A stretch of DNA of 64,000 nt from Anaerolineae bacterium (GCA_016926255.1 JAFGOY010000038.1:62001-126000); one strand, 5' to 3'; shown: positions 1 through 64,000, counted from the stretch's first letter. The notes: generated by a model from the sequence alone, not told the origin. Numbers and translations: made by a program.

Positions 1-1
1 C

Positions 2-526
2 TTCATCGAAGTGGACGAGCAGATGCGCACCAGCGTTCCCAACGTCTACGCGATTGGCGACGTGACAGGCAAGCTGATGCTCGCCCATGTCGGCAGCGCA
101 ATGGGGATCGTCGCCGCCGAGGTGATCGCCGGGCATGAAACCGTCACGTTGGATTACAAGATGATGCCAAGCTGCATTTACTCACAGCCGCAGGTCGCCA
201 GTTTCGGCTATACAGAGGACGAGGCAAGAGAAGCCGGGTATGACGTCAAAGTCTCAAGCTTCCCCTTCCAGCCAAACGGTAAAGCGCTGGGAATGGGAGA
301 CACAGCCGGGTTTGTTAAATTGGTCACCGATGCGCAGTACGGTGAAATCCTGGGGGCAAGTATGGTCGGGCCAGAGGTAACCGAACTGCTGCCCGAATAC
401 ACCTTGGCCCACAACGCAGAACTGACGGCAGAGGAGATCGCGCGGAATGTCCACGCGCACCCGACACTCAGCGAAGTGCTTATGGAAGCGGCACACGGGA
501 TCGTTGGTGAGTCGATTCATATTTAA
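2..526 (+). CDS. lpdA: Dihydrolipoamide dehydrogenase, C-terminal part (5' end outside window)
   Basis: E3 flavoprotein that reoxidises dihydrolipoamide in 2-oxoacid dehydrogenase complexes. The frame is open from the first bases, so the start lies outside the window. The visible part has the second FAD-binding segment ([10 protein letters not shown] near the start) and the complete dimerisation domain. It ends with the active-site motif HAHPTLSE, whose His-Pro and following Glu form the base pair in this family. It ends before a promoter, so it is probably not co-transcribed with the lysine genes. A mercuric or glutathione reductase is less likely because the HAHPTLSE tail is typical of E3. 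Confidence 0.93.
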
Positions 527-574
527 CAAATACGTTGGATCAACACCAATCTCAAAGAAAATCGGGATTTTCTC

Positions 575-602
575 TTGACCCATTATCAGTATTCGTTATA
601 AT
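575..602 (+). promoter_or_regulatory. Sigma-70-type promoter of the lysine operon
   Basis: TTGACC at 575-580 and a perfect TATAAT at 597-602 are separated by 16 bases. Transcription would start about 610, some 26 bases before the leader ORF. It is the only strong promoter-like element between lpdA and lysW. Confidence 0.75.
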
Positions 603-635
603 ACCTGCCGCGCACAAACAAAATCGGGAAGTATT

Positions 636-704
636 ATGTTAAAGAATCACCTCTTTGACAGCAAGAAGAAAGCCAGCAAGAAGCCGGACCCCAGGTCTGG
701 ATAA
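636..704 (+). CDS. Lysine-rich leader peptide (22 aa)
   Basis: Short ORF of 22 codons starting at ATG 636 after a GGGAA-type ribosome site (626-630). It encodes six lysines, five of them in two runs: three Lys codons at 663-671 and two at 678-683. The stop codon is at 702-704. The last three sense codons and the stop overlap the left arm of an antiterminator stem (694-701). This is how amino-acid leader peptides in attenuators are laid out. A ribosome waiting for Lys-tRNA would leave the arm free, while one reaching the stop codon would cover it. Lysine starvation should therefore favour read-through into lysW. Role inferred; no direct evidence of translation. Confidence 0.8.
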   Translation: MLKNHLFDSKKKASKKPDPRSG

Positions 705-748
705 TCGCGTTGGCCCGCAAAGGGTAAACCACGCCGGTGCTCCAGACC
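694..748 (+). promoter_or_regulatory. Antiterminator of the lysine attenuator
   Basis: GGTCTGGA (694-701) is perfectly complementary to TCCAGACC (741-748). Inside it a second helix can form between GCGTTGG (707-713) and CCACGC (729-734), with one bulged T. Short CCC/GGG pairing (714-716 with 722-724) can close it further. Both helices use bases of the left arm of the terminator (731-743), so the two folds exclude each other. Confidence 0.75.
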
Positions 749-775
749 ATAACGGAGTATCGGCGTTTTTGTTTT
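731..775 (+). terminator. Attenuator intrinsic terminator before lysW
   Basis: A continuous 13-bp stem pairs 731-743 with 754-766, including two G-U pairs, around a 10-base loop. The T-rich run TTTTT G TTTT follows at 766-775. It lies between the leader peptide and lysW and competes with the antiterminator. Confidence 0.85.
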
Positions 776-813
776 AACTGTAGAAAAAAATCATTGCCGA
801 AAGGAACACAATC

Positions 814-987
814 ATGTCTTTTGAAGCAGAATGCCCTGAATGTGCAGCCGGTGTTGAAATGGCAGGCGACACGGTGGTCGGCGAGATCATCCAGTGTCCG
901 GAATGCGGCGCAGAACTCGAAGTGATGGACCTCAATCCGCCCACGCTCGAACTGGCCCCTGAAGAAGAAGAGGACTGGGGAGAATAA
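814..987 (+). CDS. lysW: LysW, amino-group carrier protein for lysine synthesis (57 aa)
   Basis: Small acidic carrier protein. Its C-terminal glutamate is joined to the amino group of alpha-aminoadipate, protecting it through the following steps. The sequence shows two zinc-binding CPEC pairs (Cys7/Cys10 and Cys28/Cys31), an acidic tail, and the diagnostic C-terminal EDWGE. Length is normal for LysW. An AAGGAA site at 801-806 supports ATG 814. It is the first enzyme-pathway gene after the attenuator and lies just before lysX, its ligase. Confidence 0.95.
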   Translation: MSFEAECPECAAGVEMAGDTVVGEIIQCPECGAELEVMDLNPPTLELAPEEEEDWGE

Positions 988-1006
988 CCCGCTGGCGGGA
1001 TAAATC

Positions 1007-1870
1007 ATGATGAGCCAACCACGTATTGCCGTACTGCTCTCGCGCGTTCGCGTTGAGGAAAAACTGCTGCTCCAATCCTTCGAAGCCAAAGGAATCGAGG
1101 TCGACGTGCTCGATGTGCGAGGGATCAATCTGAGCCTTCACGAACCTGACGAATGGCAGCAGTACGATGTCGTCGTCGACCGGTGCGTATCGCAGTCACA
1201 GGCGCTGGCCGTTTTGCAGGTGTTGAACGATTGGGGAATCCAGACCGTCAACACGGCGGCGGTCGTGCAGACCTGCGGTGACAAATTAGCCACGTCCTCC
1301 GCACTGGTGCGAGAGGGAGTCGCCACCCCACGAGTCAAGATCGCCCTGACGCCCGAATCGGCGCTGGAAGCAATCGAGGCGTTTGGTTACCCTGCGATCC
1401 TCAAACCGGCGACCGGGTCGTGGGGACGGCTGCTGAGCAAGGTCAACGACCGAGAAGCCGCCGAGACGATCCTCGAACACAAGCAGGTTCTGGGCAGCTA
1501 CCAGCACCATATCTTCTATATCCAGGAATACATCGAAAAGCCGGAGCGCGATATCCGAGCCTTTGTGGTTGGCGGCGAAACTATCGGCGCGATCTACCGC
1601 CACTCGGAACACTGGATCACCAATACCGCGCGCGGCGGGCAGGCGAGTAACTGCCCGGTCACCCCTGAGATCGATTCGCTTTCACTGGCAGCGGCCCAGG
1701 CCGTCGGCGGCGGTGTGGTAGCCGTCGACCTGCTGGAGGCCCCTGGCGGCCAACTGCTCGTCAACGAGGTGAACCACACCATGGAATTCCGAAACAGCAT
1801 CGACACGACCGGCGTAGACATCCCCGGTCGTGTTGTCGATTACGTGATGCGCGTCGCCCAGGGCGGCTGA
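1007..1870 (+). CDS. lysX: LysX, alpha-aminoadipate-LysW ligase
   Basis: ATP-grasp ligase of the RimK type that couples alpha-aminoadipate to the C-terminal glutamate of LysW. The 287-residue protein has a central ATP-grasp fold ([18 protein letters not shown]), the segment NTARGGQ, and the metal-binding end [12 protein letters not shown] typical of LysX/ArgX. ATG codons occur at 1007 and 1010 and either could be used. The gene sits 19 bases after lysW. The sequence alone does not fully separate LysX from the glutamate-specific ArgX. The homocitrate and homoaconitase genes downstream favour LysX, perhaps with dual use. Confidence 0.92.
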
Positions 1871-1892
1871 ACAGCGAGGAGAGATCAACCAG

Positions 1893-2936
1893 ATGACGGA
1901 ATCATCACCAACCAGGGTCGGCATTGTGGGCGGCAGCGGGTACGTCGGCGGGGAACTGCTGCGGCTGCTGCTGTTCCACCCACACGTCGAGGTCACACAG
2001 ATTACATCGGCCAGCCAAGTCGGGCGATTCGTCCATACTGTGCATCCGAACCTGCGCGGCTTTACCTCGCTGAACTTTATCCACCCCGACCAACTCGAAG
2101 CGGTCGACGTGCTGTTCCTGGCGATGCCGCACGGCAAAGCCTCGACCGAGATCGAGAAGTATGCAGGAATGGCCGAGCGAATTGTCGACTGTTCGGCGGA
2201 TTTCCGGCTGCGCGATCCGACCCAGTATGCGCGCTGGTATGGGCACGATCACCCCGCCCCGGAGTGGCTCGATAAGTTCGTCTACGGGCTGCCGGAGCGC
2301 AACCGCGACGAACTCAAGGGAGTTCGATACGCCAGCGGGGTCGGCTGCAACGCAACGGCGACCAACCTCGCGCTGATGCCGCTGGCCGATGCCGGGCTGC
2401 TCCGGCAGGTGGTGGTCGATCTCAAGGTGGGGTCGTCCGAAGCGGGCGCGCGCAGCACCGACAGTTCGCATCACCCGGAACGCAGCGGATCGGTTCGCTC
2501 GTTCAAACCGACCGGCCACCGCCACCAGGCGGAGGTGATCCAGGCATTGGGCGACGGCTTCGACCTGTACTTCTCGGTGACGGCGGTCGAACTGGTGCGC
2601 GGCGTCCTGGCAACCTGCCACTGCCTGCTCGACGAAGCGGTCGAAGAGAAGGAACTGTGGAAGCTGTATCGCACCGCCTACAAGGACGAACCCTTCATCC
2701 GGCTGGTGAAGAGCAAGACCGGCCTCCACCGCTACCCGGAGCCGAAGCTGCTGGCCGGGTCGAACCTGTGCGATATCGGCTTCGAACTGGACGAGGACAG
2801 CGGACGGGTGGTTGTCATTTCGGCCATCGACAACCTGATGAAGGGCGCGGCAGGCAGCGCCGTCCAGTGCATGAACGTGATGATGGGCTGGGACGAAACC
2901 GCCGGGCTGGGGTTCCCCGGCCTGCACCCTATCTAA
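1893..2936 (+). CDS. lysY: LysY, LysW-aminoadipyl-phosphate reductase (ArgC family)
   Basis: NADPH-dependent reductase that converts LysW-gamma-aminoadipyl phosphate to the semialdehyde. It has an N-terminal Rossmann motif (GGSGYVGGELLRLL, about residues 13-26) and the catalytic cysteine Cys152 in SGVGCNATA. A conserved histidine region follows (GHRHQAEV). The 347-residue length fits the ArgC/LysY family. It follows lysX by 22 bases. ArgC of arginine synthesis is the close alternative, but the operon context argues for lysine. Confidence 0.92.
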   Translation: MTESSPTRVGIVGGSGYVGGELLRLLLFHPHVEVTQITSASQVGRFVHTVHPNLRGFTSLNFIHPDQLEAVDVLFLAMPHGKASTEIEKYAGMAERIVDCSADFRLRDPTQYARWYGHDHPAPEWLDKFVYGLPERNRDELKGVRYASGVGCNATATNLALMPLADAGLLRQVVVDLKVGSSEAGARSTDSSHHPERSGSVRSFKPTGHRHQAEVIQALGDGFDLYFSVTAVELVRGVLATCHCLLDEAVEEKELWKLYRTAYKDEPFIRLVKSKTGLHRYPEPKLLAGSNLCDIGFELDEDSGRVVVISAIDNLMKGAAGSAVQCMNVMMGWDETAGLGFPGLHPI

Positions 2937-3001
2937 TCATCTATCTGGAAAATCACTGTGTTCATTTCGGATAGATGAACTGCCAGAGGAGAGGAAGACT
3001 G

Positions 3002-3820
3002 ATGATTGTTGTCAAGATAGGTGGGGCAAAGGGCATCGACTACGATCTCGTCGCCGACGACGTGGCCGAACTGGTGAAGGTGGGTCAGCCGCTGGTGATC
3101 GTCCATGGCGGGTCGGCGCTGACCAATGAAGTCGCCGCCGCGCTGGGCCACCCACCGCAGTTCGTCACCTCGGTGAGCGGGTTTTCCAGCCGCCGCACCG
3201 ACCGGCGCACGCTGGAAATCTTCGAGATGGTCTACTGCGGCCAGATGAACAAAGGAATTGTCGAACGCTTGCAGCAGCGTGGTGTCAATGCGGTTGGCCT
3301 GAGCGGGATCGACGGGCGGCTGTGGGAAGGGCCGCGCAAAGATGCGATCAAGATTGTCGATGAGAACGGTAAGCGCCGCGTGCTGCGCGACGATTACACC
3401 GGCAAGGTCGAGAAGGTCAACACTGGCCTGCTGCAAACGCTGCTTGATGCCGGTTACACCCCGGTGCTGACTCCCCCGGCAATCTCCGACGAGGGCGAGG
3501 CGATCAACGTCGACGGGGATCGGGCAGCGGCGGCGACGGCGATTGCCCTCCACGCCGAGGCGCTGATCATGCTCTCGAACGTGCCGGGGCTGCTGGACGA
3601 CTATCCCGATGAAGCCAGCCTGATCCATCACATTCCCGGCGAGAAGCTCGACTCGTTCATGGCGGTGGCACAGGATCGAATGAAGAAAAAGGTAATGGGT
3701 GCCGGAGAAGCCTTACAGGGCGGCGTTCGCCGCGTCATCTTCGGCGATGCCCGCATCGAGCAGCCGATTCAGAAAGCGCTGGCCGGTGTGGGGACGGTGA
3801 TCGGCGAAGCGGTAGACTAG
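3002..3820 (+). CDS. lysZ: LysZ, LysW-aminoadipate kinase (ArgB family)
   Basis: Amino-acid kinase that phosphorylates the side-chain carboxylate of LysW-bound aminoadipate. The protein begins MIVVKIGGAKGID, the usual LysZ start, and contains the substrate/ATP loops HGGSALTN and INVDGDRAAAATA. An upstream ATG at 2975 is in frame, but its codons look unlike the family. The purine-rich site AGGAGAGGAAG (about 2986-2997) fits ATG 3002, giving 272 residues. ArgB is the alternative name by homology. Confidence 0.9.
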   Translation: MIVVKIGGAKGIDYDLVADDVAELVKVGQPLVIVHGGSALTNEVAAALGHPPQFVTSVSGFSSRRTDRRTLEIFEMVYCGQMNKGIVERLQQRGVNAVGLSGIDGRLWEGPRKDAIKIVDENGKRRVLRDDYTGKVEKVNTGLLQTLLDAGYTPVLTPPAISDEGEAINVDGDRAAAATAIALHAEALIMLSNVPGLLDDYPDEASLIHHIPGEKLDSFMAVAQDRMKKKVMGAGEALQGGVRRVIFGDARIEQPIQKALAGVGTVIGEAVD

Positions 3821-3833
3821 GAGAGAGCAAATC

Positions 3834-5018
3834 ATGCAAATGGAACTGATGGCCGACATCATTGCGGCGGAAGATGCCCATACCTCCGGGGCCTACCCCA
3901 AGCGCGAGATCGCGCTGGTGCGCGGCGAAGGTGCGCGGGTGTGGGATGCCGACGGGCGCGAATACATCGACTGCAACGCGGGCCACGGTGTGGCGAACGT
4001 CGGACACTGCCACCCGGCGATCACCGAAGCGATCCAAGCGCAGGCCGGAATATTAGTCACATGCAGCGAAACGTTCTACAACGATCAACGCGCGGTGCTG
4101 ATCAACGAACTGACCGCCCGTACACCCGGAAACCTCGACCGGGTATTTTTATGCAATTCCGGCACGGAAGCGGTCGAAGGGGCGCTGAAAATAGCCCGCT
4201 ACTTCACCGGGCGGACGGGGATCGTGGCGGCGATGCGTGGCTTTCACGGGCGAACGCTCGGCGCATTGAGCCTGACCTGGGACAAGAAATACCGCGAGCC
4301 GTTCATGCCGCTGCTGCCTGATGTCAGCCATGTGCCGTATGATAAATTAGAGGCGATGGACGAAGCTGTCGGCGATAACACGGCAGCGGTGCTGGTCGAA
4401 GCGGTGCAGGGAGAAGGCGGTGTCCGTCCTGGCAGCGCGGAATATCTCGCCGGGCTGCGCCGGTTGTGCAGCGAGCGCGGCGCGCTGCTGATCGTCGACG
4501 AGGTGCAGAGCGGGTTTGGTCGCACCGGTCGATGGTTTGCCTGCGAGTATTTCGATCTCGTTCCCGATGTGCTGTGCCTGGGCAAAGCGATAGGCGGCGG
4601 CATCCCGATGGGGGCGGTGGTCTGGCGGGAAACGCTGGGGCAGTTGAAGCCGGGCATACACGGATCGACCTTTGGTGGGAACGCACTGGCCTGCGCCGCC
4701 AGCCGGGCCGTGCTGCGCGTCCTCGGCGAAGAATCGCTACCCGAACGGGCCGCAAGAATCGGGGAGACGCTGCTCGATAATCTACAGGGGATCGACTCCC
4801 CGCTGATCCGCGAGGTGCGCGGGCTGGGCCTGATGATCGGGATCGAACTGAAGCAGAAATCGACGCCGGTGCTCAAAGAGATGATGGATCGGGGCGTGCT
4901 GGCCCTCCCCGCCGGGCCGAACGTGGTGCGGCTGCTTCCCCCGCTGGTGATCGGCGAAGACGACCTGGAAACGGTCGTGCAGGTGATCCGGGAGTCGCTC
5001 GATGCCTATCCCGGCTGA
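3834..5018 (+). CDS. lysJ: LysJ, LysW-aminoadipate semialdehyde aminotransferase
   Basis: PLP-dependent class III aminotransferase of the ArgD/LysJ family that forms LysW-bound lysine. The PLP pocket is visible: SGTEAVEGALK (cofactor phosphate), VDEVQSG with Asp222, and the Schiff-base lysine Lys251 in LGKAIGGGIPMG. Length is 394 residues, as expected. AGGAGAG precedes ATG 3834; in-frame ATGs lie close downstream. It starts 13 bases after lysZ, and its end overlaps lysK by 17 bases, suggesting translational coupling. Confidence 0.92.
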   Translation: MQMELMADIIAAEDAHTSGAYPKREIALVRGEGARVWDADGREYIDCNAGHGVANVGHCHPAITEAIQAQAGILVTCSETFYNDQRAVLINELTARTPGNLDRVFLCNSGTEAVEGALKIARYFTGRTGIVAAMRGFHGRTLGALSLTWDKKYREPFMPLLPDVSHVPYDKLEAMDEAVGDNTAAVLVEAVQGEGGVRPGSAEYLAGLRRLCSERGALLIVDEVQSGFGRTGRWFACEYFDLVPDVLCLGKAIGGGIPMGAVVWRETLGQLKPGIHGSTFGGNALACAASRAVLRVLGEESLPERAARIGETLLDNLQGIDSPLIREVRGLGLMIGIELKQKSTPVLKEMMDRGVLALPAGPNVVRLLPPLVIGEDDLETVVQVIRESLDAYPG

Positions 5019-6111
5019 AACGCTCACACCGGACGAGGCGGTCGATCTGCTTGAGCGTCTGGTTTCGATCCCCAGCCTGTCGGGTGAGGAGGCGGAGGCG
5101 TCGGCCTGTCTGGTCGAGTGGATGTCGACGCATGGCTTCGAGGCGCGGGTCGATGAAGCAGGCAGCGCGGTTGGATCGCGTGGGAATGGCCCCAACGAAA
5201 TCCTGCTGCTGGGGCATATCGACACTTTCCCCGGCAGTCCGCTTGTGGTGAGAGATGGCGACTGGCTCGCCGGGCGCGGGACGGTCGATGCGAAGGGACC
5301 GCTGTGCGCGTTCGCGGCGGCAGCGGTAGCGGTCGACGTGCCGCAGGGATGGAAAGTCACCGTCGCCGGGGCGGTCGAGGAGGAAGCGGCGACCAGCAAA
5401 GGTGCGCGCCACATCCTGGCGAATGCCCCCCGCCCAACGATGTGCGTGATCGGCGAGCCGAGCGATTGGAACCGCATCACGCTGGGCTACAAGGGGCGGC
5501 TGCTCTGCGACGTCCTGCTGCGGGCGCCCTTCGCCCATACGGCGGGGCAGGCCGCGCTCCCGGCAGAGCAGGCCGTCGGCCTGTGGGAAAACATACGTCG
5601 CCGTTGCGAGACGATCAATACCGTACGTGAGAAAGCCTTCGACCGGCTCGACCCGTCGCTGCGACATATCTGCTCGCAGGATGACGGCGCGTATGGAATT
5701 GTCGACCTTTCTATAGGATTCCGGCTGCCGCCGGACTTGTCCCCGGATGATCTGAAGCAGCAGTTCGAAGAATGGATCGAACCCGTATCGAAAGAGACGG
5801 CGGTCGAGGTCACTTTTTCGGGCAGCGAAGTTGTCTACCGGGGCGACAAGAACAATGCGCTGGTACGCGCCTTCCTCACGGCGATCCGCGCCCAGGGGGA
5901 ACGCCCGCGCTTCGTCGTCAAGACCGGCACCTCGGATATGAACGTGGTCGGGCCGGTATGGAACTGCCCAATCGTTGCCTACGGCCCCGGCGATTCATCG
6001 CTAGACCACACCCCCGGAGAGCGGATCAACCTGACCGACTATTTGAAAGCGATTGAAGTTCTGAAAGCGATGCTAAAGCAGGTATTTGAAAGTACTGAGA
6101 GCTTATCATGA
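5002..6111 (+). CDS. lysK: LysK, LysW-lysine hydrolase (M20 family)
   Basis: Zinc peptidase-like enzyme that releases lysine from LysW in the last pathway step. Metal-ligand motifs of the M20 family are present: LLGHIDTFPG (His72, Asp74), GRGTVDAKGPL (Asp96) and the catalytic EEE cluster near residues 126-128. Length is 369 residues. It overlaps lysJ upstream and homocitrate synthase downstream. Like LysZ/Y/J it may also serve ornithine release if an ArgX partner exists elsewhere. Confidence 0.9.
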   Translation: MPIPAETLTPDEAVDLLERLVSIPSLSGEEAEASACLVEWMSTHGFEARVDEAGSAVGSRGNGPNEILLLGHIDTFPGSPLVVRDGDWLAGRGTVDAKGPLCAFAAAAVAVDVPQGWKVTVAGAVEEEAATSKGARHILANAPRPTMCVIGEPSDWNRITLGYKGRLLCDVLLRAPFAHTAGQAALPAEQAVGLWENIRRRCETINTVREKAFDRLDPSLRHICSQDDGAYGIVDLSIGFRLPPDLSPDDLKQQFEEWIEPVSKETAVEVTFSGSEVVYRGDKNNALVRAFLTAIRAQGERPRFVVKTGTSDMNVVGPVWNCPIVAYGPGDSSLDHTPGERINLTDYLKAIEVLKAMLKQVFESTESLS

Positions 6112-7439
6112 CACCTAATGAGATGTTTAATTTCGAAAATTATACGCCGCGCCTGCTGGAGATCATCGACACGACGCTGCGCGAGGGATCGCAGACCTCG
6201 CTGCTCCATGACCACTACAAGTATTTCTTCAGCCAGGAGGACAAGCGGGAGATCGTCCGGGCGCTGATCATCTATGGGGTCAAGTTCATCGAATTTTTCG
6301 CGCCTATCGTCAGCCAGCGCGAAGCCGACGACTTTGCTGCCTGCAAAGCGGTGCGCGACAACCTGATCACGCAAAAGGGTTACACGTTCCTGCTGGCGCA
6401 TGTACGCTGCCATCCGGATGACGTTCAATCGGCGATTGACGCGGGCTTTGACGGGTTGAATTTCTACTTTGGAACGTCGCCCAAATCGCGCACCAGCAGT
6501 CACGGCAAAGACCTTGACGAAATCGCCCGGCGCGCGCAGTCACTGATCGAGCAGGTCAAACGCGACTACCCGCACCTGATCCTACGTTTCAGCGGCGAGG
6601 ATGCTTTCCGCACCCCCTTCGATGACCTGTGCCGGGTCTACGACGCAATTGCCCCGCTGGTGAGCCGGGTTGGAACACCCGACACGGTAGGCGTTGCCAC
6701 GCCCTCCGGGGTGGTTCAGCGCGTGGAGAACCTGCGGAAGCGCTATCCCAACCTCGACCTGGAAGGCCACTTCCACGACGACCGGGGCTTTGCGCTGATC
6801 AACGCGCTGGAAGCGGTCAAGCACGGGATGCGCTATATCAATACCACGCTGCTGGGGATCGGCGAACGGTCGGGGATTACGTCGATGACCGCGCTGCTCT
6901 ACAACCTGTTCATCGATCACGACTACGACCGGTTAGAGGGCTACAATCTGCGCGGTTCATACCCGATCAATGTGCTGCTCGCTTCAAAGCTCAAGAAACT
7001 GGTGCAGTCGAAGGAGCCGGTCAGTCTGACGAACCGCACCCATATGGCGGGGGTACATCAGAAAGCAGTATTGAATGACGCCGAAACCTACGAGCCGTTC
7101 CCGCTCGATCAGTTCGGAGTGAGCGAATCGGAGATTTTGCTTGGGCCGTTGAGCGGCTGGAACGTGATCTACTACTTCCTCAAGGAGATTAAGTACTACC
7201 AGATCGACGAAGCAACGGCCAAGAAGATTGCCCACACATTCAAAGAACGTGTGTACGGCATCGGCGAGGACGAATCGCCCGCCGAGGTTTTGTGCGAAAT
7301 TGCGGAGAACGAGTTCGGCCTGGAACGCCTCGCCATCCCTGAGCCTTACCGGGATGCGGTCGTGCAGCGAATGACCGGAACCACGAACAGCAACCAGTGG
7401 CTTGAAGCGGAGCATAAGAATGGGACGCACGTTCGCTGA
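6108..7439 (+). CDS. hcs: Homocitrate synthase-type enzyme
   Basis: Condenses 2-oxoglutarate with acetyl-CoA, the committed step of the alpha-aminoadipate route. The start of the DRE-TIM metallolyase barrel is clear: [13 protein letters not shown] at residues 19-31, with the Asp-Arg-Glu catalytic set. A metal-binding GHFHDDRG motif lies in the middle, and a C-terminal helical domain is present. The family also holds isopropylmalate and citramalate synthases. The assignment rests on its place between lysK and homoaconitase. ATG 6108 overlaps the lysK stop by four bases. Confidence 0.85.
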
Positions 7440-8679
7440 GAAAGTCCTGGCGAAAAAAGCCGGGTTGGGAACAGTCCGGCCAGGGCAGGTGATCGACGCT
7501 GCACCGGATATCATATTGAGCCACGACAACACGGCGGCGATCAGGCAGATATTCGGCGAACTGGGTGTGCCGAAAGTCAAATACCCTGACCGGCTGGCGA
7601 TCTTCCTCGACCATGCCGTCCCGGCCCCGTCGACACGCCACGCGCAGAATCACGCCGAAATCCGACGCTTCGTCGCCGAGCAGGGGATAGATCACTTCTT
7701 CGAAGTCGGGCGGGGAATCTGCCACCAAGTGTTGTGTGAGGAAGGGTTAGCCCGGCCCGGCAGCCTGATCCTCGGTGCCGACAGCCACACACCGCACGCG
7801 GGGGCGCTGGGTGCCTTCGGTGCGGGGATTGGCCGCAGCGAGGTCGCCGCGCTGTGGGCAACGGGGACGCTGTGGCTGCGGGTGCCGGAGAGTATCAAGA
7901 TCACGCTCACCGGTCAACTCGGCGAGTGGGTTTCGGCCAAAGACCTCGCGTTGCATATCATCGGGACGTTGAGCGCCGACGGCGGCACCTACGCCTCGGT
8001 CGAGTTTCACGGATCGGGGGTCGAAACGCTCTCGATGGAGAGTCGATTCGTGCTGCCCAATATGATGGCCGAAATGGGCGTCAAGAATGCCTGGGTCAGG
8101 CCGGATGACATGACCCTGAACTGGCTCGACGGGCGGGTCAACACCCCCATCGATCTGGATGAAACGATGCCCGATCCCGACGCGGCGTACATGGCCGAAC
8201 ACACCTTCGACCTTGCCTCGATAGAGCCGCAGATCGCAAAACCGCACACCGTCGACAACGTGGTGCCGCTCTCCGAAGTCCGGGGGACGCCCGTTGATCA
8301 GGCGTTTCTGGGCACCTGCACCAACGGGCGGTTGGAAGATATCGCCCTTGCCGCGCTGGTGATCGAAGGGCGGCAGGTCGCGCCGGGGACGCGCCTGCTG
8401 GTGATCCCGGCTTCGGCGCAGGTCTTGCAGGACGCGCTGCAAGCGGGCTATATCGAAACGCTGCTCTCCGCCGGGGCGGTGCTCGGTACGCCGGGCTGTG
8501 GCCCGTGTATGGGGAATCACATGGGTGTGCCAGCGCCGGGCGAGGTGACGATCAGCACCGCCAACCGGAATTTCAAGGGCCGGATGGGAACGCCCGAATC
8601 GGAAATCTACCTGGCAAGCCCGGCGGTCGTCGCGGCGAGCGCGGTAGCCGGATTGATTACCCACCCGGCAGATTTGTAA
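7420..8679 (+). CDS. lysT: Homoaconitase large subunit
   Basis: Iron-sulfur dehydratase subunit that isomerises homocitrate to homoisocitrate. It has the usual start [15 protein letters not shown]. The three Fe-S cysteines lie in LGTCTNGR and TPGCGPCMG. Start 7420 was chosen because the family begins at this methionine; an upstream in-frame start at 7402 adds six atypical residues. It overlaps the 3' end of homocitrate synthase by 20 bases. Isopropylmalate isomerase (LeuC) is the alternative by homology, disfavoured by context. Confidence 0.88.
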
Positions 8680-8687
8680 GGAAACCG

Positions 8688-9182
8688 ATGATGCTGATCA
8701 AGGGAAAAGCCTGGAAATACGGGGACAACGTCAATACCGACGTGATCTTCCCCGGCAAATACACGTATACACTGCGCGAACCAGAAGAGATCGCCGCGCA
8801 CGCGCTCGAAGACCTCGACCCGACGTTCGCTGGCAGCGTCCAACCGGACGACATAGTGGTTGGCGGGCGGAACTGGGGCTGTGGTAGCTCACGCGAGCAG
8901 GCCGCCACTTGCCTGAAATGGTCGGGCGTAGGAGCGATCATCGCCACATCGTTTGCCCGGATTTTCTACCGGAACGCGATCAACCAGGGTTTACCGGCAA
9001 TCGCCTGCCCGGAAGCCGTCGCAGCGATCCAGCCGGGCGACACAGTAATGATCGATCTCGCTGCCGGGACAATCGAATGCCCGGCGGGTATGTATACTTT
9101 CGAACCTTTCCCGCCATCGGTGCAGGCGATCCTGGCCGACGGTGGATTGATCTCCCATTTGAAGCGAGCAGCCAATGAGTGA
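8688..9182 (+). CDS. lysU: Homoaconitase small subunit
   Basis: Swivelling subunit that completes the active site of LysT. The family signature is present: [13 protein letters not shown] near the N-terminus, then [14 protein letters not shown] and [15 protein letters not shown]. It holds about 164 residues. Start at ATG 8688 (or 8691) follows an AAGGA site at the end of lysT. Its end overlaps the next start by eight bases. Confidence 0.9.
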
Positions 9183-10191
9183 TTTACACCGACTGTGCGT
9201 GATCCCCGGCGACGGGGTGGGCAAAGAAGTAATCCCGGCGGCGGTTGCCGTTCTTCGGGGCGTAATCGACAACCTGGAGATCGTCGAAGCGGAGGCGGGC
9301 TGGGAAACCTTCCAGCAGATGGGCACGGCGCTGCCAGCCGAAACACTCGACGCGGCCCGCCGCTGCGGATCGGTGCTGTTCGGGGCGGTCGCCTCGCCGA
9401 CCTACCCTGTCGAGGGCTACCGCAGTCCGATTGTGGCGCTGCGTCGTGCGCTCGATGTCTTTGCCAACATCCGCCCGCTGATCGGCTGGCCGATCTCTAC
9501 CGCGCACCCGGCGTTGAATCTGATCGTGGTGCGGGAAAATACCGAAGGGCTTTACGGAGGGAAGGAACGGCTGGAAGGCGATACGGCGATCAGCGAGCGG
9601 GTGATCACCAGGGCGGGGTCGAGTCGGATCGCACGGGTGGCTTTCGAACTGGCCCGGCCCGACAAGCGGCGGGTGACGATTATCCATAAGGCGAACGTCA
9701 TCCGGGTGGGCGATGGCCTGTGGCGCTCAACCTGCCTGGAGGTCGCCGGGGAATATCCCGACGTGGAAAACGACGAGGGGATCGTCGACGCGGTGGCCTA
9801 TCACCTGGTGCGCGATCCGGGTCGCTACGATCTGCTGCTCTGCCCGAACCTCTACGGCGATATCCTCTCCGACCTGGGTGCGGGGTTAGGCGGCGGGCTG
9901 GGGATGGCTCCCTCGCTGAGCCTGGGCGAGCAGTACGCCATCGCCGAGCCGACACACGGCGCGGCCCCCGACATCGCCGGGCAGGGAATCGCCAACCCGA
10001 TCGGGGCGATTTTGAGCGGCGCACTGCTGGCCCGCCACCGCTGGCAGCGCCTCAATGCCGCCGACGCAATTGAGGAGGCGATCAATCAGGTATTGGATTC
10101 GGGGTTGAGAACGCCCGACATCGCCGGGGCAGGTGAGGAGGCCGTCGGAACGGAAGTGATGACTCAGGCGATTCAGGACGCTTTACGATAG
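9175..10191 (+). CDS. hicdh: Homoisocitrate dehydrogenase
   Basis: NAD-dependent beta-decarboxylating dehydrogenase making 2-oxoadipate, which is transaminated to alpha-aminoadipate. It shows the family pattern: PGDGVGKEV, the substrate loop [32 protein letters not shown], and the metal-binding [16 protein letters not shown] with [14 protein letters not shown]. 338 residues. It is the last gene of the lysine operon. The aminotransferase LysN is not in this window. Its 3' end overlaps the convergent TspO-like gene by 19 bases. Confidence 0.9.
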
Positions 10192-10949
10192 ATCGGCAAC
10201 GGGCCGCCGGGCAGCACCGAAAGGATCGCAAGGACGGTAGCAATACCGGCAGATACCCAGCTACCGGTGGCGACCATCGGCGTGGCGCTGTGTTTTAAGG
10301 CAATGCCGACAAAGGCCCACACCAGCACAAGCAGATAGGCTGCATCGGCGCGGATGATCGCCATCAATAATCCCAACACACTCGCCACAACCAGCATGAT
10401 CGCCGCCCACACCTGCGGCGCGATCCCCCACCCTCCCCAGTTCGCGGCATAGAGAACGGTCGAAACGTTGGCGACGGTGGCAACGGTGATCCAGCCCAGG
10501 TAGACGCTGAACGGCAGGTGAACCAGCCAGCGACGAGCCGGGCCGACCTCCGCCCGCCCGATGTCGAGCCGCAAATAGATCGCGATCAGCGAGAGGAGCA
10601 GCACGGCCATTGCGGTCAGCGTCATCGGAAGAACCTCGTAATGCCAGAGGAAAATCCAGGCGACATTGGCCGCACAGCCAAGCGCATAGAGATAGCCGAT
10701 CTGATCCTGAAACGGTTTTTCACGCTGGGCAGGGAGCGCTTGGTAGACGGTGAACGCGATCAGCAGCAGGTAGATCAGCCCCCAGATCGAGAAGACGTAG
10801 CCCGCCGGGACGAAATAGATCGTGTAGCGGTTGGAAATATCGCCCGTTGTCTGCCCGTTGATCGGCAGGGCATTGGCGAGCGTATTGACCACAATCACTG
10901 CGATGGTGGCGATAGTATTTACAATTTGCCTGACAATTCCCTTATCCAT
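10173..10949 (-). CDS. Tryptophan-rich TspO/MBR-related membrane protein
   Basis: Multi-spanning membrane protein of the TspO/MBR-like tryptophan-rich group. The amphipathic N-terminal helix ANALPINGQTTGDIS leads into VPAGYVFSIWGLIYL, with further hydrophobic spans and many Trp residues (IWG, VAWIFLWHYE, NWGGWGIAPQVW). The role is probably membrane sensing or small hydrophobic-ligand binding; the substrate is unknown. Start at 10949 is preferred because a purine-rich stretch precedes it; an ATG six codons upstream (10967) is possible. It is convergent with the lysine operon. Confidence 0.8.
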   Translation of the reverse strand: MDKGIVRQIVNTIATIAVIVVNTLANALPINGQTTGDISNRYTIYFVPAGYVFSIWGLIYLLLIAFTVYQALPAQREKPFQDQIGYLYALGCAANVAWIFLWHYEVLPMTLTAMAVLLLSLIAIYLRLDIGRAEVGPARRWLVHLPFSVYLGWITVATVANVSTVLYAANWGGWGIAPQVWAAIMLVVASVLGLLMAIIRADAAYLLVLVWAFVGIALKHSATPMVATGSWVSAGIATVLAILSVLPGGPLPIYRKAS

Positions 10950-11026
10950 TCTGTCTCTTTCTCTCATAGTCGAAGCCAGTTATGATCTGAGTCTACGGAG
11001 TTGTTTTATGGTTATCAAGTCAGAGT

Positions 11027-11060
11027 TTGACATAACTTGTTGCTGGCCGTGGGTTATAAT
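11027..11060 (+). promoter_or_regulatory. Possible promoter of the kinase gene
   Basis: A perfect TATAAT lies at 11055-11060, about 80 bases before the kinase start. A perfect TTGACA lies at 11027-11032, but the 22-base spacing is too long for an ordinary sigma-70 promoter. The -10 box may work alone or with an activator. Confidence 0.35.
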
Positions 11061-11142
11061 CTGATACAAGTGGGATCATGTGATAAACTTATAGCGTGCG
11101 GGCAAGCTAACCAATCGAGGCGAAAACCAGGGAGAGCCAGTT

Positions 11143-12390
11143 GTGTTAATTGGGCATACGTTAAAAGAGCGCTACCGGGTCTATGACAGGCTGGGCGTTG
11201 GGGGAGCCGCGACAGTGTACCTGGGCCGTGATTCAACAACCGGGCAGATGGTCGTCGTCAAGCTCGTCCACGCTCACCTGACCGACGAAAACTACATTGG
11301 CCGCTTCAAGAGAGAAATCGATCTTCTGAAAGAGATCGACAATCCCTATATCATCAAGCTCTACGATTGGTCCCTCAACGAATTCGATCCGAAAGTCGGG
11401 CAGAAACTCAGCTATATCATCGCCGAGTTTGTCGAGGGTCATACACTGGCCGACATTATCGATACGAGCGGGCCGCTGGACGAGCCGGATGCACTGGCGA
11501 TTGCCCGGCAGCTTTCGGTAGGGTTGTCGGACATCCACAAGAGTGGGATCGTCCACCGGGACATCAAATCGCAAAATATCATGATCACGCCCGACAACCA
11601 GGCCAAACTGATCGATTTTGGGATTGCCAGAGCGCAGGGGCACGAGACGCTTACCCAGGCTTCCCACTTTGCGGGGACGCTCTATTACGCACCGCCGGAG
11701 CAAATTCTCGAATCGCATGCTGTCGATCACCGCGCCGATCTCTATGCGCTGGGTGTCGTGCTGTACGAGATGCTTACGGCGACTCTGCCAGTGAAAGCAC
11801 GCGAGATGGGAACCGTCGCTTCCAAGATCATATCCGGAGATCTCGACCCGATTACGGGGGTTACACAACCGGTCGAAGATTTGGTCAACTATATGCTGGC
11901 GCACCGGGTCGACCAGCGCATCAGTTCGGCAGAGGAGGTGATCGACTGCATCGACTCGATCATCGGTGGGCCGCAGGCCCCCAACCTCCCCGAACGCCCG
12001 CCTTCCACCTCGACGATGACGATGCGCATGCTGCAAGAGTCGGAAATCGTACCGGAACCACGCCAGTGTGGGGCGTTAGTCACCGAAGACGGTAGAATAT
12101 TCAAACTATCAACAACCGAAACGATCATCGGGCGGAGCCACCCGCGCCATTCGGCTGTCCCCGATATCGACCTGGTAAAAATCGACCCGGATGCCGCGCG
12201 AACCGTCTCCCGCCGTCACTGCCGCATCTTCTGCGAAGACGAGCATTTCTACATCGAGGACCTGGGCAGTATGAACGGCACATTCCTCAACCGTCAAGCG
12301 CTCGAACCCGGAATGCCCGCCGCCTTGAAAGACGGGGACAGTGTCGCCGCCGGGCGGGTTGAATTAACCTTCACACAAAACGAGAATTAG
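11143..12390 (+). CDS. Ser/Thr protein kinase with C-terminal FHA domain
   Basis: Soluble Hanks-type kinase. Residues 10-270 hold the kinase: Gly-rich loop GVGGAATVYLG (18-28), ATP lysine Lys40, catalytic HRDIKSQN (138-145) and DFG (158-160). After a Pro/Ser-rich linker, residues about 310-415 form an FHA domain with the phosphothreonine-binding signatures IIGRS, SRRHCRI and GSMNGTFLN. No transmembrane segment or PASTA repeat is seen. FHA-fused kinases commonly recognise their own phosphorylated partners. GTG 11143 follows AGGGAG. Confidence 0.9.
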   Translation: MLIGHTLKERYRVYDRLGVGGAATVYLGRDSTTGQMVVVKLVHAHLTDENYIGRFKREIDLLKEIDNPYIIKLYDWSLNEFDPKVGQKLSYIIAEFVEGHTLADIIDTSGPLDEPDALAIARQLSVGLSDIHKSGIVHRDIKSQNIMITPDNQAKLIDFGIARAQGHETLTQASHFAGTLYYAPPEQILESHAVDHRADLYALGVVLYEMLTATLPVKAREMGTVASKIISGDLDPITGVTQPVEDLVNYMLAHRVDQRISSAEEVIDCIDSIIGGPQAPNLPERPPSTSTMTMRMLQESEIVPEPRQCGALVTEDGRIFKLSTTETIIGRSHPRHSAVPDIDLVKIDPDAARTVSRRHCRIFCEDEHFYIEDLGSMNGTFLNRQALEPGMPAALKDGDSVAAGRVELTFTQNEN

Positions 12391-12419
12391 ACTCATCACA
12401 GAGCAGGCATAGGTAGATC

Positions 12420-12953
12420 ATGCAAAGAACATCAACTGGTATTCAGGCTCTTTTAGATGTCCCACTTTTGCGGCAAATCCGGCGCAATCATGGATTGGAA
12501 CACGCGACGATCCACATCCTCTCCCGCCGTATGCCCACCCTGCGCGTCGTTGGCCGGTCAGACTCCGGGGGATTCTGGCTCTATGGCAATGCATCCACCC
12601 CGCTGGTTGAGGAGAGTGTCAACCAGGCATTGACTCGCATGAAGAACGGCGATCACCGCCTGGCGATTCACCCTAACTGCGGCACCAATCTGGTGTCGGT
12701 GGCGATTCTGGGCGCGGCGGCGGCGCTGCTCGCCCTGGTGGGATCGGAGCGCCAGCGCTTCGGGAAGCTCCAGCGCATTCCGCTGCTGATCCTGGCGCTG
12801 ATGATGGCCGGGCTTCTGGGACAGCCGCTCGGCGCAAAAATCCAGCAGCACGTTACAACCCTGGGCGACCCTGGTGACCTGGAGATCGTCTCGATCAGGG
12901 AGGGCAGGCGCGGCCAGGTCACTTACCATCGCATCGAAACACGGTCAAGCTAA
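12420..12953 (+). CDS. DUF6391-type membrane protein
   Basis: Protein of unknown function resembling the DUF6391 family. It carries the family-like stretch RRNHGLEHATIHIL near the N-terminus and HPNCGTNLVSVAI in the middle. Two hydrophobic segments follow (about 93-105 and 118-135), so it is probably membrane-anchored with cytosolic ends. The conserved His-Glu-His set could bind metal, but this is not established. It lies 29 bases after the kinase and three before the next gene, so the three are likely one transcript. Confidence 0.65.
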   Translation: MQRTSTGIQALLDVPLLRQIRRNHGLEHATIHILSRRMPTLRVVGRSDSGGFWLYGNASTPLVEESVNQALTRMKNGDHRLAIHPNCGTNLVSVAILGAAAALLALVGSERQRFGKLQRIPLLILALMMAGLLGQPLGAKIQQHVTTLGDPGDLEIVSIREGRRGQVTYHRIETRSS

Positions 12954-12955
12954 GG

Positions 12956-13627
12956 ATGCAAATTCCTATGCTCGATCTCAGTACGATCACCCATCTCGAT
13001 CTACCTTACGAGAATCTGATCCTGACCGGTTTCCTGGGTGTTGGGAAATCGGCGGTCGGCCAGTATATCGCCCGCAGCCTGTCACTTGATCTGGTTGACG
13101 TAGACGAGGAAATTGAACTTCAAGAACTGATGAGCATCGGGAAGATTCGGGAGTTATACGGGGATTCCCGGCTGCGTGCGCTGGAATACGAGTTCTGCCG
13201 ACATGCCGCACTCAAGCGGCGGGCGGTGATCGTCGTGCCGGGGGCGGCGCTGCTCGAAGCGCGGACTTATGGCATCCTCAACCAGACAGGAAAGGTCATT
13301 GTGCTGACCTGCGACCTGGGAGAAGCCCTGCGGCGAATGCATATCGCCAGCGAGCAGCGCTACCGCGATGCAACGCTGCGGCGGCGAATGATGAGCCGCC
13401 TGCGCCGTGAATACGAGATCGTCAACGACGAGCGGCTGCTCCAACTCGATACGACGCAGCTGAGCATAGAAGAGGAATCCGGTCTGCTGGTTGACTACTG
13501 GATGACAGGTGAGCCAAAAGGCGGGCACTTTCGATATGGCCCGCCGCCGCAAATTATGCCACCCGAAAGGCCGGTGGTGGCTGTTAATACCCGGATGCAG
13601 AAACCTAAATCAGATCGGATCAGCTAA
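12956..13627 (+). CDS. Shikimate-kinase-like P-loop protein
   Basis: NTP-binding protein resembling shikimate kinase. The Walker A motif is GFLGVGKS (residues 25-32). DVDEEIE (48-54) and SRLRALEYEF (71-80) match the shikimate-pocket region of the family in spacing. The family's GGG substrate loop is reduced to VVPGAALL, and the tail is longer than usual (223 residues). It may therefore act on something else or be regulatory. AAGGATGCA places ATG 12956 close to the previous stop; ATG 12968 is an alternative. Confidence 0.6.
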   Translation: MQIPMLDLSTITHLDLPYENLILTGFLGVGKSAVGQYIARSLSLDLVDVDEEIELQELMSIGKIRELYGDSRLRALEYEFCRHAALKRRAVIVVPGAALLEARTYGILNQTGKVIVLTCDLGEALRRMHIASEQRYRDATLRRRMMSRLRREYEIVNDERLLQLDTTQLSIEEESGLLVDYWMTGEPKGGHFRYGPPPQIMPPERPVVAVNTRMQKPKSDRIS

Positions 13628-13893
13628 CCGTCGGCGGCGATCACACTCTTGACATCGGGGAAGAACTGGCGAACGGTCCCCGCGATCCAGCCGCGCAGCG
13701 TATGCGTCGAGAGCGGGCAGCCATCACAAGCGCCGCCTAATTCGACTTTGAGGGTCTGCCCATCGAATTCGATCAGTCGGACCCATCCCCCGTGATACTG
13801 TTCAATGTAGGCGCTCAGAAATTCAATCAAGCCTTCCATGCGGGCCTGTTCATCGAGGGTATCATCCGGTTTGTAGACGGGAAGATCGCTCAT
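13624..13893 (-). CDS. NifU C-terminal-domain Fe-S scaffold protein
   Basis: Small scaffold of 89 residues carrying the NifU-like domain. The cluster-binding pair is visible as GGACDGCPLS (Cys56, Cys59). Such stand-alone NfuA/NifU-C proteins assemble or deliver Fe-S clusters. Homoaconitase in this window is one such client class, although no direct link is shown. The 3' end overlaps the preceding plus-strand gene by four bases. Confidence 0.88.
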   Translation of the reverse strand: MSDLPVYKPDDTLDEQARMEGLIEFLSAYIEQYHGGWVRLIEFDGQTLKVELGGACDGCPLSTHTLRGWIAGTVRQFFPDVKSVIAADG

Positions 13894-13969
13894 GAGATTT
13901 CCTTCTTCAACTATGCTTTGTGAACGATGCTTTAAGTATAGCGAACGGGAATTATCATCCCCATCGACA

Positions 13970-14584
13970 TTACGTCAACTGCGTTTTTGCCAGGTTGTTT
14001 GCCAGTGGAAGCAGTTTCTTCCAATCACGATTGCGGGCGTAGGCAACCGCGAGCGTTTCCATGGCGAGCCGATCTTCTGGGCTGTCTTCAACCTGCGTCT
14101 CTAAAAAGGCGACAACATTATCGGGCACAGGTTTATCGTCGGTGAACAGGGCTTCATACGCCTTGCGAAGCTGCTTGACAAACGCCTGCATACGGGCATA
14201 TTCGCGGCGCTCACCGATCAACCAGCGGATCGTTTCGACCAGTTCACCGGGCTGCAGCGGCTTTACCAGGTAATCACGCGCGCCAGCTCGCATCGCCTTG
14301 CGGATATCCCCGGCATCATTGACGACCGAAAGCATAATCACCTGGGTGGACATATCTTCGTGGAGGATTGAGCGGGTCAGTTCGGCAGTGTCGAGATCGA
14401 GCAGATCATAATCCATGACGACAACATCAGGCTGGTGGAGAGAAAACAGCGCCATAATCTTGTCGTAGGGAGTTGCCCGTCCAACAATCTCGATATCCGG
14501 GGCAGAGGTCAGTTTTATATCAACCTGATCGATGGTCTCCGGCGTATCGGTGACAAACAACAACTTCGTGACGGCCTGGCTCAT
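13970..14584 (-). CDS. Response regulator, receiver domain with short helical tail
   Basis: CheY-like receiver of 204 residues without a recognisable DNA-binding output. Acidic pocket Asp13, phospho-acceptor Asp58 (VVVMDYD) and conserved Lys108 (YLVKPLQ) are all present. The C-terminal 70 residues are helical and may mediate dimerisation or protein contact. Start 14584 is set by a strong GGAGG site; the frame runs 28 codons further upstream but without such a site. No histidine kinase lies next to it. Confidence 0.85.
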   Translation of the reverse strand: MSQAVTKLLFVTDTPETIDQVDIKLTSAPDIEIVGRATPYDKIMALFSLHQPDVVVMDYDLLDLDTAELTRSILHEDMSTQVIMLSVVNDAGDIRKAMRAGARDYLVKPLQPGELVETIRWLIGERREYARMQAFVKQLRKAYEALFTDDKPVPDNVVAFLETQVEDSPEDRLAMETLAVAYARNRDWKKLLPLANNLAKTQLT

Positions 14585-14676
14585 GCAAACCTCCGAAGGC
14601 TCAAGCACAATGTATGGGCGAGGGAGAATCTCCAGTTGCAGTGTCGCCTTTTTTGGTTGGTTTGGCAAGCCGACAT

Positions 14677-14711
14677 CCTGCCTGAAGCGCAGCCTTGCGC
14701 AATGAGGCAGG
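14677..14711. repeat. Strong imperfect palindrome between two minus-strand genes
   Basis: CCTGCCT (14677-14683) pairs with AGGCAGG (14705-14711). Inside, GCGCA (14687-14691) pairs with TGCGC (14696-14700). There is no T-run next to it on either strand, so it is not a normal intrinsic terminator. It lies just 3' of the ClC gene and upstream of the response-regulator gene. It may protect or terminate the ClC transcript. Confidence 0.5.
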
Positions 14712-14724
14712 AGAGGGAACAGCG

Positions 14725-16878
14725 TCAGGCGGAAATAGTTTCCTGCCCATATACACAGTGTTTAAGCGCCTGAGCATCACGGCTGTGAACAAACGCCGTC
14801 ACCTGGTCATTGTGCTGAAAAACAGTATCGCCGTGAGGAATGATGACTGAATCGCCACGCCGGATTGAAACTAAAACACACTCCTCCGGGAGACAGGAGG
14901 CGATCTCGGTCAGCATTTTCCCAATAATGGGGCTTTCACCGGTCAGCAGCAGTTCTATAAACTCTGTGTCGTTTAGATTGCGAAGCTTCAACCGGGCAGC
15001 GCGATGCTGTAACTCGGCGCGGCGGGTTAGCGCAATATGATAGGCCTGGATCACATCCCGACGTCGAATCACGCCCAGCAGTTCGCCCGGGTCTTCCCGC
15101 GATACAACCGGCAGCCTGCCCAATCCACGAATCCCCATGCGAGACAGCACCGCTCCCATCGACTCGTCCGGGTAGGCGACCAATAGGCGCTCTCGCGGTG
15201 TGGCAATTTCGACGGCAGTCGTCTGCCTCGGCAGTTTCTTCGCAACGGCGCGGTCGAGATCGTCAAGTGTCACGACGCCCAATAGTTTCCCGGCATCATC
15301 GACGACGGCAAACCCATGATGCCGCCTATGGCTGAATATTTCGGAAAGTTCGACGATGGTTGTGCTCATCAAAACCGAAGGCGTGTCGCGGGTCATGATC
15401 TCGCTCACAGTGACGCTCTGCATGACATCCACATCCCGCCCACGCTGAAGACGAACTCCGCGCCGGGTCAGTTTGAGCGTGTAGATCGACTCTCCTTTCA
15501 AGAGACGTCCTGCCAGAAGTGTAGAGATCACGACAGTGAGCATCAGTGGCAAGATGATCCGGTAGTCGCCAGTCAGCTCAAACAGGATCAGTACAGCCGT
15601 GATCGGCGCGTGGGCGCTGGCGGAGAAGACCGCTGCCATCCCGACCAGAGCATAGGCCCCCGCAGGGGCGGTTATGCCCGGGAACAGTTTTTGCATCAGC
15701 AGGCCAAAGGACGCTCCGAGCATCGCACCCATGAATAATGACGGTGCGAATATACCACCGGAGCCGCCCGAACCGAGGGTAAGACTGGTTGCAATCAGTT
15801 TCAACAGGATGAGGGCGAGAACTACCTTCAATGGAAGTTGGTTCGCCAGTGCGCTCTCGATCACTTCGTAGCCAACATTGAATATCTGCGGGGTTGTATC
15901 CCAGTTGATGCCGAGCAAGATCGGGTAGGACAGAGCCAGCCCGCCCAACAGCGCACCGCCGACTGCCGGTTTGATCCACTCTGGTATGTGCTTCCAATCG
16001 TCAAATCGATCTTCCGACCAGTAGAGCAGCCGGACGAAAACGACCCCGATCAGACCAGCCAGCACGCCTAAAACAGGGTATAAGGCATACTCCCAGACGC
16101 TTTGGAGGCTGTATTCCATCGGCACCTCAAAGGCGGGCATATCGCCGAATACGGCCTGGCCGATCACACTGGCCGAGACCGCCGAGATCACGACCGTGCT
16201 GAAGTAGGCGACGCTGAACTCGCCGAGGATCACTTCGAGGGCAAAAATCACGCCCGCAATCGGTGCGTTGAACGTCGCCGCGATGCCCCCCGCAGCGCCA
16301 CAGGCAACGAGATTGCGAATGCGCTCATCGGAAAGATGCAGCAGTTGCCCAATCGATGAACCGAGCGCAGCGCCGATCTGGACAATCGGCCCCTCGCGTC
16401 CCACCGAGCCACCACTGCCAATTGATATTGATGAAGCCAACGATTTGATAATTGCCACACGGGGGCGAATCCGACCACCCCGAAGCGCCACCGCTTCCAT
16501 GACTTCTGGTACACCGTGCCCTTTGGCTTCGCGGGCGAAATAATAAACCAGCAGTCCCACGATCAACCCACCGAGGGAAGGAACCAGCACGACATACCAC
16601 TTTCCCATTCCCCAACGCGCAAACAATCCGGGCAGCCAGCCATAGCCAATCCAGCCGACGCCCTGGATCAGGTATCTGAATGCCACCGCGCCCAGACCGG
16701 TAAGCAGTCCTATCAGGAGGGCTGTTCCGATCAAAACGGCCTCCTCCGGTGGCTGGAAGCGGTCGAGGAATTTTAGTGGATGTTTTATTTCGTCAGTATG
16801 CGCAGCCGATTCAGAGATTGCGCTTTTTGTTTCTACTTTTTGTTCCATCATCACCAGATTCTTTACAGTCGCATTCAT
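14725..16878 (-). CDS. clcA: ClC-family chloride channel/transporter with CBS pair and TrkA-C domain
   Basis: Integral membrane anion channel or H+/Cl- exchanger. Selectivity-filter motifs are clear: GSGGSVGREGP with the gating Glu, and GSGGSGGIFAPSL. Two CBS domains follow (from VSEIMTRDTPSVL and from TPRERLLVAYPDESMG). A TrkA-C-like domain ends the protein (GESPIIGKMLTEIASCLPEE). The N-terminal cytosolic segment starts near MNATVKN (16878) or MMEQK (16851). The frame continues over 400 bases further upstream across the divergent gene region, but that part is not family-like. Confidence 0.9.
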   Translation of the reverse strand: MNATVKNLVMMEQKVETKSAISESAAHTDEIKHPLKFLDRFQPPEEAVLIGTALLIGLLTGLGAVAFRYLIQGVGWIGYGWLPGLFARWGMGKWYVVLVPSLGGLIVGLLVYYFAREAKGHGVPEVMEAVALRGGRIRPRVAIIKSLASSISIGSGGSVGREGPIVQIGAALGSSIGQLLHLSDERIRNLVACGAAGGIAATFNAPIAGVIFALEVILGEFSVAYFSTVVISAVSASVIGQAVFGDMPAFEVPMEYSLQSVWEYALYPVLGVLAGLIGVVFVRLLYWSEDRFDDWKHIPEWIKPAVGGALLGGLALSYPILLGINWDTTPQIFNVGYEVIESALANQLPLKVVLALILLKLIATSLTLGSGGSGGIFAPSLFMGAMLGASFGLLMQKLFPGITAPAGAYALVGMAAVFSASAHAPITAVLILFELTGDYRIILPLMLTVVISTLLAGRLLKGESIYTLKLTRRGVRLQRGRDVDVMQSVTVSEIMTRDTPSVLMSTTIVELSEIFSHRRHHGFAVVDDAGKLLGVVTLDDLDRAVAKKLPRQTTAVEIATPRERLLVAYPDESMGAVLSRMGIRGLGRLPVVSREDPGELLGVIRRRDVIQAYHIALTRRAELQHRAARLKLRNLNDTEFIELLLTGESPIIGKMLTEIASCLPEECVLVSIRRGDSVIIPHGDTVFQHNDQVTAFVHSRDAQALKHCVYGQETISA

Positions 16879-16952
16879 AAATAACCACACGAAGAGCATC
16901 CCCACGTGGAACGCCGGTAAGTTATACCGCTGCCGGGTTTGAGATGCAAGGG

Positions 16953-16958
16953 TATAAT
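16953..16958 (+). promoter_or_regulatory. Possible -10 box upstream of the M20 peptidase
   Basis: A perfect TATAAT lies 64 bases before ATG 17022 in the divergent region between clcA and the peptidase gene. No convincing -35 box is found at the proper distance, so this is only a candidate. Confidence 0.3.
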
Positions 16959-17021
16959 GAATAAGCACTACCCTAATACAATCTGCAAGCATTGTCCAAT
17001 ACCCATACAGGTAAAAATCAC

Positions 17022-18341
17022 ATGAATACAAAGACACCCATCGCATCACAACCCGCTGAACTGCTCCAGGCATTGATCCGCTTTGATACCACCAATCCCC
17101 CCGGCAATGAGGCTGCATGCATCGCCTATATCGACCGGCTACTGGCCGGGGCCGGGATCGAAACGACGATTCTGGCGCTCGACGATAACCGGCCCAACCT
17201 CGTCGCCCGGCTGAAGGGCGCAGGAACCGTTCCTCCTTTTCTTCTCTACGGCCACGCCGACGTAGTGACGACCGAAAACCAGGACTGGACTCACCCACCC
17301 TTTGCCGCCGAAATAGTCGACGGGTATATCTGGGGACGGGGTGCGCTTGATATGAAAAGCGGGGTGGCGATGATGATCTCTGCCCTGCTTCGCCTCAAGG
17401 CCGAAGGCGTCACACCGGCGGGCGATATTATCCTGGCGGTTGTTTGCGACGAGGAAAACCTCGGCACATATGGAGCCGGATATCTGGTCGATCAGCATGC
17501 CCACTTATTTGAGGGGGTGCACTATGCTATCGGCGAATTCGGCGGTTTTACGCTCTACATCGGTGGCAAGAAATTCTACCCGATCATGGTCGCCGAAAAG
17601 CAGTCCTGCTGGATGCAGGCGCGGATCACCGGGCAGGGCGGCCACGGTTCGATGCCGATCAGAGATGGGGCGATGGCAAAGCTGGCTGATATGCTTGACA
17701 AGTTTAACCGCCGCCGCCTGCCGGTGCATATCACCGAACCTGCCCGCATGATGATCGACGGTCTGTCCGACGGTTTAGGCTTCCCGACGGGGCCGATCCT
17801 TCACCAACTGCTCAACCCGGCATTGACCGACCGCGTTCTCGACTTACTGGGAACGCAGGGGCAGTTGTTCAATGCGCTGCTGCATAACACCGTCAGTCCG
17901 ACTGGATTGAAGGCCAGCGACAAAGTCAACGTCATACCGGGCGAGATTACGGTCGATTTGGACGGGCGGCTGCTGCCGGGTTTCTCGCCGGAAGATATGA
18001 TCCGGGAAGTTCATCAACTTGTAGGTAACCAGGTCGATATTGAAATAACCGATTACTCCCCCGGTCCGGGAACAGTCGATATGGGCTTCTTTGATACGCT
18101 GGCCGCTGTCCTCAAGGAGGCCGACCCGGACGGAATCCCGATCCCGATGCTGATGCCGGGTGTCACCGATGGCCGCCTGTTTGCCCGGTTGGGCATCCAG
18201 ACTTATGGGTTCACGCCGATGCAGCTCGACCCTGATTTCGAGTTTACGCGCGGCATTCACGCTGCCGATGAGCGCATCCCGGTCGAGGCAGTGGGATTTG
18301 GCGCTGAAATGATCTACCGGGCACTGCTGCATATGGCATAA
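17022..18341 (+). CDS. M20-family metallopeptidase (ArgE/DapE-like)
   Basis: Zinc-dependent amidohydrolase of about 439 residues. It shows LLYGHADVVTTE, WGRGALDMKSGVAMM and VCDEENLGTYGAGYLV, which carry the metal ligands and catalytic Glu. A lid domain begins near ARITGQGGHGSMP. The substrate is unknown; such proteins cleave N-acyl amino acids or dipeptides. ATG 17022 fits the family start, while the frame opens at a TTG ten codons upstream. It is not part of the lysine operon and differs from LysK in length and motifs. Confidence 0.88.
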   Translation: MNTKTPIASQPAELLQALIRFDTTNPPGNEAACIAYIDRLLAGAGIETTILALDDNRPNLVARLKGAGTVPPFLLYGHADVVTTENQDWTHPPFAAEIVDGYIWGRGALDMKSGVAMMISALLRLKAEGVTPAGDIILAVVCDEENLGTYGAGYLVDQHAHLFEGVHYAIGEFGGFTLYIGGKKFYPIMVAEKQSCWMQARITGQGGHGSMPIRDGAMAKLADMLDKFNRRRLPVHITEPARMMIDGLSDGLGFPTGPILHQLLNPALTDRVLDLLGTQGQLFNALLHNTVSPTGLKASDKVNVIPGEITVDLDGRLLPGFSPEDMIREVHQLVGNQVDIEITDYSPGPGTVDMGFFDTLAAVLKEADPDGIPIPMLMPGVTDGRLFARLGIQTYGFTPMQLDPDFEFTRGIHAADERIPVEAVGFGAEMIYRALLHMA

Positions 18342-18359
18342 ACGAAAGTGAGACGATCC

Positions 18360-18761
18360 GTGAGCAAACTGTACCAGAACCGGGTTGCACTGCGCTGGGC
18401 GATCTTTGGGTTGATCATCACAATAGCTGTCGTTCATCTCGCAGTTGGCGTTCAGGCTCAGGCAGCCGCCGAAACAGAACGCAGCCTGCTGTTGATCCTC
18501 GATGGGATGGGGTATTTTGCGCTGCTGACAGCCATCGCCCTAGGCGAACTCAAAAAGATACAGAGACAAATCTTCGTATATTATGCGCTGGGAATATATA
18601 CGCTCGTCTCCTTTGTCCTGTACTTTGTGCTTGACGGGTTCACGGGTTTCAGCATGGCAGCGATGATCAGCAAGTGCGCAGAGCTTCTATCGATTATCGC
18701 GGTGGGCCTGTATATCTTCTCACCTGAAGACCACACGAAAAAGAAACCTCAAAGGAAATAG
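18360..18761 (+). CDS. Small four-helix membrane protein, unknown
   Basis: I do not recognise the family. About 133 residues with four hydrophobic segments (starting near WAIFGLIITI, LLLILDGMGYF, FVYYALGIYTL and MAAMISKCAELL) and a Lys-rich end (KKKPQRK). It would be an inner-membrane protein with a positively charged tail. The GTG at 18360 follows AGTGAG, itself containing another possible GTG at 18348. It sits between the peptidase and the HAD gene with gaps of 5 to 20 bases, so co-transcription is likely. Confidence 0.6.
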   Translation: MSKLYQNRVALRWAIFGLIITIAVVHLAVGVQAQAAAETERSLLLILDGMGYFALLTAIALGELKKIQRQIFVYYALGIYTLVSFVLYFVLDGFTGFSMAAMISKCAELLSIIAVGLYIFSPEDHTKKKPQRK

Positions 18762-18765
18762 CCTT

Positions 18766-19941
18766 TTGACAGCAAGAACGCTCTTACTGTTCGACATCGA
18801 CGGCGTACTGGTTTATCCCAACGGATATAAGGAAGCCCTCAGAGCAACCATCGATCATTTCGCCGGGGCAATGGGACTCCCCTCCCAGACTCTAACCAAC
18901 GACGAGATCGCCACCTTTGAGGCATGCGGAATCACCAACGAGTGGGACTCGGCCCCGCTGTGCGTTGGCGCGATCTTGATCGCAGTGTTGGCGGCAAAAC
19001 CCGTACTACCCCGCAGCACTTTCGACGATACACTTAATGTACTCCGGGAAGCAGATATATCAATCGACCGGCCCGATTTTGAGCACCTCGCCCGGCAGGT
19101 CAGGAAGAAAACGGGCGACAGCATACAACCAGCTCCGGCTGTGCTTGAAATATTCCGAGAACAGGCCAATACACAATCCTGGCATCTGCTTGACAAACTG
19201 CTCGCCGACACATACTCGATCAATACGCCGACCACGCGCATCTTCCAGCATTATGTTCTGGGTAACGACCTATTCGAACAGACTTACAACGTACCGGCAG
19301 ACTTCGAAATAGAAAGCATGCTCAAAAGGTTCGATAAGCCGCTCCTCACACCGGAGATGACCGGGCGGTTGATGGAATGGGTCAAAGAACCATCGAACGG
19401 CGCAGCAATCTACACCGCCCGGCCCAGCCTCCCACCCCGCGATCTATCTCACAGTAACGAAGATTTGATAGGATACTCACCGGAAGCTGACCTGGCTGCG
19501 GAACTACTCGATATGGCAGACGACATCCCATTGATTGCTGGGGGCAGATTGGGCTGGCTGGCAAAACAGAACGGTCAGCATTACGGCGAATACATCAAAC
19601 CGTCACCGGTGCAAGCACTGGCTGCCATCGGCGCGGCGATCAGCGGGCAGGAGGCCCCGGCGATGGTATCGGCCCTGGCTTTTTATGAAATGGGCGAACT
19701 CACAGAACCACTATCCCGGCTGGCAGAGGGTTCGACACGGATCGTCGTTTTCGAGGACTCGACGGGCGGCATCCGCGCCACCCAGCGGGCGGGAGAAGCA
19801 TTGAGACAGGCCGGGCTGCCGGTAATGGTCGAGGGAGTAGGCATCGCCACCGAATCCAGCAAAAAGAAGGCTTTGTCAGAAATGACATCGCGGGTTGTCG
19901 AGTCAATTAACGAGGCGGTCGAGCCATACCTGCATGGGTGA
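18766..19941 (+). CDS. HAD-superfamily hydrolase
   Basis: Long HAD protein of 391 residues. Motif I is LLLFDIDGVLV at the N-terminus (DxD nucleophile and acid). Motif II is in AAIYTARPS, motif III lysine in EYIKPSPVQAL, and motif IV acid in VVFEDSTGG. A large helical insertion (about residues 40-200) would form the cap and set specificity. The substrate is unknown. TTG 18766 is used because AAGGAA lies nine bases upstream and no better start precedes motif I. Confidence 0.75.
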   Translation: MTARTLLLFDIDGVLVYPNGYKEALRATIDHFAGAMGLPSQTLTNDEIATFEACGITNEWDSAPLCVGAILIAVLAAKPVLPRSTFDDTLNVLREADISIDRPDFEHLARQVRKKTGDSIQPAPAVLEIFREQANTQSWHLLDKLLADTYSINTPTTRIFQHYVLGNDLFEQTYNVPADFEIESMLKRFDKPLLTPEMTGRLMEWVKEPSNGAAIYTARPSLPPRDLSHSNEDLIGYSPEADLAAELLDMADDIPLIAGGRLGWLAKQNGQHYGEYIKPSPVQALAAIGAAISGQEAPAMVSALAFYEMGELTEPLSRLAEGSTRIVVFEDSTGGIRATQRAGEALRQAGLPVMVEGVGIATESSKKKALSEMTSRVVESINEAVEPYLHG

Positions 19942-19959
19942 AATCGAGGCTGGCTGTAG

Positions 19960-19988
19960 TTGAACGTAAACGTGTATGGTAGTATTAT
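19960..19988 (+). promoter_or_regulatory. Promoter of the T-box operon
   Basis: TTGAAC at 19960-19965 and TATTAT at 19983-19988 are separated by 17 bases. A start near 19996 would give a T-box leader of about 295 bases. Confidence 0.65.
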
Positions 19989-19995
19989 CATCAGA

Positions 19996-20290
19996 CAATA
20001 TTCTCTTACAGGCTGTGATGGAGACAAGTAGGTGGGCGAACGGTGCACAGCGAACCCGGAAATGGTGAGAGCCGGGGGGACAGTTCCCACTAAAAATCAC
20101 TCCGGAGCTGCGAGCTGAACGAAGCATTCCAGTAAGCTACGCCGGGCCAGCCACCCGTTACCAGGGCAAGGTCACACTATGTGGCTGATTGAGGGCCGGT
20201 ATGCAGTCAATGTATTGTATTCCGGAAGAAGAGTGGTAACGCGGGTTGCACTTGCGCTCTCGTCTCTTGATAGGCGGGTGCGCTTTTTTA
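19996..20290 (+). ncRNA. T-box leader RNA, probable isoleucine specifier
   Basis: Transcription-attenuating RNA that senses uncharged tRNA. Stem I is built from GGAG (20020-20023) with CTCC (20100-20103), and GGTGGG (20031-20036) with CCCACT (20086-20091). The loop between them holds AAGTA on the left. On the right it holds AUC at 20096-20098 followed by A, the usual place of the specifier codon and its following purine. A distal GGTGAGAGCC loop and a CCCGTTA segment are also typical. The T-box proper, AAGAGTGGTAACGCGG (from 20229), carries the acceptor-binding TGGT (20234-20237), matching a tRNA with A at position 73. AUC and A73 suggest tRNA-Ile. Confidence 0.9.
20254..20289 (+). terminator. 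T-box intrinsic terminator
   Basis: GCGC (20254-20257) pairs with GCGC (20280-20283), extended by CTCGTC with GGCGGG, and followed by six T at 20284-20289. Its left arm overlaps the region (CGTCTCTTG, 20261-20269) that otherwise pairs with the T-box AAGAG to form the antiterminator. Confidence 0.85.
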
Positions 20291-20319
20291 TTCGAAAGAA
20301 CTGACAGGCGGGCAAACCC

Positions 20320-21039
20320 ATGACCGAGCTTCTATACCAGACGGACAGCTACCTAAAAATATTCGACGCGGTGGTCACCGGAGTCGATATCGAGAATAAC
20401 GGCGTCATCCTTGACCGAACGGCGTTCTATCCCGGTGGGGGCGGTCAGCCTGCCGATCAGGGGCGGTTGATCGTCGACAATACAGACTATCCGATCAAAC
20501 GTGCAAAGTGGATCAGCGGGGAACTGGTACATCTGGTGACCGGGGAGGCTCTGCCGGAGGTCGGCCAGGCCGTACAGGGCGAAATCGACTGGGATTTGCG
20601 TTATCAACTGATGCGTACCCACACCGCGATGCATATTCTGTGCGGCGTGATCTGGCGTGATTACGGCGCTTCGGTGACCGGTGGCAACATGGAGCCGTTG
20701 AAGGGGCGGATGGACTTCGAATTCGAAACCATGCGTCAGGAATTGGTTGCCGAGATTGAACGGAAGATCAACGAGGAAGTCTCGAACAGCAGGGATGTAC
20801 GGGTGAAAATCCTGCCCCGTGAAGAAGCATTCCAGATTCCAGACCTGATCAGAACAAAAATCAACCTGCTGTCGGAGGGGATCAGCGAGGTGCGCACCAT
20901 CGAGATTGTGGGACTGGATTTACAGGCAGACGGCGGGACGCACGTCCGCAATACATCAGAGGTCGGCAGCCTGAAAGTGACCGATTACAAAAGCAAGGGT
21001 AAAATAAATAAACGCATCTACGTGGAGGTGGAATCGTAG
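20320..21039 (+). CDS. alaX: AlaX-type alanyl-tRNA editing protein
   Basis: Free-standing editing domain that hydrolyses mischarged Ser-tRNA(Ala) or Gly-tRNA(Ala). The 239-residue protein has the Gly-rich GGGGQPADQG motif of the larger AlaX class, HTAMH (His101, His105) and GGTHVRNTSEVG (His208). Three of four usual zinc ligands are present; the usual Cys is Asp204 (QADGGTHV). It is the first gene after the T-box. Its stop overlaps the next start by one base, so the downstream gene is translationally coupled. Confidence 0.88.
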   Translation: MTELLYQTDSYLKIFDAVVTGVDIENNGVILDRTAFYPGGGGQPADQGRLIVDNTDYPIKRAKWISGELVHLVTGEALPEVGQAVQGEIDWDLRYQLMRTHTAMHILCGVIWRDYGASVTGGNMEPLKGRMDFEFETMRQELVAEIERKINEEVSNSRDVRVKILPREEAFQIPDLIRTKINLLSEGISEVRTIEIVGLDLQADGGTHVRNTSEVGSLKVTDYKSKGKINKRIYVEVES

Positions 21040-21758
21040 TGCGCGTCTTACATCCTGTTCACCCAACTGAAACCCTGCTTTTCCGGGGCAAATATCGCTA
21101 TTTGAAAGACGACCTGCCTACCGGAGATGTCGAGACGTGGCAGATCACCCGGTTAGCAGATGGCACGGAGATCGTCCGGGCCGATCTGGATGGCACGTCG
21201 ACCAGGGGCGAGAATCTGATCACACATTTCCGTCGCTATCCTGATGGTCGCCCCCACTGGCTCCGGATTCGCTACCGCACCGAAACGGTCAACGCGGCTG
21301 CTCAGTACACATTTGATAAGGCCAGCATTCGTATTGCCCGGCAGTCTGAAGGTTACGGACGCCGGATCGAAACGCTTGAGATCGCCGAGAATTACGTGAT
21401 CGACTACCACTCGATGATTGCCCACGATTATGTCTGGCGAGGCTACCCGGACGACGCGGAGGGTGAACCGCGAGCGGTTCCCGTTTTCAGCCCGGATTTG
21501 TGGGAAGCCGACGACGAGGTGTTGAAAGGCCGCGCGTTGCGCTTTAATATTACACCGCGCCGGGAGGAACCCTGTGTAACCCCAGCCGGTGTGTTTAATC
21601 AGGCAGATAGTTTTGCAATTACACTAAGCGATGGCGTAGAAGCAGTCGTCTGGTATAACAAGAAGGGGATCCCGCTGCGTTGGACATATCCCCTAAAAGG
21701 CTATGAGTTTATACTGGTAGCGTTTCAATCAGGTAATGAAATCAGCCCGAGTTTGTGA
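21039..21758 (+). CDS. Conserved beta-rich protein, unknown function
   Basis: Not recognised with confidence. 239 residues, no signal peptide or membrane segment, alternating hydrophobic pattern typical of an all-beta fold (for example FRGKYRYL, ITHFRRYPDGRPHWLRIRYR, VWYNKKGIPLRW). The ending, about a flexible product that reports on an ester or lipid chain, resembles lipocalin or lipolytic-associated folds, but this is only an impression. GTG 21039 overlaps the alaX stop, so it belongs to the T-box operon. Confidence 0.6.
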   Translation: MRVLHPVHPTETLLFRGKYRYLKDDLPTGDVETWQITRLADGTEIVRADLDGTSTRGENLITHFRRYPDGRPHWLRIRYRTETVNAAAQYTFDKASIRIARQSEGYGRRIETLEIAENYVIDYHSMIAHDYVWRGYPDDAEGEPRAVPVFSPDLWEADDEVLKGRALRFNITPRREEPCVTPAGVFNQADSFAITLSDGVEAVVWYNKKGIPLRWTYPLKGYEFILVAFQSGNEISPSL

Positions 21759-21790
21759 TGGCTGTAAGTTGTGCTGAAAGGTGAGAGGAG

Positions 21791-22603
21791 ATGCCGAAGA
21801 TGACGTCAGAAGACCTTCAACGGCAAATGGCCAGCCTGAGCAAATATGTCGGCGAATTGGAACAACGCTTAGGAGATACTGCCGGAGAGTTGGCCGAATT
21901 GACATACCTGATGGAGCCTTTCCTGGTGTTATACCAGCAGCAGGTTCTCCCTTACCATGAACAGTTAGCCGCAGTACAACGTGATATCGCCGACGCCAGA
22001 GCACTGCTGGGAGATGAAAAAGCCCGTAGCGGCGGCCAGGCCGATACGCCGCTCAGTCGATTGGTTGCAACAGAAGACTGGGTATCGGTACAGGAACAGT
22101 ATGAAAGGGTCTGGATGGGCAAAAAACATGTCCGTCCTGACTCGAAACTGGCGGAGAAAAATCTCGAACCTGCATCACCAGAAGTCAAAAACCTGTTCAG
22201 GGAAATCGTCGCGAAGATCCATCCCGAACTCGCGACAAAGCCCTCTGAACGTATTCGCAGGAATCAGATATTGGAGAAGGTCAATGAAGCCTATGCCAGG
22301 CGCGACATCAAGACGTTACAGGCGGTGGCCGATGCATTCCGTGACCGGTCGAATTTACCGGCGGTGATCAGCGAGCAGACCCTCAAACACCTGCACAACC
22401 AAGCACTACTCCTTGAGTGGGTCACGGTTCAGTTGGAAGGGCAGGTCTTTGAACTGCGGCATGGCGAAATCGCTAAAATGCATGTTTATACCAGACAGGC
22501 AGACGAAGAGGGATATGATTTGCTGGGTGAACTCAGCCAACAGTTGAAGCAGGAACTTAGAGAAGCCCAGAGAACCCTGTCGTCGTTGCAAGCACAGCTT
22601 TAG
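21791..22603 (+). CDS. Coiled-coil protein with degenerate J-domain-like segment
   Basis: Soluble 270-residue protein. Residues 1-80 and 205-270 are predicted coiled coils (heptad-like Leu/Glu/Gln patterns). Between them, residues about 130-185 resemble helices II-III of a DnaJ J domain: FREIVAKIHPELATKP...RRNQILEKVNEAYARRD. The canonical HPD is HPE (144-146). HPD is needed to stimulate Hsp70, so this copy may bind but not activate it. Third gene after the T-box, 32 bases from its neighbour. Confidence 0.6.
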   Translation: MPKMTSEDLQRQMASLSKYVGELEQRLGDTAGELAELTYLMEPFLVLYQQQVLPYHEQLAAVQRDIADARALLGDEKARSGGQADTPLSRLVATEDWVSVQEQYERVWMGKKHVRPDSKLAEKNLEPASPEVKNLFREIVAKIHPELATKPSERIRRNQILEKVNEAYARRDIKTLQAVADAFRDRSNLPAVISEQTLKHLHNQALLLEWVTVQLEGQVFELRHGEIAKMHVYTRQADEEGYDLLGELSQQLKQELREAQRTLSSLQAQL

Positions 22604-22763
22604 ACCAGAAAGGACTGATCGAACTTAATGAAGCTATCCAATGGGGGTGATTACCTGGCGTGGACTGGTTCTACGCCTTTATCTATTCGGTGTGTACAGA
22701 ATCACTATGACACTGGCAGCTTAACACGAGCCCGAAATCTGACACACTCTGATAGGAGCGACA

Positions 22764-25700
22764 ATGTTTAACCCGGTATCACCCAAGGTTGATGTTCAAA
22801 CCGTAGAAGAAGAACAACTCGCCTTCTGGCGGGAGCACGACATTTTCCAGCGGACGATGAGCGAACGCGCGGAAGGTCCGCGCTACGTTTTCTTCGAAGG
22901 GCCACCGACGGCCAATGGCCGCCCCGGTTCGCATCACGTGCTGGCACGGGCATTCAAGGACATGTTTCCCCGCTACAAGACAATGCGGGGCTATTACGTG
23001 CTGCGGAAGGGCGGTTGGGACACGCACGGCCTGCCGGTCGAGATCGAGGTCGAAAAAGAACTTGGCATCGAACACAAGTGGCAGGTCGAGGAATACGGTA
23101 TCGACCGGTTCAATCAAAAATGCAAAGAGAGCGTCTTTCGCTACATCAAGGAATGGGAAGAACTGACCGAGCGGATCGCCTTCTGGGTCGATCTAGACAA
23201 AGCATATGTCACCTTTACCCAGGATTATGTTCAGTCGGTATGGTGGATTCTGCGGCAGTACTGGGATCAGAATCTATTGTATCAGGGCTACAAGGTCGTT
23301 CCCTACTGCCCGCGCTGCGGCACGCCCTTATCCAGCCACGAGGTCAACCAGGGCTATAAGGACGACACCCCCGACCCGTCAATCTTCGTCCGGTTCAGGA
23401 TCGCCGAGCCGGGGTTCGATGTCCCGACTTACTTCCTGGTCTGGACGACGACGCCCTGGACGCTGCCCGGCAATGTTGCCCTGGCAGTCGGCAAAGACGT
23501 GAAGTACGTCAAAGTCGAAGGGAAGAACGGCAAGGGTAAAACGGAACACCTTATCTTGGCCGAGGCGCTGCTGAAGTACGCGCTCGACGAGCGTGTTGGT
23601 GAATACAAAGTCATTGAACAGTTCCAGGGCAAAGACCTGATCGACTGGCAGTACGAGCCGCTCTACACGTTCCTACCGGTCGACAAGAAATACTGCTATG
23701 TCGTTCCCGGCGATTTCGTCAGCACGGAAGAAGGTACGGGGATCGTTCACATGGCTCCCGCCTTCGGCGCGGACGACATGGAAATGGGCATCAAATTCGA
23801 TCTGCCGGTGCTGATGACCGTCAAGCCGGACGGCGGCTTTGTCGACGAAGTTGAACCCTGGGCCGGTGTCTGGGTCAAGGATGCTGACCCGCAGATCATC
23901 GAAGAACTGGTTGGGCGCGGGTTGATGTTCCGTCACGGGACGTATTACCACACCTACCCGTTCTGCTGGCGCTGCGATACGGCGCTGCTCTATTACGCCC
24001 GACCGACCTGGTTCATCCGTACGACCGAACGCCGCGAGAACCTGGTCAACCTCAACAAGACCATCAACTGGGTGCCGGAGCATATCCGGGATGGGCGTTT
24101 CGGCGACTGGCTCGACGGCAATATCGACTGGGCACTGGGGCGTGAACGCTTCTGGGGAACGCCGCTGCCGGTCTGGGAATGCGATCAATGCGGTCACCAG
24201 CACTGCATCGGCGGACTGGACGAACTGACCGAATTGACCGGCGAAGATCAATCTGAACTTGATCCGCACCGCCCATATGTGGATGAAATCACCTGGGAAT
24301 GTTCCGAGTGTGAGGGCGGCACAATGAAGCGTGTGCCGGAACTGATCGACGTGTGGTTCGACTCCGGCGCGATGCCGGTCGCTCAGTGGGGATATCCCTA
24401 TTACAACCAGGAGATGTTCAAAGAGCAGTTCCCGGCGGATTTCATCTGCGAGGCGGTCGACCAGACACGCGGGTGGTTCTATTCGCTCCACGCGATCAGC
24501 ACGCTGCTTTTTGACAGCGTATGCTTCAAGAATGTGATCTGCCTGGGGCATATTCTCGACGGTGAAGGCCAGAAGATGTCAAAGACCAAGGGGAACGTCG
24601 TCGCGCCCTGGGATGTATTGAATGCCTATGGCGCCGACTGCTTCCGCTGGTACATGTATACCGCCGGGCCACCAGGAGAACCCAGACGATTTTCGCTTGA
24701 ACTTGTGGGGCAGGCTTACCGATCGTTCTGGCTGACCTTATGGAACACGTACAGCTTCTTTGTGACTTATGCCGCGCTCGACGAGTTCAACCCGACTACA
24801 GTTGATGTGCCTTACGAAGATCGGAGCGCACTGGATCGCTGGGCACTCTCCGAACTGCACAGCCTGGTACGCAATGTGACCGAGGCATTCGAAAACTACG
24901 ATGTGCCTGGAGCGACCCGCCCTATCGTCGACTTTATCGACTCGTTGAGCAACTGGTACCTGCGTCGATCCCGGAGGCGCTTCTGGAAGAGTGAAAGCGA
25001 CACCGACAAACAGTCGGCTTACCTGACGCTCTACGAATGCCTGGTGACGGTCAGCAAACTACTCGCCCCAACCATGCCATTCGTCTCAGAAGCGATCTAC
25101 CGCAACCTGGTAACGACGGTCGACAAAGACGCACCGGAAAGCGTGCATCTGGCCTCGTGGCCTGAATTCGAAGAGAGGTTGGTCGATCAGCCGTTGATGG
25201 ACGAAATGCAAACCGTGATGCGCCTGGTCAGCCTGGGGCACGCTGCCCGCAACAACGCCCAGATCAAAGTACGGCAACCGCTTTCCGAAGTGGTCTTTTC
25301 ACTGCCAGCGGCACAGGCGGAAACTGTGCGCTATTACGATGCACTGATCGCCGACGAGTTGAATGTCAAAGCAGTGGGCATCCTTGACGAACCGGGGGAC
25401 GTGGTCACCTATAAGTTGAACCCACTGCCAAAGGTGCTTGGCCCGCGCTTTGGAAAAGATTTTCCCGCGATTCAAAAGCTGCTGCGTGAAGGCGAATCAC
25501 GGCGCTACGCCGAAGCCCTGCTGGAAGGTCAGGCGATCACCGTCTCATTCGATGGCCGTGATATCGAAATGACCCCGGAAGAGATCGAGGTGCAACTCAG
25601 CCCGGCGGAAGGCTTCGCGGTGGCAAAGGAAGGCGCATACCTCGCCGCCCTGAACATCGTCCTCGATGACGATCTGCTGGCCGAAGGGCTGGCCCGCGAG

Positions 25701-25937
25701 TTCATCCGCCGCGTGCAAACACTGCGCCGCGACGCGGACTACAATGTTGACGACCGGATCGTCGTTCTCTACAAGGCCAGCGAGAAACTGGGGCAGGCCG
25801 TCGAGCAGTTCGAAGACCTGATCAAAAACGAGACGCTGGCCCTAAAACTCGATCCGGGTGAGCCGGTCACTGCCGATCAGAAGGGCGAGTATACATTCGA
25901 TGGAGAAACACTCCAGGTAGGGGTGAAGAAAGCATAG
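22764..25937 (+). CDS. ileS: Isoleucyl-tRNA synthetase with GXHH active-site motif
   Basis: Class I synthetase charging tRNA-Ile; 1057 residues, long form of the IleRS2 type. The first signature, normally HIGH-like (HxGH), reads GSHH at residues 55-58 (PPTANGRPGSHHVLAR). The second signature KMSKT is intact (GQKMSKTKGN). The editing (CP1) domain is large, with CPRCGTPLSSHEVNQGYK and TTTPWTLPGN. A CxxC zinc-type pair lies in WECDQCGH and WECSECEG. TAGGAG precedes the start. It follows the T-box genes by 160 bases. Confidence 0.95.
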   Translation: MFNPVSPKVDVQTVEEEQLAFWREHDIFQRTMSERAEGPRYVFFEGPPTANGRPGSHHVLARAFKDMFPRYKTMRGYYVLRKGGWDTHGLPVEIEVEKELGIEHKWQVEEYGIDRFNQKCKESVFRYIKEWEELTERIAFWVDLDKAYVTFTQDYVQSVWWILRQYWDQNLLYQGYKVVPYCPRCGTPLSSHEVNQGYKDDTPDPSIFVRFRIAEPGFDVPTYFLVWTTTPWTLPGNVALAVGKDVKYVKVEGKNGKGKTEHLILAEALLKYALDERVGEYKVIEQFQGKDLIDWQYEPLYTFLPVDKKYCYVVPGDFVSTEEGTGIVHMAPAFGADDMEMGIKFDLPVLMTVKPDGGFVDEVEPWAGVWVKDADPQIIEELVGRGLMFRHGTYYHTYPFCWRCDTALLYYARPTWFIRTTERRENLVNLNKTINWVPEHIRDGRFGDWLDGNIDWALGRERFWGTPLPVWECDQCGHQHCIGGLDELTELTGEDQSELDPHRPYVDEITWECSECEGGTMKRVPELIDVWFDSGAMPVAQWGYPYYNQEMFKEQFPADFICEAVDQTRGWFYSLHAISTLLFDSVCFKNVICLGHILDGEGQKMSKTKGNVVAPWDVLNAYGADCFRWYMYTAGPPGEPRRFSLELVGQAYRSFWLTLWNTYSFFVTYAALDEFNPTTVDVPYEDRSALDRWALSELHSLVRNVTEAFENYDVPGATRPIVDFIDSLSNWYLRRSRRRFWKSESDTDKQSAYLTLYECLVTVSKLLAPTMPFVSEAIYRNLVTTVDKDAPESVHLASWPEFEERLVDQPLMDEMQTVMRLVSLGHAARNNAQIKVRQPLSEVVFSLPAAQAETVRYYDALIADELNVKAVGILDEPGDVVTYKLNPLPKVLGPRFGKDFPAIQKLLREGESRRYAEALLEGQAITVSFDGRDIEMTPEEIEVQLSPAEGFAVAKEGAYLAALNIVLDDDLLAEGLAREFIRRVQTLRRDADYNVDDRIVVLYKASEKLGQAVEQFEDLIKNETLALKLDPGEPVTADQKGEYTFDGETLQVGVKKA

Positions 25938-25943
25938 ACGATG

Positions 25944-25980
25944 ACAGTGCGGCATCGGCAGGTGCTGCACTGTTTTTTTT
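25944..25980 (+). terminator. Intrinsic terminator after ileS
   Basis: ACAGTGC (25944-25950) pairs with GCACTGT (25967-25973), followed by a run of eight T. It ends the ileS transcript. Confidence 0.85.
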
Positions 25981-26040
25981 GCAGCCATCATATAGCCCGG
26001 TAGAATCAAGAGCTCGTTACAGACAGGGGGGAAAAGTGTA

Positions 26041-26388
26041 ATGGTCGCAGCATATGACAAACTCAAAATCGAACTTGAACAACAGCGAAGCCAGCTGCTG
26101 GCCGACCTAGCCGAAGAACGATCTCAAGCCGAATCGGGAATGGGCTACGGCACTCACCAGGCCGATGATGCTTCGCTGGCTTACGACCAGGCCGCCGATC
26201 TTTCGTTTCGCCGTAATTCCGAACGCCTGCTGTACCAGATCGAACGCGCTCTGACCAGAATGGAAGAGGGAACTTACGGCATTTGCCGCCAGTGTGGTAA
26301 ACCAATCGATCTGGCCCGCCTGCGGGCAATCCCCCACGCTCGCTATTGTATGACCTGCGCCAGCCACGAAGAATCTCAAACAGGTTGA
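26041..26388 (+). CDS. DksA/TraR-type zinc-finger protein
   Basis: Small transcription-modulating protein of 115 residues. An N-terminal coiled coil (about residues 5-75) precedes a four-cysteine zinc finger, CRQCGKPID ... YCMTC, near residues 83-108. This matches the DksA/TraR C4 family that binds the RNA-polymerase secondary channel. The acidic tip residues of E. coli DksA are not obvious here, so ppGpp synergy cannot be assumed. A GGGGGGAAAAG site supports ATG 26041. A weak -10-like TAGAAT lies at 26001-26006. Confidence 0.85.
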   Translation: MVAAYDKLKIELEQQRSQLLADLAEERSQAESGMGYGTHQADDASLAYDQAADLSFRRNSERLLYQIERALTRMEEGTYGICRQCGKPIDLARLRAIPHARYCMTCASHEESQTG

Positions 26389-26406
26389 TAGGCATCTTTC
26401 GCCGAT

Positions 26407-27354
26407 ATGTCAGAACAACCGATTGAACAGGTTTTATCCATCCAGGCCAAAACGCCCGGACAGCGTCTGGATCACTGCATTGTCGAAGCGGTGCCCGATC
26501 TGAGCCGCAGTGAAATCCAGCGACTGATCAAAGCTGGGCAGATTCTGGTAAATGGTGCTGCCTCCAAACCGGCTTACCGGCTGGAACAAGGCGACAGCAT
26601 CGAAATCAACCTTCCTGATCCGCCCTCGGCCATCATCGAACCTGAAGATATTCCACTCAACGTCATATACGAAGACGGCGAACTGGTCGTGATCGATAAG
26701 CCGGCGGGGATGGTCGTTCACCCGGCGTTTGGCAACCGCAGCGGGACACTCGTCAATGCAGCACTGGCCCGCTGGCCGGAGATGCGGGAAGTTGGCGGCG
26801 AGGATCGGGTCGGGATCGTACACCGGCTGGACAAAGACACGTCAGGGCTGCTGGTGATGGCAAAAAGTACAGCCGCACTCGAAGCTCTGCAAGCGCAGTT
26901 CAAGGCGCGAACGGTCTACAAACGCTATCTGGCGCTGGTCGAAGGCGTCCCCGGAAACAGCAACGGCCTGATCGAAGCGCCGATTGGACGTGACCCAAGA
27001 CAGCGCAAACGGATGACCGTCACCCGGGATGGCCGACCAGCCAAAACACGCTATGATTTAATCGAAGACCTGGGGACAAATGCTCTGCTTTCACTGGTTC
27101 TCCACACCGGGCGGACTCATCAAATACGGGTGCATCTGGCCTGGCTGGGTCACCCGATAGTAGGAGATGCGGTATACGGCTTTCGCAAGCAGCGGATAAA
27201 AATGAAACGACTTTTTCTACACGCCGCCGAACTGCATATCGATTCACCCGGTACTGGGGAGCGTCTCGAATTTCAATCTCCACTGCCCGATTCTCTGGAA
27301 AACATTCTCGATAAACTGCATCAAAACCTGGGCACTGCATGGGACCAACCATGA
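26407..27354 (+). CDS. rluD: RluD-family pseudouridine synthase
   Basis: Modifies uridines in 23S rRNA or related RNA. The N-terminal S4 RNA-binding domain covers about residues 17-70 (RSEIQRLIKAGQILVNG). The catalytic domain contains VDKPAGMVVHPA-like ViDKPAGMVVHPAFG and HRLDKDTSG, with catalytic Asp142. Length of 315 residues matches RluD. The closest E. coli relatives are RluC and RluD; which site is modified cannot be read. It starts 18 bases after the DksA-like gene. Confidence 0.9.
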   Translation: MSEQPIEQVLSIQAKTPGQRLDHCIVEAVPDLSRSEIQRLIKAGQILVNGAASKPAYRLEQGDSIEINLPDPPSAIIEPEDIPLNVIYEDGELVVIDKPAGMVVHPAFGNRSGTLVNAALARWPEMREVGGEDRVGIVHRLDKDTSGLLVMAKSTAALEALQAQFKARTVYKRYLALVEGVPGNSNGLIEAPIGRDPRQRKRMTVTRDGRPAKTRYDLIEDLGTNALLSLVLHTGRTHQIRVHLAWLGHPIVGDAVYGFRKQRIKMKRLFLHAAELHIDSPGTGERLEFQSPLPDSLENILDKLHQNLGTAWDQP

Positions 27355-27371
27355 TAGCCAACAGCTACCAT

Positions 27372-27402
27372 TTGTCACCCCGGCAGTTCGTGATACTATA
27401 AG
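27372..27402 (+). promoter_or_regulatory. Candidate promoter of the polysaccharide locus
   Basis: TTGTCA at 27372-27377 lies 16 bases before TACTAT (27394-27399), or 19 before TATAAG (27397-27402). It lies about 100 bases upstream of the dehydratase gene. Confidence 0.35.
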
Positions 27403-27502
27403 CAAAAGGCTTATTCTTACCAACTGCTTACGTATTTAAAACCAAAAGATAACTACTAACTACAACCACGTCTAAACATCGGCCTATATTCAGGAATCAC
27501 AG

Positions 27503-29383
27503 ATGGATCGAGTTTCCAAGCTTGTCGCAGCGTTGGGCATACGCAGGTACCAGCCTATCAAATTTATACTGGACCTGGTACTCTGGACGCTGACGGCTCC
27601 ACTGGCCTTCTTTCTCCGCCTCGATATGAAGCATCTCATTGACCTGCGCCTATCAGCGGTGATATATACCTCGTTCAGCCTGGTCGTTAAGGCAGCGCTC
27701 ATCTACTCTTTCGCACTGCACCGGCAGTCATGGCACAAGACCGGCACGAGAGACCTGTATCACCTCATCCGGGCAACGGCAACAGGAACACTGATCCTGC
27801 TGGCGGCGGCATTCATTATCAACCCCCATGCCCCGATCCCCCGCAGCATTCCACTCATCGATGGCGCATTAGCCCTGCTTGCGCTGGGGAGCATCCGGTT
27901 GGGCACACGCCTGTTATACGAACAGGATTTGCGCCGCCAGTCACAGGAGCCGGGAACCCGAGTGCTGGTTGTTGGCGCAGGAGAAGCTGGGACGCTGCTC
28001 GTACGTGAAATGCTGCGCCATCCTGACGCCAATATGACCCCGGTCGGCTATCTCGACGACGACGATGGTAAACAGCAAACGAGTCTGGTCGGTGCGCCAG
28101 TCGTAGGGAAAATCGACGATCTCCCGGCTGTCGTCAAGCGATTGGAAATAGAAGAAGTCCTGATCGCGATGCCTTCGGCATCCGGTGAGGCAATCCGCCG
28201 GGTAGTAAACCTTGCCCGCCAGGCTGAGGTCAGACACCGGATTATGCCGAGTATGTTCGATATCCTCAGCGGGAAACTCGCACTCTCGCAAATCCGCGAG
28301 GTAGATGTCGAAGACCTGTTACGGCGTGCGCCAGTTAAGCTTAATCTAGACGAGATCGAACAGTATCTTAAAGGTCGCATCGTTCTGGTAACCGGCGGCA
28401 GCGGATCAATCGGTTCGGAGCTTGTGCGCCAGATCACACGCTTTGGCACCCGGCAGATCATTCTCCTCGACCGCAACGAAAACGGCCTCTACATATTTGA
28501 ACGTGAATTAAAACGAGTCTATCCCGATCTCAATATCGAACTACTGGTCGCAGATATCCGGTGGAAAGAAAAACTGGAACGCATCTTTGACCGGTACCGG
28601 CCTCAGGTTGTCTTCCATACAGCCGCTCACAAGCATGTTCCGGTTATGGAATCGAACCCCGACGAAGCGATACTCAACAACATTGGCGGGACACGTAACC
28701 TGCTCGACGTGGCGCTCCAATACAATGTCGAGCGTTTTGTGAACATCTCAACCGATAAAGCGATCCGTCCCACGTCGATCATGGGAGCGACCAAACGAGT
28801 CGCGGAACTGCTTGTAAGGGATGCAGCTAAAAAGGCCGCTGTCAACCAGGCCTTCATGTCGGTGCGATTTGGCAACGTGCTGGGAAGCCAGGGCAGCGTC
28901 GTACCGATCTTCAAGGAACAGATACGGCGCGGCGGGCCTATCACGCTGACCCATCCTAAGATGACTCGCTATTTCATGAGTATTCCTGAAGCGACCCAGC
29001 TTGTTCTACAGGCCGCCGCCCTGAGCGAAAATGGGGCAGTCTATATGCTCGATATGGGGGAACCTGCCCGGATCATCGATCTGGCAATGGACCTGATCCG
29101 GCTTTCCGGTCTGAAGCCATATACTGATATTGACATCGAACTGGTTGGCCCCCGGCCAGGCGAAAAAATAACCGAAGAACTGCTGACTGCGCAGGAAGGC
29201 GCGGCACCGACCAAACACGAAAAGATTTTCATCATCCGGAACAGCAACCATGACCTGGAAACGAATTTCGAACCGCGATTGGAAAGACTGCTCGAAGCAG
29301 CTCAGAGTGGCAATATCAACCGCATCCGGAGCCTGCTGCAAGAACTGGTCTTAACTTACGATCCTACTTCTCAGGTACAATGA
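27503..29383 (+). CDS. Membrane-bound nucleotide-sugar 4,6-dehydratase (CapD/WbpM type)
   Basis: Starts sugar-precursor synthesis for the surface glycan. Four hydrophobic segments lie in residues 15-130 and anchor the protein. A first Rossmann domain follows (RVLVVGAGEAG). The catalytic SDR domain starts at VLVTGGSGSIGSELVRQI and includes TAAHKHVPVMESNP and STDKAIRPTSIMGATKR. In this group the usual catalytic Tyr is Met (MGATK), as in WbpM- and PglF-like dehydratases. The likely substrate is UDP-GlcNAc. First gene of the locus. Confidence 0.9.
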   Translation: MDRVSKLVAALGIRRYQPIKFILDLVLWTLTAPLAFFLRLDMKHLIDLRLSAVIYTSFSLVVKAALIYSFALHRQSWHKTGTRDLYHLIRATATGTLILLAAAFIINPHAPIPRSIPLIDGALALLALGSIRLGTRLLYEQDLRRQSQEPGTRVLVVGAGEAGTLLVREMLRHPDANMTPVGYLDDDDGKQQTSLVGAPVVGKIDDLPAVVKRLEIEEVLIAMPSASGEAIRRVVNLARQAEVRHRIMPSMFDILSGKLALSQIREVDVEDLLRRAPVKLNLDEIEQYLKGRIVLVTGGSGSIGSELVRQITRFGTRQIILLDRNENGLYIFERELKRVYPDLNIELLVADIRWKEKLERIFDRYRPQVVFHTAAHKHVPVMESNPDEAILNNIGGTRNLLDVALQYNVERFVNISTDKAIRPTSIMGATKRVAELLVRDAAKKAAVNQAFMSVRFGNVLGSQGSVVPIFKEQIRRGGPITLTHPKMTRYFMSIPEATQLVLQAAALSENGAVYMLDMGEPARIIDLAMDLIRLSGLKPYTDIDIELVGPRPGEKITEELLTAQEGAAPTKHEKIFIIRNSNHDLETNFEPRLERLLEAAQSGNINRIRSLLQELVLTYDPTSQVQ

Positions 29384-29492
29384 TGCTCCCTCTTGACTAC
29401 CGATAGACGCTGGCAAAAGAAGTGAAACACCCTCATAATGAAGGTCATCGTTCAACAATCAGCCCTGTGAGATGCGAGAGAAGAAGGTGTAG

Positions 29493-30383
29493 GTGAATTT
29501 AACAAGCAAAGCCAGCGGACAACCAAAGCCACCGACTGTATCCTCCACACGCCAGAATCCAACCATTCGCGTTGAACGTACCACTGGCTGGAAATCACTG
29601 GGGCTTCAGGAACTATGGGAATATCGCGATCTGCTGCGGTTTCTCATCTGGCGAGAAATCAAGGGCCGTTACCGGCAGATGGCCCTTGGCCCCCTATGGA
29701 TCATCATCAAACCGCTGGCCGATATGGTAATCTTCAGTCTGGTTTTTGGCGGTCTGGCCGATCTGCCCTCGGAAGGTCTGCCATATCCGATATTCACCTA
29801 TACGGCGCTGCTGCCCTGGACGCTGTTCGCCAATTCACTTTCAAGTGCAGCAGGCAGCCTGCGTTATCAAATGAACATGATTTCTAAAGTCTATTTTCCA
29901 CGTCTGATCATGCCCATCTCACAGGTATTCATTAACCTGGCAGATTTCAGCATATCGTTCATTGTTCTTCTCGGGATGATGCTTTATTTTGGTTATTTCC
30001 CCACCCTCAAGATACTGACAATTCCTCTGTTTCTAATAATTGCCTCATTGACTTCATTGGCTGTCGGACTATGGTTAGCTGGGGTGAGCGTCCGCTTTCG
30101 CGACGTTTCTTATGGTGTCAACTATGGGGCTCGTCTCTGGATGTGGGCGACACCCGTAGCCTACTCAGTTGAGTTGGTAGCGGAAAAAGCTCCTCAATTA
30201 TTATGGCTGTACAAACTCAATCCAATGTACTGGGTCATTCAGGGATTTCGCTGGGCGCTGCTCGATAAGGGTGAAGCGCCATCTCTGTTGATGCTGGTTC
30301 CTCTGGCTGTTGTGATCCCCCTGCTGATATCGGGGTTGTATATTTTCCGTCGCACTGAAAAGACGATTGTGGATTTGCAATAG
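29493..30383 (+). CDS. wzm: ABC-2 type polysaccharide exporter permease (Wzm)
   Basis: Inner-membrane permease of 296 residues with a cytosolic N-terminal amphipathic part (ELWEYRDLLRFLIWREIKGRYRQ) and six hydrophobic spans, matching Wzm/TagG. With the adjacent Wzt-like ATPase it would export a lipid-linked O-polysaccharide or related glycan. GTG 29493 follows GAAGGTGTAG. The stop lies six bases before the next start, so the pair is an operon. Confidence 0.9.
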   Translation: MNLTSKASGQPKPPTVSSTRQNPTIRVERTTGWKSLGLQELWEYRDLLRFLIWREIKGRYRQMALGPLWIIIKPLADMVIFSLVFGGLADLPSEGLPYPIFTYTALLPWTLFANSLSSAAGSLRYQMNMISKVYFPRLIMPISQVFINLADFSISFIVLLGMMLYFGYFPTLKILTIPLFLIIASLTSLAVGLWLAGVSVRFRDVSYGVNYGARLWMWATPVAYSVELVAEKAPQLLWLYKLNPMYWVIQGFRWALLDKGEAPSLLMLVPLAVVIPLLISGLYIFRRTEKTIVDLQ

Positions 30384-30388
30384 AAATT

Positions 30389-31696
30389 ATGAGTCAACTA
30401 GCGATTAAAGTTGAAGATTTGGGTAAACGCTACCGGATTGGCGTGCGAGAAAAGAAAGCTGACAATCGCGCTCAAGCCTTCTTACAAACAGTCCGCTCCC
30501 CATTCAACTATCTACTAAGCACCTTACGGGGTCCATCCGAGGATGAAGTCATTTGGGCCTTGCGAAACATTTACTTTGAATTACATCATGGCGAGGTCAT
30601 TGGGATTATCGGGCATAATGGCGCGGGGAAAAGCACCCTCTTAAAAATCTTATCTCGTATCACCGAGCCTACAGAAGGATACGCAGATATCTATGGGCGG
30701 GTCGGTTCACTTCTTGAGGTTGGGACAGGGTTTCATCCCGATCTCACCGGGCGCGAGAACGTCTACATGAATGGCACTATTCTTGGTATGACCAAAATCG
30801 AGATTGACCGCAAGTTCGACGAAATTGTAGACTTCGCCGGTGTCGAGAAATTCATTGATACGCCGGTCAAGTATTACTCAAGTGGCATGAATGTACGCCT
30901 GGGCTTTGCTATCGCTGCACATCTGGAGCCAGAAATCTTGCTGGTTGATGAAGTACTGGCCGTTGGAGACATAGAATTTCAAGAGAAGTGCCTTAATAAA
31001 ATGGATCAGGTATCGCAGACCGGTCGAACTGTATTATTTGTCAGTCACAATATTGGCATGATCGAAAATCTCTGCGGTCGATCCATCTTGCTTTCTCATG
31101 GCCATATGATAGCCGACGACGATACAAAAAATGTCACAAAGCTTTATCTTGAGCAACTAAGCCTATCAAATTCACATAAAGAAAGTAACAATATCTATGA
31201 CCTCAAGCGGCGACATAAACATTATGGCGAGATCGTTCGATTTTCTCACTGTCAAATTCAAAATGCTGATAGTGAGCCGACTTCTCACATTCGTTTGGGG
31301 GAACCTTTTACTGTCGTAGTCCAGGGAATCTCTAAGACAGATGTAAAAAATGTAGATGTGGTAATACGTTTGCGAAGCTCTTACGGCGTCAACGTAGTTG
31401 CGGCTTCAAGTGGGGAAGCTAATATGTTGGTTCACTTCGTAAAAGGAAAAACCGTTTCTATTACCACTCAATTTGACGGTTTAATTCTTTCTGAAGGGAA
31501 GTATTATATTGAATTGTATGCAATGAAACTTAATCGCGGGCTCGATTTGATCACAAATGCAGGAGCATTTATGGTGACGGAATCACGTTATTCTGGTGCA
31601 GAAAAATTCCGCCCCCTGTATGGTCTGGAGGGCGTGATCCGTTATAGCCCAAAGTGGCAGACATCGGTGTTAGAAAACTCAAGAGAATCGCTTTAG
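30389..31696 (+). CDS. wzt: Polysaccharide exporter ATPase with carbohydrate-binding domain (Wzt)
   Basis: Drives export through Wzm. The N-terminal ABC domain has Walker A (GHNGAGKST), signature YSSGMNVRLGF and Walker B ILLVDEVLAVGD. Residues about 290-430 form a beta-sandwich of the Wzt_C type, which in O-antigen exporters binds the glycan end. From about 31140 the DNA becomes clearly AT-rich while the ABC half is not, hinting that the sugar-binding domain was exchanged. Confidence 0.9.
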   Translation: MSQLAIKVEDLGKRYRIGVREKKADNRAQAFLQTVRSPFNYLLSTLRGPSEDEVIWALRNIYFELHHGEVIGIIGHNGAGKSTLLKILSRITEPTEGYADIYGRVGSLLEVGTGFHPDLTGRENVYMNGTILGMTKIEIDRKFDEIVDFAGVEKFIDTPVKYYSSGMNVRLGFAIAAHLEPEILLVDEVLAVGDIEFQEKCLNKMDQVSQTGRTVLFVSHNIGMIENLCGRSILLSHGHMIADDDTKNVTKLYLEQLSLSNSHKESNNIYDLKRRHKHYGEIVRFSHCQIQNADSEPTSHIRLGEPFTVVVQGISKTDVKNVDVVIRLRSSYGVNVVAASSGEANMLVHFVKGKTVSITTQFDGLILSEGKYYIELYAMKLNRGLDLITNAGAFMVTESRYSGAEKFRPLYGLEGVIRYSPKWQTSVLENSRESL

Positions 31697-31724
31697 ATAC
31701 TCCTGGAAAGTGGTAGAAGCGATT

Positions 31725-32372
31725 ATGCCCAATCTGGCAGATCATAAGACCGTGACATCTTCACATTATTGGAATAGCTGGTATCTCTCCCCACGGCGAA
31801 TGTCGTCTATCGGCTGGCAATATTACTTATGCACCGAGATCAATGCTGCGACTTTCTTAGAGATCGGTATGGGGGCCGGGATTTTAACCTGGATGCTGCG
31901 TAAATCTAATAAGAGTGTGGTTACCTCGGACCTGGTAATGGATTTGAAGCCGGATATTATTACCAGACTTCCCACCCTGGCATTCAGAAATCGGATATTT
32001 GACGCCATCACGTGTTTTCAGGTTTTAGAACATCTTCCTTTTGACCAATTTGCCACCTCTTTGAAAGAAATGAAACGCGTCAGTAAGCAGTGGATAATCC
32101 TTAGCTTACCGGATAAAACAAAACAACTGCCCTTGAAGGTGCAAATAGCGCGCAGGGTTTATCAGTTTTTCAAGTTTCCTCCCCGGTGGAAGCCAAGACC
32201 ATTACCCATTTCTATTGACCCTCAGCATTGCTGGGAAATTGGATATGATGGCATTACCTACGACACTATCCTGGGCGTTGCAAGCTCTCTTGACTTACAC
32301 GCTGTCGAGCATTTTCGTAATGAGTTAAATCCTTATCACTATTATTTTTTGTTGGAACGAATGGATATTTAA
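31725..32372 (+). CDS. SAM-dependent methyltransferase
   Basis: Class I methyltransferase of about 215 residues. SAM-binding motif FLEIGMGAGILTWML and later acidic SDLVMDLKPD are visible. The catalytic region contains FDAITCFQVLEHLPFD. It probably methylates a sugar or end group of the exported glycan, fitting its place after wzt, but the acceptor is unknown. A GTG start at 31710 is possible. The gene is AT-richer than its neighbours. Confidence 0.8.
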   Translation: MPNLADHKTVTSSHYWNSWYLSPRRMSSIGWQYYLCTEINAATFLEIGMGAGILTWMLRKSNKSVVTSDLVMDLKPDIITRLPTLAFRNRIFDAITCFQVLEHLPFDQFATSLKEMKRVSKQWIILSLPDKTKQLPLKVQIARRVYQFFKFPPRWKPRPLPISIDPQHCWEIGYDGITYDTILGVASSLDLHAVEHFRNELNPYHYYFLLERMDI

Positions 32373-32379
32373 GGCCTCT

Positions 32380-33279
32380 ATGTCACTCATCACCATTGGC
32401 ATCACCGCCTACCGTGAAGGCGCATGGCTCGAAGAATGCTGGCAGTCGATCATCGTCCAGACCGACCCGCGCTGGGAGGCCGTGCTGGTACTCGACGGCG
32501 GCGCTGACGAGGAAACACGCAAAGTTTTCGAACAGATCGATCACCCAAAGCTGACCAGGATCGTCTGCAAAGAGAATGTTGGCCCTTACCCGGCTCGCCG
32601 GATGGCCGTCGAAGCCGCGCAGACCGGCTGGTACGCCCACCTCGATGCAGACGACCGGCTTCCACCTCTGGCGGTCGATATTATCCTCAGTGCCATCGGT
32701 GCCAACCCGGATGCCGATTTCGTCTTTGGCGAGTGCCTCTATTTTGGCGATGGCCAGTGCAAGCTGAACCAGATTGGCGGGATCGATATCGAGGCGCTGG
32801 CTTATGGCCCGATCATCAATGGGCAGTCACCCATCCGCGTCGATCTCTTTCACCGGGTCGGCGGGTTTGCCCCGGAGCTGGTCACCGGCGGCGCGGATTG
32901 GGATTTCTGGGCGGGGGTGTATGAGAGCGGTGCAAAGGGCGTCAGGGCGGGCGGCACGATCTACGAGCGCCGCGCTCATGGCGACAGCGTCGGTTCACGT
33001 CGCGAACTGGGTCAGGTGGCGGTCGCTGAGACGATCATCAGGCGGCACCCCGATTTCTTTTCGACGGAGGAACGCCGCCACCGCTGCCTGGGCAATGCTC
33101 ACGAGCGCGTCGCCCTCGCGTACCGGGCGCAGAAGCGGCGGAAAGAGGCGGGACATCACGCCCGGAAAGCGATTGAATACGGGTTTGAATCGACGAGATT
33201 GGCTGAAATTGTACGCGAGTCGGAAATGCCCTGGTATCGCTACTGGCTGCGACGTGCTGCTGCAAAGCTGCTCTCATAG
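32380..33279 (+). CDS. Family 2 glycosyltransferase
   Basis: Cytosolic GT-A enzyme of 299 residues. The N-terminal nucleotide-sugar site ITIGITAYREGAWLEECWQS is followed by the metal-binding Asp motif HLDADDRLPP (about residue 87-96). A later acidic WDFWAG segment may be catalytic. A helical C-terminus follows. The transferred sugar is unknown. It starts seven bases after the methyltransferase gene. Confidence 0.88.
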   Translation: MSLITIGITAYREGAWLEECWQSIIVQTDPRWEAVLVLDGGADEETRKVFEQIDHPKLTRIVCKENVGPYPARRMAVEAAQTGWYAHLDADDRLPPLAVDIILSAIGANPDADFVFGECLYFGDGQCKLNQIGGIDIEALAYGPIINGQSPIRVDLFHRVGGFAPELVTGGADWDFWAGVYESGAKGVRAGGTIYERRAHGDSVGSRRELGQVAVAETIIRRHPDFFSTEERRHRCLGNAHERVALAYRAQKRRKEAGHHARKAIEYGFESTRLAEIVRESEMPWYRYWLRRAAAKLLS

Positions 33280-33294
33280 GGTAGGAGGAAAAAT

Positions 33295-34482
33295 TTGGAT
33301 GTGCTGCATGTCATGACGAGCCTGAATCCCGGCGGTGTCGCGACTTTTATTCGACACCTGGTTCCCCGCCTCTCTCAACAGGGTATTCATAGCGAGATAG
33401 TATTAACGATTGACCGTGGGATAATCGCTGACGTACTGACAGAACAGGAAATCACAATTCACACCTGCTGGAAAGAGTTGAAATATTATCCTGAGTGGTC
33501 CTGGCGAGTCGGCAAGGCATTTCGCACGTTGTCCGGTTATTCATTTCCTTTACGCCTGAAGAAGATTATACAACAGCGCCGCCCGGATATTGTTCACAGC
33601 CACATGCATGGCGAATTGTGGACCGAACAACTTCGATCTGCACATGCTGCCGGTGCGCCAATGGCCTTGACGCTGCATTCGCCTTCCAGTATCTATCCGC
33701 AGTTGAAGGCACTAAAAAAGTTTATACGGCAGTTACAGCCGGGCGATATGCTGGTAGGTCTTGGCCCCGGCGTATATCGAGCTTACGGGCCGTATTTTCC
33801 TGACATTTCATCTGAGTACCTCTATAACCTGCCAGTTGGCATCCCCTATGGGCTGCCGGATACAGGCGCGCAGGATCAAAAAGCCCGGAGCAATATCCAC
33901 ACCGAGCTGGGAATCCCAACAAATACCCCGGTAGTTGGCAGCATCGGTCGTTTGCTCGACGTAAAACGGTATGGCGACCTGCTCACTGCCATTCCAGAAA
34001 TCCCGGACACCCACGTTTTGCTCGTCGGTGACGGAACCGATCGGCAGAATCTGGAAACACAGGCTGCTGCGCTCAATATTGAGAATCGCGTTCATTTCGT
34101 CGGGTTTCAGACCAATCCAGAGTACTGGCTTGATGCTATTGACATTTATGTATTGCCGTCTCAATCGGAAGGTTTACCGGTAGCCATTCTTGAAGCAATG
34201 GCAAAAGGCATACCAACTGTGGCAACCAGAGTGCGGGGTATAACTGACTTGGTTGAACACGAGAAGAATGGCCTGCTGGTTCCGCTGGCGGATCCGCCAG
34301 CCCTGGCAGCAGCCATCCGGCTACTGCTGGATGATAGTGCCCTTCGTGCCCGGCTTGGACATCAAGCCCGTTCCCAATTTTTGGCGCACTATCTCATCGA
34401 CCATGTTGCCGAACTCTACGGCAATCTATACCACTTAATGCTCGACAACTGGAATTTGAACCATCAGCCACACAATGCCTGA
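33295..34482 (+). CDS. Family 4 glycosyltransferase
   Basis: Retaining GT-B enzyme of 395 residues. The N-terminal domain opens with VMTSLNPGGVATFIRHL. The donor domain contains GSIGRLLDVKRYGDLL and the EX7E motif in SEGLPVAILEAMAKGIP. TTG 33295 is supported by AGGAGG six bases upstream. Donor and acceptor sugars cannot be read from the sequence. Confidence 0.9.
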   Translation: MDVLHVMTSLNPGGVATFIRHLVPRLSQQGIHSEIVLTIDRGIIADVLTEQEITIHTCWKELKYYPEWSWRVGKAFRTLSGYSFPLRLKKIIQQRRPDIVHSHMHGELWTEQLRSAHAAGAPMALTLHSPSSIYPQLKALKKFIRQLQPGDMLVGLGPGVYRAYGPYFPDISSEYLYNLPVGIPYGLPDTGAQDQKARSNIHTELGIPTNTPVVGSIGRLLDVKRYGDLLTAIPEIPDTHVLLVGDGTDRQNLETQAAALNIENRVHFVGFQTNPEYWLDAIDIYVLPSQSEGLPVAILEAMAKGIPTVATRVRGITDLVEHEKNGLLVPLADPPALAAAIRLLLDDSALRARLGHQARSQFLAHYLIDHVAELYGNLYHLMLDNWNLNHQPHNA

Positions 34483-34505
34483 TAAGCGCTGCCCCAGGAG
34501 TTAAT

Positions 34506-35270
34506 ATGTTCCGCAGAACGATCAAGCAGTTGAAGCGAATCGATGATGCCTACATCATTGCGCGGGAGGCCGGTTTCAGCCGCCGGGAGGCGGTAAAAAT
34601 CGCCAGTCATCGGTCGAGCCGTGACGCATTCATCAAGCTGACCCATGTTCCGGGAGAGATCGGGGGAGTCATTGTCGACGTCGGGGCGAATCGCGGCCAG
34701 TTGATCGAGATCGCCATGCAGCGCTTTCGCCCGCAGAAGATCGTTGGCATCGAGCCGCTCCCCGGTGCCTTTGCCGAATTGCAGAAAAAGTGGGGGGAAA
34801 ATCCGGCGGTCAGGCTTTTTCAGTGTGCTGCTGGGGCAACAAACAAACCCGTCGAATTACAGGTCAGCCACCACGATCAGGCCAGCTCGGTGCTGCCCAT
34901 ACGCACCGATGACGACCTGCTGTTCGACCAGCGCGATGTAAGCCTGTCGCACGTCATTCGGGTCGAGCAGCGCCGACTCGATGACATCCTCAGGGAAGCA
35001 GGCATCGGCCAGATCGATCTGCTGGTTCTCGATGTGCAGGGCTACGAGCTTGAAGTCCTGCGGGGCGCTGAGGACAGCCTGCAAAACACCGAAACGATCA
35101 TGCTGGAAGTCAGCTTTTACCCGCAGTATGAAACACAATCGTTATTCTGGAACGTTCATAATTATTTGCACGAAAAGGGCTTTGTGCTACGCTGGTTAGG
35201 AGACTATCAGACGACTTCCGATGGGGTGATTCTTCAAGCTGACGCAGTGTACGTTAACCGGGATCGTTGA
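34506..35270 (+). CDS. FkbM-family methyltransferase
   Basis: SAM-dependent O-methyltransferase of 254 residues. Motif I is VDVGANRGQLIEIAMQ, followed by GIEPLPGAFAELQ, and the family core DLLVLDVQGYELEVLRGA. It probably methylates a hydroxyl of the glycan. Strong AGGAG precedes ATG 34506. Confidence 0.9.
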   Translation: MFRRTIKQLKRIDDAYIIAREAGFSRREAVKIASHRSSRDAFIKLTHVPGEIGGVIVDVGANRGQLIEIAMQRFRPQKIVGIEPLPGAFAELQKKWGENPAVRLFQCAAGATNKPVELQVSHHDQASSVLPIRTDDDLLFDQRDVSLSHVIRVEQRRLDDILREAGIGQIDLLVLDVQGYELEVLRGAEDSLQNTETIMLEVSFYPQYETQSLFWNVHNYLHEKGFVLRWLGDYQTTSDGVILQADAVYVNRDR

Positions 35271-35356
35271 CCATTTTGGACTGGTTGCCAGAAATCGCCC
35301 GTAACGCCTGAATCGTAGAGCCAGTCAAAGTGAAGCCAGGGTAGGGATAAAGCAGC

Positions 35357-36448
35357 GTGCGGGAACAAGCCAGAACCACAGTCCAAGAGATTCCTGATTC
35401 GAAACTTCTGCTGGTTGCCAGGCGCTGGACGAAACGCGGCAAGAACACCGACTTTGAGCACTTTTTTGATTTCTTCCCGAATGCGATCAGGGTCACAACC
35501 GGCGACGAGCTTCAATCGCCGTACCGTGTGTTGAAGGCGATCTCGAAGCAGGCCAGGCAGGACGGCTACACCAGCTACAGCGTCGGGATGGAAGCAGCGG
35601 CGATGGGGCGGATGCTGCGCCATCGCCCCCGGCTGGTGCATTTCTGGTACGCCGATCACGAATATCACTATGCGTGGATGGCGGCGCGGGCGGTCGGGGC
35701 GAAGATCGTTGGCACCTTTTTCTTCTCGGTTGAAGAGTTCGAAGACCGGATGCCTCACAAGCGGCACCTGAAGCACCTCGATCTGGTGATCGCCTCAGGG
35801 CGGTTCCAGATGGAATATCTGAAGCAATACGTCGATGAGCGCAGGCTGGTTTACCTGCCGCTGGGCGTGGACTGCTCGTTCTTCAAGCCGCCGGGCGATC
35901 CATCCCTGCGCTGGGAGAACGGCCCTCGGCTGCTTCAGGTGGGCGTGAACCGCCGCGATTTCGACACGCTGCACAAAGTGATCGGGCAGCTTCATGTCCA
36001 TTATCCGAATCTGCGTTTGGAGATGGTCGGCTGCCGCGATGTGCAAGATCAGTTCGAAGGGGACTCGTTCGTCGTTTTTCACCCGTTTCTGAGCGACGAG
36101 GAGCTTTTACAGGTCTACCAGCGGGCGACGGTGATGCTCCTGCCCCTGCTCGAAGGTGGATCGAGCAACGCGCTCAACGAGGCGATGGCCGCCGGGCTGC
36201 CGGTCGTCGCCACACGGATGCCAAACCTGGAAGACTACGTTTCGAAAGAGGGCGTGAGACTCTGCCCGCCGGGTGATGCCAGGGCGATGGCTCAGGCCTG
36301 CCGCGAGTTGATCGACAATCGTGCTGCCTGGGAGAAGGCTTCCGCCGCCGCCGTGCAGCACGTTTCTCAATACGATTGGCCGAATATCAAGCAGCAACTT
36401 CTAAAATACTACGAAGAACGACTGGGGCTGCGAGTCGTCAATTCCTAA
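35357..36448 (+). CDS. Family 4 glycosyltransferase
   Basis: GT-B enzyme of 363 residues. The donor half contains LLQVGVNRRDFDTL and the Glu-rich motif EGGSSNALNEAMAAGLPVVATRMP. The N-terminal half is short compared with the family. GTG 35357 is used, but its ribosome site is weak. The 86-base gap before it holds nothing I can identify. Confidence 0.85.
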   Translation: MREQARTTVQEIPDSKLLLVARRWTKRGKNTDFEHFFDFFPNAIRVTTGDELQSPYRVLKAISKQARQDGYTSYSVGMEAAAMGRMLRHRPRLVHFWYADHEYHYAWMAARAVGAKIVGTFFFSVEEFEDRMPHKRHLKHLDLVIASGRFQMEYLKQYVDERRLVYLPLGVDCSFFKPPGDPSLRWENGPRLLQVGVNRRDFDTLHKVIGQLHVHYPNLRLEMVGCRDVQDQFEGDSFVVFHPFLSDEELLQVYQRATVMLLPLLEGGSSNALNEAMAAGLPVVATRMPNLEDYVSKEGVRLCPPGDARAMAQACRELIDNRAAWEKASAAAVQHVSQYDWPNIKQQLLKYYEERLGLRVVNS

Positions 36449-36460
36449 CAGGGGGAGGAC

Positions 36461-37441
36461 GTGCCACTGCGTTTATCAGGGCAGAAATCGCCAACGATAT
36501 TCTATATCACCCCCGACTACGATAAACCCAGCTGGGGGATCGGGATATTGTACCATCACGTCGACATGCTGCGGGCGGAGGGCTTCGATGCGGTGATCGT
36601 CCACAACAAGGCCCCGTTTCGCCTCGACTGGCTGGACCTAGATGTCCCGATTCGCTATCTCGATCAGGGAATCCATCCCCGGCGGCGTGATATACTCGTC
36701 GTGCCGGAGATCACCGCCGGGCGGGGTGGGCTGTTGAAGCTTCGCTGCCGCCGCTTCGTATTCGTTCAGAACAGCTACCTGATGCTGACCAAACTGGATA
36801 CATTCTCGCGCTACGACACACTGGGATACGAACGGGCAATGACGATCATGCCGCATATCCAGCAGATCATCAAAGTGCAGTATGGTCTCCCGGCGGCGAT
36901 CATACCCCCGTTCGTCGCGCCGTATTTCTTCATCGCACCGGAGAACCTGCATCACGACTTCCGCCGCAGGCAGATCGTAATCTACCCGAAGCCGGGAAGC
37001 CAGGATGATTATGATATTCTGAGCAAAGTGCTGAAGCATCACCTGGAATCGGTGCCGGGCTGGGAACTGGTCGAGTTGAGCGGATACAGCCACCGGGAAA
37101 CGGCGGCACTGCTGCAAGAATCGATGTTCTTCGTCAGCCTGAACACCCGCGAAGCATTCAATACCAGCGTCCCCGAAGCGATGGCCGCCGGGTGCATCCC
37201 GGTCTGCTATGAGGCATTCGGCGGTCAGGACAACCTGCGCGATGGCGAAAACGCCTATGTTTTCCCCAACAATTACATCTACCCGCTGATCGAAAAGCTG
37301 CTCGACCTGATCGATCACTATGATTCTATCCAGGACGAACTCGCCAGGATGAGAGAGAATGCCTTCGAAACCGCCTCCCACTATACATGGGACAACACGC
37401 GGGAGGCGCTGCTTGCTTTCTTCAAGGCAGAGATCAGATGA
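36461..37441 (+). CDS. GT4-like glycosyltransferase
   Basis: 326 residues. The fold resembles GT-B proteins: start IFYITPDYDKPSWGIGILYHHV, and a donor-domain motif SLNTREAFNTSVPEAMAAGCIPVCYE. Sequence similarity to well-known GT4 enzymes is low in the N-terminal half. GTG 36461 follows GGGGGAGG. The stop overlaps the next ATG (ATGA), so the two are coupled. Confidence 0.75.
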   Translation: MPLRLSGQKSPTIFYITPDYDKPSWGIGILYHHVDMLRAEGFDAVIVHNKAPFRLDWLDLDVPIRYLDQGIHPRRRDILVVPEITAGRGGLLKLRCRRFVFVQNSYLMLTKLDTFSRYDTLGYERAMTIMPHIQQIIKVQYGLPAAIIPPFVAPYFFIAPENLHHDFRRRQIVIYPKPGSQDDYDILSKVLKHHLESVPGWELVELSGYSHRETAALLQESMFFVSLNTREAFNTSVPEAMAAGCIPVCYEAFGGQDNLRDGENAYVFPNNYIYPLIEKLLDLIDHYDSIQDELARMRENAFETASHYTWDNTREALLAFFKAEIR

Positions 37442-39252
37442 GCCACCCCGATCTCAGTATTGTAATCGCTGCCTGGAACCGGGTAGAATTGACCCGTCAG
37501 TGCCTCGAATCGCTGCGCGGCTGCCGCCTGGCGCTCGAAATCATTCTGATCGACAATGGGAGCATCGACGGCACGACAGAAATGGTCGAGCGAGAGTTCC
37601 CCGATGTCAGGATCATCCGCAACCGGCGAAACCGGGGCGTGACAATCGCCTGGCGGCAGGGTCTTGAAGCCGCGTCCGCGCCGTTGGTCTGCATATCGAA
37701 CAACGATCTTGTCTATGAGCCGGGCTGCCTTGAGCGGTTGGTCGAGCCGCTGTGTGAAACAGACTGGATCGGCATAACTTCACCCGAAACTGTCATGCCG
37801 GAAGACGAGGTCATCCCGTTTTTTATGGAGGCCGCCCGGATTCCACCTGAGCCACAGTCACAGGGGTTCCGAATCGGGTTCACCGGCTGGTGCTTCGTCT
37901 TCCGCAAAGCTGATTACCCCGAAAACTTCGACCGGCGCTTCAAGCTCTGGTATCAGGATAAAGATTTCCTTTACACTCTGCTGTTCAATCGGCGGGGGAT
38001 TCCGCCTTTTCGCTGGACGGTGCCGGGCAAGGTTCCGGTCGTGGTGCCGGGGGCGCGGATCGAACACGTTTACCACGCCAGCCACGATCAGCTAAAACCG
38101 GCCTGGATCACCCGACGCACGCACAAGGATCGGGCACGGTTCAATAAAAAATGGCGCGGGTACAGAGGCAACCGTTATGTGAACGATATTGGGTGGAGCG
38201 ATACGGTTTTCGATGAGAAGAGCAGCTACCAGATCGTGACCCGGAACGACACATCACCACCGTCCGATCTCCCGCTGGTGAGTATAATCATCCCCTGCTA
38301 CAACCGATCTGACCTACTGGCCGACACTCTCGAATCGGTTACCCGGCAAACGTACCCGGCCTACGAGATCGTCCTCGTCGATGATGGCTCTCAGGAAGAC
38401 CTGCGACCGGTTGTCGAACGCACGCTGCACGATTATCCCAATCGCTGGACACTGGCCCGTCTTGCTCGGAACTCCGGGCCAGGAATCGCGCGGCGGGTTG
38501 GGTTAGAACTGGCGCAGGGGGACTACCTTCAATACCTCGATTCCGATGATCTCCTGCATCCCCATAAACTAGCTGAACAGGTAGCCGTTCTAGATCTATA
38601 TCCCGAACTGGTTATGACCTACGCCCAGACAAACGCCATAGATGCGGCTGGCAATGTCCAGGAGACTTTAGGGCGAACGGATCAGGAATTTACCCGCATC
38701 CTTCCTCACATTATGCAGCGCATGATCTGGACGACCTCAAGCTGCCTGTGGCGGCGATCCCGGACAGACGCCCAATCGAACTGGCAGCCCCTTTATGGCC
38801 CTGAAGACACCCTCCACGATTTTCTGATTGGCCTATGTGACCAACCCATTGCCAGGACCCCCTCCGACATCCCCTTGATCACCCGACGCCTTCACCTTGA
38901 AAACATATCCCATAATCTGGCAGAGGATGCTGCCTATCAGCAGGAAATCCTCAAATCCTACGACCTGATGTGGGCCGCCCTCGAACAATCGGAGCGATGC
39001 ACGGATTTCCGGCGGCAGATGGCGCGCCTGTACGCCAACAAAATCATGACTTTTCTTATTCTGCGGCGGTATTGGGAGGCGCGGCACTGCATCGATCGGA
39101 CGCGAGAGATCGACAGGTGGAAACTGCCGCTCGATGCACGGATCGCGGTAGCGATCAACCGTGCATCCGGGACACAGGTCGGGTTCGCGCTGCTGCGCCG
39201 CTGGCGCTGGCTGGTCAAAATCGCCCGGCGGCGCATCGCAAGGTCAGGTTAG
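37438..39252 (+). CDS. Two-domain family 2 glycosyltransferase
   Basis: Fusion of two GT-A domains in 604 residues. The first begins LSIVIAAWNRVELTRQCLES. The second starts near residue 280 as SIIIPCYNRSDLLADTLESV, with the metal-binding LDSDDLLHPHKL. A helical tail follows. Each domain has its own nucleotide-sugar site, so it may add two sugars in turn or alternate. Start 37438 fits the family; a longer frame opens at 37387 inside the previous gene. Confidence 0.87.
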   Translation: MSHPDLSIVIAAWNRVELTRQCLESLRGCRLALEIILIDNGSIDGTTEMVEREFPDVRIIRNRRNRGVTIAWRQGLEAASAPLVCISNNDLVYEPGCLERLVEPLCETDWIGITSPETVMPEDEVIPFFMEAARIPPEPQSQGFRIGFTGWCFVFRKADYPENFDRRFKLWYQDKDFLYTLLFNRRGIPPFRWTVPGKVPVVVPGARIEHVYHASHDQLKPAWITRRTHKDRARFNKKWRGYRGNRYVNDIGWSDTVFDEKSSYQIVTRNDTSPPSDLPLVSIIIPCYNRSDLLADTLESVTRQTYPAYEIVLVDDGSQEDLRPVVERTLHDYPNRWTLARLARNSGPGIARRVGLELAQGDYLQYLDSDDLLHPHKLAEQVAVLDLYPELVMTYAQTNAIDAAGNVQETLGRTDQEFTRILPHIMQRMIWTTSSCLWRRSRTDAQSNWQPLYGPEDTLHDFLIGLCDQPIARTPSDIPLITRRLHLENISHNLAEDAAYQQEILKSYDLMWAALEQSERCTDFRRQMARLYANKIMTFLILRRYWEARHCIDRTREIDRWKLPLDARIAVAINRASGTQVGFALLRRWRWLVKIARRRIARSG

Positions 39253-39257
39253 GCGAT

Positions 39258-41120
39258 ATGTGTGGCATCTGTGGTTATTTTTCGCCTGACCGGTCGGCGG
39301 GCCGGGAGGAATCTGTACAATCGGTGCGAAAGATGACCGCGCTGATGGTGCGGCGCGGCCCGGACGACGAGGGTTGCTGGGCCGACCCGGAAGGCCGCCT
39401 GCAATTGGGGTTCAGGCGGCTGTCGATCCTCGACCTGACGACTGCCGGGAATCAGCCGATGATCTCTGTCGATGGCCGCTCGGTGCTGGTTTTCAATGGC
39501 GAACTCTACAATTTCCCCGATCTGCGCTGCGAACTCGAATCACACGGTTTGAATTTTCGATCCCGAACCGACAGCGAAGTCGTTCTGGAGGCAATAAATC
39601 GTTGGGGTGTAGAGGCGCTGGATCGCTTCAACGGGATGTTTGCTCTTGCCTGCTATGATCGCCAATCGCGGCGGCTGCTCCTTGCTCGCGACCACGCGGG
39701 GATCAAACCGCTTTATTATGCGCTCCACCCCCGCACGAAAAGCGCCACCTTTGCATCACAGTTCAACTGCCTGATGCAAACGCCTTGGGGAAAACCGGGG
39801 TCGCTGCGCGAAGATGTGCTGCGGCTCTACCTGGAACTTCATCACATTCCGCCGCCCTACGGCCTGTTCGAGAACACCTACCAGCTTGAGCCGGGCCATT
39901 ACCTGCTGATCGAGTCGGACGGTTCGATCCAAAAGCAGGCGTGGTATACGCTGCCGCGCGATCCAGAGCCGACTGTCGACGCGGAAGAGGCCCCGGAAGC
40001 GCTTCAAGCGGCGCTCTCGAATGCTGTGCGCCGCCACCGAATCGCCGACGTGCCGCTGGGGGTTTTCCTCTCCGGGGGGATCGATTCGCCGCTGGTCACA
40101 GCCATCGCCCGCCAGCAAACCGACCCATCGCTGAAAGCGTTTACCATCGGCAGCCCCGGCTGGTGGCAGGACGAAGTCGAGGCGGCGTCGACCTATGCCA
40201 GCTATCTGGACGTCGATCACCGCGTTCACAATACCGGCGGGCTGGATGCGGCGGCAATGCTTTCGACGGTCGCCAAGGCACAGACCGAGCCTTTTGCCGA
40301 TTTTTCGATCTTCCCGACCCTGCTGATCAGCGAGGTGTCACGACCTGAGATCACCGTCGCCTTGAGCGGTGACGGCGGCGACGAGCTTTTCTGGGGATAC
40401 GAGAGGCCGGTATCGCTGCTCAAGAACGGCAGTGATTTTCGCTGGCCCTTGCCGGTGCGGATCGCACTCTATGGGGCGGGTAAATACGGTATTGGCCCGC
40501 GCCGCTCTGATGTAATCGTGTTTCGATCCCCAGGCCACTATTATTACGATGTCAACAGCCGGTTGAAGACCCGCACCCTGAAACGCCTCGCCCCAGCACT
40601 GGATTCCCTTCCCGGAGACTTCGATTTGTATGACTTTGACGGCTATCAGGGCGAACGCCATCTGGCGAACTATTCACGCCGGGTCGAATTCTACGGACAG
40701 CTCCAACGCGGGCTGAAAAAGGTCGATATGGCGTCGATGCACCACAGCCTGGAAGTCCGCGTGCCGCTGCTCGACCGGAAGGTGATCGCGGTCAGTGTGG
40801 GCGTCGATCCGCTGGACGCGATGCGCGGGGGAGTCCGCAAGGCACTGCTGCGAAACCTCCTCGCCCGCTATGTTCCAGCAGAATCGATTCCGCAGCCCAA
40901 GCGCGGCTTCGCCGTGCCGCTCGGCGAGTGGCTGCGCGGCGATCTTCGCCCGTTCGTCGATGAGATGCTGCTGGGAGGCGATCTCTACCCGGCAGGGCTG
41001 TGGGATCAGAAAGCCATTTCCACGTATTGGGCGGAGCACCTGGATGGCACCCACAATCACAAGTGGGGCCTGTGGACGCTGATCGCCTTACAGTTGTGGC
41101 ACAGGACACATGACGTATGA
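39258..41120 (+). CDS. asnB: AsnB-type amidotransferase (copy 1)
   Basis: Glutamine-dependent asparagine-synthetase family enzyme, 620 residues. Mature start MCGICGYF gives the catalytic Cys2 after methionine removal. The N-terminal glutaminase covers about residues 1-210. The synthetase domain has the pyrophosphate loop FLSGGIDSPL. In polysaccharide loci such proteins often amidate uronic acids rather than make asparagine; that is inference. Start 39258 lies five bases after the previous stop. It ends overlapping the next gene. Confidence 0.9.
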   Translation: MCGICGYFSPDRSAGREESVQSVRKMTALMVRRGPDDEGCWADPEGRLQLGFRRLSILDLTTAGNQPMISVDGRSVLVFNGELYNFPDLRCELESHGLNFRSRTDSEVVLEAINRWGVEALDRFNGMFALACYDRQSRRLLLARDHAGIKPLYYALHPRTKSATFASQFNCLMQTPWGKPGSLREDVLRLYLELHHIPPPYGLFENTYQLEPGHYLLIESDGSIQKQAWYTLPRDPEPTVDAEEAPEALQAALSNAVRRHRIADVPLGVFLSGGIDSPLVTAIARQQTDPSLKAFTIGSPGWWQDEVEAASTYASYLDVDHRVHNTGGLDAAAMLSTVAKAQTEPFADFSIFPTLLISEVSRPEITVALSGDGGDELFWGYERPVSLLKNGSDFRWPLPVRIALYGAGKYGIGPRRSDVIVFRSPGHYYYDVNSRLKTRTLKRLAPALDSLPGDFDLYDFDGYQGERHLANYSRRVEFYGQLQRGLKKVDMASMHHSLEVRVPLLDRKVIAVSVGVDPLDAMRGGVRKALLRNLLARYVPAESIPQPKRGFAVPLGEWLRGDLRPFVDEMLLGGDLYPAGLWDQKAISTYWAEHLDGTHNHKWGLWTLIALQLWHRTHDV

Positions 41121-42223
41121 CAAAGCCGGTCAATATCCTATTCACCATCCCCAATTTCGTCACCGCCGGGTCGGGTAGGGCACTGCTCAACATCGTCGAG
41201 AGGCTGGATCGGGACAGGTTCGCACCGACCATCTGCGTATTGAAGTCCGGTGGAAAGTTAGAAGACGAGATCAGGGCACAGGGAATCTCCCTGCTGGAAT
41301 TCCCTTTCACCGTCCCGGCCAGGCCGTTACATCAGCTGCCGGGCCTGATCCGGCAGGCGGCAAAGGCGTTCCGGCCCTACGGATTCGAACTGTGGCACTC
41401 TTACCATTATCTCGATGACTACACCGAACCGCTGATCGCCCGCGCCGCCGGAGCCAGAGCCTGGATTTACACCAAGAAGAACATGAGCTGGGGCGGGCGT
41501 GCCTGGCAGGTGCGATCCGCGCTGGCAAAACGCATCGTGGTACAGAACGAAACGATGATCGGACAGTTCTTTACCGGGGGCAACCGGCAAAAAACGCGCC
41601 TGATCCCACGTGGGGTGGATGGGGCAAAATTTCACCCGGATGTACCACCCCGGCTGCAAATTCGTGATCGATTGAGAATTGGAGCCGATGTCCTACTGAT
41701 CGGCTGTGTGGCTAATCTCACCCCTAATAAAGAGCAGTCGACTCTGATCCGGACACTGGTGAACGTTCCGAACGCTCACTTGCTGCTGGCCGGGCCGGTT
41801 GTTGATGAGGGCTATGCTGCACATCTCCATCACCTGTGCAGCGATCTAAACCTGGCCGACCGGATGCATTTCCTAGGGCCGGTCGAAGACATCCCTGCGC
41901 TGCATGCCGAACTCGACCTGTTTGTATTGCCCTCACTCAACGAAGGTTGCCCGGTTGCCCTGCTCGAAGCGATGGCCTCCGGCGTGGCCTGCATCGCCAC
42001 CCGGATACCAGGTTCGCAGGACATCATCGAGCATAAAAAGAGCGGACTGCTCGTTCCCCCTGGAGACGTGAAGCAGCTAGCAGGGGCGATCAACGCCCTG
42101 ATCTCCGCGCCAGGCGATCGGGCCAGGCTGGGCGCGGCAGGTCATGCCCGCTTTCGCAAGCACTACACAATCGAGCAGGAAGTCGCCCTCCACGAGGAAC
42201 TTTATCTCGAACTGCTTGGCTGA
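41117..42223 (+). CDS. Family 4 glycosyltransferase
   Basis: 368-residue GT-B enzyme. N-terminal FTIPNFVTAGSGRALLNIVE; donor domain IGCVANLTPNKEQSTLI and EX7E motif in NEGCPVALLEAMASGVA. ATG 41117 overlaps the AsnB stop by four bases. Its stop lies one base from the stop of the convergent gene. Confidence 0.9.
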   Translation: MTKPVNILFTIPNFVTAGSGRALLNIVERLDRDRFAPTICVLKSGGKLEDEIRAQGISLLEFPFTVPARPLHQLPGLIRQAAKAFRPYGFELWHSYHYLDDYTEPLIARAAGARAWIYTKKNMSWGGRAWQVRSALAKRIVVQNETMIGQFFTGGNRQKTRLIPRGVDGAKFHPDVPPRLQIRDRLRIGADVLLIGCVANLTPNKEQSTLIRTLVNVPNAHLLLAGPVVDEGYAAHLHHLCSDLNLADRMHFLGPVEDIPALHAELDLFVLPSLNEGCPVALLEAMASGVACIATRIPGSQDIIEHKKSGLLVPPGDVKQLAGAINALISAPGDRARLGAAGHARFRKHYTIEQEVALHEELYLELLG

Positions 42224-42224
42224 T

Positions 42225-43352
42225 TCAGCGATCCCCTACAATCGAAGAAAGGAAGGCGTGGTACGTCTGTGCCCGCTTTGCCCAGGTCTGCTCATCGATG
42301 GCCCGCTCCCGCGCCGCGCGGCCCATCGAAAGGCGCTTTTCCCGATCCAACAGCAGTGACAGGATCGCCTCTGCCGCCGCTTCTGGATCGTCCTGTGGAA
42401 CGGCCACCCCGGTCTCTCTGTCGACAATCGCCTCGACCAGCCCGCTTCCGAGAGTCACCACCGAGGGCTTGCCGCACAGCGCCGCCTCGACGACTGCGAT
42501 CCCATAGCCCTCGATGTCCCCCGTCGACGTCGCCCGGCTGGTCAGTACGAACACATCGCAGCGGTTGTAGAGATCGACCAGGTCGGTGCTATCGACCCTT
42601 CCCAGCGCATGGACGTGATCGGCAACACCTAGCTGCTCCGCCAGATCGAGCAGCGCCCCGGCCTCGGTCGGAAGCCCGGCAACCGTGTACTGCGCATCGG
42701 GCACCTGACGGAGGATCGCGGGCAGCGCCCGGACGACCACGTCCTGCCCCTTACGCGGCGACACGTGCCCGACGGTCAGCAGGTTGGGTGCTTCGATCCT
42801 ATCAGTGGGGCAGGGCTTGAACAGGTCGGGATCGGCCCCGTTGGGGATCACCTTACACCACGCCGGTCGAATACCCGCGTCGAACATCTGCCGCCGGGTG
42901 AACTCGCTGACCGCGATCACGCCATCCGCCCGATTGATCGCCCATCGTGAAAGGATTCGTGCAAGACTTCCCGGCGAGCCGAGTTCAGAGCCGTGTACGA
43001 TCACCGCCAGCCGTCGTTTGCGGATGCGCGTCAGCAGGGCGGCCAGCCAGACCGTTCGCTGACCGCTCGCCAGCACAATGTCGGGACGCCAGCGGCGGCT
43101 TTCTCGGATGATCAGCCTGATGCGCTGCAAGAACCGTTCGACCGACCCCGGATGGGCGTCGATCCGCAGCAGTCGATGCGGCAGTTCCGCATTGAACCCA
43201 GCGATGTCCTCCCCGGTGGCGTAATCCTGCGGGGCGATCATGTGAACGTTCCAGCCCAGCGCGGCAAGCTGCCGGGCGATCTGATCGGCCTGGGTGCCGA
43301 TCCCGCCGGGGCCGGGTGGAAACTCGCTGGCGGCGAACAACAATCGCATCAC
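42225..43352 (-). CDS. Family 4 glycosyltransferase
   Basis: 375-residue GT-B enzyme. N-terminus LLFAASEFPPGPGGIGTQADQIARQL; donor domain LLTVGHVSPRKGQDVV and the GYGIAVVEAALCGKPSVV motif. It is the last gene of the minus-strand block. GAGGAG precedes the start, which may be either of two adjacent ATGs. Confidence 0.9.
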   Translation of the reverse strand: MMRLLFAASEFPPGPGGIGTQADQIARQLAALGWNVHMIAPQDYATGEDIAGFNAELPHRLLRIDAHPGSVERFLQRIRLIIRESRRWRPDIVLASGQRTVWLAALLTRIRKRRLAVIVHGSELGSPGSLARILSRWAINRADGVIAVSEFTRRQMFDAGIRPAWCKVIPNGADPDLFKPCPTDRIEAPNLLTVGHVSPRKGQDVVVRALPAILRQVPDAQYTVAGLPTEAGALLDLAEQLGVADHVHALGRVDSTDLVDLYNRCDVFVLTSRATSTGDIEGYGIAVVEAALCGKPSVVTLGSGLVEAIVDRETGVAVPQDDPEAAAEAILSLLLDREKRLSMGRAARERAIDEQTWAKRAQTYHAFLSSIVGDR

Positions 43353-44986
43353 TACTCCTCAAGACGTGGAATCTGCGGATAGTCCCGCAGCATCAGTCGG
43401 GCCTTCCGGTGCCGCAGGTGGATTCGCCACAGCGTATCGGGCAGCAGGCACAGGCTGATCAACGCTTTGAGCAGCTTCCGCCCCCATCCGCCCCGGATGC
43501 TGAACGTGCCGAAAATTCGCAGCCAGAGCATCTCACGCACCTGCCGAGGCATGAAGTAGCGATAGGCGAGGTATATCTCGGTGACGGCGGGCAGGTGGCG
43601 AGCGGTGAGGCTGTTCCGGCTGCTCCCATAGGTGATCGCCCTCGCTTTGTGGGTTCGCAGCCCACCGCGTGGTGCGTGGTGGTGCAGCACCGAAATCTCC
43701 GGGTTGTAAACCATCAACTGGCCGGAGAGGTAAATCCGCATCCCGATGTCGCCATCGGCCCGTGCCCCGCGCTCGTAGGCCAGGTCGAACAACCCGGAGC
43801 CGCGCAGCACCTCGCGCCGGATCAGTGCGTTGTTGGTCGGGAAGATGTCGCTGGCGCGAATGTAGGTAAAATCCTCCGGCAGTGGCCCCGCGCTGACCTC
43901 GTGAGCGGTTCCACACGAGACGGGCGTATCGAATCGCCGCATATTTTCGAGGTGACCTTCGATCAGGTCGAGCGGCACCTCGTCGTCATCATCGATGAAC
44001 AGAATATAGTCGCCGCTGGCAGACTGTAACCCGGCATTTCGTGACGAACACTGCCCAGCCTGCTCCAGGGTCAGCAGACGTAGGGGCAGATCGGCGAAGT
44101 CGGCTTCGAGCGTCATATCCCGTCGATCTTTGGGCGTCTGATCGATGACGATGATCTCCTGCGGCTGGATCGTCTGCCCGCGCAGTTGATCGAGCAGCGT
44201 GCGCAGATACGGGTAGCGGTCGATGGTCGGGATGATAATCGATACGCGGGGAGGCTGATCTCCGGTAGTGATTATCTCGCGGGCCGGATCGACATAGGGC
44301 GGGGGATCGGCGGAGCGTACGGATCGGCAGACTTCGCGCCACGCGCCGACCGCGTCGAATGGGTTCACGGTTCCGCTCAGGATAGCCCGCATCAGCGCCC
44401 AGCGGCTCCACATTCGTCTGGCGCGATAATAGATAAACCACAATTGTTCCTCAATTGGCAGCGACATCGGTTCTTCAACAGGCGGCCAATCGATCAACCA
44501 GGGGATATGGCGAACCAGTACACCGCGCCGGATGTAGCGATGCCCCATCTCCAGCGCTGCGCCTTCGAGTGTCTCGAATCCCACCCGCAGAAAGCCCATC
44601 TGCCGGACGACCTCGACCGGGAGCAGGCAGGCCCGCAGCGACAGCCGCCATGAAGTTGCCTCGATCAACGGATCGGGATCACGGTTGAGCATCCAGGTCG
44701 GCGAGACGAAATCGAACAGCGCCGGTTTTCTGTCCATGCCGAGCAGCAGCCCGGCGTGCCACACATCGCCCGGCAGCGACAGCACCTTTTCAATAGTGCC
44801 CGGATCAGGATTACCCAGCGCACTATCCCAGAACAGCCACGCCGACGCCGCCGTCGATTCAAGCGCCCCGACCATGAAATTACACAGGCCGTCCGGTTCC
44901 GACGAAACGCGGCGAACCTCTCCCAGCGGCCAGGGCGGGGGAGCCGACTCCCCCATCCAGATGAGGTCAACCTGTCGATCCATCAC
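43352..44986 (-). CDS. Family 2 glycosyltransferase, long form
   Basis: 544-residue protein. The GT-A domain lies in the middle (about residue 245 on): VSIIIPTIDRYPYLRTLLDQL and the metal-binding LFIDDDDEVP. The first 230 residues form a separate domain rich in Trp (IWMGESAPPPWPL) that resembles no family I know. It may be a degenerate second GT. The stop touches the next start. Confidence 0.85.
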   Translation of the reverse strand: MMDRQVDLIWMGESAPPPWPLGEVRRVSSEPDGLCNFMVGALESTAASAWLFWDSALGNPDPGTIEKVLSLPGDVWHAGLLLGMDRKPALFDFVSPTWMLNRDPDPLIEATSWRLSLRACLLPVEVVRQMGFLRVGFETLEGAALEMGHRYIRRGVLVRHIPWLIDWPPVEEPMSLPIEEQLWFIYYRARRMWSRWALMRAILSGTVNPFDAVGAWREVCRSVRSADPPPYVDPAREIITTGDQPPRVSIIIPTIDRYPYLRTLLDQLRGQTIQPQEIIVIDQTPKDRRDMTLEADFADLPLRLLTLEQAGQCSSRNAGLQSASGDYILFIDDDDEVPLDLIEGHLENMRRFDTPVSCGTAHEVSAGPLPEDFTYIRASDIFPTNNALIRREVLRGSGLFDLAYERGARADGDIGMRIYLSGQLMVYNPEISVLHHHAPRGGLRTHKARAITYGSSRNSLTARHLPAVTEIYLAYRYFMPRQVREMLWLRIFGTFSIRGGWGRKLLKALISLCLLPDTLWRIHLRHRKARLMLRDYPQIPRLEE

Positions 44987-46233
44987 TCATTCTCCCCCAA
45001 TGCCGTCAACTCACGATACAACGCACCAAACTTTTCCACCTGCCGGTTGATATCGAACAGAGTCACCGCCCGCTCGCGCCCGGCGCGGCCCATTTCCCGG
45101 CACAGCGCCGGGTTTTCGGCCAGATAGCGCAGCTTCTCGGCGGCTGCTGCTGGATCACGCCGGGGGACGACATAGCCGGTCACCTCATTGGCTACGTTTT
45201 CGGGCAGCCCACCCGCATCGCTGACCACCACCGGGAGTTCGACCGCCTGCGCTTCGATCACCGCGTTGCAGAACCCCTCCTCCACCGAAATATGGAGCAT
45301 CGCATCGGCGGCCTGCAAATAGCCCGGAACCGATTCACGGGGTACCACACCGACGAACTCGACGATCCCGGCATCAAGCAGCCCCCACTGCCGCGCTGCG
45401 AAAACCGCTGCTTCCCGGTAATCGCCATCGCCGACAATCGTATAATGTACCGGAACGCCTGCCCGGTGAAGCATCCCCACCGCGTCGATGGCAAATTCAA
45501 AACCGTTCTTCCACGCGAGCCGCCCTACCGATACGATCCTGAACACATCGCCAGCCTGCCGGGGTGGGCGTTCGATAGGGTTAAACAATTCGAGGTCAAT
45601 GGCCGGTTCAACGAGCCAGGTAGGAATCGATCCGGGCAGGCCGAGCCGCCGGGCGTTCTCGTGAAGATAATTCGAGATGAAGTGGTAGCCGTCGGCATGG
45701 CGATAAAGCACCTGCGGCGCATCGGGAAATTGATCGAGGACGCTCGTTTTCTGGAAGCTTCCACGCGAACTGAGCAGCAGTTTGCACTTCAAATACGCCT
45801 TGAGATCGACGAATGTCAGCGCCTGCGTATCGAACTCGATGTGCAGCACGTCGAGTTTTTGCCCCACGAAGTGCAGCCGGGTATAGATGCCCTTGAGAAA
45901 GCCAGGTGTGTTTTCCCTACGGTGCTGCCAGTTGTGGCGAACGAAGCGTAAAAAATCGGTGGGGTGGGTGAGCGCCGTTCTCAACAGCCGCAGCGTGCCG
46001 ACCGTCAGCACCTTAGACAGCGGGCGGAAGGGTGGTGCGATATGAACCCGGCGGCGAACGTTGGGGCGATCTCGCAGGATGTCGAATTTGTTCCAATCGT
46101 CACTGGACGCGTTGGCAAATATCTGCACATCGAACCCGGCATCGATCAGACCGACGATTTTGGTCACAATGAAGGTCTCCGAAGGCACCGGGAAACGCAT
46201 CACGACCACGCCGATCTTCAGCGGCTCGTTCAT
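44983..46233 (-). CDS. Family 4 glycosyltransferase
   Basis: 416-residue GT-B enzyme. N-terminus IGVVVMRFPVPSETFIVTKIVGL is typical of the colanic/exopolysaccharide WcaL-like group. The donor domain has IVSVGRLAWKNGFEFAID and EEGFCNAVIEAQAVELPVVVSDAGG. It overlaps the GT2 start by four bases, so the two are coupled. Confidence 0.9.
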   Translation of the reverse strand: MNEPLKIGVVVMRFPVPSETFIVTKIVGLIDAGFDVQIFANASSDDWNKFDILRDRPNVRRRVHIAPPFRPLSKVLTVGTLRLLRTALTHPTDFLRFVRHNWQHRRENTPGFLKGIYTRLHFVGQKLDVLHIEFDTQALTFVDLKAYLKCKLLLSSRGSFQKTSVLDQFPDAPQVLYRHADGYHFISNYLHENARRLGLPGSIPTWLVEPAIDLELFNPIERPPRQAGDVFRIVSVGRLAWKNGFEFAIDAVGMLHRAGVPVHYTIVGDGDYREAAVFAARQWGLLDAGIVEFVGVVPRESVPGYLQAADAMLHISVEEGFCNAVIEAQAVELPVVVSDAGGLPENVANEVTGYVVPRRDPAAAAEKLRYLAENPALCREMGRAGRERAVTLFDINRQVEKFGALYRELTALGENE

Positions 46234-47420
46234 TGATTGGCCTCCACCGCCTGCCGGTAGATAAGCTCGAACTGCTCGACCTGTCGATCCAGTGTGAACG
46301 CATCGAGGCAGCGCTGCCGGGCCGATCTTCCCATTCGCTCGCGCAGGGCCGGATCGATCAGCAGCCGCTCGATCCGGTCGGCCAGCGCCGGAATGTCACG
46401 CACCGGCACGACATACCCGTCAACGCCGTCGCGGATCGCTTCGGCCATACCACCCGCGGCGGTCGTCACCACCAGCAGACCCGCCGCCATTGCTTCCAGC
46501 GCGGCGTTGGCGATCCCTTCCTCGTAGCTGGAAAGGACGAACAGGTCGGCGCGGCGAAGCCTGTCGAGCACCTCCGATGGGGCGATCCGCCCCACCAGTT
46601 GAACCTCGGAAGCCAGATCGAGATCGTCTATCGAGAAGCGTAGCTCGGCAAACAGCGCCCCCCCGCCGACGATCTCCGCCTGAAATGCCACCCCGGATCG
46701 CTTCAAGCGAGCGAGCGCCGCCAGCAGATAATCATAGCCTTTCTTCCATTCCAGCCGCCCCACGCTGATGATCTTCGGGATGGCTGCCCCGTAATTGTCT
46801 TTCGGCGTGATGGCCTCCGCCGCCACCGCCGGGCGGTTGACGAACACCCGATCTGTGCGCCCAACCAGGCGATTGACCTCCCCGGCCAGTTCATCCGCAA
46901 CACAGTGAACGGCGGTCGCCCACCGCAGTGCATCGATGCGGGCGGCTTTCTTTTCGGGCGGGCGCTGTTCGAGCATATGGAGATCGGCTCCCCGGCAACT
47001 GACGACCGTCGGCACGCCGATCAGATCGCCCAGCTTCGGGTAGAGCGTCGCCGTGACCAGGAACTCGAACTGGATGACGTCGGGACTCGGGAAGGATAGA
47101 AACGGCAGGTAGCGCACGAACTCCCGCCACGAAGCGCAGCCCCGGAACAATCGCCACGCTCTGACCGGCGAACGGGGCACATATCGCAGCAATCCAGACA
47201 GTAGCCGCAGCAAGCGGCGGGGATCGGACAGCCCCGATTCGGGCAGCAGGTAGCGAACACTCAGGCCGGGCGGCAGAGGCAGCGCATCTCGAAAGCGGCT
47301 CCAATCACCCCGGTTGCGGGCAGCGACGGTCACCCGGTGGCCGCGTTCGGCAAGCGCAAGCGCCATCCGGAAGATGAACGTCGGGCGGGGAAAGGGGCCG
47401 GTGATCAGCAGGATGTGCAT
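46230..47420 (-). CDS. Family 4 glycosyltransferase
   Basis: 396-residue GT-B enzyme, N-terminus ILLITGPFPRPTFIFRMALALAERGH. The donor domain has IISVGRLEWKKGYDYLLAAL and EEGIANAALEAMAAGLLVVTT. It is related to the preceding neighbour (same order of motifs), suggesting a past duplication. The stop overlaps the next start by four bases. Confidence 0.9.
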   Translation of the reverse strand: MHILLITGPFPRPTFIFRMALALAERGHRVTVAARNRGDWSRFRDALPLPPGLSVRYLLPESGLSDPRRLLRLLSGLLRYVPRSPVRAWRLFRGCASWREFVRYLPFLSFPSPDVIQFEFLVTATLYPKLGDLIGVPTVVSCRGADLHMLEQRPPEKKAARIDALRWATAVHCVADELAGEVNRLVGRTDRVFVNRPAVAAEAITPKDNYGAAIPKIISVGRLEWKKGYDYLLAALARLKRSGVAFQAEIVGGGALFAELRFSIDDLDLASEVQLVGRIAPSEVLDRLRRADLFVLSSYEEGIANAALEAMAAGLLVVTTAAGGMAEAIRDGVDGYVVPVRDIPALADRIERLLIDPALRERMGRSARQRCLDAFTLDRQVEQFELIYRQAVEANQ

Positions 47421-47421
47421 C

Positions 47422-49287
47422 TTATTGAGAACGCTCCCTGATCAGGCAATAGTGACGATCTTCCCACAGCGCAAGACTGAGTAAAACCCACAGGCCCCAG
47501 CCATAATCCGCTCCCCCCGACAGGTGACGGTCGTAAAACGCCCGCAGCCCCTTCTGATCGAGCGGCAACCCGGCCAGATCGAATCGACTGAGCAGCACCT
47601 CCTCGACGACCGGGCGCAGCGCCCCGCGCATCCAGTGATCCATCGGCACGGCAAACCCGCGCTTCTTCGTCGATTGGTGTTTGACGTGCCGTGAGAGGCT
47701 TTCCCGCAGCGGTATCTTCCCGATCCCGCGCTCGATGTCCAGACAGGTGCGCCAGTCGATCTTTGCCGCCGTATCGATCACCTCCCGGTCGAGCAGCGGA
47801 ACGCGCACTTCGAGCGAATGGTACATGCTGGCCCGGTCGACTTTCAGGAGGACGCGGGTCAGGTGCCCGGCAAATTCGTTGTAGCGCAGCCAGAGGGCGG
47901 TCTGATCGACTTCCCAACCGTCGTAATCGAACAGCGGAAAATCGCCCGGCCATTCGGGAAGGCGGGGAAACATCTGTCTGAGGTTTGCCTCGGAGAGATA
48001 GCTGTGCTTGGCCCGGTACCACGCCCCGATGGTCGGCCAGCGCAGGTTGGCGTAGCCATCGCCGAGATGCAGGTATTTGCTGGCCGCCCGGCGCGTGCTT
48101 CGCCACCAGTACGACTGTCGGAAATCGGCGGCTTTCTCGATCACCGAGCCGAAGCGCCCCGGATAGCCCCAGAACAACTCGTCGCCGCCGTCGCCGGAGA
48201 GCATCACCTTGACCTCGCGGCTGGCAAGGCGGCAAACGAGCATCGTCGGGAAGATCGAGTAGTCGGCGAAGGGTTCACCACAGGCGGCGATCACGTCGCC
48301 GAGCAGGTCGAAAGCCTGGGCCGGGGAAAATCGCTCCAGGACGTGGTCGAGGCCAAGCTCGTGGGCATAGGCAGCGGCATCTTCCGATTCGTCGGTGGCC
48401 GGGTCGTCGGTGCCGATGGTGAACGCCCGCATCGGCCCGTCGCTGGTGGCTGCCACCATCTTGGCTGCCACCAGCGGCGAGTCGATCCCCCCGGAGAGGA
48501 AAGCCGCCACCGGCACATCGCTGATCAACTGGCGGCGCACGGCGTTGGTTACCGCTGCATCAACCGCTTCGACGGCCTCCACACCGCGCAGCCGGGGTTC
48601 TGCATTCGCAGGAAAATCGAAGTAGCGCCCGGTGGTGGTCGGCCCGCCGGGCGACGTTTTCAGCCAGCAGCCCGGTTCGAGCATGTGAGCCTCGTCGAGC
48701 AGCGTATACGGCGCGGGGATATAGCCCATCCGCAGGTACAACCCCAGCGCCGCTTCAGAGACCCGGCAGGATCGTCCCCAGGGGTGGGCGAGAAGCTGAT
48801 CGAACTGCGAGGCGAAGATCAGCCCATTGTCGCTATGGAGATAGTAGAGCGGCTTGATCCCGGCATGGTCGCGGGCCAGCAGCAGCCGCTTTTCGACCGT
48901 ATCGTAGAAAGCCAAGGCGAACATCCCGTTGAAGCGATCCAGCGCCTCGACGCCCCAGGTGATCAGCGTGTAAAGGACGACTTCGGCATCGCCAGTCGAC
49001 CGGAAAGAATAACCCTTCGTTTCCAGTTCGCGGCGAAGGCTCTGAAAGTTGTAGACTTCCCCGTTGAAGACCAGTGCAAATCGTCCTGACGCATCCAGCA
49101 TCGGCTGATTGCCGGTCGGGGTCAGGTCAAGGATCGACAGGCGGCGGAACACAAGCGAGCAGTATTCACCATCCGACCATACCCCCGCGTCATCGGGGCC
49201 GCGCCGGGCCATCATCTGGCTGATGCGAGGCCAGTCGACGGGTGAGGGAGATGATACATAACGCAGTTCGCCTGCGATTCCACACAT
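47422..49287 (-). CDS. asnB: AsnB-type amidotransferase (copy 2)
   Basis: 621-residue paralogue of the plus-strand copy at 39.3 kb. Catalytic Cys2 in MCGIAGELR, glutaminase domain, and pyrophosphate loop FLSGGIDSPL. The two proteins have nearly equal length and matching domain order but are well diverged. It heads a five-gene minus-strand block of glycosyltransferases, as copy 1 heads the plus-strand block. Confidence 0.9.
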   Translation of the reverse strand: MCGIAGELRYVSSPSPVDWPRISQMMARRGPDDAGVWSDGEYCSLVFRRLSILDLTPTGNQPMLDASGRFALVFNGEVYNFQSLRRELETKGYSFRSTGDAEVVLYTLITWGVEALDRFNGMFALAFYDTVEKRLLLARDHAGIKPLYYLHSDNGLIFASQFDQLLAHPWGRSCRVSEAALGLYLRMGYIPAPYTLLDEAHMLEPGCWLKTSPGGPTTTGRYFDFPANAEPRLRGVEAVEAVDAAVTNAVRRQLISDVPVAAFLSGGIDSPLVAAKMVAATSDGPMRAFTIGTDDPATDESEDAAAYAHELGLDHVLERFSPAQAFDLLGDVIAACGEPFADYSIFPTMLVCRLASREVKVMLSGDGGDELFWGYPGRFGSVIEKAADFRQSYWWRSTRRAASKYLHLGDGYANLRWPTIGAWYRAKHSYLSEANLRQMFPRLPEWPGDFPLFDYDGWEVDQTALWLRYNEFAGHLTRVLLKVDRASMYHSLEVRVPLLDREVIDTAAKIDWRTCLDIERGIGKIPLRESLSRHVKHQSTKKRGFAVPMDHWMRGALRPVVEEVLLSRFDLAGLPLDQKGLRAFYDRHLSGGADYGWGLWVLLSLALWEDRHYCLIRERSQ

Positions 49288-49454
49288 ACAGGTACCAGTT
49301 CCAGCTATTTTTCGTAGGTAAATCGATCTATGCTATCATACACTTGGCCAGGCCATCCTGACCAATCGAAACGATCGTGATCGAGAAAATCTGCGCACAC
49401 ACCCACAATACGCGTCCTTCATACTCACCTTCAACATACGTCGGAGACGATCTG

Positions 49455-50792
49455 GTGAAACTCAACTGGAAACAAACTGCACTTATTGGCCTGGGGATGG
49501 TCTTCATTTCGCTCGTCTGGACACCTTACAACCTGTTTATCCCGCTTTTCTTGCAATCCGGCGACCCGATCTTCGATGCGCTGCACAAGGTATCGATCCC
49601 CGGTTTTGGACTTAATGCCAAGTTCACCGGCCTGGTGATGACCCTCGACAACGTCGCCGCTGTGCTGATCGTCCCGTTGATCGGCGTGTGGAGCGACAAT
49701 ACGCATACGCGGCTGGGTAGGCGGCTGCCGTTTCTGCTATTCAGCACCCCGGTGGTCGCCGTCACTTTTTCTCTGATCCCGTTTACAACGCTGATGATCC
49801 GCCCGGCATTTCAAGGCAGCATTTCCGGGAACATGGGAGCGTTCGTCCTCTTCATCGCGGCGGTTGGCGTTATGCTCGTCGGGATGCAGTTCTTTCGAGC
49901 ACCCTCACGGGCATTGCTGCCCGATCTAACGCCTTCACCTTTGCGAAGCAAGGCCAACGGTATCATCAGCTTTATGGGCGGCACTGCCAGCGTCATCGCC
50001 TCGTTATGGATCGCCCAATCCTTTGATGTGCAGCCCTGGCTGCCTTTTGTGATCGTCGCTGTTTTGCTGTGCGTCGTCACTTTCGCACTGTACTTCGGCC
50101 TGCGCAGGTCGGTTACCGAAACACACGATTTACCGGTTGAGGCCGAACCCAAACAGCCATCGATCCGGGAAATGTTCGCCAACACCTTTGATCTCCCCAA
50201 ACCTCATCGCAGCAGCCTGATCAAGCTGCTGGTGGCAGTGTTCATCTTTTCAATAGGTTACAATGCTTTCGAGACGTTCTATTCTTCTTATGCCGTCGCC
50301 AAACTAGGGGTCACTGCGGGACAGGCAGCGCGGCAGTTCGCCATTGCGCTGATCGCTTTCCTGGTTTTCGCGATCCCGGCAGGGTTTATCGGCGAACGTT
50401 TTGGACGACGGCGATCTATTCTGGCCGGGCTTTGTATTTTTACCGTACCGGTGCTGATCGTCGTGCTGGTTCCGGGGCTGGTCATCAACGAAATCATGCT
50501 GGCAGCGGGCGGATTGGCCTGGGCGCTGATCGAAGTCAACACCCTGCCAATGATCCTCGACTCGGCACCGGACGACAGTCGATCAGGGTTCTTTGCCGGG
50601 CTTTTCTACCTGACCAACCAGGGCGCGGCGATAGTCAGCCCGATTATCACCGGCACGATCATCGACTGGATGGGCCGTGATTATCAGGCTCTATTCATCG
50701 TCACATCGACGACGTTTGTCATTGCACTCATTATTATGGTATTTGTAAGAAGAGGCGAAGCACGCCTGACGAAAACGGCACCGGCAAAATAG
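49455..50792 (+). CDS. MFS transporter (SLC45/sugar-cation symporter-like)
   Basis: Twelve-span secondary transporter of 445 residues. The first helix region KLNWKQTALIGLGMVFISLVW and the loop GVWSDNTHTRLGRRLPF match the MFS sugar-cation symporter group. The substrate is unknown; sucrose- or melibiose-like sugars are typical. GTG 49455 follows GGAG and fits the family start; the frame opens at GTG 49377. Confidence 0.85.
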   Translation: MKLNWKQTALIGLGMVFISLVWTPYNLFIPLFLQSGDPIFDALHKVSIPGFGLNAKFTGLVMTLDNVAAVLIVPLIGVWSDNTHTRLGRRLPFLLFSTPVVAVTFSLIPFTTLMIRPAFQGSISGNMGAFVLFIAAVGVMLVGMQFFRAPSRALLPDLTPSPLRSKANGIISFMGGTASVIASLWIAQSFDVQPWLPFVIVAVLLCVVTFALYFGLRRSVTETHDLPVEAEPKQPSIREMFANTFDLPKPHRSSLIKLLVAVFIFSIGYNAFETFYSSYAVAKLGVTAGQAARQFAIALIAFLVFAIPAGFIGERFGRRRSILAGLCIFTVPVLIVVLVPGLVINEIMLAAGGLAWALIEVNTLPMILDSAPDDSRSGFFAGLFYLTNQGAAIVSPIITGTIIDWMGRDYQALFIVTSTTFVIALIIMVFVRRGEARLTKTAPAK

Positions 50793-50816
50793 CTCACTTA
50801 CCAGGGAAGATGATCT

Positions 50817-51620
50817 ATGACCGATGGATTGACCACGCGAGAAATCCAATCCGAGTTGGAAAATGTGCTGGGTCTGGACGGCAGCACAGATATCATTGCC
50901 CATGTCAACCTTGAGGCGCTGGGACCGATTGAGGGCGGTGCGGAAACCGTCATAGCGGCGATTCTGGCGGCCAGTGGAACGGTCGTCATGCCCGCGTTCA
51001 CCTATCAGACCCAGATCATCCCCCAGGATGGCCCACCGGATAATGCAATCGCCTATGGAACCGGCGACGAAATGAACGCCAGGGCCGAATTCTACCGACC
51101 CGACCTTCGAATCCACCCTGATTGCGGCGTTGCCGCCGAAACACTTCGCCAGGATGGTGACACCCTGCGCAGTATCCATCCGATCCTCTCGTTTATTGCA
51201 CAGGGGCCAAATGCCCGCTCTGTACTTGGCTCTCAGACCCGGCAGAATCCGCTGGGGCCGATTGCCTGGTTGGAAGCACACGACGGGGGTGTCCTGCTGA
51301 TGGGGGTCGATCAGCGGCACAACTTCTCGCTGCATCTGGCCGAACAGCGCGCCGGGCGAAAATCATTCGTCCGCTGGGCATTGACGATGAACGATATCGA
51401 GGAACTGCCAAACATTCCTGGCTGCGCGGAAGGCTTCAATATGATCTGGCAGCATCTTTACCCGTTTACCAGTGTGGCCCAGATCGGGTTGGCCCGCTGT
51501 GAGTTGATCCCAATCGAGCCAATGCTGGCATTGGCGGAGCAGATGCTGCGCGAAAATCCCAACTTCATGCTGTGCAATAAACCAAGCTGTTTAAGCTGCC
51601 GGGCACGAGAAACCCATTGA
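50817..51620 (+). CDS. AAC(3)-family acetyltransferase-like protein
   Basis: 267-residue member of the antibiotic-acetyltransferase family named after aminoglycoside 3-N-acetyltransferase. Family segments VVMPAFTYQTQI, HPILSFIAQGPNA and LLMGVDQRHNFSLHLAEQ are visible. The C-terminus carries a Cys cluster (CNKPSCLSCRARE), unlike a typical resistance enzyme. Many chromosomal relatives act on unknown amines, so drug resistance is not implied. It follows the MFS gene by 24 bases. Confidence 0.8.
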   Translation: MTDGLTTREIQSELENVLGLDGSTDIIAHVNLEALGPIEGGAETVIAAILAASGTVVMPAFTYQTQIIPQDGPPDNAIAYGTGDEMNARAEFYRPDLRIHPDCGVAAETLRQDGDTLRSIHPILSFIAQGPNARSVLGSQTRQNPLGPIAWLEAHDGGVLLMGVDQRHNFSLHLAEQRAGRKSFVRWALTMNDIEELPNIPGCAEGFNMIWQHLYPFTSVAQIGLARCELIPIEPMLALAEQMLRENPNFMLCNKPSCLSCRARETH

Positions 51621-51627
51621 CACCGGG

Positions 51628-52860
51628 TCACTCTTCGTTGGAAAAGATATTTTCCGCGTAATTTCTTAACGCATCAATACGCTCCGGCGAGGTTTCTTTC
51701 GTCTTTAGATACCGCTCCAACAACTCGGACGGTTCCAACCGCTCCGGACTCTCGACACCCAACCTGCGACGGACGGGGTAATCGACTTCACGCTTGATCC
51801 CGGCGACGAACGCGGCGTTTTCCAATACAGCCTGAATATCCCGATCACGGATCAGGGCTTCGTTCTCCGGCGTGGCCGTAATGATCACCCGGACAACAAC
51901 CTCGTCGACATCATACCGTGCGATGGCTTTAACAACCGCCTGTGTGGGATCGGGTTCGTCACGGACGTCGACCCGGATCGTCAGGAACTGCCGGGCAGGG
52001 AGTTCGACGAATTCGTAGGTCGTTTCCTCACGAACAAGGTTGACCCAGCAAAATCCTTTTGGATCGCCCTCCTCGCCAAAGTCGATGCGTTCCACGCTGC
52101 CGCTGTACACGACCGGCGGATAGTTCCCTTCGTTTAAATCCTGGTGGTAGTGAATATGCCCCAGGGCGACATAGTCCCATACCGGGTCGGCCAGCGCGCT
52201 GGCAAGCACGGCGACATCACGGCCCAGCATCACCCCTCTCTCCGAACCCAGCTTCGAGCCATGCACGGTGAAATGGCCTGCCAGCACCGCCGGAACCGAC
52301 ATATCGACATCGTCGGAAAGATTGCGGATCAGCAGATCGACCTGCTCGCGCAGCATAAAGTCGAGGTCATGCAGGCTGCGCCCACGTGTATTCACCTCAC
52401 CGAGCAAACGCTGCCGCATCGGGTAAGGCACCGTCGCCACCTGAACCGGGCCGCGCTTCGTTTCGATCCAGTGAAGGCTATCCGAATGACCTACGATGAC
52501 ATTTTCCACTTCGAGCGTCTGGAAGATATCAATGGTCGATGCCTTTTGAGTCATAGCCGGTAAATCGTGATTGCCAACCAGCAGCACGACCGGGCACTGC
52601 CGGGCCAGCCGTTTGATCCGGCGGGCAAACTCGCGCTGATAAGTCGGATTGGGCTGGCGGGTCTTGAACGCATCCCCGGAAAATATTGCCAAATCCGCGT
52701 CGTTTTCCTCGGCGTAGGCCACAATATCGGAGAGACGCCGCAAAAAGTCCATCACCCTGCTGCTGATCCCGGTTGCGGGGTCGATTTTGCCGTAGTTTTC
52801 CATTCCTATATGAACATCCGCAAAGTGAAGCAAACGGATAGGATCGGTCACACCAGCCAC
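51628..52860 (-). CDS. sbcD: SbcD/Mre11-family DNA exonuclease
   Basis: Metallophosphoesterase nuclease of 410 residues. Metal motifs in order: FADVHIG, FSGDAF, VGNHDLPA, AGHFTVHGS and LGHIHYHQD. A C-terminal capping domain follows. SbcD usually works with the SbcC/Rad50 ATPase in double-strand end processing. No SbcC gene is next to it, so the partner may be elsewhere. Downstream, an eight-base gap separates it from the convergent acetyltransferase gene. Confidence 0.88.
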   Translation of the reverse strand: MAGVTDPIRLLHFADVHIGMENYGKIDPATGISSRVMDFLRRLSDIVAYAEENDADLAIFSGDAFKTRQPNPTYQREFARRIKRLARQCPVVLLVGNHDLPAMTQKASTIDIFQTLEVENVIVGHSDSLHWIETKRGPVQVATVPYPMRQRLLGEVNTRGRSLHDLDFMLREQVDLLIRNLSDDVDMSVPAVLAGHFTVHGSKLGSERGVMLGRDVAVLASALADPVWDYVALGHIHYHQDLNEGNYPPVVYSGSVERIDFGEEGDPKGFCWVNLVREETTYEFVELPARQFLTIRVDVRDEPDPTQAVVKAIARYDVDEVVVRVIITATPENEALIRDRDIQAVLENAAFVAGIKREVDYPVRRRLGVESPERLEPSELLERYLKTKETSPERIDALRNYAENIFSNEE

Positions 52861-52867
52861 CTTTGAT

Positions 52868-52910
52868 AAAAAATGATCGGAGATGCTGTCTGTTGAGCGT
52901 CTCCGATCAT
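52868..52910 (-). terminator. Intrinsic terminator of the LURP-one gene
   Basis: ATGATCGGAGA (52873-52883) pairs perfectly with TCTCCGATCAT (52900-52910). On the minus strand the stem is followed by six T (52868-52873). It separates the LURP-one gene from sbcD. Confidence 0.85.
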
Positions 52911-52942
52911 AACGAAACTAGCAGAATTTATTCAACCAGAAC

Positions 52943-53542
52943 TTATCCGCGAGCGCGTTCCAACAGAGCGACCATCATGACGCCAAGCAGAAGACGATTC
53001 TCGGCGACCGGATCGGCGATTTCGGACAGCGACTCAATCGAGAATTTTCCTTCGAAGAAGGCTGCCTGCTTTTTAACGCGCAACACCGGCGTTTCGGAGC
53101 CAGCTTGATAGATCGTGTAGCTTGGGTGGAACAGGAAAGCCGACGCGATTCCTACCAGCGGGATAGAACCAATTACAGAATCGAGCACCTTGATCCAGGG
53201 ATTATCTTCCTTAAGATGATGGGTCATCTGCCCTGAGCCATCCATGATCATGTAGCTGGCTTTCCATACCGATTTCATTCCTTCGCGCTTGATTTTTCCA
53301 ACAGGCGCCCCCCCCGTATCAGACAGGGTATATTCTGCTGAGATATCCAGAATGCGGTCAGCTTGAATACGGTAAACCTGATTGGATTTAGAAGAGTCGG
53401 AATACACGGCGACATCTTCTTTCAGCTTGAATGCTTTCTGGTGGACATAGAAGATTTCCTGCTCGCTGGCATTGCGGATAAAAACCTGCGGGCCAAAAGC
53501 CAATACTTTGAATGACATTTGAAGCGGATATTGATATTGCAT
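52943..53542 (-). CDS. LURP-one-related (tubby-like) protein
   Basis: 199-residue beta-barrel-type protein related to LURP-one/YxjI proteins. N-terminus MQYQYPLQMSFKVLAFGPQVFIRN; later stretches VGKIKREGMKSVWKASYMIMDG match the family rhythm of strands. The central helix (VLDSVIGSIPLVGIASAFLF) is hydrophobic and may be buried in the barrel. Cellular role in bacteria is unknown. A TAGGAG site supports the start. Confidence 0.75.
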   Translation of the reverse strand: MQYQYPLQMSFKVLAFGPQVFIRNASEQEIFYVHQKAFKLKEDVAVYSDSSKSNQVYRIQADRILDISAEYTLSDTGGAPVGKIKREGMKSVWKASYMIMDGSGQMTHHLKEDNPWIKVLDSVIGSIPLVGIASAFLFHPSYTIYQAGSETPVLRVKKQAAFFEGKFSIESLSEIADPVAENRLLLGVMMVALLERARG

Positions 53543-53760
53543 TTCTATCTCCTACTTAAGAATAAACAATTATGCTATTCAGAATACCGAAGCAGCATTC
53601 CTGCTACCACAGTCCGTCTGGTCTGTGCCAGCATTCTCATCCATATTTACAAATATAGCAAGTGAAAAAACCATCCATCGTACCCGATTCTGTGATAAAA
53701 TGGGGAATATTTCTGGCAAGATGATCCAATCCTCTACCAGCAACTGTCGGGAAATGTATC
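53543..53760 (+). promoter_or_regulatory. Divergent intergenic region upstream of the sigma operon
   Basis: 218 bases between the LURP-one gene and the sigma-factor gene. A -10-like TGATAAAAT lies at about 53692-53700. I find no convincing -35 for either a housekeeping or an ECF promoter. No hairpin or repeat of note was seen. Confidence 0.3.
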
Positions 53761-54567
53761 ATGATACGCGAAACAGACAAAGAACTATATGCTCAGTGCC
53801 TGCGGAGTATCAAACAGGGCATATCTTTCAATCAATATCCCCTGCCAGAAACCCCGGTCGAAGAATTTGCAGAACGGATTGCCCGCCAGATTTCCGCGAA
53901 CCGGGTTAAAGGGCGTGTACATCAAGACAAAGTTTGCGATCCTGTCACCGGCGTCCCTTCGAGCTATATCAACGTTATCATTTCCTATACACTGGAAGTT
54001 GGCCCGAAGATCGAACTACTGAAGGCTGGCGATGTAAAAAGCTGGAATGAGATCGAGGTATTGGTCAGACGGCGGGTTAATACAAACCTTCGATGTTATG
54101 CATCACTATATGGACACCGCTACGAGCATCTTGCAAAAGAGCTTGTGCAGCATTGTATGGACGTTCTCTGGATCCGCCTGGATGGATACACTTACGACAC
54201 AGACCTGGAGTCCTGGGTATCCCAGTTTGTGGCGCTTGAGGTTAGCACAGAACGACGTAAGTCAGATTTCAAGTGGAACAGCACTGCCCGTTCACTGGAT
54301 CAGCCGATTGGGTTTGGGGAAGGGATCAGCACGCTGGGGGAACTCCTGCCGGACAGAAACGCAGTGCATCATTACGAGCAGATAGACCTCTATTTGTCGG
54401 TGCAGGCTGCCTCGAAATACCTGAGTCCTGATCAGCATGAGGTTATCTGGCGGACACTGTCGGGACAGACTTCCCAGGATATTGCCGATCACATGGGGAA
54501 AAATCGAAACACCATTTATCAGATACGCTATAGGGCTGTAAAAACTTTACGGGAATATATTGACTGA
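53761..54567 (+). CDS. Sigma-70-family (ECF-like) factor with N-terminal extension
   Basis: 268 residues. A region-2-like segment covers about 110-175 (HLAKELVQHCMDVLWIR ... WVSQFVALEV). A region-4 helix-turn-helix lies near the C-terminus (LSPDQHEVIWRTLSGQTSQDIADHMGKNRNTIYQIRYRAVKTL). Before them lie about 90 residues not seen in simple ECF factors. It probably directs RNA polymerase to a small regulon, perhaps including its own operon. The stop overlaps the region upstream of the anti-sigma-like gene. Confidence 0.8.
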   Translation: MIRETDKELYAQCLRSIKQGISFNQYPLPETPVEEFAERIARQISANRVKGRVHQDKVCDPVTGVPSSYINVIISYTLEVGPKIELLKAGDVKSWNEIEVLVRRRVNTNLRCYASLYGHRYEHLAKELVQHCMDVLWIRLDGYTYDTDLESWVSQFVALEVSTERRKSDFKWNSTARSLDQPIGFGEGISTLGELLPDRNAVHHYEQIDLYLSVQAASKYLSPDQHEVIWRTLSGQTSQDIADHMGKNRNTIYQIRYRAVKTLREYID

Positions 54568-54577
54568 GGAAGTATTC

Positions 54578-55249
54578 ATGGGTAGTTCACCAGTTGACCA
54601 CAATTTTCAGCACTGGGAAATTCGTGAATTATTGGGACGTTACGCGGAATTGATCAAGGCCGAGGAAGACACGGAATATATGTACCCGGCTATAGCAGAA
54701 CACCTGTTAAAATGCGATGAATGCCGATCTATCTTAGATGATTTACTTGAACCACATTCTGATATTCCTGTTGATAGCAAAATTACGAGTGAAAACCTCG
54801 ATTTTCTTCAACCCGCTCATCCCACCACAATCGTCCTGGCAAGAAAGAGCAGCACCTCAATCGCGCGGAAAATCCACATCGCATTTCCGGCGAATATGCT
54901 GCCGGGAAGCCCTTTTGCTCCTCAAGTAACAATGCGAGGATTCACCCCCATCCAACCGGGTGGGCGGCTCATTCTCTTCACCAGTATTCCTTTCGACAAC
55001 CAGCAGGAACTCACAGTTATGCTCACACTGCACGATTCCGAGGAGGCAGAAAGCTACACAGTGGTCGGCGAATTATCTGGTGAACCCCTGCCGATCATCA
55101 CCGAAGCACTATTGCATGTAGGCCAGCAGACATACTCCGCAACAATCGATCGCGGGCAGTTGCAATTTGCGAATGTCAGATACGACGACAGCGTAAGCCA
55201 GGTCAGCCTGACAATTGACACGACCCTCCCGAATCCACACCATCATTAG
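54578..55249 (+). CDS. Soluble anti-sigma-like protein with ZAS zinc motif
   Basis: 223 residues. The HxxxCxxC motif of zinc-binding anti-sigma domains is present as HLLKCDEC (His42, Cys46, Cys49) within a helical N-terminal region. No transmembrane segment follows. Instead about 140 residues form a beta-rich domain (RGFTPIQPGGRLILFTSIP, VVGELSGEPLPI). It likely holds the preceding sigma factor inactive. The start ATG 54578 has GAGGAAG in front. Confidence 0.65.
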   Translation: MGSSPVDHNFQHWEIRELLGRYAELIKAEEDTEYMYPAIAEHLLKCDECRSILDDLLEPHSDIPVDSKITSENLDFLQPAHPTTIVLARKSSTSIARKIHIAFPANMLPGSPFAPQVTMRGFTPIQPGGRLILFTSIPFDNQQELTVMLTLHDSEEAESYTVVGELSGEPLPIITEALLHVGQQTYSATIDRGQLQFANVRYDDSVSQVSLTIDTTLPNPHHH

Positions 55250-55252
55250 TAA

Positions 55253-58200
55253 TTGTCACTGACCACCGCAGCGATGATCAAGCCCCTCGAACGGATCAAC
55301 CAGCGCCTGACGGATATCGATCACAAGTTAATAACCGAACAACAACTTACCAATGCCTTCGGCGAGGGCTATCGACAGGTCAGGGCAGATGCCGATACCT
55401 TCATCAAATACAGCCACGAATTGGCCCGGCAGAACCCGGTGCTTGGTTCTCAAAGTGCCCTGGGAGCTTTTGAGTATCTATCGCAATCCGATGATATAGA
55501 GAGAATCGGGCTGGCTTCAGCTGCATTGGGCATGAGTCTGCACTGGTGGGGGCACGATTGGAAAGCACTGAATTATCTTGACGCGGCTCATTCAACACTA
55601 ACCGGCACATTCCCCAGGCTTATGGTCGAGTGGCACCAGTGTTTGTGCGAACGCCGTCTAAACGGCTTGCAGGATACCCACCTGCGGTTGAACGATATTG
55701 CCGCCCAACTCGAATCGGGTGGATCAACTACTGCTGCCATGCGCTGTCGCCTGGATAATGCTATCGTCAACTTGCAGCAGGATGATCTAAAAAAACGACA
55801 GGCCTTTTTGAATTCAGCGAAATCGTTCTTTAAGTCACACAGCTTATGGGGCGATGCGGGAATCGCGTTGATTATCGAAGCCCGGCTGTCTTTTGACCGG
55901 GGAGCGCTCGAAGTTGGGTCCCAACAACTTGACGAAGCCGAAGACGATCTATCACGAGCAGACATGCTCGCGATGCTCGGCTTTTGCTGGATGCTCAGGG
56001 GTATCTATTTCAACCACCACAGAAAAGTCGATCAGGCTGTCGCCTGGCTGGATAAAGCCATCACGAGAGCCAGGGCACTTAGACATCAGTATTACGAAGC
56101 ACTCGCCCTGATGGACCTGGCCGCGATTCAATATCATCAGGGTAAAAGTGAAGAAAGCTACCAGACCAACCAGACAATAAAAGCCATTGCCCACACGCTG
56201 AAAGTAAGACTGCTGGAAGCCAGCGCCACGCTAACAGAGGCAAACTGGAACTTTAACAAAGGAGAATACGCCGCCGCCCAGGACGGGTATGTCCAGGCAC
56301 AGGCATGCTACGAACAGGTAGGCCACCAGCCGAGCGTCGGGATTTGCATCATGAACCAGGGCGTTGTTGCCCGCCGATTGGGGCATTTCGGGCAGTCGCT
56401 GAGACTGCTCAACCAGTCGCTCGACCTTTTCGAGGAAAACAGTCAGTACGAATTTATCGCCACAACCCACCACAACCTGGGAAAAACCTATGCCGCGTTT
56501 GGCTACATCGAACCGGCCATCAAGCATTACCAGTTAAGTATCGAAACCATTGAAGAGACAGGGGCAGCAGCACAGGGCGGAAAGACACTGGTAGAACTCG
56601 CGCTGCTCCTGGCAGAACGAGACGATATCGAACAGGCTCACGTCAAACTCGATCAGGTAGAAAGGGAGGCCATGTCAGCCGGGATGCTTTTTGACCTGGC
56701 ATTATGCGATCAGGCCAGGGGTGACATTCTGCTAAAGGAGCATAAACCGGCCCTGGCGCTGGAAGCATTCCGAAGCAGCCTGGAACAGTGCGAAACCCTT
56801 AACCTGTTAGACACTTCCAGGAATTCACGACTGGGTATGTGCGAAGCATTGATCGCTCAACGGCGGTTAGAGGAGGCCCGCGATCAGATCGATCAGATCG
56901 ATCCGGGAGATCATCCCGCGAGATTGCGCTGGCGCCTCTACCTGCTGGACGCACGCATCGATCGGGAAAAGCTCGATTTCCAGGCCGCGTTATCGGCTTA
57001 TATCAGCGCGCTCGACGAAATACGCCTCGCCCGCCGCAGCCTGGATTTCGAAGAGTACATCGAGCAGTTTGTACGCGCCCTGGAACCGGTCTATTTTGAG
57101 GCGTTCGAACAGGCCATCGAACTGGAAAACTGCCTGGAAGCACTGGTCATTGCCGAACTACATGGCAATCAGCTTCTCGGTATCCGGCTGGGTCACCGGG
57201 CAGCAGAAGAACGAGATTTACGAACCCTTCCTGAGCAGCTCACCACCGCCTTGAACGCCAAACTGGGCTATGAATGGACGATACTTCGCTATGCATGGGG
57301 CAAAGATCATATTCGCCTGTTTGTCCTCACCCCTGGCGAGTTGACCTGGTACAAAATTCCACTGGATCGGGCTGTTCAGATGGCCCTGCGCCTCTGTTCA
57401 AGTCCGGATATATCGTTCCGCCAGTTTGCCTTCCTGGACGATCCACAGCTCCAACCGGGAACATCCGGGCAGGGCAAGTTGACCCGGCAGCAGTTATACA
57501 ACTGCCTTTTCCCGGAAGCGGTGCGGCAGCGACTTCATCCCGATCACACGTTGATCATCGTTCCAACCCACCAGCTTCATGGACTGCCGTTTCAAGCCCT
57601 GATCGACGGTGACAGCCCCCTGATCGAAAAGACACAGGTGCTGTATACACACTCGCTGTCGACGCTGCTTGAGACGATGAAGCGATCCCCTGCCCAGCCG
57701 GGCAATGACAGGCAGGGATTGATCCTGGCCCAATCGGAGTTCGCTGCCGAAGATTTCCCGGCGCTTCCCCATGTCGAATATGAAGTTGCCGCGATCAACC
57801 GCAAGAATCCAACGATCAGCCGCTATCCCAATGCGAAACTCTCGCGGCAGGACCTTCTCCGGGCAGGGCAAACGGGCAGCTTATCTCAGGCAAAGCTGCT
57901 GCATATTGCCACTCACGCTTATTACGACGCGGAAACCGGGGCTTACGCCGGCCTGCTGCTTAGCGAGGACGTTCTCGGCATCGAGGATATTTACAACTGG
58001 AAGCTCCAGGCGCAGCTTGTGACCCTGTCAGCCTGCCAGACGGGTATGGGGCGCTGGTATTACGGTGACGAGATCGTGGGGATTACCCAGGCTTTCCTCA
58101 GCGCCGGGGCACAATCGGTGATTGCCAGCCTGTGGCAGGTTGCCGACGAACACGCCGCCGACCTAATGGCGGAGCTTTATACCCGGCTGGAAAGTTGCGG

Positions 58201-58300
58201 CGAACCGGCAAAAGCCCTGGCCGAAGCGCAGCGTCAGGCCAGCCGATCCGGCCTTGAAACCTTCTACTGGGCACCGTTCAGCGTTTTCGGACAGCCCTGA
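55253..58300 (+). CDS. TPR-CHAT caspase-like protease
   Basis: 1015 residues. About residues 60-600 are tetratricopeptide repeats (for example HHNLGKTYAAFGYIEPAIKHYQLS), forming a sensor scaffold. The C-terminal CHAT domain carries the catalytic dyad: His888 in HIATHA and Cys928 in LSACQTGMG, so it should be active. It probably cleaves target proteins when the TPR part is triggered; the anti-sigma partner is one candidate. TTG 55253 or ATG 55274 are possible starts. It ends where the convergent NACHT gene ends. Confidence 0.9.
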   Translation: MSLTTAAMIKPLERINQRLTDIDHKLITEQQLTNAFGEGYRQVRADADTFIKYSHELARQNPVLGSQSALGAFEYLSQSDDIERIGLASAALGMSLHWWGHDWKALNYLDAAHSTLTGTFPRLMVEWHQCLCERRLNGLQDTHLRLNDIAAQLESGGSTTAAMRCRLDNAIVNLQQDDLKKRQAFLNSAKSFFKSHSLWGDAGIALIIEARLSFDRGALEVGSQQLDEAEDDLSRADMLAMLGFCWMLRGIYFNHHRKVDQAVAWLDKAITRARALRHQYYEALALMDLAAIQYHQGKSEESYQTNQTIKAIAHTLKVRLLEASATLTEANWNFNKGEYAAAQDGYVQAQACYEQVGHQPSVGICIMNQGVVARRLGHFGQSLRLLNQSLDLFEENSQYEFIATTHHNLGKTYAAFGYIEPAIKHYQLSIETIEETGAAAQGGKTLVELALLLAERDDIEQAHVKLDQVEREAMSAGMLFDLALCDQARGDILLKEHKPALALEAFRSSLEQCETLNLLDTSRNSRLGMCEALIAQRRLEEARDQIDQIDPGDHPARLRWRLYLLDARIDREKLDFQAALSAYISALDEIRLARRSLDFEEYIEQFVRALEPVYFEAFEQAIELENCLEALVIAELHGNQLLGIRLGHRAAEERDLRTLPEQLTTALNAKLGYEWTILRYAWGKDHIRLFVLTPGELTWYKIPLDRAVQMALRLCSSPDISFRQFAFLDDPQLQPGTSGQGKLTRQQLYNCLFPEAVRQRLHPDHTLIIVPTHQLHGLPFQALIDGDSPLIEKTQVLYTHSLSTLLETMKRSPAQPGNDRQGLILAQSEFAAEDFPALPHVEYEVAAINRKNPTISRYPNAKLSRQDLLRAGQTGSLSQAKLLHIATHAYYDAETGAYAGLLLSEDVLGIEDIYNWKLQAQLVTLSACQTGMGRWYYGDEIVGITQAFLSAGAQSVIASLWQVADEHAADLMAELYTRLESCGEPAKALAEAQRQASRSGLETFYWAPFSVFGQP

Positions 58301-61177
58301 TCAATCACCATCAAGGCCGAGGCGGAACCCGATCAGCGGTACATAAGCATGCGGCTCGACCGGTCGGCGCTGCGTGCAGTGAATCTGACGCCGTTGATTA
58401 TCGTATGCGCCTCCCCGCAAAATACGCGGTCCAGAAGCACCGATATTCTCGCGCTCTTTGTCTGGTTTGTAGGGATAATCACGCGCTAGGCTACTTGTCC
58501 ACTCCCACACATTTCCACCGAGATCGCAGACACCCTCCGGCGTCTTGTCCTGAGGGAAGATGCCGACAGCGGTTGTCTGCCCGATCCCTGCCTCACGTGT
58601 ATTGGTGCAGTCGTCGCCACTGGCTCGGTTTCCAAAAGGGAACTTGCGGCGATCAAGACCAGCAGCGGCGCGCTCCCATTCCGCCTCAGTCAGAAGGCGA
58701 TACGGCTTCCCGGTTTTGTGACGCAGCCAGTTGGCATAGGCAACAGCCTCATACCAGGTCACACCAACCACCGGGCGGTTGTCGATCCCCAGTGCCGCGT
58801 CATGGATATAACCGCCTGTCCGCGCTGCCCGCTCGCGCCATTCCTGCGCGGCTTTTGTCCAAAACCTGATGTCGGCATAACCATCATCGGCGAGGAACGC
58901 CCGGAACTGTGCATTGGTGATCGGATAACAGGCAATATAAAACGGCTTCAGATTGACCGTGTGGCGTTCGTCGTCGGCACCCATTTCGAAGGGGCCGCCG
59001 TCAACCCAGATCATTTGCGGTTCTACCGAGCAAACACCGGAGCGCGAATCCCCCAGCCAGCCCAACACGTCAGCAGCCTGGGCGCGTTCGATTGGCGTGA
59101 GGTGTCCACCTTCGACCAGCATCGTTAGCTGTGATAGCAGCCGCGATACCACCTGTGTGCCAACATGCTCATCCTGTTCGGCGATGGTGCGGCCAACGAT
59201 GGACAGCATCTCTGCTGCCCACCAGATCGACCGCCACCCCGCCGCGTCTTCCGGGGGCTGGGGTTTACACAGCAGGTTGATCGCGTTGAGCGGACGAAAT
59301 ACGTCCTGCTGATTGAACACAAGGTGACCGACGGAGAGGAGCAGCACCTCGCGCCAGACATCCCCCTGATCAGCAAGAGTCGCGACCAGCCGGGAATATT
59401 CACGGTCGGCGACCAGATACCGGGCAGCCAGGAATTCCTGAAAACCCCGATGTGGAAACGCAAACATCGGGTCACCGTTGTTATCACGCCCTTTTCCAAT
59501 CAACAACCCGGCCCGTTTCTCGACATAGTCACAGAATTTCTGCGCTTTTCCCCAGTCCCCATCAAGATACTTTTGCAGCACCTTAAGGACATCACTCTGC
59601 GGGATATTGACCGCATTGGTCGAGCCATCCTGTGTATTGTGCGCCCGAAACGCAACTTCACACAGGCCATTGATCAGGCGTTCTTCGCGCGTTTCCAACT
59701 CTTCGACAATTCCCTTCACCCATTCGCCCGGCGCAGTTTCTTTCGTTCGCTGCCAATCCCACAACAGCAGTTGGATGCAGTCATTGTAAAGGCGAGCCCG
59801 TTCCTTCGGTAGGGTTCCTTTGTAGGTATGAACCACTGACATGACGGTCAGCAGCATCGGGTTCTGGGCGAGGTCGCCGAGGTTTTTGGCCGCATCTTTG
59901 AGTTCGGCAGCTCTGACAAAAACGCCTTCCCTGTCAATATAGCCCAAACGCCCCAACGTGTTATACCACCGGTCGATAAACAGGTGACGGCTTCTTTCAC
60001 TCAGTGGGGCAAGCATGACGACCTGGAAACGTGTGAGTTGCCATGCCGGATCGGTATACGACAGCACCCGGCAGGTCACGATGAAGCGGCTGCGCGAGTA
60101 CGTTTCGGCAAAATCGGTGACCGCCTCCCGGACGATCTGACGGTGCTTGAGATCGGCGATCTCGTCCAGGCCATCAAACATCACCAGACAGTCGCCCGCG
60201 CGGAGCGCCTGCCGCACATCGGCAGCGAAATCGTTCAGGTTATGCGATTCTAACTGTTTTTTGATATGCCCCCAGACCAGATTGGCCGTTCCACGCCGGG
60301 TCTTTTTGGGAATATCCTGGACAAATTCCCGGAGTTCCAGGCGGATCGGCAGCAGCGGGCCGTGTGACCAATTCGAGGCCCGGCGGCGACCTTCCTGGGG
60401 AACGTCGAGATTTTTCAGATGTCTCTGTTCAGGCCGTACTCTCGCCCCGATCAAACACAGCGTAAGATAGTTGAGGAAACTCGTTTTCCCGGAACCCGGA
60501 TCGCCGAGAATGATCAGACGCCGCACCCGGTTCACAACTTCCAGCGCAGGGACGGGGACGCGTGCCTGAGGATCGTTGTCGTTCTGGAGTGCCTGCTGGG
60601 TGCGCATAATGTCGAGCGGCACGTAGATATCGTTCAGGCTGATGTCCGGGGTAGCCTGATCAGGCATTGCCATTTGCAGATCGAGCTTCCCCAGCGGGAC
60701 CCTCCCCGCGATTTCTTTCAACCAGAGCAGGTAATCCTGTTCCTGCCCGTCGATTTCTGCCGAACCATTGGCAGAGGGACTGGTATTGCCATAGATTACC
60801 TGATCGGCGTGCTTAACCAGCACCTCGGCCTTATTGAAATCCCCCCCGGCAGCCCCGCCGTTGATAGTCACCGATCCCCCTCCGACGTTGGCCCCCGGCA
60901 TCACGCTTCCCTGAATGGCGTTGCTGTCACCCTCGATAGTCGCCGTACCATTCAAGTCAGTAGCGACATCGCGCAGACTGGCGATGATCTGGTCGATCTC
61001 TTTCCTCTGATCGGGATCGACGGTGACTCTCCGGATACCTTCCAGTCGGCGGATCTGTTCAATCAACTGCAAACGACCTGACCCTGCTCTTGCCGGCGAA
61101 CCAGCGTTGATCCTTGGATGAGAATCCGGCCCTTTAGACAGAGACGCCTTATGCACTACCGGTAAATTCGATATCAT
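58301..61177 (-). CDS. NACHT STAND ATPase with Gly-rich repeat and C-terminal FGE-like domain
   Basis: 958 residues. Residues 35-75 are helical. Residues 77-130 form a Gly-rich repeat (NVGGGSVT at 97-104, GGD at 111-113). NACHT core: Walker A GDPGSGKT (225-232), Walker B LVMFDGLDE (331-339), then a winged-helix/helical part including FPHRGFQEFLAARYL (574-588). Residues 715-955 are an FGE/C-type-lectin-like domain (GGNVWEWTSS, RILRGGAY). FGE catalysis needs two Cys near the end; only one is seen (IHCTQRR). The domain is probably a binding module. Confidence 0.9.
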   Translation of the reverse strand: MISNLPVVHKASLSKGPDSHPRINAGSPARAGSGRLQLIEQIRRLEGIRRVTVDPDQRKEIDQIIASLRDVATDLNGTATIEGDSNAIQGSVMPGANVGGGSVTINGGAAGGDFNKAEVLVKHADQVIYGNTSPSANGSAEIDGQEQDYLLWLKEIAGRVPLGKLDLQMAMPDQATPDISLNDIYVPLDIMRTQQALQNDNDPQARVPVPALEVVNRVRRLIILGDPGSGKTSFLNYLTLCLIGARVRPEQRHLKNLDVPQEGRRRASNWSHGPLLPIRLELREFVQDIPKKTRRGTANLVWGHIKKQLESHNLNDFAADVRQALRAGDCLVMFDGLDEIADLKHRQIVREAVTDFAETYSRSRFIVTCRVLSYTDPAWQLTRFQVVMLAPLSERSRHLFIDRWYNTLGRLGYIDREGVFVRAAELKDAAKNLGDLAQNPMLLTVMSVVHTYKGTLPKERARLYNDCIQLLLWDWQRTKETAPGEWVKGIVEELETREERLINGLCEVAFRAHNTQDGSTNAVNIPQSDVLKVLQKYLDGDWGKAQKFCDYVEKRAGLLIGKGRDNNGDPMFAFPHRGFQEFLAARYLVADREYSRLVATLADQGDVWREVLLLSVGHLVFNQQDVFRPLNAINLLCKPQPPEDAAGWRSIWWAAEMLSIVGRTIAEQDEHVGTQVVSRLLSQLTMLVEGGHLTPIERAQAADVLGWLGDSRSGVCSVEPQMIWVDGGPFEMGADDERHTVNLKPFYIACYPITNAQFRAFLADDGYADIRFWTKAAQEWRERAARTGGYIHDAALGIDNRPVVGVTWYEAVAYANWLRHKTGKPYRLLTEAEWERAAAGLDRRKFPFGNRASGDDCTNTREAGIGQTTAVGIFPQDKTPEGVCDLGGNVWEWTSSLARDYPYKPDKERENIGASGPRILRGGAYDNQRRQIHCTQRRPVEPHAYVPLIGFRLGLDGD

Positions 61178-61245
61178 TGTCTGATACTCCTATTGCCAGG
61201 ACACCCACTTACCCATACAATGAGACAAATTCTAAGGAGATTTTA

Positions 61246-61740
61246 ATGGATAACAAACCCGATTCTAACCTTTCTAACCCAAAAGAGAAACTCCAGAATC
61301 CTCCGGGTAGTGTTGGCGGAGACCAGAACATCGTCGGCGGTGATGTTGGAGTAGGCGGCAATGTCGGCAGCGGTTCGGTCACCGCCGATTACATCGTTGG
61401 CGGCGACTTGACATTTAATGGAAAAATGTCTGGCGAGAAAACCGAGTTCGCCGAGACGATGATCAGATTACGCGATCTGATCATTCAAGCCTACAAAAAC
61501 GGTGAGCTACCCGAAAAGGTCGCCCGCAAAACACTCGCCAACCTCAAAGAAACTGCCGAACTGGTCACGAAAGAAGAAAAGCCGCCTAAAAGTAAAATCA
61601 TCCAGAAACTTCAATATGTCGCCGACGTGCTTGACGCCGCCGTCGACATGATCAGTTCACAGGGAAACATTGCCTCGGTACTCGTACGCGCTGCGCCTAT
61701 CGCCGCGCTATTGATCAAGATAGCGACTCGTATCTTCTGA
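61246..61740 (+). CDS. Small Gly-rich-repeat protein with C-terminal hydrophobic helix
   Basis: 164 residues of unknown function. Residues 20-60 are a Gly-rich repeat (VGGD, VGGD, NVGSGSVT, VGGD) likely to form a short beta-solenoid. Residues 62-135 are helical and charged. Residues 142-164 (ASVLVRAAPIAALLIKIATRIF) form a hydrophobic helix able to enter a membrane. AAGGAG precedes ATG 61246. It is divergent from the NACHT-FGE gene, with which it shares the repeat. An effector or adaptor role is inferred. Confidence 0.75.
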   Translation: MDNKPDSNLSNPKEKLQNPPGSVGGDQNIVGGDVGVGGNVGSGSVTADYIVGGDLTFNGKMSGEKTEFAETMIRLRDLIIQAYKNGELPEKVARKTLANLKETAELVTKEEKPPKSKIIQKLQYVADVLDAAVDMISSQGNIASVLVRAAPIAALLIKIATRIF

Positions 61741-64000
61741 TCGCGCACCCAGTCGCGGCACCGTTGGCCGGGCACGCGCAACAATCCAACCCAGTGCGCG
61801 ATGAATCTCGTTCTGTTTCCGGCTGTCCTCGTCCCAGGCCGCGCGGAGTGGCAGCCGTGACAGCACATCCGACAGGTCACGCGCCACTTCGAGCAGTTCT
61901 TTGCCGGTCAGGGGAGGATCAGGAATGTGGCGCACGATGAATCCGAGTGCAATACCGGCTGCACACCGGACATCGAGTGGCCCGCTACGAAGCGCATTGC
62001 GCAGTGTGTCGACCATCGTTGCCGACAGCTCACGAACATTCGCCATACTCCGTAAAGCAGCCGCCCGCACTTCGACATTCTCTGCCTGGTGGGCAGCATC
62101 GAGCAGGATGCGCTGGATCGCCGGAGCGTCTTCCAGAGCGTGCCCCAGGATTTCAAGAGCGAGAACCCTCACTTTCGCCGACGATGCTTTCAACTGCCCG
62201 GACCCGACATCTTTCATCACTGCCAGGTCCATCACATAATTCACCACTTCCGAACTGAGTGGTGTGTGGGCTTTCAGACAGTTGACGATGTCCTGCCCCA
62301 GAGTATCCCCATAAGTCTGTAGAGACTGGATAAGCGAAATAAGCGCCACATCCGGCAGGTTCCGGAGCGAAGCCAGGGCGCGAACGGCCCCCCGCGTAAC
62401 GGTGTGATCGGGCATAACGACCAGTGAATTCAGGTAGTCGACAATTTCCGGTCCAGGGTCCCGCAAACTGGCGATGGTATCAAGTGTCGCTTCACGCACC
62501 GATACCTCGCGGTCACTGAGCAGGATATAGAGCACCTCGCGGAGTTCGGTGTTTGGCTCCGGAATATGCTTGAGCGCCGAGGCAACTGCACCCCGAACCA
62601 GAGGAATGGTATCAGTGGCGATGTGTGACAGCATGTGTAATGCCTGGGGATCATCTTTCCCCTTGCGGACAATCGGGTCGATAACCGCCGCACGGATGCT
62701 GTCGGAGGGATCGTCCAGACGTTCGATCAGGGCATCGACGATGTCGGACGTATTATTTGTGCAGGCTCCAAGGGCCCTGATTGCAGCCGTGCGCACCCTG
62801 CCATCAGGATCATCTGACCAAAGGACCAACTGCGAAACCACCAGTGACGGTAGTTCGATAGGACGTGCAAAGGCGCTGATCGCCATCGACCGGAAGGAAG
62901 GATCGCCGTCGGCAATCGTCCGGCAGATGACAGTCAATGCATCATCCGGCAGATTGGAGATACCGGCGAGAGTCTCGACCGCCCGCTGGCAGATCGTCGG
63001 CTCCGGGTCATTCAGCAGTTGGAGCAGTTCGTTGATAACCGTTCGCGGCAAAGAGCCGATCTGCTTCAACCGCCGCAAGCTGACGCGCCGCCGGACGGGA
63101 TCGTCACTGTGCAGGAACTCGATCCACATGTTCAGGGTTTCGGTTGGAACCGGCGGGATATGGGCCAGAGCTTCTTTGCTGCTGGTTGCCACCTTCTCGT
63201 CAGTATCGGCGGTGAGCATCAGCAGGTAAACGTACGCCTCTTTGGAAAGCGCCCCCATCCGGCTCAGCGCATTTGCCAGTGCACGGCGAACCAGAAGAGG
63301 CTGCTGGTAACCAAGTGCCACAACCGCCTTTTGTGCCTCGTCAAGATGAGAAGGCCAGAAGGTCAGGGAATCCACCGCGAAAGCCTGGGAATACTCGCTT
63401 GGGGCCGAGAGATTCTCGAAAACACTCTGGGCAGCAAGCCAGGTAGCTGAAGTCCCTTCGAGATTGATCAAATGGCGGCGGGCCATGTCATAGATGGCAC
63501 TGAAGCGTCCTAGGCTGTCGCGTTCGCCGTAAATCCACAGTTCGGTCAGCTTCTCGATGACATACTTGACGATATCCGGGCGAATCTCCACGCCGCTGCC
63601 AAGCAGCCGCGCAGCGAAGAAAAGATCGCGCTTGAGCAGTGCTTCAAAAGGACTGGAGGCATGGCCGAACTGCCCGGCCTGTTCCCCGTGAGCCATCACC
63701 GCTGTTTCGACGAGTTCAGAAGCATCGTCGGGCGAGTTCATAGAAACAAACCCGATTGCCAGCATGATCACCTCGTCCCAGCGTGGATCATGCAAATTCT
63801 CGCGGATGCGCTTTGCCGCCCGGCGGTAGCTGGCAACGAGATACCGGGCCGCAAAGTATTCTTGCAGACCCTGATAGATAAAGCCGTACCGCTCCGGGCC
63901 AAGTTCGATGAACACACCTGAACGGACACGCAGTATCCCCAGGAAGCTCCCTATTGCCCGGTCGACTTCCATTGGCATCAGGTCGTCGTGCAGCCTGCTC
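61708..64000 (-). CDS. NACHT-type STAND protein C-terminal part with HEAT repeats (5' end outside window)
   Basis: The frame stays open to the window edge, so the protein is partial. The first visible part (about 63980-63600) has the hallmark end of a NACHT module: GFIYQGLQEYFAARYLVAS. About 600 residues of HEAT-like repeats follow (for example VRTAAIRALGACTN, VRGAVASALKHIPE, VRAAALRSMANVRE). HEAT arrays often recognise the trigger in STAND proteins. The ATPase core is not visible. It overlaps the end of the small plus-strand gene by 33 bases. Confidence 0.85.
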   Translation of the reverse strand, partial: SRLHDDLMPMEVDRAIGSFLGILRVRSGVFIELGPERYGFIYQGLQEYFAARYLVASYRRAAKRIRENLHDPRWDEVIMLAIGFVSMNSPDDASELVETAVMAHGEQAGQFGHASSPFEALLKRDLFFAARLLGSGVEIRPDIVKYVIEKLTELWIYGERDSLGRFSAIYDMARRHLINLEGTSATWLAAQSVFENLSAPSEYSQAFAVDSLTFWPSHLDEAQKAVVALGYQQPLLVRRALANALSRMGALSKEAYVYLLMLTADTDEKVATSSKEALAHIPPVPTETLNMWIEFLHSDDPVRRRVSLRRLKQIGSLPRTVINELLQLLNDPEPTICQRAVETLAGISNLPDDALTVICRTIADGDPSFRSMAISAFARPIELPSLVVSQLVLWSDDPDGRVRTAAIRALGACTNNTSDIVDALIERLDDPSDSIRAAVIDPIVRKGKDDPQALHMLSHIATDTIPLVRGAVASALKHIPEPNTELREVLYILLSDREVSVREATLDTIASLRDPGPEIVDYLNSLVVMPDHTVTRGAVRALASLRNLPDVALISLIQSLQTYGDTLGQDIVNCLKAHTPLSSEVVNYVMDLAVMKDVGSGQLKASSAKVRVLALEILGHALEDAPAIQRILLDAAHQAENVEVRAAALRSMANVRELSATMVDTLRNALRSGPLDVRCAAGIALGFIVRHIPDPPLTGKELLEVARDLSDVLSRLPLRAAWDEDSRKQNEIHRALGWIVARARPTVPRLGARSEDTSRYLDQ

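What the first reader, a model, noticed from the sequence alone, without database searches (positions are those of the whole stretch)
53761..58300. Sigma factor, soluble zinc anti-sigma-like protein and TPR-CHAT protease in one operon
The CHAT dyad (His888, Cys928) is intact. A non-membrane ZAS-type protein lies between a sigma-like factor and a caspase-like protease. This suggests that activation of CHAT releases the sigma factor by cutting its partner, giving a transcriptional arm to a death or defence response. No membrane segment exists in any of the three proteins.
Basis: partly seen in the sequence, partly recalled or inferred. Interest (0 to 1): 0.75.

Follow-up and report, generated by a model that had tools for sequence, protein, structure and literature searches.

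The report
Sigma, anti-sigma and CHAT protease module
A bacterium of the phylum Chloroflexota carries a three-gene set, shared by many relatives, in which a caspase-like protease probably cuts the inhibitor of a transcription factor to switch on genes, much like one branch of CRISPR immunity but with no CRISPR parts involved.

Summary
At 53761-58300 (+) lie an ECF-type sigma factor, a soluble protein with an intact zinc anti-sigma (ZAS) motif, and a 1015-aa TPR-CHAT protease with an intact His888/Cys928 dyad. Gaps are 10 and 3 nt; no protein has a membrane segment. The trio is conserved: 32 of 50 CHAT relatives with room upstream have a sigma gene within 1.5 kb, and a sigma-anchored scan found 9 complete trios, all in Chloroflexota. 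One Arg, in a flexible loop before the C-terminal beta-sandwich of the middle protein (window R120), is kept in 42 of 43 CHAT-linked middle proteins at ~18% mean identity. Sister sigma/ZAS pairs without an adjacent CHAT mostly lack this domain; three have an M48 protease instead. I propose that activated CHAT cuts the anti-sigma protein after this Arg and releases sigma. Binding, cleavage, release and signal are untested; a defence or death role is not shown. Precedents are Craspase (Csx29-Csx30-CASP-sigma), CalpL/T/S, the TPR-CHAT-fold anti-sigma DdvA, and ECF54, whose published gene context matches a second class found here. It is a CRISPR-free variant of a known kind.

The parts
53691..53701 (+). 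Possible extended -10 element TGTGATAAAAT of a housekeeping promoter, 60 nt before the sigma start
   Evidence: Read in the sequence; the same TGTGATAMAAT string lies upstream of the sigma genes of L038 and L048. Inference only.
53761..54567 (+). ECF-type sigma factor, 268 aa, with a conserved extension of about 100 aa before region 2
   Evidence: PF08281 above cut-off, TIGR02937 5e-10; family profile matches SigW and RpoE structures; alignment of relatives
54578..55249 (+). Soluble ZAS-type anti-sigma protein, 223 aa (middle protein)
   Evidence: Zinc motif with fixed spacing; conserved position between sigma and CHAT; family profile weakly matches RsiW (E 0.77); AlphaFold2 model
54611..54724 (+). 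Zinc ligands H12 (54611-54613), H42 (54701-54703), C46 (54713-54715), C49 (54722-54724)
   Evidence: Sequence; alignment
54935..54937 (+). Codon of R120, the conserved loop Arg; proposed cut between R120 and G121
   Evidence: 42 of 43 CHAT-linked middle proteins; followed by Gly/Ala/Ser in 36 of 42; coil of low pLDDT in the model. The cut itself is inferred.
54962..55225 (+). C-terminal beta-sandwich, residues 129-216
   Evidence: AlphaFold2, pLDDT about 87-94; best fold matches MATH/TRAF domains at Z about 8, too weak to assign
55253..58300 (+). TPR-CHAT protease, 1015 aa (TTG start; ATG at 55274 also possible)
   Evidence: PF12770 1.6e-56 and TPR families; fold matches Csx29, separase and DdvA
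57914..57916 (+). Codon of catalytic His888
   Evidence: Aligned with Csx29 H615; invariant in 35 CHAT proteins
58034..58036 (+). Codon of catalytic Cys928
   Evidence: Aligned with Csx29 C658; invariant in 35 CHAT proteins

Best explanation
The three genes encode a cytoplasmic, CRISPR-independent signalling cascade. The soluble ZAS protein holds the ECF-type sigma factor inactive. An unknown ligand or partner acts on the long TPR superhelix and allosterically activates the CHAT protease. CHAT then cuts the anti-sigma protein in the exposed loop of its C-terminal beta domain, after the conserved Arg (R120|G121 in the window). The damaged inhibitor lets go of sigma, possibly after further degradation by a housekeeping protease, and sigma turns on its target genes. 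SHOWN here: the genes, motifs, conserved order, co-variation, conserved loop Arg, intact dyad and predicted folds. INFERRED: sigma binding, cleavage, the exact bond, sigma release, the inducing signal and the regulon.
For: Trio in the same order in many families, found by two independent anchors. Fixed-spacing zinc ligands in class A. Loop Arg in 42 of 43 CHAT-linked middle proteins, with Gly/Ala/Ser next in 36 of 42 against 143 of 687 for other Arg, in a flexible coil of the model. Second sigma/ZAS pairs without CHAT have a different C-terminal domain, three of them followed by an M48 protease. In L039/L040 the sigma is replaced by a BTAD-AAA-TPR regulator and the ZAS part is lost, but beta domain, Arg and CHAT stay. 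Dyad invariant. Protease fold like Csx29, separase and the anti-sigma DdvA. Same logic experimentally shown for Csx29-Csx30-CASP-sigma and CalpL/T/S.
Against: No biochemistry. MAFFT lines up Arg well even in shuffled sequences (up to 36 of 43), so the Arg count alone overstates the case. The separase residue that reads P1 Arg is not conserved here (Ala969 by my counting). The CHAT of L037, in the window's own GTDB family, has no sigma/ZAS neighbour. Two ZAS proteins with the Arg (L106, L110) have no CHAT next to them, although their genomes hold one elsewhere. Class B middle proteins often lack zinc ligands, so sigma binding there is less sure.
Confidence: 0.58

Rival explanations
1. The middle protein is a securin-like pseudosubstrate: its Arg loop sits in the CHAT active site and keeps the protease off, while its ZAS domain holds sigma. 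A signal opens the complex and frees both without cutting the middle protein; CHAT then cuts another target.
For: The Arg loop goes with CHAT even where ZAS and sigma are gone (L039, L040). Separase, the closest eukaryotic fold relative with Csx29, is inhibited by securin.
Against: Csx30, the nearest functional parallel, is a cut substrate. A small residue (Gly/Ala/Ser) after the Arg suits a scissile bond.
Confidence: 0.2
2. The sigma/ZAS pair is an ordinary redox or metal sensor like RpoE-ChrR or SigR-RsrA, and the CHAT gene is only a co-transcribed output gene.
For: Zinc ligands with CxxC are intact in class A, and soluble ZAS proteins of this kind usually respond to oxidation.
Against: Many CHAT-linked middle proteins lack the zinc ligands but keep the Arg loop. 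[quoted passage not shown]
Confidence: 0.13
3. The three genes are neighbours with no joint function; CHAT acts in a separate conflict system together with the NACHT genes downstream.
For: Stand-alone CHAT relatives exist (L037, L047, L052, L057), and a NACHT-FGE gene lies convergent to the trio.
Against: Repeated conservation of sigma-ZAS-CHAT in many families by two anchors, and co-variation.
Confidence: 0.06

Closest known systems
Type III-E Craspase: Csx29 (TPR-CHAT), Csx30, CASP-sigma (RpoE)
   Same: TPR-CHAT protease with aligned H/C dyad and like fold; protease, sigma inhibitor and ECF sigma encoded together; [quoted passage not shown]
   Different: No Cas7-11, and no RAMP protein in the genome; the inhibitor here is a ZAS protein of 223 aa, not Csx30 (565 aa); Csx29 model score 48 bits against a cut-off of 300; conserved Arg at the proposed site, whereas Csx30 needs no particular residue
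CalpL/CalpT/CalpS of type III CRISPR
   Same: Protease cuts an anti-sigma factor that holds an ECF sigma
   Different: CalpL is a SAVED-Lon protease driven by cA4; the window has a CHAT protease and no cyclic-nucleotide sensor domain was found in it
DdvA/DdvS of Myxococcus xanthus
   Same: Best Foldseek match of the window CHAT model is the solved anti-sigma factor DdvA, a CHAT-domain protein (8rw5/8rot, E 8e-15)
   Different: DdvA is one transmembrane chain; here anti-sigma and TPR-CHAT are two soluble proteins. Whether DdvA keeps the dyad could not be read.
ECF54 sigma factors (published gene context: carboxypeptidase, subtilase, CHAT)
   Same: Class B loci found here have exactly ECF, CarboxypepD_reg-like protein, TPR-CHAT and subtilase (context from PMC8999054); their middle proteins share the Arg loop with the window
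   Different: The window is class A: longer sigma, true ZAS middle protein, no subtilase. ECF54 is described as having no anti-sigma factor.
Soluble ZAS anti-sigma factors (ChrR, RsrA, RshA); groups ECF270/ECF271
   Same: Soluble protein with N-terminal ZAS domain and C-terminal beta domain; ECF271 has a Chloroflexi type member
   Different: No linked caspase-like protease is described for them in the review read; the C-terminal domain of ChrR is a cupin

Membership tests
Type III-E Craspase module | Csx29-type TPR-CHAT protein | tested here: not met
   NF041237 48 bits, cut-off 300; fold is alike
Type III-E Craspase module | Cas7-11/gRAMP effector in the genome | tested here: not met
   No PF03787 match in the 96% complete genome; control genomes ring
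CHAT protease family (PF12770) | Domain score above the curated cut-off and His/Cys dyad | tested here: met
   192 bits against 24; H888 and C928
ECF-type sigma-70 factor | Regions 2 and 4 without region 1.1 or 3 | tested here: met
   Region 4 above the Pfam cut-off; family profile spans regions 2 to 4 of SigW, SigE and RpoE. TIGR02937 is slightly below its cut-off.
ZAS anti-sigma factor | C/H-x(~24-30)-H-x3-C-x2-C in an N-terminal helical domain | tested here: met
   H12, H42, C46, C49; three helices 12-57 with pLDDT above 90. zf-HC2 hits only 2 of 17 relatives, weakly.
ZAS anti-sigma factor | Binds and inhibits the cognate sigma | not testable with these tools
   Needs binding and transcription assays
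ECF54 | Gene context of carboxypeptidase, subtilase and CHAT | tested here: not met
   Window: CHAT only, no subtilase or CarboxypepD_reg hit. Class B relatives do have the context.
ECF54 | Match to the published ECF54 profile | not testable with these tools
   The classification paper and its models are not held

The most novel reading that the evidence does not exclude
A CRISPR-independent family of caspase-like protease, anti-sigma and sigma cascades, widespread in Chloroflexota, in which a stand-alone TPR-CHAT protease cuts its anti-sigma partner after one conserved Arg. Protease and substrate domain are exchanged as a matched pair (CHAT with the Arg beta-sandwich, M48 with a different domain). 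Craspase and CalpL/T/S would then be CRISPR-linked versions of a more general signalling device, and ECF54 would gain its missing anti-sigma factor.
Probability: 0.45. Interest if true: 0.78.

Novelty: new variant of a known kind. Interest (0 to 1): 0.62.

Why it matters
It offers a CRISPR-free parallel, and possibly a forerunner, of the Craspase transcriptional arm, with a single-residue cleavage site that can be tested directly. It also suggests that the proteolytic control proposed for ECF54 without an anti-sigma factor acts through an unrecognised anti-sigma-like protein. Either would show bacterial caspase relatives acting as specific signalling proteases and not only as killers.

Tried and rejected
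Close homologues: window sigma and ZAS at strict E-values found none in 400 phylum genomes; single-protein scans of genome contigs with CHAT and of viral contigs with sigma found none, nor did the sigma alignment in viral contigs. Separase S1 Asp: I first took the LWxVxD Asp (D965) for separase D2151; counting against the published K670 equivalence puts D2151 at another column (window Ala969), so this argument for P1 Arg was dropped. D965 and E844 are invariant in non-trio CHATs too, so they do not discriminate. Fold of the beta domain: best Z about 8 to MATH/TRAF domains, too weak to name; no ZAS structure is among the listed matches, which says nothing either way. Fused ZAS-CHAT proteins among the fetched loci: none found. 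Reading the DdvA dyad from PDB alignments failed. Regulon motif: a bipartite element is shared by several class-A loci but is absent from the window, and most genome-wide matches lie inside genes. Defence role: only weak PADLOC domain hits. Papers with all of CHAT domain, sigma factor and anti-sigma: only the Craspase paper; most subscription papers, including the ECF reclassification, are not held.

Full report
OBSERVATION. The window carries three tandem + strand genes: sigma 53761-54567, middle protein 54578-55249 (ATG behind a GAGGAA ribosome site, so 223 aa and not the 229-aa TTG frame), and TPR-CHAT 55253-58300. The gaps are 10 and 3 nt, so one operon is likely. The sigma passes Pfam's cut-off for region 4, and its family profile aligns with SigW and RpoE over regions 2 to 4. 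It has a conserved extension of about 100 residues before region 2. The middle protein has no Pfam match, but has the zinc anti-sigma motif H42-x3-C46-x2-C49 and H12 thirty residues before; that distance holds in all 13 class-A proteins with the motif. CHAT scores 1.6e-56, and H888 and C928 align with Csx29 H615 and C658. No protein has a hydrophobic stretch of membrane type.

WHERE IT COMES FROM. The genome is a 4.6 Mb, 96% complete assembly. Genomes that the tool calls 'same class' correspond to named Chloroflexota records such as VGOG01, JAUQXC01 (Thermoflexales) and PMCF01 (Anaerolineae). A class close to Anaerolineae is therefore inferred.

CONSERVATION OF THE TRIO. CHAT relatives were collected from 346 genomes of the class without regard to their neighbours, and flanks of 60 loci were read. 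Of 50 with at least 1.5 kb upstream, 32 have a sigma profile hit within 1.5 kb on the same strand; the same 868 kb holds only 10 other sigma hits. Three further upstream genes match Sigma70_r2, one above and two below the cut-off. An independent scan anchored on the sigma found 15 relevant loci, all Chloroflexota: 9 are complete trios, 3 are cut by a contig end, and 3 have no adjacent CHAT. The genomes of two of those three (L106, L110) carry the matching CHAT elsewhere, at contig edges. Distances of the three proteins correlate (r 0.74-0.85); this is expected for genes inherited together and is not proof of contact. The counter-example is L037, from the window's own GTDB family: its CHAT stands alone.

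TWO CLASSES. Class A, to which the window belongs, has long sigmas (about 250-320 aa, a few longer) and middle proteins of mostly 220-300 aa, usually with intact zinc ligands. Class B has mostly short ECFs, middle proteins of about 200 aa with a CarboxypepD_reg-like C-terminal domain and often no zinc ligands, a TPR-CHAT of about 950 aa and, next door, a subtilase. [quoted passage not shown] Class B matches that description. I infer, but could not test, that class B is ECF54 and that its 'carboxypeptidase' is the middle protein described here.

THE CONSERVED ARGININE. In an alignment of 43 CHAT-linked middle proteins (mean identity 18%), one Arg is kept in 42; the next best column is a Gly at 40, and the zinc ligands are kept in about 24. 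The 43rd protein (L053) has an Arg two residues further on. MAFFT can line up residues by itself: whole shuffles gave up to 36 and local shuffles up to 34. A better test is the next residue: Gly, Ala or Ser in 36 of 42, against 143 of 687 for all other Arg of the same proteins (p 8e-18; the sequences are related, so this overstates the independence). In the AlphaFold2 model of the window protein, R120 lies in a coil (108-128) where the mean pLDDT falls to 54 (block 111-120), before the beta-sandwich 129-216. Csx30 is likewise cut in a flexible loop of its C-terminal domain (PMC10028731).

NATURAL CONTROLS. Several loci have a second sigma/ZAS pair that is not followed by CHAT. In five (L042, L043, L048, L068, L073) the ZAS protein has a different C-terminal domain, helical by eye, and no such loop (in L048 the automatic alignment puts an unrelated Arg in that column). 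In three of them (L043, L068, L073) the next gene is a polytopic M48 protease with HELAH. In two (L063, L075) a beta domain is present and the loop reads Ser by eye; for L063 the automatic alignment placed another Arg there, so this case is weak. No protease follows these two on the same strand. In L039 and L040 the sigma is replaced by a BTAD-AAA-TPR regulator and the middle protein has lost the ZAS part, yet keeps the beta domain, the Arg and the CHAT gene. The C-terminal domain therefore goes with the protease and the N-terminal domain with the transcription factor. That is the pattern expected of an adaptor that is a protease substrate or inhibitor at one end and a regulator clamp at the other. 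The numbers are small.

FOLD OF THE PROTEASE. The window CHAT model (10 sequences, mean pLDDT 79.5) best matches by Foldseek the solved transmembrane anti-sigma factor DdvA (8rw5/8rot), then separase and Csx29. By VIA-align Csx29 leads (Z 28.3, 498 residues, rmsd 13.9 over a flexible chain), with C. thermophilum separase at Z 24.5 (313 residues, rmsd 3.6). DdvA, the anti-sigma of the M. xanthus ECF sigma DdvS (PMC4374960), is a CHAT-domain protein in the PDB. Nature has thus also joined an anti-sigma and a TPR-CHAT fold in one chain.

MECHANISM. Best reading: ZAS holds sigma; a signal on the TPR part activates CHAT; CHAT cuts after R120; sigma is freed. In Craspase the cut inhibitor fragment can stay on sigma and further degradation may be needed, so a second step is likely here too. 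P1 specificity is not settled: the separase Asp that reads P1 Arg is a Lys in Csx29 (PMC9729208) and, by my counting, Ala969 here. A securin-like pseudosubstrate role remains the main rival.

WHAT IS NOT SUPPORTED. A death or defence role is not shown. The convergent NACHT-FGE gene and the HEAT-repeat protein next door look like conflict-system genes but are not part of the conserved set. No RAMP-family CRISPR protein is found in the genome.

NOVELTY. Protease, anti-sigma, sigma cascades with caspase-like or Lon proteases are known in CRISPR loci, and ECF-CHAT neighbourhoods are known (ECF54). New here, as far as the held literature shows, are a CRISPR-free class with a true soluble ZAS partner, the common architecture of the middle protein with its conserved loop Arg, and the exchange with M48. 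I rate it a new variant of a known kind.

Noticed in passing
58301-61177 (-), 61177-61740 (+), 61708-63978 (-): A NACHT protein with a C-terminal FGE-sulfatase (SUMF1-like) domain, a divergent small protein with Gly-Gly-Asp repeats, and a HEAT-repeat protein lie just downstream; they look like conflict-system genes but are not conserved with the trio.
   Followed up: partly
L043 1351-5234, L068 3719-7837, L073 10160-14103: Second sigma/ZAS pairs beside the CHAT trio are followed by a polytopic M48 metalloprotease (HELAH), a parallel sigma/anti-sigma/protease set.
   Followed up: partly
L039 5831-12703, L040 2902-9639: The sigma is replaced by a BTAD-AAA-TPR (SARP/STAND-like) regulator, and the middle protein keeps only the beta domain with the Arg before CHAT.
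   Followed up: partly
L045 5081-5109, L106 501-529; also L042 7930, L043 13316, L044 12799, L104 2689, L108 5599; opposite orientation at L038 1130, L075 12398, L110 9782: Conserved bipartite intergenic element TRATGCA-N11-AATTCTTTCAC (read the other way GTGAAAGAATT-N11-TGCATYA, promoter-like) next to class-A sigma genes; possibly the promoter of this sigma family. Not found in the window.
   Followed up: partly
L043 13619-13933, L044 12820-13227, L104 2259-2657: Conserved small protein (105-136 aa) of unknown family, divergent from the sigma gene and next to that element; a candidate target gene.
   Followed up: no
L042 8121-10844: A CHAT-NB-ARC-TPR protein is encoded divergently from a class-A trio.
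   Followed up: no
L085 8937-13381, L092 3636-8455: Larger CHAT proteins with an apparent N-terminal signal sequence follow a lipoprotein-like gene; an exported CHAT variant.
   Followed up: no
G000:C51:76102-76965 (L123): The only other CHAT-domain gene found in the window's genome (open frame 1125 aa).
   Followed up: no
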